From Verrucomicrobiota bacterium (GTDB lineage Bacteria; Verrucomicrobiota; Kiritimatiellia; CAIQIC01; JAGNIJ01), in assembly GCA_018823105.1 (NCBI GenBank), contig JAHJJH010000162.1:1-41515 (forward strand): 41,515 nt of DNA, given 5' to 3'. Numbering within the stretch: position 1 is the first letter of the stretch; each line of letters begins with the position of its first letter. The notes below the pieces were generated by a model. The model did not search any database. It was not told the origin of the DNA and worked only from the letters and a program-made list of their open reading frames with translations. Made by a program: the position numbers and the translations under genes. Shown piece by piece: positions 1-41,515 of the stretch.

Positions 1-3000
1 GTGTCTTTGCCGGAAGTCTTCCGCGCCGTTCGCATGTCGAATCTCGATGTGGGCGCCCGGCAGATCGAGCTGAACCGGGTGGAATACCTGATTCGCGCGC
101 GGGGTTTTATCCAGAGCGTCGAGGACATCGAGAACACCGTCGTCAAGGTGAGCGAGAACGTGCCGATCTACGTGAAGAACGTCGCCCGGGTCGCGATGGG
201 GCCCGCCTTCCGCGAAGGCGCGCTGGACAAGGAAGGGACGGAAGCCGTGGGCGGCGTGGTGGTCGTCCGGCACGGATACAACCCGCTGGCCGCGATCAAG
301 AACGTGAAGGAGAAGATTGCCGAGATCGCGCCCTCGCTCCCCGTGAAAGCAATCGCGGACTACGACCAGACCGGGCGCGCGGACCTGGAAGCTTTCGCCC
401 AAGCGCGCGGGTTCGAGGCCTATGCCGGGACGGAACTGAACCAGGAAGCCTGGCTTCCATGGCTGACGTCCGCGCCCCGTGACCAATGGCCCCGGGGCAT
501 GACCACCAGCCGGGTGACCGTGGTGCCCTTCTACGACCGCACGGGCCTGATCTATGAAACGCTCGGCACGCTCAACAACGCGCTGTACGAGCAGGTCCTG
601 ATCACGACCATCGTCGTCATCGTCATGGCCTCGCAACTGGGCCTCTCGCTCCTGATCAGCGCCGTCATGCCGCTGGCCGTGCTGATGGCCTTTATCGCGA
701 TGAAACTGTTCGGCGTGGAGGCCAACATCGTCTCGCTTTCGGGCATCGCGATCGCCATCGGCACGATCGTGGACATGGGGATCATCCTCTGCCAGAACAT
801 CGTCCAGCACCTGCAGGAAGCGTCGCCCGACGAAAACCGGCTCGAGGTGATCTACCGGGCGGCCACCGAGGTCGGGAGCGCGGTCCTCACGGCCATTGCC
901 ACCACGGTGATCGGCTTCCTGCCGGTGTTCGTTATGACGGGCCCCGAGGGCAAGCTCTTCAAGCCGCTGGCCTTCACCAAGACGTTCTGCCTGATCGGAT
1001 CGGTGATCGTCGCCCTGACGGTACTCCCCGCGGCGGCGCATATCCTGTTTTCCGGGAAGGTCCGGTCGAAGACGGCCCAACGCCTCTGGCATGCCGGCCT
1101 TGTCGCCGCGGGCTTGCTGGTCGGACTTTGGCTGCATTGGTGGTGGGCCGGGGCGCTGCTGGGGATCATCGGGGCGTACCTCCTGGCCGCGGACCGTCTG
1201 TCCGCGCGAGCGCGCCGGTTCACGCCGTGGCTCGCCAATGCGCTGGTCGTTCTGGTCGTCGGTGTCCTGCTCACGAGGAACTGGCTGCCGCTCGGACTTC
1301 AGGCGGGCTTTGCGCGGAACTTCATCCTGGTGACGATCTTCATTGGCGGGTTGTTGGGACTCTTCCACCTGGTGCAGCGATATTACGCGCCGATGCTTCG
1401 GTGGTTCCTGGCGCACAAGCGCACCTTCCTGGCCATGCCTGTCCTGATCGTGCTGGTCGGGTACATGGGTTGGCTGGGATTCGGGACCTTGTTCGGATTC
1501 GTGCCCCGGATGGCCGAAAAGGTCGGGATCAAGGCCGAGACCGTCCGGAAGACTGGTTTCTGGTCGGCCCTGACGCACAAGTTTCCCGGCCTGGGCAAGG
1601 AGTTCATGCCCCCCCTGGACGAGGGGTCGTTCCTCTACATGCCCACCACGATGCCCCACGCTTCCATCGGCGAGGCGCTGGATGTCATCCAGAAGCAGGA
1701 CAGGGCGATCCGCGCGATTCCGGAAGTGGATTCGGTGGTCGGAAAAATCGGGCGGGCCGACACCGCGCTCGACCCGGCCCCGGTCAACATGATCGAGACC
1801 GTCATCACGTACAAACCCGAGTACATCAGCGACAAGGACGGCCGCCGGGTTTCCTTCCGCTATGACAAGAAACGCGGAGAGTACGTCCGCAAGGATGGTG
1901 AACTGATCCCGGATCCGCGCGGCCGACCTTTTCGGCAGTGGCGGGATCACATCCAAAGCCCCGACGACATTTGGAAGGAAATCATCGTCGCCGCCCGGAT
2001 TCCCGGAACCACCACGGCGCCCAAGCTTCAACCGATCGCGGCGCGCATCGTGATGCTCCAGAGCGGCATGCGCGCGCCGATGGGTGTGAAGGTCAAGGGC
2101 CCCGACCTGGACAGCGTCGAACGGGCCGGACTGGAAATCGAGCGCTTCCTCAAGGATGTGCCCCAAGTCGAACCGACCGCCGTCATCGCCGACCGGATCA
2201 TCGGCAAGCCCTACCTGGAGATCGATGTCAACCGCGAGGCCATTGCCCGGTACGGTCTGCAGATCGAGGATGTCCAGGAGGTGATCGAAGTCGCCGTTGG
2301 CGGCCTCCCCCTCACCACGACGGTGGAAGGCCGGAAACGCTTCCCGGTCCGCGTGCGCTATCTGCGCGAGTTGCGCGACTCGGTGGAGATGCTGGAGCGG
2401 GTGCTGGTGCCCGCCATGGACGGTGCTCAGATTCCCCTCACGCAACTGGCGGATATCCGCTATGTCCGGGGCCCCGAGGCCATCAAAAGCGAGGACACGT
2501 TCCTGATCGGCTACGTGCTCTTCGACAAAAAGCCCGGCTATGCCGAGGTGGATGTCGTCGAAGCCTGCCAGCGCTACCTGGAGGCCAAGAAAGCCTCGGG
2601 CGAGTTGACACTGCCGGCGGGCGTCTCGTACCGGTTCGCCGGAAGCTATGAGAACCAGATTCACGCGCAGAAGACCCTGGCGGTCATCCTGCCGCTGACC
2701 CTGTTCATCATCTTCCTGATCATCTACTTCCAGTTCCGTTCCGTGATCACCACCTCGCTGGTCTTCGCCACGATCTTCGTCTGCTGGGCCGGCGGACTGC
2801 TGCTCATCTGGTTATACGGCCAACCGTGGTTCCTCAACGTCACCATCCTCGGCGTGGACCTGCGCCACCTGTTCCAGGTGCACCCCATCAATATGAGCAT
2901 CGCCATCTGGGTGGGCTTCCTGGCGCTGTTCGGGATCGCCTCGGACGATGCGGTCGTCATCTGCACGTACATGGATCAGCGGTTCGGCAAGGTCAAGCCG

Positions 3001-3261
3001 GCCACCGTCGCGGATATCCGGGAAGCCACGGTGTACGCCGGCCAGCGGCGGATCCGCGCATGCCTGATGACCACGGCGACGACCCTGCTCGCCCTGTTGC
3101 CCGTGCTGACCTCGACGGGTCGCGGGGCGGATATCATGGTGCCCATGTCGCTCCCCTCCTTCGGCGGTATGGCCATCGAAGTCATTACGCTCTTCATGGC
3201 GCCCGTGCTGTACTGCTGGGTAAGGGAAAAAAGGCTGAAAAGGGCGAGATCGGCGACATGA
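1..3261 (+). CDS. cusA: CusA/CzcA-family heavy-metal efflux RND permease, 5' end truncated by window
   Basis: Translation has HME-RND hallmarks ([55 protein letters not shown], repeated TM blocks). The ORF runs from base 1 and starts inside the protein. Confidence 0.93.
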
Positions 3262-5519
3262 TGACCCATGATCCCATGTGCGGCATGGAGGTGGATACGG
3301 CGACAGCCCATCGCGCCGTGCAGGAGGGGAAGACGTACTATTTCTGCTCGGCCGGTTGCCGCGACAAGTTCCTCCACCCCCCCGACGCCTCACGCCTGTC
3401 ACCTGTCCCCTCCCTCTATACCTGTCCCATGCACCCGGAAGTCGAGCAGCCGGGTCCTGGCCTCTGTCCCAAGTGCGGCATGGCGCTGGAACCCAAAGAG
3501 GCGTCGGAAGAAGGGGACGATACGGAACTGAAAGACATGAGCCGCCGGTTCTGGGCCGGACTCGTGTTGACCGTGCCGGTGTTTATCCTGGCCATGGGCG
3601 GCATGATACCCGGCGACCCCATGGGCCGTTTCGTTCCGCGCACGGTTTCCAAATGGATCGAACTGTTCCTGGCCACTCCGGTTGTGCTGTGGGCGGGGCT
3701 GCCCTTCTTCAAGCGGGCGTGGCGGTCCGTGAAGACGCGATACCTGAACATGTTCACCCTGATCGGCGTGGGCACCGGCGCGGCCTACGTGTACAGCGTG
3801 ATCGCCACGCTCTTCCCGCGCGTTTTTCCGGAATCGTTCCGCCACCACGGCGAAGTGGCCCTCTACTTTGAGGCGTCAGCGGTGATTATCGTGCTGGTTC
3901 TCCTGGGACAGGTTTTGGAGCTTCGGGCACGGAAGCGAACGAGCGGAGCCATCAAGGAGCTGATGGGACTCGCGGCGAAGACGGCGCGGGTTGTTCGCGA
4001 CGGCGAAGAACAGGAAATCCCGATCGAGGACGTCAAACCGGGGGACATCCTGCGGGTCCGTCCGGGGGAGAAGATCCCGGTGGATGGACAACTCACGGAG
4101 GGAAAGAGCACGGTTGACGAATCCATGATCACCGGCGAACCGCTGCCGGCGGAAAAGGCGCCCGGCGACCCGGTTACGGGCGCAACGATCAATCAGACCG
4201 GCTCGTTTCTGATGCGCGCGACGAAAGTGGGGGCCGACACCTTGCTCTCACAAATCGTACACATGGTCAGCGAGGCCCAGCGCAGCCGCGCACCCATCCA
4301 GGGACTGGCCGATCGCGTCGCTTCCATCTTTGTCCCGGCCGTGATCGCGGTGGCCGTCGCCACCTTCATCGTATGGGCATGGATGGGTCCCGAGCCCCGG
4401 ATGGCCCATGCCCTGGTCAACGCCGTGGCCGTGCTGATCATCGCCTGTCCCTGCGCGCTGGGGCTGGCCACGCCCATGTCCATCATGGTCGGCGTGGGCC
4501 GCGGCGCCCGCGCCGGCATCCTGATCAAGAACGCGGAGGCCCTGGAGGTGATGGAGAAAGTGGATACCGTCGTTGTGGATAAGACCGGCACGCTGACCGA
4601 AGGCCGGCCCGCCGTGACGGATATCCGCGGTAACGGACAGCTCGAGGAAAGCGAGATACTCCGGCTGGCCGCCTCGGTGGAACAGAACAGTGAGCACCCC
4701 CTGGCGGCGGCTATCGTCCGCGCCGCCAAGGAGCGGGGACTGACCCTCGCCAAAGCGGACGATTTCCAGTCCACGACCGGCGGCGGCGTAACCGCCACGG
4801 TGGAGCAGCATAACGTGAAAGTCGGCAAACCGGAGTTCCTCGAAAAAGGCGGCGTCGAGGGTATCCGTGCGCTGCGGGACGCCGCGCGAGATTGGCAGGA
4901 GACGGGACAGACCGTCATCTTCGTGGCCGTTGACGGCAAGGCCAAGGGAATCCTCGCCATTTCAGACCCGATCAAGAAGACAACGGCCGAAGCCGTGGCC
5001 GCCCTGCACGGCCTCGGGCTGCAGGTTTGCATGGTGACGGGAGACAACGAGATGACGGCGCGCCATGTGGCGAAGTTGTTGGCCATTGATGACGTGCAGG
5101 CGGGGGTGGCCCCGCAAGACAAACATGAACGCGTGAAGGTCCTGCGATCCGAGGGGCACATCGTCGCCATGGCCGGTGACGGAATCAATGACGCGCCCGC
5201 GCTGGCGGCGGCCCATATCGGCATCGCCATGGGTACGGGCACGGACGTGGCCATCGAAAGCGCCGGGGTGACCCTGGTCAAAGGCGACCTGCGAGGAATC
5301 GTGAAGGCCATCACCCTGAGCCGCCGGGTCATGCGCAACATACGGCAGAACCTGTTCTTCGCGTTCGTCTATAACGCGCTCGGCATCCCCGTCGCGGCAG
5401 GCGTCCTGTATCCCTTCTTCGGCCTGCTGCTGAGCCCCATGATCGCTGCGGCCGCCATGAGTTTCAGCTCGGTATCCGTAGTGACGAATGCCCTTCGACT
5501 GCGGCACCTCAGGCTTTAG
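3258..5519 (+). CDS. copA: Copper/heavy-metal translocating P-type ATPase with N-terminal YHS domain and heavy-metal-binding motif
   Basis: ATG at 3258 overlaps the upstream TGA (ATGA). [11 protein letters not shown]...YYFCSAGC (YHS), YTCPMHPEV...[11 protein letters not shown] motif ([11 protein letters not shown]), [19 protein letters not shown]. Confidence 0.93.
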
Positions 5520-5733
5520 TGCATTGGGGCTCCAAGTCATGACGAAGGGGATGCGGATGTGATCGAGCAAAGGAAGGAAACCGATGAACATGCTATACGA
5601 GCGGACCGCCCGTTTAAACGATCAGCAGATCGAGACCCTCACGGCATGGATGAAGTCCCAGGCCGGCGAATGACGTGGCCGGGGCAGGGAACCCCGGACT
5701 TACCTCGGCGTAGCCACCGGGGCGAAGCCGGGC

Positions 5734-5766
5734 TTGCCTCGCCGTAGCTCATAGAGCGCAGGCGGG
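5734..5766. repeat. REP-like imperfect palindrome (GCCTCGCCGTAGCTCATAGAGCGCAGGCGGG)
   Basis: GCTC-ATA-GAGC stem-loop with outer GCCT/AGGC pairing. A related CCTCGGCGTAGCC string lies about 30 bp upstream. Noncoding context. Confidence 0.4.
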
Positions 5767-5972
5767 AGTACCGGCTATCGCCGTCAGGGCAGATTTCCTA
5801 TGGGGCCCCGGAGGGGTATCACGATGACTGCGTTATCGCGCTGGCGCTGGCAAACAGGTATCGGCAGGAATATTTCGTAACCGGTCAGATGCATGCGCTT
5901 GCCCGCCCCAATGTTTCCCCTGGGCTTCTTGCGGAATCGGGGCGTTTTTTATCTCTAACAATTATTTTTTAG
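5748..5972 (+). pseudogene. Remnant of phage terminase large subunit C-terminus
   Basis: Frame beginning after the TAG at 5745 reads LIERRREYRLSPSGQISYGAPEGYHDDCVIALALANRYRQEY..., matching the typical 'APEGxHDDCVxALALA' C-terminal nuclease motif of terminases. No upstream ORF. Confidence 0.6.
5904..5950 (+). terminator. Candidate rho-independent terminator
   Basis: CGCCCC (5904-5909) pairs with GGGGCG (5939-5944), followed by T6. The loop is long, so moderate only. Confidence 0.4.
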
Positions 5973-6022
5973 CTTTTGCCCGCATAAAACCTTGACTAAG
6001 TCAAAAGCCACAGGTAAAAGCT
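5971..6022 (+). promoter_or_regulatory. Candidate promoter/operator of the Rhs island with nested inverted repeats
   Basis: TTGACT (5992-5997), 17-nt spacer, TAAAAG (6015-6020). TTGACT-A-AGTCAA palindrome 5992-6004 is nested in AGCTTTTGCC (5971-5980) / GGTAAAAGCT (6013-6022). Confidence 0.5.
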
Positions 6023-6054
6023 AACCATCTTGGGACTGCACGGAGGGGCGGGGC

Positions 6055-7155
6055 ATGGTACGGAAGCTCCGAAATCTTTGGGGTCGGGTTGAAATCCGTG
6101 TTTTGATGATGCTGGTCTGCGGCATCTTTCTGGCCGGCTTGGCTATTTGCTTGGCGCAACTCGCAATTTCTTCCTCTGAATCCGATTTCCCGACCATTTC
6201 CTCGTGGGATGACCTGGTCGGTGAGTACCTGCGTTTCCGCGAGTCAAGTTACGCCCTGGTTGTGCCCGATGAATTCACGTCGTACGGGCAAACGGAGGCG
6301 ATGCTCAAGGAGTACGCCTTCGATGCCTTACAGGCCGAACCGGGGTGGTACTGGAACTTTGACGGCGGGGTCTTCTATTTTGACGAGGCAAGCCCCTTAG
6401 CGAAGCAGGTTGAGCACGGGACAGAGATCGTCATCTACGAGGACATGGCGCGTGGAGAACTTCTGGTTCTGCGTGTGCCACAGACCGAGAAAGAAGACTG
6501 CCGGGAGGAGATCGTTTATCGCGCTCCGAAGTGGCCGGAGGTTCAGAACGGGGAAGATTACGCGGTCTACTTATGGCGCGAATTGTCGAAACGACGGCTC
6601 GCTTGGCAGGTTACGCTGAAGGCCAGCGAGCTTGCGGAAAAGGAAGCGGATAGCGGCTTGTCTGCTGAATCAGCATCCCCGGGTTCCGGCATGATGCTGC
6701 TTTTCGAAGAAGAGTGGACCAATCATCTTTGGTTGTCCGTCTATGGTCCGTCTGATGGGCTGACCAACGTAATTGTCGCGGTGCATATACCCGAGGAATT
6801 CACGAACCGGGTTGAAATATTCTCCATCACGAACCTGCTCGGATTTCCGTGGAGCCTGGCCGTGACGAATCTCTCCGCAGCGGGGACCAATTCGGTTTCT
6901 TGGGTAGAGCCCGAATTGGAGAATTTAGAAAAGTCCTACTACATCGCGGGCAATGCTGATTTGGATTCCGATGAGGACGGTCTTGCGGATGCGCGCGAGA
7001 AGTTTATGTATGGCACCGATCCGTCCGAAGAGGATACGGACGGCGACGAAATGTCAGATGGGCTGGAAGTGGAACTGGGCACAGATCCGCTTGTGTTCAA
7101 TCCTGCCCCGGAAGTAGAGATCACTTCGCCCCGCGATGGAGGCATTCTCCCATGA
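6055..7155 (+). CDS. Membrane-anchored/secreted protein with C-terminal thrombospondin type-3-like Ca-binding repeats
   Basis: N-terminal hydrophobic segment (VLMMLVCGIFLAGLAICLAQL). C-terminal DLDSDEDGLADAREKFMYGTDPSEEDTDGDEMSDGLEVELGTDPL. SD-like GGAGGGG upstream. Confidence 0.8.
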   Translation: MVRKLRNLWGRVEIRVLMMLVCGIFLAGLAICLAQLAISSSESDFPTISSWDDLVGEYLRFRESSYALVVPDEFTSYGQTEAMLKEYAFDALQAEPGWYWNFDGGVFYFDEASPLAKQVEHGTEIVIYEDMARGELLVLRVPQTEKEDCREEIVYRAPKWPEVQNGEDYAVYLWRELSKRRLAWQVTLKASELAEKEADSGLSAESASPGSGMMLLFEEEWTNHLWLSVYGPSDGLTNVIVAVHIPEEFTNRVEIFSITNLLGFPWSLAVTNLSAAGTNSVSWVEPELENLEKSYYIAGNADLDSDEDGLADAREKFMYGTDPSEEDTDGDEMSDGLEVELGTDPLVFNPAPEVEITSPRDGGILP

Positions 7156-7628
7156 AAGTCGTGAAAGTCGCCTTGTGCGCTTTGCTCATAGGCTCCTTGC
7201 CGACGTGGGCGGGGTACCGCAACATATCCAAGGAATACACTCGCTCTTCTTCGGAATCCACTGTGTCACCCCGCTGGCAAGCTCAGATTATCCGGGCGCA
7301 CGGACAGCGTCTAACCCCTGTGAATCGCGCCGGCCGTATGGATCCCCTTGATGTCGAGGCCCTGGAAGTCGTGGATGTCGTATTAACTCGGGTGGGATTA
7401 CCCGAGGGCGCATCCGTCTATGCTTATGTCGTCAATGGTGGACGTATCAATGGCAGGATTTCTGAAACTCTCGTTGCGGGCAAAGAAGGGCGGATTTCAT
7501 TTGCTTTTCAAGCGGGGAGGTATTTCGGCGACTATCCCGTGGTTTTGCGCCATAACGGGCGGGAAGAGACGCTGATGTTCTGGGTAAAGCAGGCCAAATT
7601 AGCACCGGCAGAGGAGCAGAAGCCATGA
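7152..7628 (+). CDS. Secreted hypothetical protein, predicted beta-rich
   Basis: Signal-peptide-like N-terminus (MKVVKVALCALLIGSLPTWA). ATGA overlaps with both neighbours. Confidence 0.7.
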   Translation: MKVVKVALCALLIGSLPTWAGYRNISKEYTRSSSESTVSPRWQAQIIRAHGQRLTPVNRAGRMDPLDVEALEVVDVVLTRVGLPEGASVYAYVVNGGRINGRISETLVAGKEGRISFAFQAGRYFGDYPVVLRHNGREETLMFWVKQAKLAPAEEQKP

Positions 7629-10600
7629 AGCGGCTGGCCCTGCTTATCGGAACAGGGTTCTTGTTTGCGACTGCCGCTCAAGGGGTAACCAATGATCCGC
7701 CCTGTGGTAATCCGATAAAGCAACTGCCCCCGTCCAACTGCACGCATAACGCATCCAGCAATCCTTTTGACGTGTACTCCGGCAGCGTTGGCCGGGAGGT
7801 GATAGACCTGGAGCCGGCGCATTCCGTTGGGACGGCCCCCTTGCGCTTCGCCCGCTACCATGCCAGCCGCTGGGATGTGAATCCTGGATTCGATATCGCC
7901 TTTGAAAAACCCTTTGGCGACGGCGGCAACTGGAGGCATCGCTTCCTGTGGACAGTTCTCGACAACGGCACCAATTCAGCCGGCCAAAAATCCATTCGGA
8001 TCATCTATCCCTATGGCTTTTATGGGAATTTTGCTAAGGCGGACAGCAATGCCACGCATTTGACCTACTTGGCCAGCGTCCATGAGCGGGTGCTTGAAGA
8101 AGGTACCAACTATTTTTTAATCATGCTGGATGGCACCCGGTATCACTTCACTGGATGGACCAACGAGGCCGGGCGTTTTTACCGCATGGAAGGATTCTCC
8201 GATCCCTACTCTAACCAATACCAGTTTGCATACACCGGGGGTCAGTTGACCGAGGTCATCGGTCCCAACACGAATCTTTCACTAGACTTCACTTACACCA
8301 CGCTGACGAATTCCCAGCCGCCGGGTGAAATCCAATTTACCTTTAGCGATAACACGGCCACACAAGTCTTGCTGGCCGGCACTTTCAATAGCTGGTCCGG
8401 CCAGGACATGACCAATAGCGCCGGGCTCTGGTCTTGTGCGGTCACGCTGACTAATGGCATTTATGAGTACAAATTCATCGCGCGTTATGCCGGGCAAACC
8501 AATGATTTCTGGTATAGCGACCCGGACAACCCGCTTTACACCCTTCCCAATTCCAACTCGGTAGCTTTGATTCAGAGTAATGACTGGACCTCTACGTTGC
8601 TGACGTCCGTACAGGGAACCGATACCCGCGTGGTGAGTTATCAGTATGGTCAGATTTGGGGCACAGGCATCGTCCATGTTGTCCTGACCAACGCTTCGTA
8701 TGGAGACGGTACTTGCGCGGCATATACTTACTATCATCCATCCGAGGACTGGGGCCGCCGTCCTTTGCTGAAAACGGCGGACGATCCTATGTATGTTGGG
8801 CCTGCCCGCGCGGTTCGTTACATATATCAGAGCAACAATCTTTATCCCGGCCAGATATATGAGGAGCGCCACTTATTCACGGATCAACTGCTGGCGAGAT
8901 TAGAGATGGATGGCGCCCAACCCTTGTGGCGTCGCGTGACGAAGTCTGACGGGGCGACCGAGGACTTCATTTTCGGCACGAACACGGGGCAGCGCCTGGC
9001 CTACACCAATGCCGTCGGATATTCATACCGTGCTGAATACTACATGGCTGGCGATGCGGAGGGGATGCTTTGGAAGGAATCAGATCCCATGTCCCGCACG
9101 ACCACATACAGCCGAACCTGGGATTTTGGGGCCGTTACCATTGCCTCCAATAACATTTTGGGCGTCCGGCAATATATTTATACCAGCAATGCAGAGCCGT
9201 TCTATTTGAGCGCTGAAATAGATGAGGCCGGCCGAACCAACGCTTATACCCGCGATAGCTGCCATCGAATTACGCGCCACGATTATCCCGATGGGAGCTA
9301 TGAGACATTCACGTACAACGATCACGGCCAGATCCTAACCCATCGCCGCCGTGACGGCGGTGAGTGGAGCTATGAATATGATGAGCGCGGCCGCAAGATT
9401 CTCGAAACCGACCCTGACGATGCGACCACCACCTTCGGGTACGACGACTATAATCGCTTAACCGCCACAACCAATGCTTTGGGCTATGTCACCCGCCAGT
9501 TCAACAACTGGCGTGGGCTGGTGACCAACGTTGTGTATGCTGACGGGACCGAGGAAAAGACCTGGTACGACCTTTATGGACAACCAACGCAACGTCTCGA
9601 CCGGGCTGGAGGTCTTTGGTCGTCGTTCTATGACGAATTGGGATATCTCTCCGTTACCCGTGACCCGCTGGACCACGAAATCAACTACTGTCATGATGTG
9701 GAGAGACGCCTGCTCGCCATCAGCAACGCTGTTGGCTTGGTCATTAGCAACACCTATGATGGAATAGGCCGGAAAGTCCGGGAGACTTATTCTACCGATA
9801 ATACGTATTATGAATGGCACTACGACCCCGACGGCGTCCGCACGCAATTCAATCGCCTCACCATGCCTACCACGTTCACCTATACACCGGAAGGCCGGTT
9901 GCGGAGCGTCATGGATCCTTTGGGCCGTACGATGAGTTATGGTTATGATCTCGCCGGCAACAGAACGCACATCACCAATGCCCTTGGCGATGTCATCATT
10001 CAAACCTATGACCCCGCCGACCGCGTCACCTCTGTTCGGGATTGTTCCGGCGCGGTGGTAAGCAACGTGTACGATGCGGGTGGCCGGATTGTCATCCGAA
10101 CCGATCCCAACGGCATCACAAATGAGTTCATGTACGACGCCGCGGGCCGCTTGCTCTCTAGCTGGCGCGGCGGGTGTCTCCTTCAAAGCAACGCCTACAA
10201 CACCCTCGGATGGCTCACAGCTTCCATGGATGCCAATGTCCTTGCGCGAACCAACACCTACGACGCCGCCGGCCGATTGCTCCGCGTCTATTTGCCCGAC
10301 GACTCATTCTCCGAGAATGTATATTCCAATACTTTCCTGGTTGAAACTGTGGATCGCGCAGGCCGTCAGACCCTCCTCCTGCGAGACGTTATGGGCCGCG
10401 TCACGAACCAGATTGACAACGCCGACCAAACCGTCCATTTCACTTATGATCCCGCCGGCAGCCTGACTCATCTTTGGGATCAGAACGGCAACCTCACCCG
10501 GTTCCTATATGATGCCGAAGGCCGGCAAACGGCGAAAATCTACGCCGATAATTCCCAATATGCGTACTCGTACGACGCCGAAGGTCGCCTTGTTTCCAAA

Positions 10601-12448
10601 CTTGACGCCAAGAGCAAAACCACCGCCTATCAATATGACCCGGTCGGCAACCTGACCAACATTGTTTATGCCTCCGATCCGCCGGTTTCTTTCGCCTACG
10701 ACGCCTTGAACCGGATGATGGGAATGGTGGACGGGATTGGGACCACCCTCTGGACCTATGCCGCCGGGTGCGGCGCCGTCGAATCCGTGGATGGACCTTT
10801 TGCAAACGACACGCTTTATTATGAACACGACCTCGGAAACCGTCTCCTTTCCGTGACCTCCGCGTTCTCCGCGGTTTCTTATTCCTATGATTTCTTTGAT
10901 CGTATTACCAATGTGGTTGCCGGAGACGGGCCGCCCACAGCCCGATATTCATATTTCGCCAACGGCCGCATGCCTTCCGAACTCCTCCGCGCCAACGGCA
11001 CCCGCACCCGCTACGAATACGATCTCCTCAATCGCTTAACCAACCTGGTTCATGAAACCGATGCCAGCGAAGTCCTTGCTTCCTATGCCTATGCTCTCAA
11101 TTCGGCTGATGAACGGACCGCTGTAACAATAGGTGGACCGGGCGCTCCGCGTACAGTCAATTACACCTACGACCCAATCGGCCAACTCATCTCCGCCCAA
11201 TCCGATCAACCCGGCCATTCCTTTGACTGCGCCTATGACCCCGCCGGCAACCCGGTTCTGCAAGACAATAATGGCTTCGTGGTGAACAACACTTTCAATA
11301 CTCTGAACCAGCACACCACCAACGCATGGTCAGGTTCGGTGACAGTATTGGGAACGGTGAACATTACGAACGGAACAGCGGCAGTAAACGGCTATTCCGC
11401 GCAGGTTCTCGCTAATGGAACTTTCGTTGCGACCAACCTGCCGGTTGCATCGGGGAGCAACGCATTTACAGCGATCCTCACCGATCCCTTTGGACGGACC
11501 TCAACGAGCCGTGTTTCTGTGATTGCCCAAAATCGAGTCTTCTCGTACGACCTCAATGGCTGCATGACCAATGACAACCAGTTTGTTTATGTTTTGGACG
11601 ACGCAGATCGGCTCGTTGAAGTCAAAAACTTGTCCGGAGATTCTCTGATGCAGTGCAGATACGACGGACTTGGTCGCAGACGCGAGCGGATTCTATGGGA
11701 AAACGGTGGAGGCAGCACGAATCGATACATCTACGACGGATGGCTGGTGGTGGCAGTCACAGACGGCTCCACGAACATATTGGAGCGCTACGTGCACGGT
11801 ATAGACTTTAGCGGCAGCCGCGAGGGAGCCGGAGGGATTGGCGGTATTTTGGCCTGCGCCGAGGGCGGCCAGTGGAGCTTTTTCCACCATGACGGCAATG
11901 GCAACATAACTTTGGTCACGGATTCCAACCAAAACGTGACGGCCTCTTTTGAATATGGTCCCTTCGGGACACCCCTGATCCAGCGTGGAAGCGGTCAGCC
12001 TCGCTATCGCTTCTCCTCGAAAGAATGGGACGGACCCGTTGGGCTGTACTACTACGGCTACAGATACTACAGCCCAAGCTTAGGGCGGTGGCTCTCGAGA
12101 GATCATGCCGCGGAGTCAGCGGGTGTAAACTTCTATTTAGCGGTAATGAATAATCCGGTTTCATTACTGGATGCATTGGGTTTAATAATCTGGATTCCCC
12201 CTCATGGGGATGTCGGGCACTGCGCAGGCAATCGAGTCTGCCTACCTCCGAATTACGGGTACGACAAATGCACGCCAGGTGATGAGCAACCGGTTGACTC
12301 TCCGTACGATGTCACATGTGACGATTGTAAAACAATGACTTGTCAAGATTACAAAACATGCTGGGAAATAGAATTTTGCTGCTATGAGGTCAAGGTTACG
12401 GTTACTGCGTGGCTTCCTGGGCCAACTCGGTGTGGGGACTGCCAATGA
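7625..12448 (+). CDS. RHS repeat-associated core domain protein with signal peptide, CBM48-like and Ig-like insertions and Cys-rich C-terminal tip
   Basis: Many YD repeats (e.g. YDAAGRLL, YDPAGNP, YDGLGRRRERI). Terminal core RYRFSSKEWDGPVGLYYYGYRYYSPSLGRWLSRD...LLDALGL, then a variable tip. Confidence 0.95.
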   Translation: MKRLALLIGTGFLFATAAQGVTNDPPCGNPIKQLPPSNCTHNASSNPFDVYSGSVGREVIDLEPAHSVGTAPLRFARYHASRWDVNPGFDIAFEKPFGDGGNWRHRFLWTVLDNGTNSAGQKSIRIIYPYGFYGNFAKADSNATHLTYLASVHERVLEEGTNYFLIMLDGTRYHFTGWTNEAGRFYRMEGFSDPYSNQYQFAYTGGQLTEVIGPNTNLSLDFTYTTLTNSQPPGEIQFTFSDNTATQVLLAGTFNSWSGQDMTNSAGLWSCAVTLTNGIYEYKFIARYAGQTNDFWYSDPDNPLYTLPNSNSVALIQSNDWTSTLLTSVQGTDTRVVSYQYGQIWGTGIVHVVLTNASYGDGTCAAYTYYHPSEDWGRRPLLKTADDPMYVGPARAVRYIYQSNNLYPGQIYEERHLFTDQLLARLEMDGAQPLWRRVTKSDGATEDFIFGTNTGQRLAYTNAVGYSYRAEYYMAGDAEGMLWKESDPMSRTTTYSRTWDFGAVTIASNNILGVRQYIYTSNAEPFYLSAEIDEAGRTNAYTRDSCHRITRHDYPDGSYETFTYNDHGQILTHRRRDGGEWSYEYDERGRKILETDPDDATTTFGYDDYNRLTATTNALGYVTRQFNNWRGLVTNVVYADGTEEKTWYDLYGQPTQRLDRAGGLWSSFYDELGYLSVTRDPLDHEINYCHDVERRLLAISNAVGLVISNTYDGIGRKVRETYSTDNTYYEWHYDPDGVRTQFNRLTMPTTFTYTPEGRLRSVMDPLGRTMSYGYDLAGNRTHITNALGDVIIQTYDPADRVTSVRDCSGAVVSNVYDAGGRIVIRTDPNGITNEFMYDAAGRLLSSWRGGCLLQSNAYNTLGWLTASMDANVLARTNTYDAAGRLLRVYLPDDSFSENVYSNTFLVETVDRAGRQTLLLRDVMGRVTNQIDNADQTVHFTYDPAGSLTHLWDQNGNLTRFLYDAEGRQTAKIYADNSQYAYSYDAEGRLVSKLDAKSKTTAYQYDPVGNLTNIVYASDPPVSFAYDALNRMMGMVDGIGTTLWTYAAGCGAVESVDGPFANDTLYYEHDLGNRLLSVTSAFSAVSYSYDFFDRITNVVAGDGPPTARYSYFANGRMPSELLRANGTRTRYEYDLLNRLTNLVHETDASEVLASYAYALNSADERTAVTIGGPGAPRTVNYTYDPIGQLISAQSDQPGHSFDCAYDPAGNPVLQDNNGFVVNNTFNTLNQHTTNAWSGSVTVLGTVNITNGTAAVNGYSAQVLANGTFVATNLPVASGSNAFTAILTDPFGRTSTSRVSVIAQNRVFSYDLNGCMTNDNQFVYVLDDADRLVEVKNLSGDSLMQCRYDGLGRRRERILWENGGGSTNRYIYDGWLVVAVTDGSTNILERYVHGIDFSGSREGAGGIGGILACAEGGQWSFFHHDGNGNITLVTDSNQNVTASFEYGPFGTPLIQRGSGQPRYRFSSKEWDGPVGLYYYGYRYYSPSLGRWLSRDHAAESAGVNFYLAVMNNPVSLLDALGLIIWIPPHGDVGHCAGNRVCLPPNYGYDKCTPGDEQPVDSPYDVTCDDCKTMTCQDYKTCWEIEFCCYEVKVTVTAWLPGPTRCGDCQ

Positions 12449-13455
12449 CACACTATCTGTCCAGTTCTCGACGAGTTGCTGCCATTATATTGGTCGTATC
12501 CCCGCTCCAAGTGACGTGCGACGTACTTAATGGCAGCAGTGAGTCTTGGCCTTCTTCACCAGAACCTATTCTACAAGTAGAAATGGATGCTGTTCGAGAA
12601 GAGTATCTATCAGCGATATTGCCTCGGCCACGCAATGATTATATGAGCAAGTCCGTATCGGAAGAGCTAAGGCGTCGTCTCACTATTGTGGAAACAACTT
12701 GGCCTGACTATTTAAAATCACGATCTGATGCAATCGAATTTATCAAGACAGGACGGATTATTCTACTCAGCTACGCCCCTTTGAACTATGTTGAGAGAGC
12801 GTATGCGGCTGCACTTGACAAGCGCTTTGGAGTGGAAGTCGAAGAGTCTCCTGTGCCGATTACTGATATTCACCGCTGGATTTACATTTATGGTTTTAAT
12901 TCCATGATTAGAGAGTTCCTTTTATCCAAGCATAAGGAAGCTGATTTCTGGGTTCTACGCTCTGCAATAGTAAGGGGTTTCGGCTTCCCAGACTCCGTTT
13001 GTCGTAGCGAGTTCTTTGTTCCCTATCGCTTTGCGTTTCGAGCAGCTAATATAGATATACAGTCTTATAAACCGAACGCCGTGGGTTTTGATAACATTTC
13101 TCCTGTAGGGAACAAGGCGGACATGGAGATATTGCATAACAAATATCTAACAACGGAAGGAGTCAGCAGAAGGGGGGATATGTTCAAATCTCTTGCCTAT
13201 AACATAGGCAAATGTCGGTTCTTAGGCATAGGCTGCAGCACCGTCACTGTTGTTGATTATTTGGGGCAGCCCGACCGGAAAGTGAAATGCGGAGAAGTTA
13301 CTATCTATGAATATGGCTATTATGACTCTCAATCAAGTAGTCAAGCTGTTGTGTGGGTGCTTACTACAAATGAGTTGATCGCGGGGGTTACATTCCTTCC
13401 GATAATAACCCCATCGCAAAATGGGGATGGGGTCAGCCCCAAAAATAAAGAATAA
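12445..13455 (+). CDS. Hypothetical protein downstream of Rhs tip (candidate cognate/immunity partner), SmpA/OmlA-like C-terminal region
   Basis: ATG at 12445 overlaps the Rhs TGA. Hydrophobic N-terminus. C-terminal VVDYLGQPDRKVKCGEVTIYEYGYY. AT-richer than flanks. Confidence 0.7.
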   Translation: MTHYLSSSRRVAAIILVVSPLQVTCDVLNGSSESWPSSPEPILQVEMDAVREEYLSAILPRPRNDYMSKSVSEELRRRLTIVETTWPDYLKSRSDAIEFIKTGRIILLSYAPLNYVERAYAAALDKRFGVEVEESPVPITDIHRWIYIYGFNSMIREFLLSKHKEADFWVLRSAIVRGFGFPDSVCRSEFFVPYRFAFRAANIDIQSYKPNAVGFDNISPVGNKADMEILHNKYLTTEGVSRRGDMFKSLAYNIGKCRFLGIGCSTVTVVDYLGQPDRKVKCGEVTIYEYGYYDSQSSSQAVVWVLTTNELIAGVTFLPIITPSQNGDGVSPKNKE

Positions 13456-14517
13456 TTGAAGACCAACATCTACACCGCCCTACGCACGGACCCCTTCGGC
13501 CGCGTCGCCACTAGCGCCGTCTCCGTGGTCGCCCAAAATCGGAGTTACGGCTACGATGCCAATGGAAACATGACCAACGACGGCCAATTTGCATACGCAT
13601 GGGACGACTCCGATCGTTTAACAGAAGTTCGCAAAGGCGACGAAGTGGTGATGACCTGCCGCTATGACGGCCTCGGCCGCCGGAGAGAAAGAATTGTAGC
13701 CAACGGCGTTGACGGTGGCCCTTCGACCAACCGCTACATCTACAACGGCTGGCTCGTAACCACCATCTTTGATGGCTCGACCAACGTTCTCGAAACCTAT
13801 ACCCATGGCCCCGACCTCTCCGGCACAGTCGGCGGCGCGGGAGGGATTGGTGGCATTTTAAGTTGCAGCAGCGGTTTTGTACGCCGCTTTTTCCATTTCG
13901 ATGGAAATGGAAACGTCATTATAATCACCGACACCAACCAAGCCGTGGCCGCTACTATCGAGTTTGGGCCCTTCGGCACGCTTCTAGCCCACTCCGGCAA
14001 CTATCAACCGCGATATCGGTTCTCCTCAAAGGAATGGGATGAATCAACCTCTTTGTACTACTACGGCCACAGATTTTATTCCCCAGTATTGGGTCGTTGG
14101 CTCAATCGCGACCAAATTGGAGAATCAAAAGCCTTGGACCTTTACAGATTTTGTTTTAATAGCACGCCCATTCGAATTGATCCTCTTGGATTAGAGGACG
14201 TGCTTGTAGAGTCTATCTGGTACGAGCGTCGTTGCATTGAACTGACCTGCTGGCTTGTCGTTAACTGTGGCATCGATCCGTGGCCTTGTGTTATTCCCAA
14301 TCCAATTTACGGCGACTTGGCTCCACATTTGTGCCCATGGTGGCCGACGGAGGAGAAAGGCGTTCGAAACAAGTATGCAAGTTTCAAATGTCCTGAGTAT
14401 ATAGATTCTCCTCGACCAATTACAAGGTGGAGTAATAGAGACATCCAATGGAGCGAATGGCAGGTGTGCTACGACTATGAAGTTGTTTTCAAATATAATT
14501 ATCGAGAGAAAAAGTGA
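13456..14517 (+). CDS. Orphan RHS core fragment with alternative Cys-containing C-terminal tip
   Basis: DPFGRVATSAVSVVAQNR...CRYDGLGRRRERI...RYRFSSKEWDESTSLYYYGHRFYSPVLGRWLNRDQ...IDPLGL parallels the end of the main Rhs and then diverges. Starts at TTG directly after the preceding TAA; no N-terminal shell. Confidence 0.85.
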   Translation: MKTNIYTALRTDPFGRVATSAVSVVAQNRSYGYDANGNMTNDGQFAYAWDDSDRLTEVRKGDEVVMTCRYDGLGRRRERIVANGVDGGPSTNRYIYNGWLVTTIFDGSTNVLETYTHGPDLSGTVGGAGGIGGILSCSSGFVRRFFHFDGNGNVIIITDTNQAVAATIEFGPFGTLLAHSGNYQPRYRFSSKEWDESTSLYYYGHRFYSPVLGRWLNRDQIGESKALDLYRFCFNSTPIRIDPLGLEDVLVESIWYERRCIELTCWLVVNCGIDPWPCVIPNPIYGDLAPHLCPWWPTEEKGVRNKYASFKCPEYIDSPRPITRWSNRDIQWSEWQVCYDYEVVFKYNYREKK

Positions 14518-15164
14518 TGCAAAAAGAAATACCTTCCATAAAAAGACACATCAGTGTTGCTGTGATTAACATCCTTGTATTAATAATAGGTTTCGCGTTT
14601 GGCAAATACTCTTGTTATACGGCACTTAAATATACTATATCACGTCGTCATTCCCTGGAATCTGGCCTAGGTACTGGGAAATATGATTTCTACTATATGA
14701 ATGCCGACGATAGGCAGGCATGGGGCGAAATAGAAAAGGCTCTTTTTAAGTCCAGCGACATTGATCTTCTTAACAAGATATTTGCTATTACGGAAGGGGA
14801 TGTTGACCTTCAGGTCATTCCACTCACATCGATAGAGCCCATTGAGGGCGTCGTTGTTCTGATCTCATTACGAAATAATTCGGATCGGAAGATTACAATA
14901 CTTGAGCCAAAACTTACTATGCTTTCCGCTCCTTATTCTACAACTCTCCGTTATGCCATTAGTTGTAACTTAGATGGGGCGACCTGGTGCCGAATCCTGG
15001 CCCCAGGCGCGGCGTATTATCATCCTGTATGGCTTAGTCTTGAAAAGAACAGGCACTACAAGGCCGTGTTTTCGTTAGCTATTCCGCACTTTCTGTGTAT
15101 TACGCCCCTCGATTACGATGCTCGAGCCGTTGCCCAGTCAGAATGTGAATTCAGCGTGCAGTAG
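14517..15164 (+). CDS. Hypothetical membrane-anchored protein following the orphan Rhs tip (candidate immunity/partner)
   Basis: TGATG overlap with the orphan Rhs stop. TM-like HISVAVINILVLIIGFAFG. AT-rich. Alternative GTG at 14514. Confidence 0.65.
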   Translation: MQKEIPSIKRHISVAVINILVLIIGFAFGKYSCYTALKYTISRRHSLESGLGTGKYDFYYMNADDRQAWGEIEKALFKSSDIDLLNKIFAITEGDVDLQVIPLTSIEPIEGVVVLISLRNNSDRKITILEPKLTMLSAPYSTTLRYAISCNLDGATWCRILAPGAAYYHPVWLSLEKNRHYKAVFSLAIPHFLCITPLDYDARAVAQSECEFSVQ

Positions 15165-15293
15165 AGGAAGGGATTTAAGGGGGTGGCACGTCTTCACAAT
15201 TATCAAATGTCTGGCCACGACTCCATGAAATGTGAATACTCCTTCATTCGTCTTCCATAGCTCGATAAAGCCCATGCCGTAGTGGCCTTTTCC

Positions 15294-15318
15294 ACCCCGC
15301 TTTCGCGGGGCTTTTTTT
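15294..15318 (+). terminator. Rho-independent terminator ending the Rhs island
   Basis: CCCCGC TTTC GCGGGG followed by C and T7. Confidence 0.8.
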
Positions 15319-15367
15319 CGCTCTCCGCCCTCCGCCTTTTCCTGTTCGATTCTGCTTCTCGTGCTCT

Positions 15368-15385
15368 CCCGACCCCGGGGTCGGG
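15368..15385. repeat. 18-bp perfect palindrome CCCGACCCCGGGGTCGGG
   Basis: Read directly; followed by a T-rich tract. Confidence 0.7.
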
Positions 15386-15433
15386 ACCGTTCTTTTCCTT
15401 TCGTTTTTATCCCGCCTCGCCGAGCCCCATTTG

Positions 15434-15497
15434 CCGTCCGTTGCGTTTGCTCATGGCCTTGGCGGGTCAAGGGGGTGAAGCAAACGCAGACGGACGG
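15434..15497. repeat. Long inverted repeat in leader region
   Basis: CCGTCCGTTGCGTTTGCT (15434-15451) versus AGCAAACGCAGACGGACGG (15479-15497). Complementary with one single-base indel and a 27-nt loop. Confidence 0.75.
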
Positions 15498-15545
15498 ACA
15501 AGCAGCGTGTCGGGAATGAAAACCAAAGTCAGAAAGGAAAAGAAC

Positions 15546-15618
15546 ATGAGCACCACGAAGAAGAATCGGGAAAAGGCGGCGGCGGGAGCGGAAGCACCGC
15601 ACCGGTCCGTCCAATCAG
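15546..15618 (+). pseudogene. Decapitated gene start (MSTTKKNREKAAAGAEAPHRSVQSA...)
   Basis: ATG with purine-rich GAAAGGAAAAG upstream. The frame then runs antisense into the amidohydrolase 3' end at 15619. Confidence 0.4.
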
Positions 15619-16419
15619 CTAAAGGCCCAGCAGCCGCGCGGCGTTGTCGTGGAACACGGCCGCAAGTTCGGCCTCGTCCAAGCCTGTCTTTTCCAGCAGC
15701 GCGATCTCGGGGCCCTGTTCGGCCCAAGGTGAATCCGTCCCGAACATGACCCGTTCGATCCCGTGCCGCCGCGCCATGCGCGCAAAATCGGGCGCCGGCA
15801 GCCAGGAGAGCGTGAAGGAGGTTTCCAGCCAGACCGATTTCCCGATCAGGTGGCGGGCCACCTCGTCCCACATCTTGAAGCCGCCGAAATGCGCCGCCAC
15901 CATGACGAGATCCGGAACCCGCTCCAGCACGCGAGCCAGTCGCTCCGGGGGCCCGTGAACAGGCGGCGGGAGTCCGATGTCTACACCAGCGTGAAAAAAA
16001 GCGATCAGGCCGACCTCGGCCATTTTCCGGTAAATCGGGAACATGCGCTCCTCGTCCACGAAAAACGACTGGTAGTCAGGGTGAAACTTGATCCCCTTGA
16101 TCCCGCCCCTGGCCAGGCGCTCGATCTCGGCCTCGGGGTCCGCATACCCCGGGTGCAGGGTGCCGAAGTGGATGAGGTCCGGGTGCCGCGCCCCCATGAC
16201 GAAGGTATTGATGCTGGGCGTCTGCGCCGGGCGGGTCGAGACCGGCTGGGTTACGCTGAAGGCAATGCCGTTCGCCCGCATCGAGGCCCGGAGTCCCGCC
16301 GCCGTGCCGTCCAGGAAGGCCGTTTCCCCCGATTTGCCCACCAGCTGCTGGATCGCCCGCGCGGCCAGGTCGTCCGGGAAAATATGCGTGTGCACGTCTA
16401 TAATCTTACGCTGTCTCAT
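15619..16419 (-). CDS. Amidohydrolase family protein (metal-dependent TIM-barrel hydrolase)
   Basis: MRQRKIIDVHTHIFPDDL, GIKGIKFHPDYQ, AHFGG, MFGTDSPWAEQ. Start chosen at MRQRK; the ORF extends to 16458. Confidence 0.88.
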   Translation of the reverse strand: MRQRKIIDVHTHIFPDDLAARAIQQLVGKSGETAFLDGTAAGLRASMRANGIAFSVTQPVSTRPAQTPSINTFVMGARHPDLIHFGTLHPGYADPEAEIERLARGGIKGIKFHPDYQSFFVDEERMFPIYRKMAEVGLIAFFHAGVDIGLPPPVHGPPERLARVLERVPDLVMVAAHFGGFKMWDEVARHLIGKSVWLETSFTLSWLPAPDFARMARRHGIERVMFGTDSPWAEQGPEIALLEKTGLDEAELAAVFHDNAARLLGL

Positions 16420-16585
16420 CTCGACCTCGCTTCGCAAGCTTCCGCCGTGCGCCGTCAAGACTTGGGTGCCGACGCATGGTTTTCAAGCAGAAAAGAACGC
16501 CGGCGGCTTGCATTATGGAGCCGTTCGTGTCACAAGTTAGTAATGACTGCACGCTCGCCGCTGGCGAGCCGACAGGTTTTTAATT

Positions 16586-16774
16586 ATGGGCCTCCAGGAT
16601 ACGAACTCGAAAAACTCCGCGGAGTTGATGTACATCAAGTGCGCCTCCTGCGGCAAGTGGATGGACGTGAAGCCCGGGGAGATGAACAAGGTGAGCCACG
16701 GAATCTGCCCGGCCTGCTTCAAGAGGGAAATGGCGAAATTGAAGGACCCACCCCCTACCGGGCGACCTCTGTAG
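16586..16774 (+). CDS. Small zinc-ribbon-like protein
   Basis: 62 aa with CASCGKWM...SHGICPACFKREM (two CxxC knuckles). Confidence 0.6.
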   Translation: MGLQDTNSKNSAELMYIKCASCGKWMDVKPGEMNKVSHGICPACFKREMAKLKDPPPTGRPL

Positions 16775-17705
16775 CAAAGTTGTGCGTGATGTAGTCGGGC
16801 AGCCACGGCGAGTAGGCGGTGTATCGCGACGGAAGGTTGGTGACGGTCGCTTCCGTGGCCGTGATCTCCCTGGCGCCCGGCACGGTTTCCATGATCCAGC
16901 CGTCCTTGATCTTCAACTGCGGCGGTTCGCTCCCCCCGGCGTACACGAGTTCAAATATCAGCGTTCGGGAAGCTTCGCCGAAGCGGTAGAAACTCGATTT
17001 CAGCCCGGCTTCCGAGACTTTAAGAAAGCGGTCGAACCGGTCCGGGCCCAGCGTGATTTCCATCGCCGCGTACATGTCCTCCCGCAGCATCTCCCCGTGC
17101 TCCACGAAGGGCGGGATGTGCAGGATGACCTTGTCCGGCCGGGGGCTGGTGACCGTCAGCAGGGCGGCCTCAATCTCGGTCAGGTAGGCCCGCGCGTAGG
17201 CGAAGATATCGTTGATTTTCTGCTCTTCCTCGGGGGTCACCTTGATGAGAGAGGCCGCCTCCGGATTGAGGGTGTAGTCCTCCGTGACGGGCGGCACCTG
17301 GAGCCGGGCCATGATGGATTCGGGCAGCGGATACTTCCCCTTGAAGTTCGTCAGGACCCAGTTCAGCACCCCCACGAGCCGGCCGCGCAGGTCCTTCACT
17401 TCGCCGGCCAGCCGCCGGTTCTCCGCCTCCAGCGCGCGCAACCGCTCATCGGCCGCGTCGGACCAGGAGCGCGGCGCCGGCGCCTCCGGCCGGGCGCGGA
17501 CGGAATCCGCTCCGCTCCGCAGGGAGGGGGAACGTTCCAACGTTCCGGCAGGAACCGCAACGGTCGTCACGGCCCGGGCGGGAACCTCCCGGCCCCAGTC
17601 AAACCAGCCCAGCGAGACCCCCACCAGCAGGCCAAACAGACCGCCCGCCGCCAGCAGGATCAGGCCCGCGATACCCGCCGCTCTTTTCATGTAAAACGGG
17701 TTCAT
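16755..17705 (-). CDS. Membrane-anchored hypothetical protein with coiled-coil segment
   Basis: N-terminal TM (GIAGLILLAAGGLFGLLVGVSLGWF). Heptad-rich DERLRALEAENRRLAGEVKDLRGRL. Likely start MNPFYMKR at 17705. Confidence 0.7.
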   Translation of the reverse strand: MNPFYMKRAAGIAGLILLAAGGLFGLLVGVSLGWFDWGREVPARAVTTVAVPAGTLERSPSLRSGADSVRARPEAPAPRSWSDAADERLRALEAENRRLAGEVKDLRGRLVGVLNWVLTNFKGKYPLPESIMARLQVPPVTEDYTLNPEAASLIKVTPEEEQKINDIFAYARAYLTEIEAALLTVTSPRPDKVILHIPPFVEHGEMLREDMYAAMEITLGPDRFDRFLKVSEAGLKSSFYRFGEASRTLIFELVYAGGSEPPQLKIKDGWIMETVPGAREITATEATVTNLPSRYTAYSPWLPDYITHNFATEVAR

Positions 17706-17859
17706 CCGAGGTTTCAATTTATAACGAGGCCGCGTGGAAGCCAAGCCCGCACTGCGGACCTCGAATCCAGGCTCGAAACAATGATCGGCGGCGGCGCGCG
17801 GGGCCGTCCTGTTTGCATTTCCCGCCAATTGATTTATCTTCGGTCCGTGGGAGAAAAAC

Positions 17860-18453
17860 ATGAATCACCTGGCGGGCGCAATGTTATGGGTCCTGGCGCC
17901 GGGAGCGCTGAACTGTGCCCCGGCGGCCCCGGCGGGAGGGGACGTGAAAGTGAAAACCGTGCATGATGTGGTCGTGAAGGACATCGAAGGCCGCGCCGTG
18001 CCGCTGTCCGGGTACAAGGGAAAAGTGCTCCTGATCGTCAACGTCGCCAGCCGTTGCGGATTCACACCGCAATATGATGGATTGCAGAAATTGTACGAAA
18101 GGTACATGGAGGCCGGATTGGTGGTCCTCGGGTTCCCGGCCAATAACTTCATGAACCAGGAACCGGGCTCGGACGCGGAAATCCTCCAATTCTGTACCAC
18201 CCAATTTTGCGTCACCTTTCCCATGTTCTCGAAAATTTCCGTGAAGGGCGCGAATATACATCCGCTCTATAAATTCCTGACTTCCGAGGAAACGAATCCC
18301 GGCTTTGCGGGGGCCATTTCCTGGAATTTCAACAAGTTCCTGGTCGGCCGCGATGGCGCCGTGGTGGCGCGGTTCGGTTCTCGGGATAAGCCGGAAAGTT
18401 CCGAGGTCATGCAGGCGGTCGAAAAAGCCTTGAGTGCGCTTCCGGAGCCGTGA
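17860..18453 (+). CDS. Glutathione peroxidase family protein (Cys type), exported
   Basis: VNVASRCGFTPQYDGLQKLY, LGFPANNFMNQEPG, ISWNFNKFLVGRDG. Signal-peptide-like N-terminus. Confidence 0.93.
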   Translation: MNHLAGAMLWVLAPGALNCAPAAPAGGDVKVKTVHDVVVKDIEGRAVPLSGYKGKVLLIVNVASRCGFTPQYDGLQKLYERYMEAGLVVLGFPANNFMNQEPGSDAEILQFCTTQFCVTFPMFSKISVKGANIHPLYKFLTSEETNPGFAGAISWNFNKFLVGRDGAVVARFGSRDKPESSEVMQAVEKALSALPEP

Positions 18454-18621
18454 GGAAGCACCGGCTCTCTTTCAGGTCTCGGGCCGCTATCGTCGGCGGC
18501 GTGCTGTGTCTGGCGTCCCTCTCGGCCGTTGTACGCGGGCGGGGCCCTTCCCGCCGCGCATTGAAAAAGGCCCCGTGGGCAGGGTCTTCATGAGTCGTCG
18601 GGCGCGCAAGACCCCGGGCGC

Positions 18622-18649
18622 TTGACTCCCTCCGGCTCTCTGGTAGCAT
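18622..18649 (+). promoter_or_regulatory. Candidate sigma70-type promoter for ppdK
   Basis: TTGACT (18622-18627), 16-nt spacer, TAGCAT (18644-18649), 50 nt upstream of the ppdK ATG. Confidence 0.45.
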
Positions 18650-18698
18650 GTGCGCGCCTTTTTTCACCTGAATGCATCACCAAAGGAGACGCAACATC

Positions 18699-21467
18699 AT
18701 GGCCAAGCAGACGAAGAGCCCGGCGAAGAAGAAGTACGTGTTTTTCTACGGTTTTGGGAAAAAACATACCGAGGGAGACGCCTCGATGAAGGCCATCCTC
18801 GGCGGCAAGGGCGCCAACCTGGCCGAGATGGCCAACGCGGGCCTGCCGGTTCCGCCCGGCTTCACGATTTCGACCGAGGCGTGCGCCTACTATTCCAAGC
18901 ACAACAGCCAATACCCCGCCGGCATGATGGAGCAACTGAAGGCCCAGCTTGCGAAGCTGGAAAAGATGACAGGTAAGAAACTCGGCGATCCGCGCGACCC
19001 CCTGTTGGTCAGCGTTCGGTCGGGCGCGGCCATCTCGATGCCGGGCATGATGGACACGGTGCTCAACCTCGGCCTCACGGACAAGTCCATCTGCGGGTTC
19101 ATTGAGAAGACCGGCCAGGAGCGCGCCGGCTGGGATTGTTACCGCCGCTTTGTGGACATGTTCGGCGATGTGGTCATGGGCCCGTCCACCGGCCTGACCC
19201 ACCACGACTTTGAAGTCGAAATGCAGCGGCTGAAGGACAAGTACGGCGCCAAGGAGGACACCGCCCTTACCGCCGACCAGCTCAAGGAGCTGGTGGACAT
19301 CTACAAGCGCGTGTATCAGCAGAAGGTCAAGAAGCCCTTCCCGCAGGACCCGATGGAGCAGCTCCGGCTGTCCGTCAACGCCGTGTTCGGTTCGTGGAAT
19401 TCCGAGCGCGCGGAGAAGTATCGCCAGATTAACAAGGTGACCGGCCTGCTGGGCACCGCCGTTAACGTCTGCACCATGGTCTTCGGGAACATGGGCAGCA
19501 CGTCCGGCACGGGCGTGTCCTTCACGCGCGACGGCGCGACGGGCGAGGACAAGCCGATGGGCGAATACCTGATCAACGCCCAGGGCGAGGACGTGGTTGC
19601 CGGTATCCGCACGCCGAAGCACCTTGAGGAAATGGTCAACGAACCCGACCCGCTGTGGAAAAAGATGTACGCGGAGCTGCGCGCGATCATGGCGCGCCTG
19701 GAACGCCACTACAAGTATCCGCAGGACGTCGAGTTCACCATCGAGCAGGGCAAGCTCTGGATGCTGCAGACCCGCAACGCCAAGCGCACGGGCCTGGCCG
19801 GCGTCCGCTGGGCCGTCGAGATGGCCACGGGCCGGGACGTGTTCGCCGGCAAGGCCCAGCCGAAGATCCTGAGCGCCAAGGAGGCCGTCCTCACGCTGCA
19901 TGGGAATGACCTGGAACAGCTCCTGTTCCCGATCTTCCACATCGAGGAAGAGAAGAAGGCCGAGGTGATTGCCACCGGGCTGCCCGCCGGGCCGGGCGCC
20001 GGCGTCGGCAAGATCGTCTTCTATGCCCACGATGCGGAGGCGATGGTCGGCAAGAACAAGGACGAAAAAGTTATCCTGGTCCGCCACGAGACCAGCCCCG
20101 AAGACGTCGGCGGCATGTGGGCGGCCCAAGGCATTCTGACGAGCACCGGCGGCATGACCTCGCACGCGGCGGTCGTCGCCCGCGGCTGGGGCAAATGCTG
20201 CATCGCCGGGGCCAGCGCGCTGCACATCAATTACGACACCCGGACCGTGACGGTCGGCCATAACACGCTGAAGGAGGGCGACTGGATCAGCCTGAACGGT
20301 TCGACGGGCATCGTCTATCGCGGCCAGATCGGCACCCAGGCCAGCCCGGTGGTGGAGGCCGTGGCCCACGGCAACAAGGAGGCCCGCAAGCACCCGATCT
20401 ACAAGATGTACAAGCAGGTCTCCGACTGGTCGGACGAGTTCCGCAAGATGAAGGTGCGGACCAACGCCGACCTGCCGAAGGACGCCGCGGTCGGCCGCGA
20501 GTTCGGGGCCGAGGGCATCGGCCTGTGCCGGACGGAGCACATGTTCTTCGAAGGCGAGCGCATCTGGGCCGTCCGCGAGTTCATCCTGGCGGACAGCAAG
20601 GAAGCCCGCGAGAAGGCCCTGGCCAAGCTGCTCCCGCTGCAGCGTGGCGACTTCGAGGGCATCTTCAAAGCCATGAACGGCCTGCCGGTCACTATCCGGC
20701 TCATTGATCCGCCGCTGCACGAGTTCGTGCCGCACGGCGCGAGAGAGCAGGAGGAAATGGCCACACGGCTGGGCCTCCCGGTCGAGAAGGTGGCGCAGCG
20801 GGTCAAGCAGTTACACGAGATGAACCCGATGCTCGGCCACCGCGGATGCCGGCTCTCCATCACCTATCCCGAGCTCTGCGTCATGCAGACCCAGGCGATC
20901 ATCGAGGCGGCCTGCAACGTGGAGAAGAAGAAGGTCAAGGTCCTGCCCGAGATCATGGTGCCGCTCGTCGGCGCCAAGACCGAGCTCGACTACTGCGCGA
21001 GGATCATCCGCAGCGTGGCCGAACGGATCATCAAGGACCGCAAGTCCAAGGTGAAATACCTGGTGGGCACGATGATCGAGATCCCGCGGGCGGCGCTCAC
21101 GGCCGACCAGATCGCGGAAAGCGCGGAGTTCTTCAGCTTCGGCACCAACGACTTGACCCAGATGACGTTCGGCTTCAGCCGCGACGACATCGGCTCGTTC
21201 CTGCCGGCCTATCTCAACGAGAAGATCCTCCCGGTGGACCCGTTCCAGACCCTGGACGCCGGCGGAGTCGGGCAGCTCGTGGAGATGGGCGTCAAGCGCG
21301 GGCGCGAGACGCGGCCGGACCTGAAGTGCGGCATCTGCGGCGAGCACGGCGGCGACCCCAACAGCGTGAAGTTCTGCTACAAGGTCGGCCTGAACTACGT
21401 GAGCTGCTCGCCGTACCGCGTGCCGATCGCCCGGCTGGCGGCGGCCCAGGCGGCCATCGTCCGGTAA
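18699..21467 (+). CDS. ppdK: Pyruvate, phosphate dikinase
   Basis: KKYVFFYGFGKKHTEGDASMKAILGGKGANLAEM, GGMTSHAAVVARGWGKCCIAG, EGIGLCRTEHMFF, SFGTNDLTQMTFGFSRDD, CGICGEHGGDP. Confidence 0.98.
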   Translation: MAKQTKSPAKKKYVFFYGFGKKHTEGDASMKAILGGKGANLAEMANAGLPVPPGFTISTEACAYYSKHNSQYPAGMMEQLKAQLAKLEKMTGKKLGDPRDPLLVSVRSGAAISMPGMMDTVLNLGLTDKSICGFIEKTGQERAGWDCYRRFVDMFGDVVMGPSTGLTHHDFEVEMQRLKDKYGAKEDTALTADQLKELVDIYKRVYQQKVKKPFPQDPMEQLRLSVNAVFGSWNSERAEKYRQINKVTGLLGTAVNVCTMVFGNMGSTSGTGVSFTRDGATGEDKPMGEYLINAQGEDVVAGIRTPKHLEEMVNEPDPLWKKMYAELRAIMARLERHYKYPQDVEFTIEQGKLWMLQTRNAKRTGLAGVRWAVEMATGRDVFAGKAQPKILSAKEAVLTLHGNDLEQLLFPIFHIEEEKKAEVIATGLPAGPGAGVGKIVFYAHDAEAMVGKNKDEKVILVRHETSPEDVGGMWAAQGILTSTGGMTSHAAVVARGWGKCCIAGASALHINYDTRTVTVGHNTLKEGDWISLNGSTGIVYRGQIGTQASPVVEAVAHGNKEARKHPIYKMYKQVSDWSDEFRKMKVRTNADLPKDAAVGREFGAEGIGLCRTEHMFFEGERIWAVREFILADSKEAREKALAKLLPLQRGDFEGIFKAMNGLPVTIRLIDPPLHEFVPHGAREQEEMATRLGLPVEKVAQRVKQLHEMNPMLGHRGCRLSITYPELCVMQTQAIIEAACNVEKKKVKVLPEIMVPLVGAKTELDYCARIIRSVAERIIKDRKSKVKYLVGTMIEIPRAALTADQIAESAEFFSFGTNDLTQMTFGFSRDDIGSFLPAYLNEKILPVDPFQTLDAGGVGQLVEMGVKRGRETRPDLKCGICGEHGGDPNSVKFCYKVGLNYVSCSPYRVPIARLAAAQAAIVR

Positions 21468-21487
21468 CCCGGCCAAAACAAGTACGG

Positions 21488-21523
21488 ACAAGCTCCGCTC
21501 CCCCGGGCGGGGCTTGTTGTTTC
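21488..21523 (+). terminator. Rho-independent terminator after ppdK
   Basis: ACAAGCTCCGC (21488-21498) / GCGGGGCTTGT (21507-21517), 11-bp stem with one wobble, followed by TGTTTC. Confidence 0.65.
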
Positions 21524-21606
21524 AGGATGCTTGCTTTTGCCCGGCCGATGCTGGCACAATATTTTGCTCGATATAGTGCGGCTTGAGCGAGAAAAAGCGC
21601 GGTACG

Positions 21607-22461
21607 ATGCAAAGCGAAGACAAAGGCATCAAGATCTACCTGCGCGAGATCGGGCAAACCGCCCTGTTGACGCGCGAGGACGAGGTCAAGCTGGCCCGCC
21701 GGATCAAGCGTGGCGATGAAGAAGCCCGGCAGCTCATGATCCGCGCCAACCTGCGCCTCGTGGTCAAGATCGCCCACGACTACGCGCAGTACGGGCTGCC
21801 CCTCCTCGACTTGATCTCCGAGGGCAACATCGGCCTGATGAAGGCCGTAACGCGCTTCGACCCGAAGAAGGGCGGGAAGTTGAGCACGTACGCCGCCTGG
21901 TGGATCAAGCAGTCCATCAAGCGGGCTCTCGCCAACCAGAGCAAGACCATCCGCCTGCCGTCCCACCTGGTGGACAAGATTTCCCGCATGCGGCGCGCTG
22001 AGCGCGGTTTTGCCCAGAAGCACGGCCGGGATCCCACGGAGGCGGAACTGGCCAAGGCCGCCGGCGTATCCGTCACCACCATCCGGATGTGGCAAACGGT
22101 CTCGCTCCGGCCCGCGTCGCTCAATGCCCCGATCGGCGACGAGGACAGCGCCGAGTATGGCGATATTATCGGAGATGACCGGAACGTATCGCCGGCGGAG
22201 GATATCTCGGACCGCCAATTAAAAGGCGAAATTGAGGGCCTGCTGGACCAACTGGGCAAGCGCGAGCGCGAAATCCTCATGTACCGGTACGGCCTGCGCG
22301 GCGTGAAACCGGAAACCCTTGAGGTTGTGGGCCGGCGTTTCAAGATCACGCGCGAGCGTGTCCGCCAGATACAGAACTCTACTGTGCTGCGCCTGCGCCA
22401 GATGCTGGAGGATCTGGATCAACCACAGCCAAGGACCGAGGAAAAGGAGGAAAGCCCATGA
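21607..22461 (+). CDS. Sigma-70 family RNA polymerase sigma factor (no region 1.1)
   Basis: IKIYLREIGQTALLTREDEVKLARRIKRGD (1.2), DLISEGNIGLMKAVTRFDPKKGGKLSTYAAWWIKQSIKRAL (2), region 4 ITRERVRQIQNSTVLRLR. Alternative start at 21583. Confidence 0.93.
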   Translation: MQSEDKGIKIYLREIGQTALLTREDEVKLARRIKRGDEEARQLMIRANLRLVVKIAHDYAQYGLPLLDLISEGNIGLMKAVTRFDPKKGGKLSTYAAWWIKQSIKRALANQSKTIRLPSHLVDKISRMRRAERGFAQKHGRDPTEAELAKAAGVSVTTIRMWQTVSLRPASLNAPIGDEDSAEYGDIIGDDRNVSPAEDISDRQLKGEIEGLLDQLGKREREILMYRYGLRGVKPETLEVVGRRFKITRERVRQIQNSTVLRLRQMLEDLDQPQPRTEEKEESP

Positions 22462-22982
22462 CTATCCCGGCATTGAAAAACGCCATTCGTGACATCCCGG
22501 ATTTTCCCAAGGAAGGTATCATTTTCAAGGACATCACCCCGCTGCTGGCCGAGCCGTCCCTGTTCAAGCTGGCCGTGGACACGCTGGCCGACCGCCATCT
22601 CGAAAGCCGCATTGACCGGGTATGCGTGGTGGAGTCACGCGGGTTTCTGTTCGGATCCGCCGTGGCCTATCGGCTGGGCGCGGGCATCGTGCCGATCCGG
22701 AAGAAAGGCAAGCTGCCCCACGAAACGCTGGAGGCCGCCTACGACCTGGAATACGGCACGGCCACGCTCCAGGTCCACGTGGACGCCTTCGAACCGGGGA
22801 CGCGCGTACTGCTCATCGATGACCTGCTCGCCACGGGCGGCACCGCCGAGGCCTCCGCCCGGCTCATCGAGCAACTGGGCGGAAAGATCATCGAGATCCA
22901 GTTCCTCATCGAGCTGGCCTTCCTCAACGGCCGCGAAAAACTCACCAAGTACCCGGTCTTCGCTCCAATTGTGTATGAGTGA
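22458..22982 (+). CDS. apt: Adenine phosphoribosyltransferase
   Basis: IRDIPDFPKEGIIFKDITPLL, VVESRGFLFG, VLLIDDLLATGGTAEA. ATGA overlap with upstream gene. Confidence 0.97.
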   Translation: MTIPALKNAIRDIPDFPKEGIIFKDITPLLAEPSLFKLAVDTLADRHLESRIDRVCVVESRGFLFGSAVAYRLGAGIVPIRKKGKLPHETLEAAYDLEYGTATLQVHVDAFEPGTRVLLIDDLLATGGTAEASARLIEQLGGKIIEIQFLIELAFLNGREKLTKYPVFAPIVYE

Positions 22983-25597
22983 GCGCGGCTGGACGTCCGC
23001 AGCGGCTGGCCTTGCCCGGAAAAAGTGTTGAGATGGACCGCCGCCAACTGCCCATTTTCGAGATCGAGCGCGAATTGATTGCGCAGGCCCGCGCGCAGCG
23101 CCGGCTGATCGTCCGCGCCCCGACGGGCTCGGGCAAGTCCACGCAAATCCCGCAGATGCTCCTTGACCACGGCCTGCTGGACGAGGGCTTGCCCCGCGCT
23201 TCGCGGGGCCGCGCGGTCATTCTCCAGCCGCGGCGGCTGCCCACCCGCCTCCTCGCCGCCCGCGTGGCCTCCGAGCGCGGGGTGAAACTCGGCTCGGAAG
23301 TGGGCTACCAGATCCGCTTCGAAAATGTCGCCGGGGCCGACACGCGCCTTCTCTATGAAACCGAGGGCGTCCTGCTTCGCCAGATGCTCTCCAACCCCCG
23401 TCTCGACGGTGTCTCGGCCATTCTCTTCGACGAATTTCACGAACGGCACCTGTACGGGGACGTGACACTCGCCCGCGCGCTCCAACTCCAGCAAACGACC
23501 CGGCCCGACCTGCGGCTCATCGTCATGTCCGCCACTCTGCCCTCCGGCCCGCTGGAGGACTACCTGTCTCCGTGCGCGGCGTTGGAGGCCGAGGGGCGCC
23601 TCTTTCCCGTAGCCATCGAATACATCGACCGTCCCGTGGATTTCGACCGCACCCCGGCGTGGGAAATCGCCACGGCCGAATTCGAACGGGTCTGCCGCGA
23701 GGGGGATCCGGGCGATACGCTGATCTTCATGCCCGGGGCCTACGAGATCGCACGGACTGTCCAGGCCTTGGGCAACTCCGCGGCCGCGCGCGGCCGGATT
23801 ATCCTCCCGCTGCACGGCGAGTTGCCCCACGCCGACCAGGACGCCGCCGTGACCGGATACGACCGGCCGAAAATCATTGTGTCCACCAATGTGGCGGAAA
23901 GCTCGCTGACGATCGAAGGGGTGAAGCTGGTCCTCGACAGCGGCCTGGCCCGGATTCCTCGTTTCGACCCGGCGCGCGGCATCAATACGCTGCTGGTGGA
24001 AAAAATCAGCCGCGCCTCGGCCGACCAGCGGTCCGGCCGGGCCGGGCGCACCGCCCCCGGCCGCGGCGTCCGCCTGTGGACGGAACGCGAACACGCCGGG
24101 CGGGCGCTCCAGGAAGTTCCCGAAATCCGCCGCCTGGATTTGTCCGAGGTGATGCTGACCCTGCGCGCGGCGGGGGCCGGCGACCTGCGTGAGTTTCACT
24201 GGTTCGAGCCGCCGGAGCCGCGCGCGCTGGATCGCGCCGAGACGCTGCTGCGCGACCTCGGGGCGCTGGACGCGGCGACGGGTGCCGTTACGGAACTGGG
24301 CCGTCGGATGGTCGGGTTTCCCGTGCATCCACGCTATGCCCGGATGCTGATCGCCGCGGAATCTTTCGGCTGCGTCCGGGCCGTCGCCCTGATCGCCGCG
24401 CTCACGCAGGGCCGCTCGCTCTGGATGCGCAAGCCGGACAAGTCCACCCGCGAGCAGCGGGAGGAAGTGCTGGGCGAGGAGGGCGCCTCCGACTTTTTCG
24501 GCCTGATGCGCGCCTTCCGCTATGCCGATAGCCATCACTACGACGTGGCGGCCTGCCATCGGCTGGGCATCCACGCCAATACCGCGCGACAGGTCCGCGC
24601 GCTGGCGGGCTTTTTCCTCGACCTCGCCGAAAAAACCGGGCTGAAGATCGAGGACCGCGCCCCGGAGACCGAGGCGATCTGCAAATGCATCCTGACCGGA
24701 TTTTCCGACCAGGTCGCCCGGCGCGTGGATACGGGGACGCTGCGCTGCCTGATGGTCCACGGCCGCAAGGGGGTGCTGGCGCGGGAGAGCGCGGTCCAGG
24801 ACAGCCCGCTGCTCGTCGCGTCCGAAGTCCGCGAGGTCGAGGGCCGCGGCGGTGAATTGAGCGTGATCTTGAGCCTGGCCACGGCGGTTCGGCCGGAGTG
24901 GCTGGAAGAACTGTATCCCGGCGACTTTCACGAACAGGTGGACGTGGAATACGACGCGGCCGAGCGTCGCGTCACGGCCTGGCGTCGCCGGCTGTTCCGC
25001 GACCTGGCCCTGGAGAGCCGCCGCGTGGATCCGCCGCCCGCGGACGCCGCCGCGGATATCCTGGCCGAGGAGGTCATTAAAGAGAATATTTCGCTGCCTC
25101 GCTGGGATGAAACCACGGATCAATGGATCGCGCGGGTCAACAGCCTGGCGGCCTGGTGCCCTGAACTGGGGCTGGCCCCGTATTCCGAAAAGGACCGCTG
25201 GTTGGTCATTCGAGTCATCTGCAGGGGCGCCGTTGCGGCACGCGATTTGAAAGACCGGCCTGTGACGGCGGCCTTCAAGGATCAGATGGATCCTTCCCGG
25301 CGCGCGCTGGTGGAGAAGCATGCCCCCGAGAAGATCGAGTTGTCCAACGGACGCCGTGCCCGGTTGGTGTATACCGAGGGCGAGTCGCCGCACATGGCCC
25401 TGCGCATCCAGGACCTGTACGACGTCTCCGACAGCCCGAAGATCGCGAAGGGCCGGGTCCCCGTCGTTGTGGAAATCCTCGGGCCCAACCATCGTCCCGT
25501 GCAAGTGACCCGCGACCTGGCGGGTTTCTGGCGCGACCATTACCCGCGCGTGAAAAAGGAAATGCAGCGGAAATACCCGAAGCACGAGTGGCGATGA
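22979..25597 (+). CDS. hrpB: ATP-dependent RNA helicase, HrpB-like (DEAH box family)
   Basis: APTGSGKSTQIPQ, LQPRRLPTRLLAARVASE, ILFDEFHERHL, MSATL, STNVAESSLTIEGV, QRSGRAGRTAPG, HrpB-type C-terminus. GTG start overlaps the apt stop; internal ATG at 23033 possible. Confidence 0.93.
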   Translation: MSAAGRPQRLALPGKSVEMDRRQLPIFEIERELIAQARAQRRLIVRAPTGSGKSTQIPQMLLDHGLLDEGLPRASRGRAVILQPRRLPTRLLAARVASERGVKLGSEVGYQIRFENVAGADTRLLYETEGVLLRQMLSNPRLDGVSAILFDEFHERHLYGDVTLARALQLQQTTRPDLRLIVMSATLPSGPLEDYLSPCAALEAEGRLFPVAIEYIDRPVDFDRTPAWEIATAEFERVCREGDPGDTLIFMPGAYEIARTVQALGNSAAARGRIILPLHGELPHADQDAAVTGYDRPKIIVSTNVAESSLTIEGVKLVLDSGLARIPRFDPARGINTLLVEKISRASADQRSGRAGRTAPGRGVRLWTEREHAGRALQEVPEIRRLDLSEVMLTLRAAGAGDLREFHWFEPPEPRALDRAETLLRDLGALDAATGAVTELGRRMVGFPVHPRYARMLIAAESFGCVRAVALIAALTQGRSLWMRKPDKSTREQREEVLGEEGASDFFGLMRAFRYADSHHYDVAACHRLGIHANTARQVRALAGFFLDLAEKTGLKIEDRAPETEAICKCILTGFSDQVARRVDTGTLRCLMVHGRKGVLARESAVQDSPLLVASEVREVEGRGGELSVILSLATAVRPEWLEELYPGDFHEQVDVEYDAAERRVTAWRRRLFRDLALESRRVDPPPADAAADILAEEVIKENISLPRWDETTDQWIARVNSLAAWCPELGLAPYSEKDRWLVIRVICRGAVAARDLKDRPVTAAFKDQMDPSRRALVEKHAPEKIELSNGRRARLVYTEGESPHMALRIQDLYDVSDSPKIAKGRVPVVVEILGPNHRPVQVTRDLAGFWRDHYPRVKKEMQRKYPKHEWR

Positions 25598-26208
25598 AAA
25601 AAGTCTTTTCTGAATCCCTGCGCATCCTGCCCGACGACTGGCTGAACCCGTTACCGCTGGCGCACTGGTTCCCCGCGGGCGGGGCCGGGCAGCGCCCGCT
25701 GGAAGTCGACGTGGGATGCGGCAAGGGCCGATTTCTGCTCGCGCGCGCCGCCGCGCACCCGGACGCGGATTTTCTCGGCGTGGACCGAATGATCGGACGG
25801 CTTCACAAGATCGACCGGAAAGCCGTCCGGCACGGACTGACGAATATCCGGTGGCTGCGGCTGGACGCCTACTACGCCGTGACCTACATGATCCCGGAGA
25901 ACTCCGTCACCACGTACTATATTTTCTTTCCCGACCCCTGGCCTAAGAAACGGCACCGTGAGCACCGGCTGTTTAACGCCCCTTTCCTGGATTCGCTGTT
26001 TCGGACGTTGAAGGCGGGCGGGCAGGTGCACTTCGCCACCGATCATCTTCCGTACTTCGACGACGTCGTGGCCGTGATCAAGGCCGACAAGCGCTTCGCC
26101 AAGATTCCGCCTTTTGAACCAGCCGGGGAGGAGCGGACGGATTTCGAACTGCTGTTCCTGGGCAAAACACCGATCGGCCGGTATTCCTTCGAGAAACAAC
26201 GGGGCTGA
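25594..26208 (+). CDS. trmB: tRNA (guanine-N7)-methyltransferase
   Basis: VDVGCGKGRFLLARAAAHPDADFLGVDR, IFFPDPWPKKRHREHRL. ATGA overlap with hrpB. Confidence 0.94.
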   Translation: MKKVFSESLRILPDDWLNPLPLAHWFPAGGAGQRPLEVDVGCGKGRFLLARAAAHPDADFLGVDRMIGRLHKIDRKAVRHGLTNIRWLRLDAYYAVTYMIPENSVTTYYIFFPDPWPKKRHREHRLFNAPFLDSLFRTLKAGGQVHFATDHLPYFDDVVAVIKADKRFAKIPPFEPAGEERTDFELLFLGKTPIGRYSFEKQRG

Positions 26209-26237
26209 CGGCCTGCTTTTCCTGTCCGTGACCAACG

Positions 26238-26337
26238 GGTGGGCCGGGCGCTCCGCGCACGGCATTTTTCGCCCAACTGATCCCGCGCGACGGAGCGCGC
26301 GGGCCACCTTCCTGTAGCCGGCTTCGGCGAAGCTGGC
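26238..26337. repeat. Composite REP/BIME-like palindromic region
   Basis: GGTGGGCCGGGCGCTCCGCGC pairs imperfectly with GCGCGACGGAGCGCGCGGGCCACC. Second hairpin GCCGGCTTCG-G-CGAAGCTGGC (26317-26337). Confidence 0.6.
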
Positions 26338-26375
26338 GCCAAGCCGCGTACATTGACCAAGCCGGAGGTTATGAT

Positions 26376-26412
26376 TGATGTCTTGACATCATTACTTATG
26401 ATGCTATGATGC
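26376..26412 (+). promoter_or_regulatory. vapBC promoter with overlapping palindromic operator and tandem repeats
   Basis: TTGACA (26383-26388), 16 nt, TATGAT (26405-26410). Palindrome TGATGTC-TT-GACATCA (26376-26391). Tandem TATGATGC x2 (26397-26412). Confidence 0.8.
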
Positions 26413-26416
26413 TTGC

Positions 26417-26662
26417 ATGAGGACTACGCTTACGATAGACGACGACGTGCTGGACAAAGCACGATCCCTTGCAGAGAAGCTCCGCGCGCCCTTCCGCCGG
26501 GTAGTCAACGAGGCGCTTCGCGCGGGATTGCCAGCGGTCGAGAAGCCGCCCGCCCATCGGCCCTTTCACACCAAGCCCCGCAAGCTCGGGTTAAGAGCCG
26601 GCCGGAATCTGGACAACATCCAGGAACTGCTTGCGCAAATTGAAGGCGAGGCCCACCGGTGA
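26417..26662 (+). CDS. vapB: VapB-family antitoxin
   Basis: MRTTLTIDDDVLDKARSLAEKLRAPFRRVVNEALRAGL, GTGA overlap with a PIN-domain gene. Confidence 0.9.
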   Translation: MRTTLTIDDDVLDKARSLAEKLRAPFRRVVNEALRAGLPAVEKPPAHRPFHTKPRKLGLRAGRNLDNIQELLAQIEGEAHR

Positions 26663-27090
26663 TCCTGGTGGATGCCAACCTCCTGCTGTATGCCGAAGAC
26701 CAGTTGAGCCGTCGTCATGCGGCGGCGCGGGAGTGGTGGGATAACCAGTTGTCTGGAAAAACACCCGTGTGTCTTTGCTGGACAGTAGTGGGCGCCTATA
26801 TCCGTATCGGGACCAATCCCCGCGTCTTCGAACACCCCCTGTCGCTCGATCAGGCCCTCGCTCGCGTGCAAAGCTGGCTGGACCAGCCATGTACGCGCAT
26901 CGTGCTGCCGACCGAGCGACACTGGATCGTGTTCCGGAAGATGATGACCGAGGGACAAGCGGTCGCCAACCTTGTCAGCGACGCCCATCTCGCCGCGTTG
27001 GCCGTCGAACATGGCTGCGAACTGATGTCCACCGACGCCGACTTCTCGCGCTTCCCGGGCGTCAAGTGGACCAATCCGCTGGGTTACTAG
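26659..27090 (+). CDS. vapC: VapC-family PIN-domain ribonuclease toxin
   Basis: MILVDANLLLYAED, ...LVSDAHLAALAVEHGCELMSTDADFSRFPGVKWTNPL (PIN acidic residues). Confidence 0.93.
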   Translation: MILVDANLLLYAEDQLSRRHAAAREWWDNQLSGKTPVCLCWTVVGAYIRIGTNPRVFEHPLSLDQALARVQSWLDQPCTRIVLPTERHWIVFRKMMTEGQAVANLVSDAHLAALAVEHGCELMSTDADFSRFPGVKWTNPLGY

Positions 27091-27357
27091 CAACCCGAAG
27101 CGTACGTTCTGCCGGCGTAAGTGCTTGATGCTCTATGAAAACCTGTGGTCCTACCCCGATCCAGCGTCAACCGACGGAGGCTGAAATATGCCATTCTGCA
27201 ATCCTGCAAGGACTGACCTTCCCCCTTCCCTCATAGGCTTGGAAAAATCTCGCGTCGAGCACAACCTTGAGCCAGGATTAAGAATCAAATCGCGGAAGAA
27301 TTATCATGAAAGCGAGGGGTTTGCTGTTTGCTGACGAAAATACAACGGGGAAACACA

Positions 27358-28077
27358 ATGAAGACCTTTATACTTCTTGCGACTTGTGCGTTGTCATTTC
27401 AGGCTTATGCCGATGAAATAACCTTTAACAACGGCAAGAAGTATTCTTGTGACATACTTTACTACAGCAACTACACGTTTTGCTTGATTGTTGACGGGGC
27501 CACACAGCGTGCCGCAATAAAGAATATTAACAACATAATTTTTAACGCGGTCGAAACAACGCAATCTGATTTCATGGCTGATAGCAGTACAGATCTTGCC
27601 CCCGTTGCCGCTGCCATATCAGAATATTATACCCAACCCATAGCACCTACTGAAACGGTTACTGAATACATTAAGAAAAACAAATACGGGGAAGCTCTCA
27701 CCACGTGCGATATTAGCGATATTAAGCTGAAACTGATTGAACTCGAAGGCAAGCCAATCAAACTCGTATTTTACTATAGATATGACATTAAACAGGTGAA
27801 TACTAACGAGTATCAAGTACACTTGTACGACAAAGACATGAACAGCGTGAACATGATATTCCCAGCCGTTGCTTTAAGCTATGTAAAACAAGTGATGGAA
27901 CGCTTTGTTGTTTCTGCTGTATCACAAAAGAAATACGCGCTTTATGGAGTACTGTTGGGCGAGAGGGATTTAGTCGCATTCAATAGACTATACTGGTATT
28001 CGGCGAGCTGCATCTTCGTACCATTAGGGCGCACGATGAAAAAAGAGGTTGGCGGGGCTGTTAGCTATTCGTGGTGA
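27358..28077 (+). CDS. Secreted hypothetical protein
   Basis: MKTFILLATCALSFQAYADEITFNNGKKYSCDILYYSN... signal peptide. AT-rich relative to flanks. Confidence 0.65.
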   Translation: MKTFILLATCALSFQAYADEITFNNGKKYSCDILYYSNYTFCLIVDGATQRAAIKNINNIIFNAVETTQSDFMADSSTDLAPVAAAISEYYTQPIAPTETVTEYIKKNKYGEALTTCDISDIKLKLIELEGKPIKLVFYYRYDIKQVNTNEYQVHLYDKDMNSVNMIFPAVALSYVKQVMERFVVSAVSQKKYALYGVLLGERDLVAFNRLYWYSASCIFVPLGRTMKKEVGGAVSYSW

Positions 28078-28130
28078 CTGACGCGGATGGAATCTCTCCG
28101 AAAGAGAGCAGGTTCCTTCCGGGGAAAAAG

Positions 28131-28160
28131 GGGTCATTCCTTGCAAGTTTGCAGAATGGC
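28131..28160. repeat. REP-like hairpin GGGTCATTCCTTGCAAGTTTGCAGAATGGC
   Basis: GTCATTC/GAATGGC outer arms with TGCAA-GT-TTGCA inner stem, in the convergent intergenic gap. Confidence 0.45.
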
Positions 28161-28189
28161 ATGTTTCATATACGTTTGGAGAACCCGCC

Positions 28190-29908
28190 TCACTCCACGA
28201 ACAGCGGGACCGGCTGGAATTTCGTCACGGCCACAAGCCCCTTGTCGGTGAGCTTAAGTTCCGGGATGACCGGCAGGGCGAGGAAGGACATGGTCATCAA
28301 CGGGTCGGGCAGCGTGCAGCCCATCTCGTGCGCGGCCTTGGCCATGGCTTCGATCCGGTCGCGCACTTCCTCCAGTGGCATGTCCGACATCAAGCCCGCG
28401 ATGGGCAGCGGCACAGAGGCCAGGACGCGCTCGTTCTCCACGACGGCCTGCCCGCCGCGCAGGCGGGCGACTTCCTTGACCGCGGCCATCATGTCCTTGT
28501 CGCTCGCGCCCACGACGACGATGTTGTGCGAATCGTGCGCCACGCTCGAGGCAATGGCGCCCGTCTTCAACCCGAACCCGCGCACAAAACCCACCCCCAC
28601 GTTGCCGGACGCGAGGTGACGCTCGATGACAGCTATCTTCAGGAGATCGCTGGACGGATCCGCCACCACCGCGCCGTCCGCCACGGACGCCTCCTCTTCG
28701 AGGGATTTCGTGAGGATCTGGTCCGGGACAAGGCCGATGACACGGATGCGCGGCCGTTCGCCTTGGCCCTCGGGAACCGGCACGCGGAAATCGAGCCCCT
28801 GCCACTGGACATTGACGCTGCTGCGAAGACGCAGGGGTTTCGCGCGGGCCCGAGGGGCCAGGAGCATCTGGTTCTCCGCCACTTTCTGCCCCGCCTGGTA
28901 CACCTGGGCCACGCGGAAATGCTCGAAGTCGTCCAGGACCACGAGGTCGGCCCAGTAGCCCGGGGCGATGGCGCCGAGTTTATTCAGACCGAAGTACCGC
29001 GCCGGGTGGAGCGTGGCCATGCGGATGGCCGTCACGGGGTCCATGCCTTTCTGGATCGCGCGGTGGACCAGCCAGTTGATGCTGCCCTCGCGCAGCAGGT
29101 CGGCCGGGTGGCGATCGTCCGTGCAGAAGCTGCAATTGATGGCGGCGGCCGGGGTGACCAGCGGCAACAGGGCGTCGAGGTTCCGCGCCGTCGTGCCGTC
29201 GCGGATGAAAATATGCATGCCCAGTTGCCGTTTTTCCCGGGCTTCCTCCAGCGTGGTGCACTCGTGATCCGAGCCGATGCCGGCCACGATGTAGGCGGCC
29301 AGGTCGCGCCCGGAAAGGCCGGGGGCGTGCCCGTCAATGGGATGCCCCTCGGCGGCGGCAAGTTTTTCGAGCACTTCGGGCACGCGGTGGATCACGCCGG
29401 GGTAGTTCATCATCTCGGCCAGGCCGATGACCCGCGGGTGCTGGAACAGCAGCCCAAAATCCTCCGCCGTCAGGCGCGCGCCGGAGGTTTCCATGTCCGT
29501 CGCCGGCACGCAAGAAGGGACCATGACGAAGACCCGCAGGGGCAATCCCTCGCTGGTCTCCAGCATGTAGCGGATGCCGTCGAGGCCCAGGACGTTGGCA
29601 ATCTCGTGGGGATCGGTGACCACCGCGGTCACGCCGCGCGGGACGACGGCGCGCGCGAACTCGGGCGCGGTTACCATGCTGCTCTCCAGGTGCACGTGCG
29701 CGTCGATGAAGCCCGGGCACAGCAGGCGGTTCTGAAGGTCTACGGTCTCCCGGGCTTCGTAGTCACCGAAGCCGACGATATGACCCTTGAAAACCGCCAC
29801 ATCGGCGGCATGGATCTCGTTCGAGAAGACGTTGACAACCCGCGCTTTTTTAAGCAGCAAATCCGCAGGCGTCTCGCCGCGCGCCGCGGCAATCATTTCG
29901 GCATCCAT
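28190..29908 (-). CDS. ade: Adenine deaminase
   Basis: CPGFIDAHVHLESSMVTAPEFARAVVPRGVTAVVTDPHEIANVLG, GSDHECTTLEEA, SFCTDDRHPADLL, AHDSHNIVVVG. Confidence 0.95.
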   Translation of the reverse strand: MDAEMIAAARGETPADLLLKKARVVNVFSNEIHAADVAVFKGHIVGFGDYEARETVDLQNRLLCPGFIDAHVHLESSMVTAPEFARAVVPRGVTAVVTDPHEIANVLGLDGIRYMLETSEGLPLRVFVMVPSCVPATDMETSGARLTAEDFGLLFQHPRVIGLAEMMNYPGVIHRVPEVLEKLAAAEGHPIDGHAPGLSGRDLAAYIVAGIGSDHECTTLEEAREKRQLGMHIFIRDGTTARNLDALLPLVTPAAAINCSFCTDDRHPADLLREGSINWLVHRAIQKGMDPVTAIRMATLHPARYFGLNKLGAIAPGYWADLVVLDDFEHFRVAQVYQAGQKVAENQMLLAPRARAKPLRLRSSVNVQWQGLDFRVPVPEGQGERPRIRVIGLVPDQILTKSLEEEASVADGAVVADPSSDLLKIAVIERHLASGNVGVGFVRGFGLKTGAIASSVAHDSHNIVVVGASDKDMMAAVKEVARLRGGQAVVENERVLASVPLPIAGLMSDMPLEEVRDRIEAMAKAAHEMGCTLPDPLMTMSFLALPVIPELKLTDKGLVAVTKFQPVPLFVE

Positions 29909-30006
29909 CCAAAGCCTCCTTCAGAGGAAGAACATCCTGTAGGGCCTGCTCTTGCGCATGGCCGCCTTTCCGGCGCGCCGCAAGCGGCGGCCCTGCATTT
30001 CGGAGT

Positions 30007-32328
30007 TCAGTGCTGCTGCATCGCCCGCCAGATTTTCTCGGGCGTAAAGGGCGTTTCGCGCAGGCGAACACCCACGGCGTTGTAAATGGCGTTGGCGATG
30101 ACCGGGCACGGCCCATTGATGCCGATCTCGGACACGCTTTTCGCTCCGAAGGGTCCCGTCTTCTCGTAGGTCGGCACCAGGATCGTCACCATCTCGGGCT
30201 TGTCCCGCATGGAGTAGATCTTGTAGTTCAGGAACGAGTCGTTGGTCATCCGGCCCTTTTCGTTGAACAGGTACTGCTCGGTCAGCGCATAGCAGATGCC
30301 GTTCATCACGGCGCCCTCAACCTGGCCCTCGGCCAGCTTCGGGTGGATCGCCGTGCCGCAGTCGGTGGCCGCCACGTACTTCACGACGCGGATGAGCCCC
30401 GTCTCGGTGTCGATCTCCACTTCCGCGAAGTGCGCCGCGAACGGCGGCGGGGATTTGTGGCTGATGTTCGAGGAGATGGCCGCGATCTGGAACTGGTTGG
30501 CCGCGTACAGCGAGTGCAGGGCGACGTCCTGGAAGGTCACCGAGCCGCTGCCGTCCTTGGCGAAGACCTGCGCGTCGCGCACCTCCAATTCGGAGGGCTT
30601 CTTCTCCAGCAGTTCCGCCGCGACGGACAGGATCTGTTTCTTCACCTTCAGTCCCGCGTCGAGCACGGCGTTGCCGGTGAGGTAGGTCGTGCTGGAGGCG
30701 TAGGCGCCCACATCGAACGGGGTCATGTCGGTGTCGGACGAATAGACAAGGATCTTGTCGCTCGTGGTGCCGATGGCCTCGGCGGCGATCTGGGCCAGGA
30801 CCGTATCGCTGCCGGTGCCCAGGTCCGTCGCGCCCATGAGCAGGTTGAATGAACCGTCCTCGTTCATCTTCAGCGAGGCCGCGCCCATGTCGATTTCCGG
30901 GATGCTCGAACCCTGCATGAGGCAGCACATGCCGATGCCGCGGCGGTAACGCCCCTTCTTCTTGCGCCAGTCGCCGCGCTTCTTCCAGCCGATCGCCTTC
31001 GCGCCCAGCTTGATGCACTTGTCCAGGCCGCAACTGCCGATGGACTGCTGGACGCCCGCCTTGCCCTCGCCGAGCGCCGCGAAAACCGGCGAGGTCTCGC
31101 CGGAGCGTATGTGATGATTCATCCGGAAGACCAGCGGGTCGATCCCGATAGTCTCCGCGAACTCGTCCACGGCGCTCTCCACGGCAAACGCGGCCTGGGT
31201 CGCGCCGTAGCCGCGGTACGCGCCGCCGACGGGCAGGTTGGTATACACCGCCGTGCCCGTGAAATGCACGTTGGCGGAACGATAGAGGGGCAGCACCTTG
31301 CTGCCGCTGTTGCAGACCACCGTCAGCGCGTGGGCGCCGTAAGCGCCCGTATTGGAAATGCAATCCATGCTGAGCGCCGTCAGCGTCCCCTCGGGATCGG
31401 CCCCCAGTCGCACCCGGATCCGCTCGGGATGCCGCGTGCGGCTGCTGACGAACTCCTCCTCGCGCGTATACATCAGGAACACCGGCCGGCGCGTGCGCCA
31501 CGCCATCATGCCGACCACATCTTCAATCAGCACTTCCTGCTTCACTCCGAACCCGCCGCCGATGCGGGGCTTGATGACCCGCACCATGCGCACGGGGATA
31601 TCCAATACCTGGGCCGTAATGCGCCGCGCGTGGAACGGCACCTGGGTGCTGGTCCGGATCACCAGCCGCCCCTCGGCATCCACGTGGGCCAGGGCTACGT
31701 GCGGCTCGATGGGACAGTGCTGGGCCAGGTGAATGTAGTAGGAGTTGTCCAGCTTGTACGCCGCCCCGGCTATCGCCTGCTCCACGTTGCCCACGTCCAT
31801 GCCGACCTTCGCCGCGATGTTTTTCTGCGGTTCGTACGGGACCGGGATGATCGCGCGGGCCTCAGGCTCGTCATGGATGACGGGGCTGCCCTCTTGAAGC
31901 GCCTCTTCGATGGAAAGCACGGGCTTGAGGATCTCATACTCCACGCGGATCGCCTTCAGTGCGGCCTCGGCGATCTCGAGGGTCTCGGCCGCCACCGCGG
32001 CCACGCGGTCGCCGACGTAGCGCACCTTGCGGTCGAACATGAAGGTGTCGTACGGGGACGGCTCGGGATAGCCCTGGCCGGCCGTCGTGTGCGCGATCCG
32101 CGGCACGTTGCCGTGGTAGAGCACGCAATGAACCCCCGGCATTTTCTCCGCCGCGCTGATATCGATGCTCTTGATGATCGCGTGCGCGTGGGGACTCCAG
32201 AGAAACTTCGCGTAGAGCGCGTCCGCCGGCTTGAAGTCCGCGACGAAGAGCGGCTTTCCCAGGGCCAGCGGTATTGCGTCGAGCTTGGTCACGGATTGGT
32301 TGACGACTTTGAATGTTCGCTTGGCCAT
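30007..32328 (-). CDS. Xanthine dehydrogenase family, molybdopterin-binding subunit
   Basis: VRVIKPRIGGGFGVKQE, GGAYRGYGATQAAFAVESAVDEFAE, GPFGAKSVSEIGINGPCPVIANAIYNAVG. Confidence 0.95.
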   Translation of the reverse strand: MAKRTFKVVNQSVTKLDAIPLALGKPLFVADFKPADALYAKFLWSPHAHAIIKSIDISAAEKMPGVHCVLYHGNVPRIAHTTAGQGYPEPSPYDTFMFDRKVRYVGDRVAAVAAETLEIAEAALKAIRVEYEILKPVLSIEEALQEGSPVIHDEPEARAIIPVPYEPQKNIAAKVGMDVGNVEQAIAGAAYKLDNSYYIHLAQHCPIEPHVALAHVDAEGRLVIRTSTQVPFHARRITAQVLDIPVRMVRVIKPRIGGGFGVKQEVLIEDVVGMMAWRTRRPVFLMYTREEEFVSSRTRHPERIRVRLGADPEGTLTALSMDCISNTGAYGAHALTVVCNSGSKVLPLYRSANVHFTGTAVYTNLPVGGAYRGYGATQAAFAVESAVDEFAETIGIDPLVFRMNHHIRSGETSPVFAALGEGKAGVQQSIGSCGLDKCIKLGAKAIGWKKRGDWRKKKGRYRRGIGMCCLMQGSSIPEIDMGAASLKMNEDGSFNLLMGATDLGTGSDTVLAQIAAEAIGTTSDKILVYSSDTDMTPFDVGAYASSTTYLTGNAVLDAGLKVKKQILSVAAELLEKKPSELEVRDAQVFAKDGSGSVTFQDVALHSLYAANQFQIAAISSNISHKSPPPFAAHFAEVEIDTETGLIRVVKYVAATDCGTAIHPKLAEGQVEGAVMNGICYALTEQYLFNEKGRMTNDSFLNYKIYSMRDKPEMVTILVPTYEKTGPFGAKSVSEIGINGPCPVIANAIYNAVGVRLRETPFTPEKIWRAMQQH

Positions 32329-32348
32329 TGTAATTCTCCCGGAAATGT

Positions 32349-32831
32349 TCAGGCTTGCTTGGGCTGGTTCGCATCCCGCACGTTTCGCAGCGCCGTCCAG
32401 ATCTTCTCATATCCCGTGCAGCGGCAAAGATTTCCGTCCATGTGCGTCCGGATGTCTTCGTCGCTCGCGTCCGGTTTTTCCTCCAGCAAGGCTTTGGCGG
32501 ACATGATAAGCCCCGGTATGCAGTATCCGCACTGCACGGCGCCGGCGTCGGCCAGCGCCTGCTGGATGGGGTGAACCTTGCCGAAATCGCCCACGCCCTC
32601 GATGGTCTCGACCCGGCGGCCTTCCACCAGGAAGGCCGGCATGATGCAGGACATGACCGCGCGGCCGTCCACGATCACCGTGCACGCGCCGCAGGTCCCC
32701 TCGTCGCAGCCTTCCTTGGTGCCCGTGAGGCCCGAGCGGCGCAGCAGCTTGACCAGCAACTCGCCCGGGGCAATGGCAAATTCTTTTTTCGCGCCGTTCA
32801 ACGTGAAGGATATGGTCTTGGTTCCGCTCAT
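32349..32831 (-). CDS. Xanthine dehydrogenase family, (2Fe-2S)-binding subunit
   Basis: GCDEGTCGACTVIVDGRAVMSC, AVQCGYCIPGLIMSAKALL, LCRCTGYEKI. Confidence 0.96.
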   Translation of the reverse strand: MSGTKTISFTLNGAKKEFAIAPGELLVKLLRRSGLTGTKEGCDEGTCGACTVIVDGRAVMSCIMPAFLVEGRRVETIEGVGDFGKVHPIQQALADAGAVQCGYCIPGLIMSAKALLEEKPDASDEDIRTHMDGNLCRCTGYEKIWTALRNVRDANQPKQA

Positions 32832-33673
32832 GATGCCTGCTCCTTCGCCTGGGTCCAGGCTTCCACCAGTACGTCGCCCAGTGTAACGCCCGCCAAGCGT
32901 CCGATGTAAGCGGTGGACATGCCCTCGGCTTCCTTGAATTTAAGGCCCGCCAATCCGTTCAGCGCGGCCTCCCGCAGCAGACCCTCGGACGCTTTTTTGC
33001 CTGCGAGCGCTCCTTCCACTCCCGGGCAACGCGCCGGGAACGGCACCCCGCCGCTCATCGCCGCCCGTACCGAACGGATGGTCGCTCCATCGAGTTGCAG
33101 GAGCGCCGCGGCCGTCAGCATGCTGAATCCGGTCGCCGTCTGCCGGACTTTCCGATAGCCGAACCCCAGGCCCGGCGAAAGCGCCGGCACGCACACCTGC
33201 GTCAGCAGTTCACCCGACCGGAACAGGCGCGCCGGCTGGGCGGAAAAAAACTCGTCGGCCGGGACTTCCCGCGTCGTCTCCCCCTGGAGGACCATGACGG
33301 CGCCCAGCGCCAGGAGGGCGGCCGGAAAATCAGCCCAGGGAAACACCCGGCAGATGTTGCCGCCCAGCGTGGACTCATTGCGGATCTGCTGGGAGGCCAG
33401 CATCTGCGCCACGCGGTTCAGGACCCAGCCGGGCGCCGCGTGCTTCTGAAGAGCCGCCACCCGGGTCGTCGCGCCGATCCGGAAGGTCCCATTGTCGCGC
33501 CGGATGCCGTCCAGCCCGATCCGGTTAAGGTCCACTGCGGTCTTCGGCTCGTCTTCGGGAATGAACACCAGCGAGGTCGCCCCGGCCACCGGGAGCCCCG
33601 CCGGGCCCAGGACCCGGAGCAGCGCCAGCGCCTCGTCCAGGCGGGTCGGTATTTTAAAATCGGTAATCTTCAC
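32828..33673 (-). CDS. Xanthine dehydrogenase family, FAD-binding subunit
   Basis: VAGATSLVFIPEDEPKTAVDLNRIG, QQIRNESTLGGNICRVFPWADFPAALLAL. ATGA overlap with the Fe-S subunit. Confidence 0.93.
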   Translation of the reverse strand: MKITDFKIPTRLDEALALLRVLGPAGLPVAGATSLVFIPEDEPKTAVDLNRIGLDGIRRDNGTFRIGATTRVAALQKHAAPGWVLNRVAQMLASQQIRNESTLGGNICRVFPWADFPAALLALGAVMVLQGETTREVPADEFFSAQPARLFRSGELLTQVCVPALSPGLGFGYRKVRQTATGFSMLTAAALLQLDGATIRSVRAAMSGGVPFPARCPGVEGALAGKKASEGLLREAALNGLAGLKFKEAEGMSTAYIGRLAGVTLGDVLVEAWTQAKEQAS

Positions 33674-33814
33674 GCTGAATCCTCCATGCCGTGTATCTTT
33701 CGATCGAATTCGACCGGTCCGTCGGCTGGCGATGCCTTGGATGCCAGCCTCGTTATATACCCCAGCCGCTTAGCCCGTGTCATTAGAAAAGACCGTTAGC
33801 CGGCGCCGATATTC

Positions 33815-33899
33815 TTGTAGGGGCGTCGCTTGCGACGCCCGGGTTGAACGCGCCCTCCCCAGAGGCGGGCGGGCGCCGACCAGCGGCGTCCCTACACAA
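33815..33899. repeat. Palindromic intergenic repeat (REP-like)
   Basis: TTGTAGGGGCGTC...GGCGTCCCTACACAA outer arms. Internal perfect hairpin GGGCGTCGC-TT-GCGACGCCC (33821-33840). Confidence 0.65.
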
Positions 33900-33967
33900 T
33901 CCAAAATGCCGTATTGCGATTTGCACAGGAGCAGTCCTTTCTCTACAGTGACCCGCGAGGTGACCCA

Positions 33968-35149
33968 ATGGCGCGCGCGGAAAGAGTGGCGGTCGTCTGC
34001 CCGCGGTATTCCGAAACCGGAACCGTCGGCGGCGCGGAAACCCTGTTGAAACGGCTGGCCGAACTCGCGGCGGCCGACGGCCGCCGCGTGAGCATTTTGA
34101 CCACCTGCGCGTCCAGCCATTTCACGTGGGAAAACACCCTGCCACCCGGTTCGCGCCGGGTCGGCGACTTGGATGTCCGTTTCTTCCCGGTGGACGCCGA
34201 CCGGGACGTCGGCGCGTTTCTGCGCGTCCAGCAGGTCATCAGCCAGCGGGGGCTTTTTACCATCGAGGACGAACGCCTCTGGATCCGGAACTCCGTTAAC
34301 AGCCGCGCCCTCCTGGATCACTTGCGTGAACATGGCGCCGACTACGACCGCATCCTGGCGGGCCCTTACCTCTTCGGCCTCACGTTCTTTGCCGCGCAGG
34401 TGCATCCGCAGAAAACCGTCCTGGTCCCCTGCCTGCACGATGAGCCGTTCGCCTACCTGGAAATCATGCGAGAGCTGTTCGGGGCCGTCGTGGGCTTCGC
34501 CTTCAACACGGAGCCCGAGCGCGATCTCGCCCGGCGCCTTTTCTCCCTGCCCGCGGAGAACTGCGCGGTGGTGGGGATGGACATCGAACCGTTCGAGGCC
34601 GATCCGGCGGTGTTTGCCCGGGCACGAGGGTTGGACCGGCCCTATGGGCTCTACAGCGGCCGACGCGAGGGCGGTAAGGGCACACCGCTGCTGTGCGAGT
34701 ACTTGCAGGCCTTCCGCGAGCGGACGGGTGAAGATGTAAATTTGGTCTTCACCGGCAGCGGCCCGATCGAAGCCCCTGCCGAGTTGCAGCCCCATATCCT
34801 TGATGTCGGCTTCGTGTCCGAGCGGGAGAAACACGAAGCCATGGCCGGCGCGTTGGCTTTTATCCATCCCTCGGTCAACGAAAGCCTGGGTATCGTCCTG
34901 TTGGAATCCTGGCTGGCGGGGACGCCGGCGCTGGTGCATGCCGGCAGCGAAGTGCTGCGCTGGCAATGCCGCCGGAGCAACGGCGGGCTCTGGTTCCGGC
35001 ATTACCCCGACTTCGAGCAGGAATTGCTGCTTCTCCTTCGCCAACCGGAACTGCGTCGCCGCCTCGGCGCCGCCGGCCACGAGTATGTACTACGCGAGTA
35101 CTCCCGCGAGGCCATCCAAGCGCGCCTGTTCAAGGTTCTGGACAGATAA
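33968..35149 (+). CDS. Glycosyltransferase family 4-like protein
   Basis: AVVCPRYSETGTVGGAETLLKRLAELAA, YSGRREGGKGTPLL, FIHPSVNESLGIVLLESWLAGTPALVH. Confidence 0.88.
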   Translation: MARAERVAVVCPRYSETGTVGGAETLLKRLAELAAADGRRVSILTTCASSHFTWENTLPPGSRRVGDLDVRFFPVDADRDVGAFLRVQQVISQRGLFTIEDERLWIRNSVNSRALLDHLREHGADYDRILAGPYLFGLTFFAAQVHPQKTVLVPCLHDEPFAYLEIMRELFGAVVGFAFNTEPERDLARRLFSLPAENCAVVGMDIEPFEADPAVFARARGLDRPYGLYSGRREGGKGTPLLCEYLQAFRERTGEDVNLVFTGSGPIEAPAELQPHILDVGFVSEREKHEAMAGALAFIHPSVNESLGIVLLESWLAGTPALVHAGSEVLRWQCRRSNGGLWFRHYPDFEQELLLLLRQPELRRRLGAAGHEYVLREYSREAIQARLFKVLDR

Positions 35150-35163
35150 TAAAACGGATTGTA

Positions 35164-35181
35164 GCCCGCCCCTCTGCGGGC
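35164..35181. repeat. Short REP-like hairpin after TTGTA
   Basis: GCCCGC-CCCTCT-GCGGGC preceded by GATTGTA; resembles the elements at 26317 and 33815. Confidence 0.4.
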
Positions 35182-35226
35182 GCGCGATTGCATCCGCGCC
35201 GCCGGCTGTGCTATATCCCCCACAGC

Positions 35227-36303
35227 ATGAAACGCGCCATCCACCAGCTCGTGGCCGGGTTCAGCCACGGGGACGCCATCAGCAACGAGGCGCTCGTTCT
35301 GCGCGGCCTCTTCCGGTCTTGGGGCTGCGAATCGGACATCTTCTGCGAGGCGCGGCGCATCCTGCCCGAACTGCGCAGCGAGGCGCGCGATCTCGCGCAG
35401 TCCCGCGGGGCGTTCAAGCCGGACGATATCGTGCTCCTGCACCTTTCTATCGGCTCGCAGGTCAACGACATCTTTGCCGAACTGCCCTGCCGCAAGGCGG
35501 TCCTCTACCACAACATCCCCCCGCCGGAATATTTCCGCGGCATCCAGGAACAGATCGGCCACAACCTGGCCAAGGGCCGCGAGCAGGCGAAGCGCCTGGC
35601 CGGGAAGGCGCAGGTCGTCCTGGCCGACAGCCGCTTCAATGCGGACGAACTGGAGTCGTGGGGCTACCGGGAGGCGCACGTCCTGCCGCTGGTGCTGGAC
35701 CTCGCGCGCCTGCGCGGCGCGGCGGACCGGGCGGTGTTGAAGAAATACGACGACGGGCTAATCAACATCCTCTTCGTCGGGCGCTGCGTGCCGAACAAGC
35801 GCCTCGAGGACGCCCTCTCGGCGTTCCATTATTTTCAGCGCTACGTCGAGCCCGCGTCGCGGTTCATCCACGCCGGGTCCTTCTCGGGCGTGGAGCATTA
35901 TCACGCCCTGCTGCTCACCATGATGCGCGACCTGCAGCTTCAGAACGTCGAGCTCATCGGCTCCGTGCGGCAGGACGAGCTCAACGCCTGCTACAAGTCC
36001 GCGGACCTGTTCCTCTGCATGAGCGAGCACGAGGGTTTCTGCATCCCGCTGATCGAGAGCCTCGTGCACGATGTCCCCGTGCTGGCCTACGCCGCGGCCG
36101 CCGTGCCGGACACGCTCGACGGCGCCGGCGTGCTGTTCCGCGAGAAACGGCACGACCTGGTGGCCGAGATGATGGGCCGGCTCGTCCGCGACGCCGCGCT
36201 GCGCGACGCCGTGCTTCGGGGCCAGCGCGAACGGCTGGCGCGCTACGAGCACCGCGACCTCTCCGCCGAACTCCGCACCCACCTGGCGCCACTGCTGGCC
36301 TGA
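35227..36303 (+). CDS. Glycosyltransferase (GT4-like)
   Basis: HQLVAGFSHGDAISNEALVLRGLFRSWG, INILFVGRCVPNKRLEDAL, LFLCMSEHEGFCIPLIESLVHDVPVLAY. Confidence 0.88.
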   Translation: MKRAIHQLVAGFSHGDAISNEALVLRGLFRSWGCESDIFCEARRILPELRSEARDLAQSRGAFKPDDIVLLHLSIGSQVNDIFAELPCRKAVLYHNIPPPEYFRGIQEQIGHNLAKGREQAKRLAGKAQVVLADSRFNADELESWGYREAHVLPLVLDLARLRGAADRAVLKKYDDGLINILFVGRCVPNKRLEDALSAFHYFQRYVEPASRFIHAGSFSGVEHYHALLLTMMRDLQLQNVELIGSVRQDELNACYKSADLFLCMSEHEGFCIPLIESLVHDVPVLAYAAAAVPDTLDGAGVLFREKRHDLVAEMMGRLVRDAALRDAVLRGQRERLARYEHRDLSAELRTHLAPLLA

Positions 36304-36348
36304 AGGCGGGAACGAACAGAAGACGCGAAGAGCGCAAAGGATACGCGC

Positions 36349-37002
36349 ATGAATGACGAAAGCCCTCCGAAGCGCCGGGTCGGCTGTCTGCACGTGATGC
36401 TGTTCGTTTTGATCGCCGTGGCGCTGACCGCCCTGGTGAGTTTTTTCGTGTTCAAGGCGGTGTTGTTCCCGTCGGCATTCAGGCCGGTGAAGCTGAATGC
36501 GCGCGAGGAGCAGGTTCTCCAGGTCAAGCTGGACCAACTGGACTTCACGGCCCCCTCGAGCACCGCGGCCGTGACGCTGGCGCCCGAACCGTACAGCGAA
36601 GAGGGCGCCGAGCGGACCATCCGGTTAACGGAAAAGGAACTCAACGCGCTCCTGGCCAGGGACACGGACCTGGCGAATAAACTCGCGATCGATCTGTCGG
36701 ATAACCTCGTGAGCGTCAAGCTGCTGATTCCCCTGGACGAGGACCTCCCGGTGCTGGGCGGGAAGACTCTCCGCGTCAAAGCCGGGGTGACGTTCAGCTA
36801 TGTCGAGGGGCGGCCGGTGGTCATGCTCCGGGGCGTCAGCGTCATGGGCATCCCGCTGCCCAATGCGTGGCTCGGGGGATTGAAGGACATTGACGTCATC
36901 AAGGAATCCGGCGGCGACGCGGGGTTCTGGAAAGCCTTTGCCGACGGGGTCGAAGCCGTCCGCGTCGAAGAAGGCCGCGTCAGCATCAAGTTGAAAGAAT
37001 AA
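36349..37002 (+). CDS. Membrane-anchored hypothetical protein
   Basis: N-terminal TM (HVMLFVLIAVALTALVSFFVFKAVLF), extracytoplasmic domain ending LPNAWLGGLKDIDVIKE. Confidence 0.7.
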   Translation: MNDESPPKRRVGCLHVMLFVLIAVALTALVSFFVFKAVLFPSAFRPVKLNAREEQVLQVKLDQLDFTAPSSTAAVTLAPEPYSEEGAERTIRLTEKELNALLARDTDLANKLAIDLSDNLVSVKLLIPLDEDLPVLGGKTLRVKAGVTFSYVEGRPVVMLRGVSVMGIPLPNAWLGGLKDIDVIKESGGDAGFWKAFADGVEAVRVEEGRVSIKLKE

Positions 37003-37021
37003 GCGCCGGAATGCCCGCCAT

Positions 37022-38563
37022 TCACCGTGCCGACTTGAGATACACTTCGAGACGGCCATCGAACCCGCCAAGATCAACCACCTGCCGGGATTGCAACTGG
37101 AGTGAAGGGTCAAGAGGTCCGATGCGCAACGGATTAACGAATACGAGCCGACCGCCTGGCTTAAGCACCGTGGCGGCGACGGTAAAAAAATCCGCGAACA
37201 GGCCGCGCATGTCGGGGATGCGAATACGTCTTCCCATGGGCGGGTTGGTGATGATGAGGGTGATGCTATCCGGGCCCAGGCCCTCGACCGCGGCAAAGTC
37301 GCGGAAGTCACAGCAGGTGAACTTCGATTGAATGGACTTCACCTTCGCGACGGAAAAGTTGTCCCTGGCAATGGCAATGGCCTCCGGGCTCACATCCGTT
37401 CCGTAAACGCTTTGCACGCCGCCCAGCAGCGCTCGTTCGACAAGTTCCAAGCCTGATCCGCAAAAAGGGTCCCAGACTATCTCCTCCTCAACCTTTCCGG
37501 CCAGGCGGGCCATGCAAGCGGCCAGCGGAGGATGGGAGGCGGCCGCGATATCCTGTCGGCGATAATAAAAACGCGGATCGGGCGCCAGCCTCGGACGCAA
37601 TTCAACCGAGCTTCCGCGCCCTGCCGGGTGAATGTCGATCGCCCAGGGAGCAAGCCGGGCGTCGTTGAGAATGTCTGGACACAGGGCATAGGCCCGGTTG
37701 GCCACGAGACGCACCGCCCCCCTCTGGTGGCCCTTGGAAATAAATTCCAGGCGATAGCGGATCGAGCCTTCCGTGAAAGTGGAAAGAAGTTCCCGCGATA
37801 AGGGCGATGTAATGGTTGCCGCCAAAGCTTCAATGGACTCCGCCGCGTTGGTGCTCCGAACGGTGCCCAGAACGAAGTTAACGGTGCCGAAACAACGGAG
37901 CGTATACAGGTCGGCCACGGAAAAGGGAACCGCCGGCGTGATCGCGACCAACCCGCGGCGGACCTCGGCGATGCGGAATCGGCCCTGCGGCCCCATGCGC
38001 TCCTTCACCTCGTCACGGACAATCTTTTCCAACCCCCTGCGACAGCGCAAATGGATCCGCAAACGGGTGAACCGGGAGAGGGTTCTGTCCATTCGGATTT
38101 TACTTGGCCTTTGACTGCGGGCGACACTGGCTTTCACCTTTTGCTCGGTTTGCGGAAGAAATCCGCGGCCCCCGTCCACGACTTCCAGCGTGGCCGGCCC
38201 GCCGATTTTATCCAGAGCCTGGCCCAGGGATTTCTGCTCGCGCTCGACCACGGTCGTCCGCAGCAAGGAAAGCAGTTCCGCTTCCTCGCCCGGACCGGCG
38301 CCGATCTTGGGCAGTGCTGTAATGGCGTAGCGTCGTATCTTCTCGCAAGGATCGCGCAGCAAGCCCACAAGCCACAACCTCACCTCGGCCCTCTGTTCCG
38401 CCGTGCCGGAGGCGGCAAAGACCACGCCCACCGCGCGAATGACCGCCACCCTTTCCATCCGCTCCTTGGCAGTGGCTTTATTGAACCGTGCCACCTCGAC
38501 CTTCCACAACTGGCCGCACGACAGGACGCGCAACTGACGATAAAAGTCTTTGTCGGTTTTCAT
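37022..38563 (-). CDS. THUMP-domain class I SAM-dependent RNA methyltransferase with N-terminal HEAT-like extension
   Basis: C-terminal VWDPFCGSGLELVERALLGGVQSVYGTDVSPEAIAIARDNF and TNPPMGRR. N-terminal helical repeats (LWLVGLLRDPCEKIRRYAITALPKIG...). The ORF's upstream extension to 39163 is antisense/off-frame to the GH127 gene. Confidence 0.82.
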   Translation of the reverse strand: MKTDKDFYRQLRVLSCGQLWKVEVARFNKATAKERMERVAVIRAVGVVFAASGTAEQRAEVRLWLVGLLRDPCEKIRRYAITALPKIGAGPGEEAELLSLLRTTVVEREQKSLGQALDKIGGPATLEVVDGGRGFLPQTEQKVKASVARSQRPSKIRMDRTLSRFTRLRIHLRCRRGLEKIVRDEVKERMGPQGRFRIAEVRRGLVAITPAVPFSVADLYTLRCFGTVNFVLGTVRSTNAAESIEALAATITSPLSRELLSTFTEGSIRYRLEFISKGHQRGAVRLVANRAYALCPDILNDARLAPWAIDIHPAGRGSSVELRPRLAPDPRFYYRRQDIAAASHPPLAACMARLAGKVEEEIVWDPFCGSGLELVERALLGGVQSVYGTDVSPEAIAIARDNFSVAKVKSIQSKFTCCDFRDFAAVEGLGPDSITLIITNPPMGRRIRIPDMRGLFADFFTVAATVLKPGGRLVFVNPLRIGPLDPSLQLQSRQVVDLGGFDGRLEVYLKSAR

Positions 38564-40518
38564 AGCGTCGGGAAGATCGCGATCCGCAGCCGCGTGCAAC
38601 CGTACGGGACCAGCGTGATCCACTCCACCTTCCGCGAGGCTTTTTCCAGGGCGCGCGCGGTCGGCAGCGGCGGGGTCATCATGAAATCGCCGCGCCGCGT
38701 CCCGTGCCACTTGTCGCGGAGGACCTTCAGCCGGCGCGCGCGCCAGCCCGGGACGCGCACGGCGGGCACGCGCAGGACCACCGGCGGCGGCCGGCCGTCC
38801 CAGGGAAACGAGTTTTCCAATGATTGGAAAAATGCCGCGTTTTTTTTCCAATGATTGGAAACTTTGGATAGCGCGTAATTCCACGGCCCCGCGGGGCGGA
38901 TATTCCACGCCGGAAACTTGTCGCTGGAACGCGGGTCCCGCCGGTCGCGGCGGCGGTGCTCGGGGATGGGCAGGGCGAATAGCAACGGGCCGCGACGTAC
39001 GCACACGCCGCCGCCGGACTGCCGCTCGAGCCGGATGTCCATGGGCAGATCGAGTTCCAGCCGGTCGCCATCGCGGAAACGCCGCCGCATTTCGACGAAC
39101 GCTCCCCGACGGAGCGAGCCCACGAACTTCTCTCCATTGATGAGCAACCGGGAACTCCGACACCAGCCGGGGATCCGTAGAAAGAGCGAAAACAAGACGG
39201 GCCGCGCGGTTTTTACGACAAATTGGATTTTTTCGGCGAACGGATAATCCGTTCTCTCAACGATGGTTATGGTCGCACCCGACCGTCCGGCGCGGAACGT
39301 GACGGTCGAGGGACCATAAAACGTGGCGGCGATGCCTCCGCCCGGCCGCTCCATCCACATGCGCGCCAAGTAATTCGGCACGATGCGGGTGACGTTGCCC
39401 GGGCAGCATTCGGTAGCCGGGTTGGGGCGATAGGATTTGTGGGCCCAGCCGAATCCGTGTCCGTGGTGGTTCGCGCTCGCGTCGGCCACGATCTGGTTCG
39501 GGCTCGAAAAGTACTGCAACGCCTTGAAGTCCGGCAGCAACGCGCCGGGTGCCGCGTTGAAGACGGTGTTTTCGATCCAGTCCGCGTACGCCGCGTCGCC
39601 GGTGGCCATCAGCAGGTAACCCAGACTCCAGGCGGCGTCGGCAATGACGCAGGTCTCGTGGCCGGCGGTCGGGTCGCGACCCTTGAGATGCTCGGTGGAA
39701 CTGGGCACGCCGTCCGCGAGGACGTGGTCGCGGGCCAGCTTGCGCCAGGCATTCGCAGAGGACCGCAGAAGTTTCCGGTTGCCCGTGTAGAGGAAGAGGA
39801 TGGCTGGCAGCTTGGATAGCTCGCAGTAGTTCACGCCATGGTCCCGGGCGGTCGCTCGCGAGAGCATGCTGCGCAAGCTGGTCGCCGCATCCGGATGCCG
39901 GCGATTGAATCCGGCCAGGCTTTGGCGGGCGAGGGCGAGCAGGCGGCGGTCGCCGGTCTGCGCATAGAGCCAGAGCATGATTTCTACGTTGCACAGATTG
40001 CGCCCGTCGCGGAACTCCGCGGTGCCGGAGAGATAGTGGCGCGTCAACCGGCGGAGGATCGTGCGCTGGTGCTTCGCGGGGAGGTGAGTCATCAGCGCGC
40101 GGAAGAGGACGGCGTGCGGCCAGCGCTCGGCGCGGCCTTCGGGCGTGATTTTCTTGAGGGCGGCGGGGCCAAGATAGCCGTCGGCGTCGGGATGATCGAG
40201 CACGTGGTCGAGCTGGCGGAATGCTTTGCGCAAGAGGCTGTTATCGCGCAGAAGCTGGCCGCAGCGGGCCATGCCGTCAATCCAGTAGGCGACCTGTTCA
40301 TAGGGCCACCAGGCGCTACCGGGCCCGCCCCGGCGGCGAATGGGATCGAGCAGCCAGCCGCCGGTATCGAAAGGATACCCGGCGTGTTCGAGATGACCCG
40401 TCAACCCGTCGCGCTGGCGCTCGAGCCAGCGGTGCAGCCAGCCGGACGGCCGGATCGCGGCGAGGTTCAACTCGCGGAATACACCGTGATAGCGGGCGGG
40501 CTTCGAGCGTGGTTTCAT
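38560..40518 (-). CDS. Glycoside hydrolase family 127-like protein (DUF1680, beta-L-arabinofuranosidase-like)
   Basis: GGWLLDPIRRRGGPGSAWWPYEQVAYWIDGMARCG, ATECCPGNVTRIVPNYLARMWM, C-terminal LVPYGCTRLRIAIFP. Start chosen at MKPRSKPARYHG. Confidence 0.85.
   Translation of the reverse strand: MKPRSKPARYHGVFRELNLAAIRPSGWLHRWLERQRDGLTGHLEHAGYPFDTGGWLLDPIRRRGGPGSAWWPYEQVAYWIDGMARCGQLLRDNSLLRKAFRQLDHVLDHPDADGYLGPAALKKITPEGRAERWPHAVLFRALMTHLPAKHQRTILRRLTRHYLSGTAEFRDGRNLCNVEIMLWLYAQTGDRRLLALARQSLAGFNRRHPDAATSLRSMLSRATARDHGVNYCELSKLPAILFLYTGNRKLLRSSANAWRKLARDHVLADGVPSSTEHLKGRDPTAGHETCVIADAAWSLGYLLMATGDAAYADWIENTVFNAAPGALLPDFKALQYFSSPNQIVADASANHHGHGFGWAHKSYRPNPATECCPGNVTRIVPNYLARMWMERPGGGIAATFYGPSTVTFRAGRSGATITIVERTDYPFAEKIQFVVKTARPVLFSLFLRIPGWCRSSRLLINGEKFVGSLRRGAFVEMRRRFRDGDRLELDLPMDIRLERQSGGGVCVRRGPLLFALPIPEHRRRDRRDPRSSDKFPAWNIRPAGPWNYALSKVSNHWKKNAAFFQSLENSFPWDGRPPPVVLRVPAVRVPGWRARRLKVLRDKWHGTRRGDFMMTPPLPTARALEKASRKVEWITLVPYGCTRLRIAIFPTL
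38813..38861. repeat. Paired palindrome TTTTCCAATGATTGGAAA in-frame inside the GH127-like gene
   Basis: Copies at 38813-38831 and 38845-38861. The spacer is A/T-tract symmetric (AAAAATGCCGCGTTTTT), making the whole element near-palindromic. Confidence 0.85.
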
Positions 40519-40654
40519 GGAGCGGCGGACTATACGCCGTTCAAGGTGAGAGGCAAGCTCACATGACGCGTCAACGCTCATAGCACAGGCGCCCTGCTTC
40601 CTGTCAGGCGAAACCCCATGCCAGCCTCTTTCACCCGAAAAAAGCACGGTGCCC

Positions 40655-41515
40655 TTATCGTGCAGGGCCCGTCTCACGCTCAACGACGACACCATGCCCG
40701 CGGCCGGGGCTATGGCCTTTGCCTGTGGTCTTGAGCCTCCTTTCTTCCAAAAGATCCAGCGGACTTTGCGCCGGGTTGCGCAAATCTTTCACCACGTGTG
40801 TGTACACCATGGTGGTCTCCACGCTGGAATGACCCAGGTATTCCTGGATTTCCCGCAGATCCACGCCGTTCAGCAGCAGGTGGGTGGCGAAACTGTGCCG
40901 TAGCGTGTGCACGGAGACGGGTTTATAAATCCCGGCCTGCCCTACGGCCGCTTTCACGGCCCGCTGGATCAGCGCATCGCATACATGGTGTCGCCGCACT
41001 TGCCCGCCCCGTGGGTCCACCGACAGTTTTTCGGAGGGAAAAACCCACTGCCAGCCCCATTCGGCCCCAGCCCTGGGAAACTTCGTCGCCAACGCATCCG
41101 GCAGCCATACCCCACCCACCCCCGCCTTCTGATCCTGCTCGTACATGCGACGGACCTCCGCCAGGTGCGCCTGCAGATCTGGGCACACCCGTTCGGCCAG
41201 CAATGTGGAGCGATCTTTGTCGCCTTTTCCCCCTCGAACAAACAACAATCGGTTCTCAAAATCCACGTCCTTCACACGCAGCCGGCAGCACTCCATGACG
41301 CGCAGTCCGCCCCCGTAGATCAACCCGGCCATCAGCCGCGGCGTACCGGTCATGAAATTCAGCAGCTGGCCTGTTTCCTCGACGGTCAGCACCACCGGAA
41401 GATGTCGCCCCCGTTTCGCGCGCAGCCCCTGCTCCATCTCGCCCAGGTCGATGTTCAATACCTCGCGGCACATGAAAAGGATCGCATTGAATGCCTGGTT
41501 CTGTGTCGAGGCCGA
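40655..41515 (-). CDS. intI: Integron integrase (IntI-type tyrosine recombinase), N-terminus truncated by window
   Basis: Reading extends past 41473 to the window edge (SASTQNQAFNAILFMCREVL). Catalytic GGLRVME, HTLRHSFATHLL, YLGHSSVETTMVYTH. IntI-specific insert ATKFPRAGAEWGWQWVFPSEKLSVDPRGGQVRRHHV. Confidence 0.92.
   Translation of the reverse strand, partial: SASTQNQAFNAILFMCREVLNIDLGEMEQGLRAKRGRHLPVVLTVEETGQLLNFMTGTPRLMAGLIYGGGLRVMECCRLRVKDVDFENRLLFVRGGKGDKDRSTLLAERVCPDLQAHLAEVRRMYEQDQKAGVGGVWLPDALATKFPRAGAEWGWQWVFPSEKLSVDPRGGQVRRHHVCDALIQRAVKAAVGQAGIYKPVSVHTLRHSFATHLLLNGVDLREIQEYLGHSSVETTMVYTHVVKDLRNPAQSPLDLLEERRLKTTGKGHSPGRGHGVVVERETGPAR

Follow-up and report, generated by a model that had tools for sequence, protein, structure and literature searches.

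The described systems closest to the locus studied here are the sedentary chromosomal integrons with integrases of the TIGR02249 kind (VchIntIA/IntI4; structure 2A3V). The integrase reported below has the same catalytic residues and the same IntI-specific insert, and its relatives share with these integrons the divergent arrangement of intI and array, as well as attC hairpins whose ends are AAC/GTT and one of whose L arms has an extra base. Two differences stand out. Neither attI nor attC is seen linked to the copy studied here, its 5' side lying past the end of the contig. The ORFs around the relatives' matches are longer, mostly about 430-470 codons, and suggest that the N-terminus is more extended than in VchIntIA.

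Verrucomicrobiota is a phylum listed as integron-bearing (PMC8618304), and our locus most likely shares both phylum and mechanism with the integrons of that list. A literature search found no paper that describes integrons in Kiritimatiellae. Splitting at contig borders of draft assemblies, for complete integrons and lone integrases (In0), is described in the IntegronFinder 2.0 paper (PMC9024848). As in those cases, an intI gene lies here at a contig end and attC sites lie on other contigs; what differs is that a single metagenome-assembled genome has each of its four long intI genes affected.

An integron integrase fragment at a contig end

The window, meaning the whole stretch of 41,515 nucleotides that was analysed, is the entire contig C140:1-41515 of a metagenome-assembled genome of 3.56 Mb, in 356 contigs and about 90% complete. 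Base 41515 is the contig end, so the intI gene found there is truncated: the minus-strand ORF 40655-41515 is open up to the final base, and comprises the C-terminal 286 codons of intI, the 5' end being missing. Directly downstream lies a GH127-like beta-L-arabinofuranosidase gene (38560-40695, minus strand).

The fragment scored 342.6 bits with the integron integrase model NCBIfam TIGR02249 (cutoff 265), over model positions 60-314 of 315. It contains the Phage_integrase domain PF00589. The catalytic set R72, K97, H203, R206, H229 and Y238 (fragment numbering) is complete, and invariant in an alignment of 17 IntI sequences. On the minus strand, the alignment places the box I arginine codon (catalytic R72) at 41300..41302, box II, HTLR(H), with the catalytic H203 and R206, uninterrupted at 40898..40909, and the codon of the catalytic tyrosine (Y238) at 40802..40804. 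The IntI-specific insert (I2 region), which Xer proteins do not have, reads DALATKFPRAGAEWGWQWVFPS..DPRGGQVRRHH in the fragment and aligns with 2A3V and 16 relatives; its region (LPDALATKFPRAGAEWGWQWVFPS...DPRGGQVRRHH) spans 40985..41104, minus strand. The Vibrio integron integrase 2A3V is the closest PDB entry by sequence, and again the closest to the predicted fold (44% identity, E 5.9e-20), the fold model itself having a moderate pLDDT of 72.9.

A Xer-like or other tyrosine recombinase could be mistaken for IntI, as the PF00589 domain is common to both. However, the XerC and XerD models gave 131-133 bits, far below their cutoffs of about 330-335, whereas TIGR02249 exceeded its own, and the fragment has the IntI-specific insert. 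A tree of 55 rows was built by a quick method that left many inner branches open; only its starred supports are used. The split between IntI and Xer has a starred support of 96 and parts the fragment from Xer. Family models, tree and insert together refute this alternative, to which we give practically no chance.

Thus 40655-41515 encodes a real IntI fragment. The first-pass annotation had proposed an integron integrase at the right edge, on the minus strand and with its 5' end past base 41515, and the ORF open at the contig end agrees with this placement. The catalytic residues that it had read in the protein were all found (R-K-HxxR-H-Y), and the IntI-specific insert that it had named was recovered by alignment with 2A3V and the relatives. 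Its call of an integron integrase is borne out by TIGR02249 over its cutoff, by the fold and by phylogeny; in the IntI tree that it had suggested as a check, the fragment groups with IntI, and a placement with XerC/D is ruled out.

Within IntI, the fragment sits in a clade of 17 sequences (starred support 99), beside L077, which comes from the same order as the source and has at least 14 attC sites. The clade consists mostly of relatives from the same class, with sequences from Acidobacteria, Desulfogranum and Aegiribacteria among them. This mixed membership suggests that some horizontal movement may have taken place. Named relatives include Kiritimatiellae assemblies, from which the source is probably a Kiritimatiellae-like bacterium (Verrucomicrobiota). 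An integron integrase was present in 44 of the 96 sampled relatives; such integrases, often with arrays, are therefore common in the class. The window gene is an ordinary but real additional member of the IntI family at an assembly edge; with its clear placement, it extends the record of a phylum whose integrons are little described.

The missing 5' side and the attC sites

A strict search for RYYYAAC/GTTRRRY gave no matches, and this pattern was dropped as too strict for the lineage. Relaxed pair searches and repeat searches revealed attC arrays in relatives, which led to three covariance models. R1 was built from 15 attC sites at the 5' side of relatives' intI genes, R2 is broader and was trained on other genomes only, and R3 is lineage-specific and includes attC sites of the source genome itself.

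Neither R1 nor R2 detected an attC in the window, which covers some 40 kb 3' of intI, and an Rfam search of the window gave nothing. The earlier remark that the window held no convincing attC is thus confirmed by two covariance models. The first-pass annotation had added that a lack of attC on both sides would point to a lone intI; this could be followed on the 3' side only, where 40 kb are free of attC.

The relatives have their arrays on the other side. IntI proteins 52-69% identical to the fragment, one of them from the same genus, are encoded by genes with a divergent attC array on their 5' side. In the 17-member clade and in near relatives, R1 located attC 5' of intI at L073 (the same-genus locus), L074, L075, L076, L077, L080, L082, L084 and L085, and R2 did so at L119 and L122. 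In the relatives' attC sites, the L arms have their extra base where it fits cassettes pointing away from intI, and hence the classic divergent layout. At four loci from other phyla (L138, L139, L142 and L150), attC sites were seen 3' of intI in the same orientation, which is the inverted-integrase layout.

The source genome also has attC sites of its own. With R2, trained on foreign sites, nine were found on seven other contigs (E 7.8e-9 to 3.3e-4, whole genome); R3 gave three further sites on C26 and C1 (E about 0.001 or better), and in total about 14 attC sites on eight contigs. They occur singly or in twos and threes, and the majority lie within tens of bases after a same-strand, cassette-like ORF. 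A run of three cassettes, ORF-attC-ORF-attC-ORF-attC, is present on C82 (L107) at 5139-8957, with defence-like products: a TIR/deoxyribosyltransferase-like protein (below Pfam cutoffs), Abi_C and Mrr-NACHT. Products of other cassettes include REase-ARP and a YoeB-like protein (below cutoff), and an Imm5-like protein is encoded adjoining an attC. Some sites adjoin ordinary chromosomal genes, such as ORFs that resemble recA (C228) and metF (C342), both named by eye. The contigs with attC may go with a different integrase, or may be integrase-free clusters (CALINs).

An array beyond base 41515 is well supported, if indirectly, because the genome has attC sites of its own and because the relatives' intI genes have divergent arrays at their 5' side; it would be out of view because the contig breaks within intI. 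Each of the assembly's four long intI genes stops, on its 5' side, at a contig end or at most about 0.5 kb from one. The missing N-terminal part of the window gene was found on no other contig of the assembly, and the last 136 bases of the window had no full match elsewhere in it. We infer that attI and a cassette array lie directly past the contig end, and the enzyme is presumably active. By homology with the IntI family, it would bind the folded single-stranded bottom strands of the attC sites of gene cassettes and join the cassettes at an attI adjoining its own 5' end, building up a divergently oriented array. The platform side, attI plus array, would then lie past base 41515 and have been lost to the assembly break; the contigs that bear the genome's other intI genes are broken likewise.

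Alternatively, the gene could be a lone integrase (In0), its cassettes lost or rearranged away, and the attC sites on other contigs remnants (CALINs) that are served in trans or decaying. The 40 kb on the 3' side without attC would agree with this, as would the occurrence of attC elsewhere in groups of one to three, some of them by ordinary chromosomal genes. However, the arrays of near relatives lie on the 5' side, exactly the part that is missing here, and it is on that side that four out of four long intI genes run into contig ends, so that we consider a lone integrase unlikely. Judged from sequence comparison, the locus is most probably one edge of a conventional chromosomal integron that the assembly has split, with the normal integrase of a sedentary integron, and the assembly break would account for the apparently lone intI.

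A palindromic insert in three paralogous intI genes

Related but distinct IntI proteins are encoded by the three other long intI genes: one on C275, one on C95, and one on C168 that is a near-copy, though partial, of the C95 gene. All three carry a near-identical palindromic insert with an in-frame TAA right after the catalytic HTFRH, at C275 5247-5347 (minus strand), C95 28773-28873 (minus) and C168 303-403 (plus), the loci being L018, L019 and L020. It reads RLIRRVAHTPHPCGAF.FGE.P.AATLAA-stop-V, and the frame picks up again at ASHLL. Orthologues 57-77% identical to C275 have an empty site, HTFRHSFASHLL or HTFRHTFASHLL, from which the net gain by the insert is 87 nt.

These interrupted genes raise the question of whether the window gene could likewise be a decaying pseudogene, with a broken N-terminus in the missing part. 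Its 286 codons are open, however, with the full catalytic set retained, and no insert interrupts box II, just after which the paralogues are broken, so that decay of the window gene appears highly improbable beside a normal integrase at the edge of a split integron.

Between C275 and C95 the insert is 95.6% identical, as against 64% and 75% for the gene flanks, suggesting that the insert was either transferred into the same site or strongly constrained. Over the 46 codons after the stop, 5 synonymous changes but 0 replacement changes separate C95 from C168 (neutral chance about 0.001). Only with an insert older than the C95/C168 split would this speak for continued function. It may thus be imagined that an element of roughly 90 nt inserts site-specifically behind the HTFRH codons and is removed or bypassed, the interrupted integrase still working or being switched on and off, but we consider this quite improbable. 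On the plainest reading, the three are related pseudogenes that were hit at one and the same site or have it in common. The interrupted paralogues offer a lead on small palindromic elements that inactivate, or possibly regulate, integron integrases.

An origin of the insert as an attC cassette was rejected: a cut at the two G^TT points would take out 88 nt and so disrupt the frame, and on L018, L019 and L020 the insert was not matched by the attC models. An IS200/IS605-type insertion after TTGAT is not supported, since the orthologous empty sites read CAY AGY TTY GCC. The insert was found neither in 288 genomes of the class nor in plasmids, nor, as an exact match, in viral contigs; Rfam gave only miRNA-like chance matches near the palindromes, and the folding energy is unexceptional for the composition (z about -1).

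A hairpin core, GGCTACCCTCGCC, is common to the insert and to repeats on C208 (L072; 602-753, 3193-3344 and 3392-3543) and on C27 (L244) near 4726. Because of this shared core and of the 11 Y1 transposase domains in the genome, an origin as a REP-like, transposase-mobilised palindrome (compare PMC3733652) is plausible. The insert-bearing contigs are richer in G+C than the window (0.635-0.656 versus 0.609), so they may have been binned wrongly.

The palindromic repeats of C208 lie among three small ORFs that look GIY-YIG nuclease-like by eye. On C206:10062-10175 (L024), a remnant of a C275-type integrase, AHTFRHSLATHLLQDNYS, is present without the insert.
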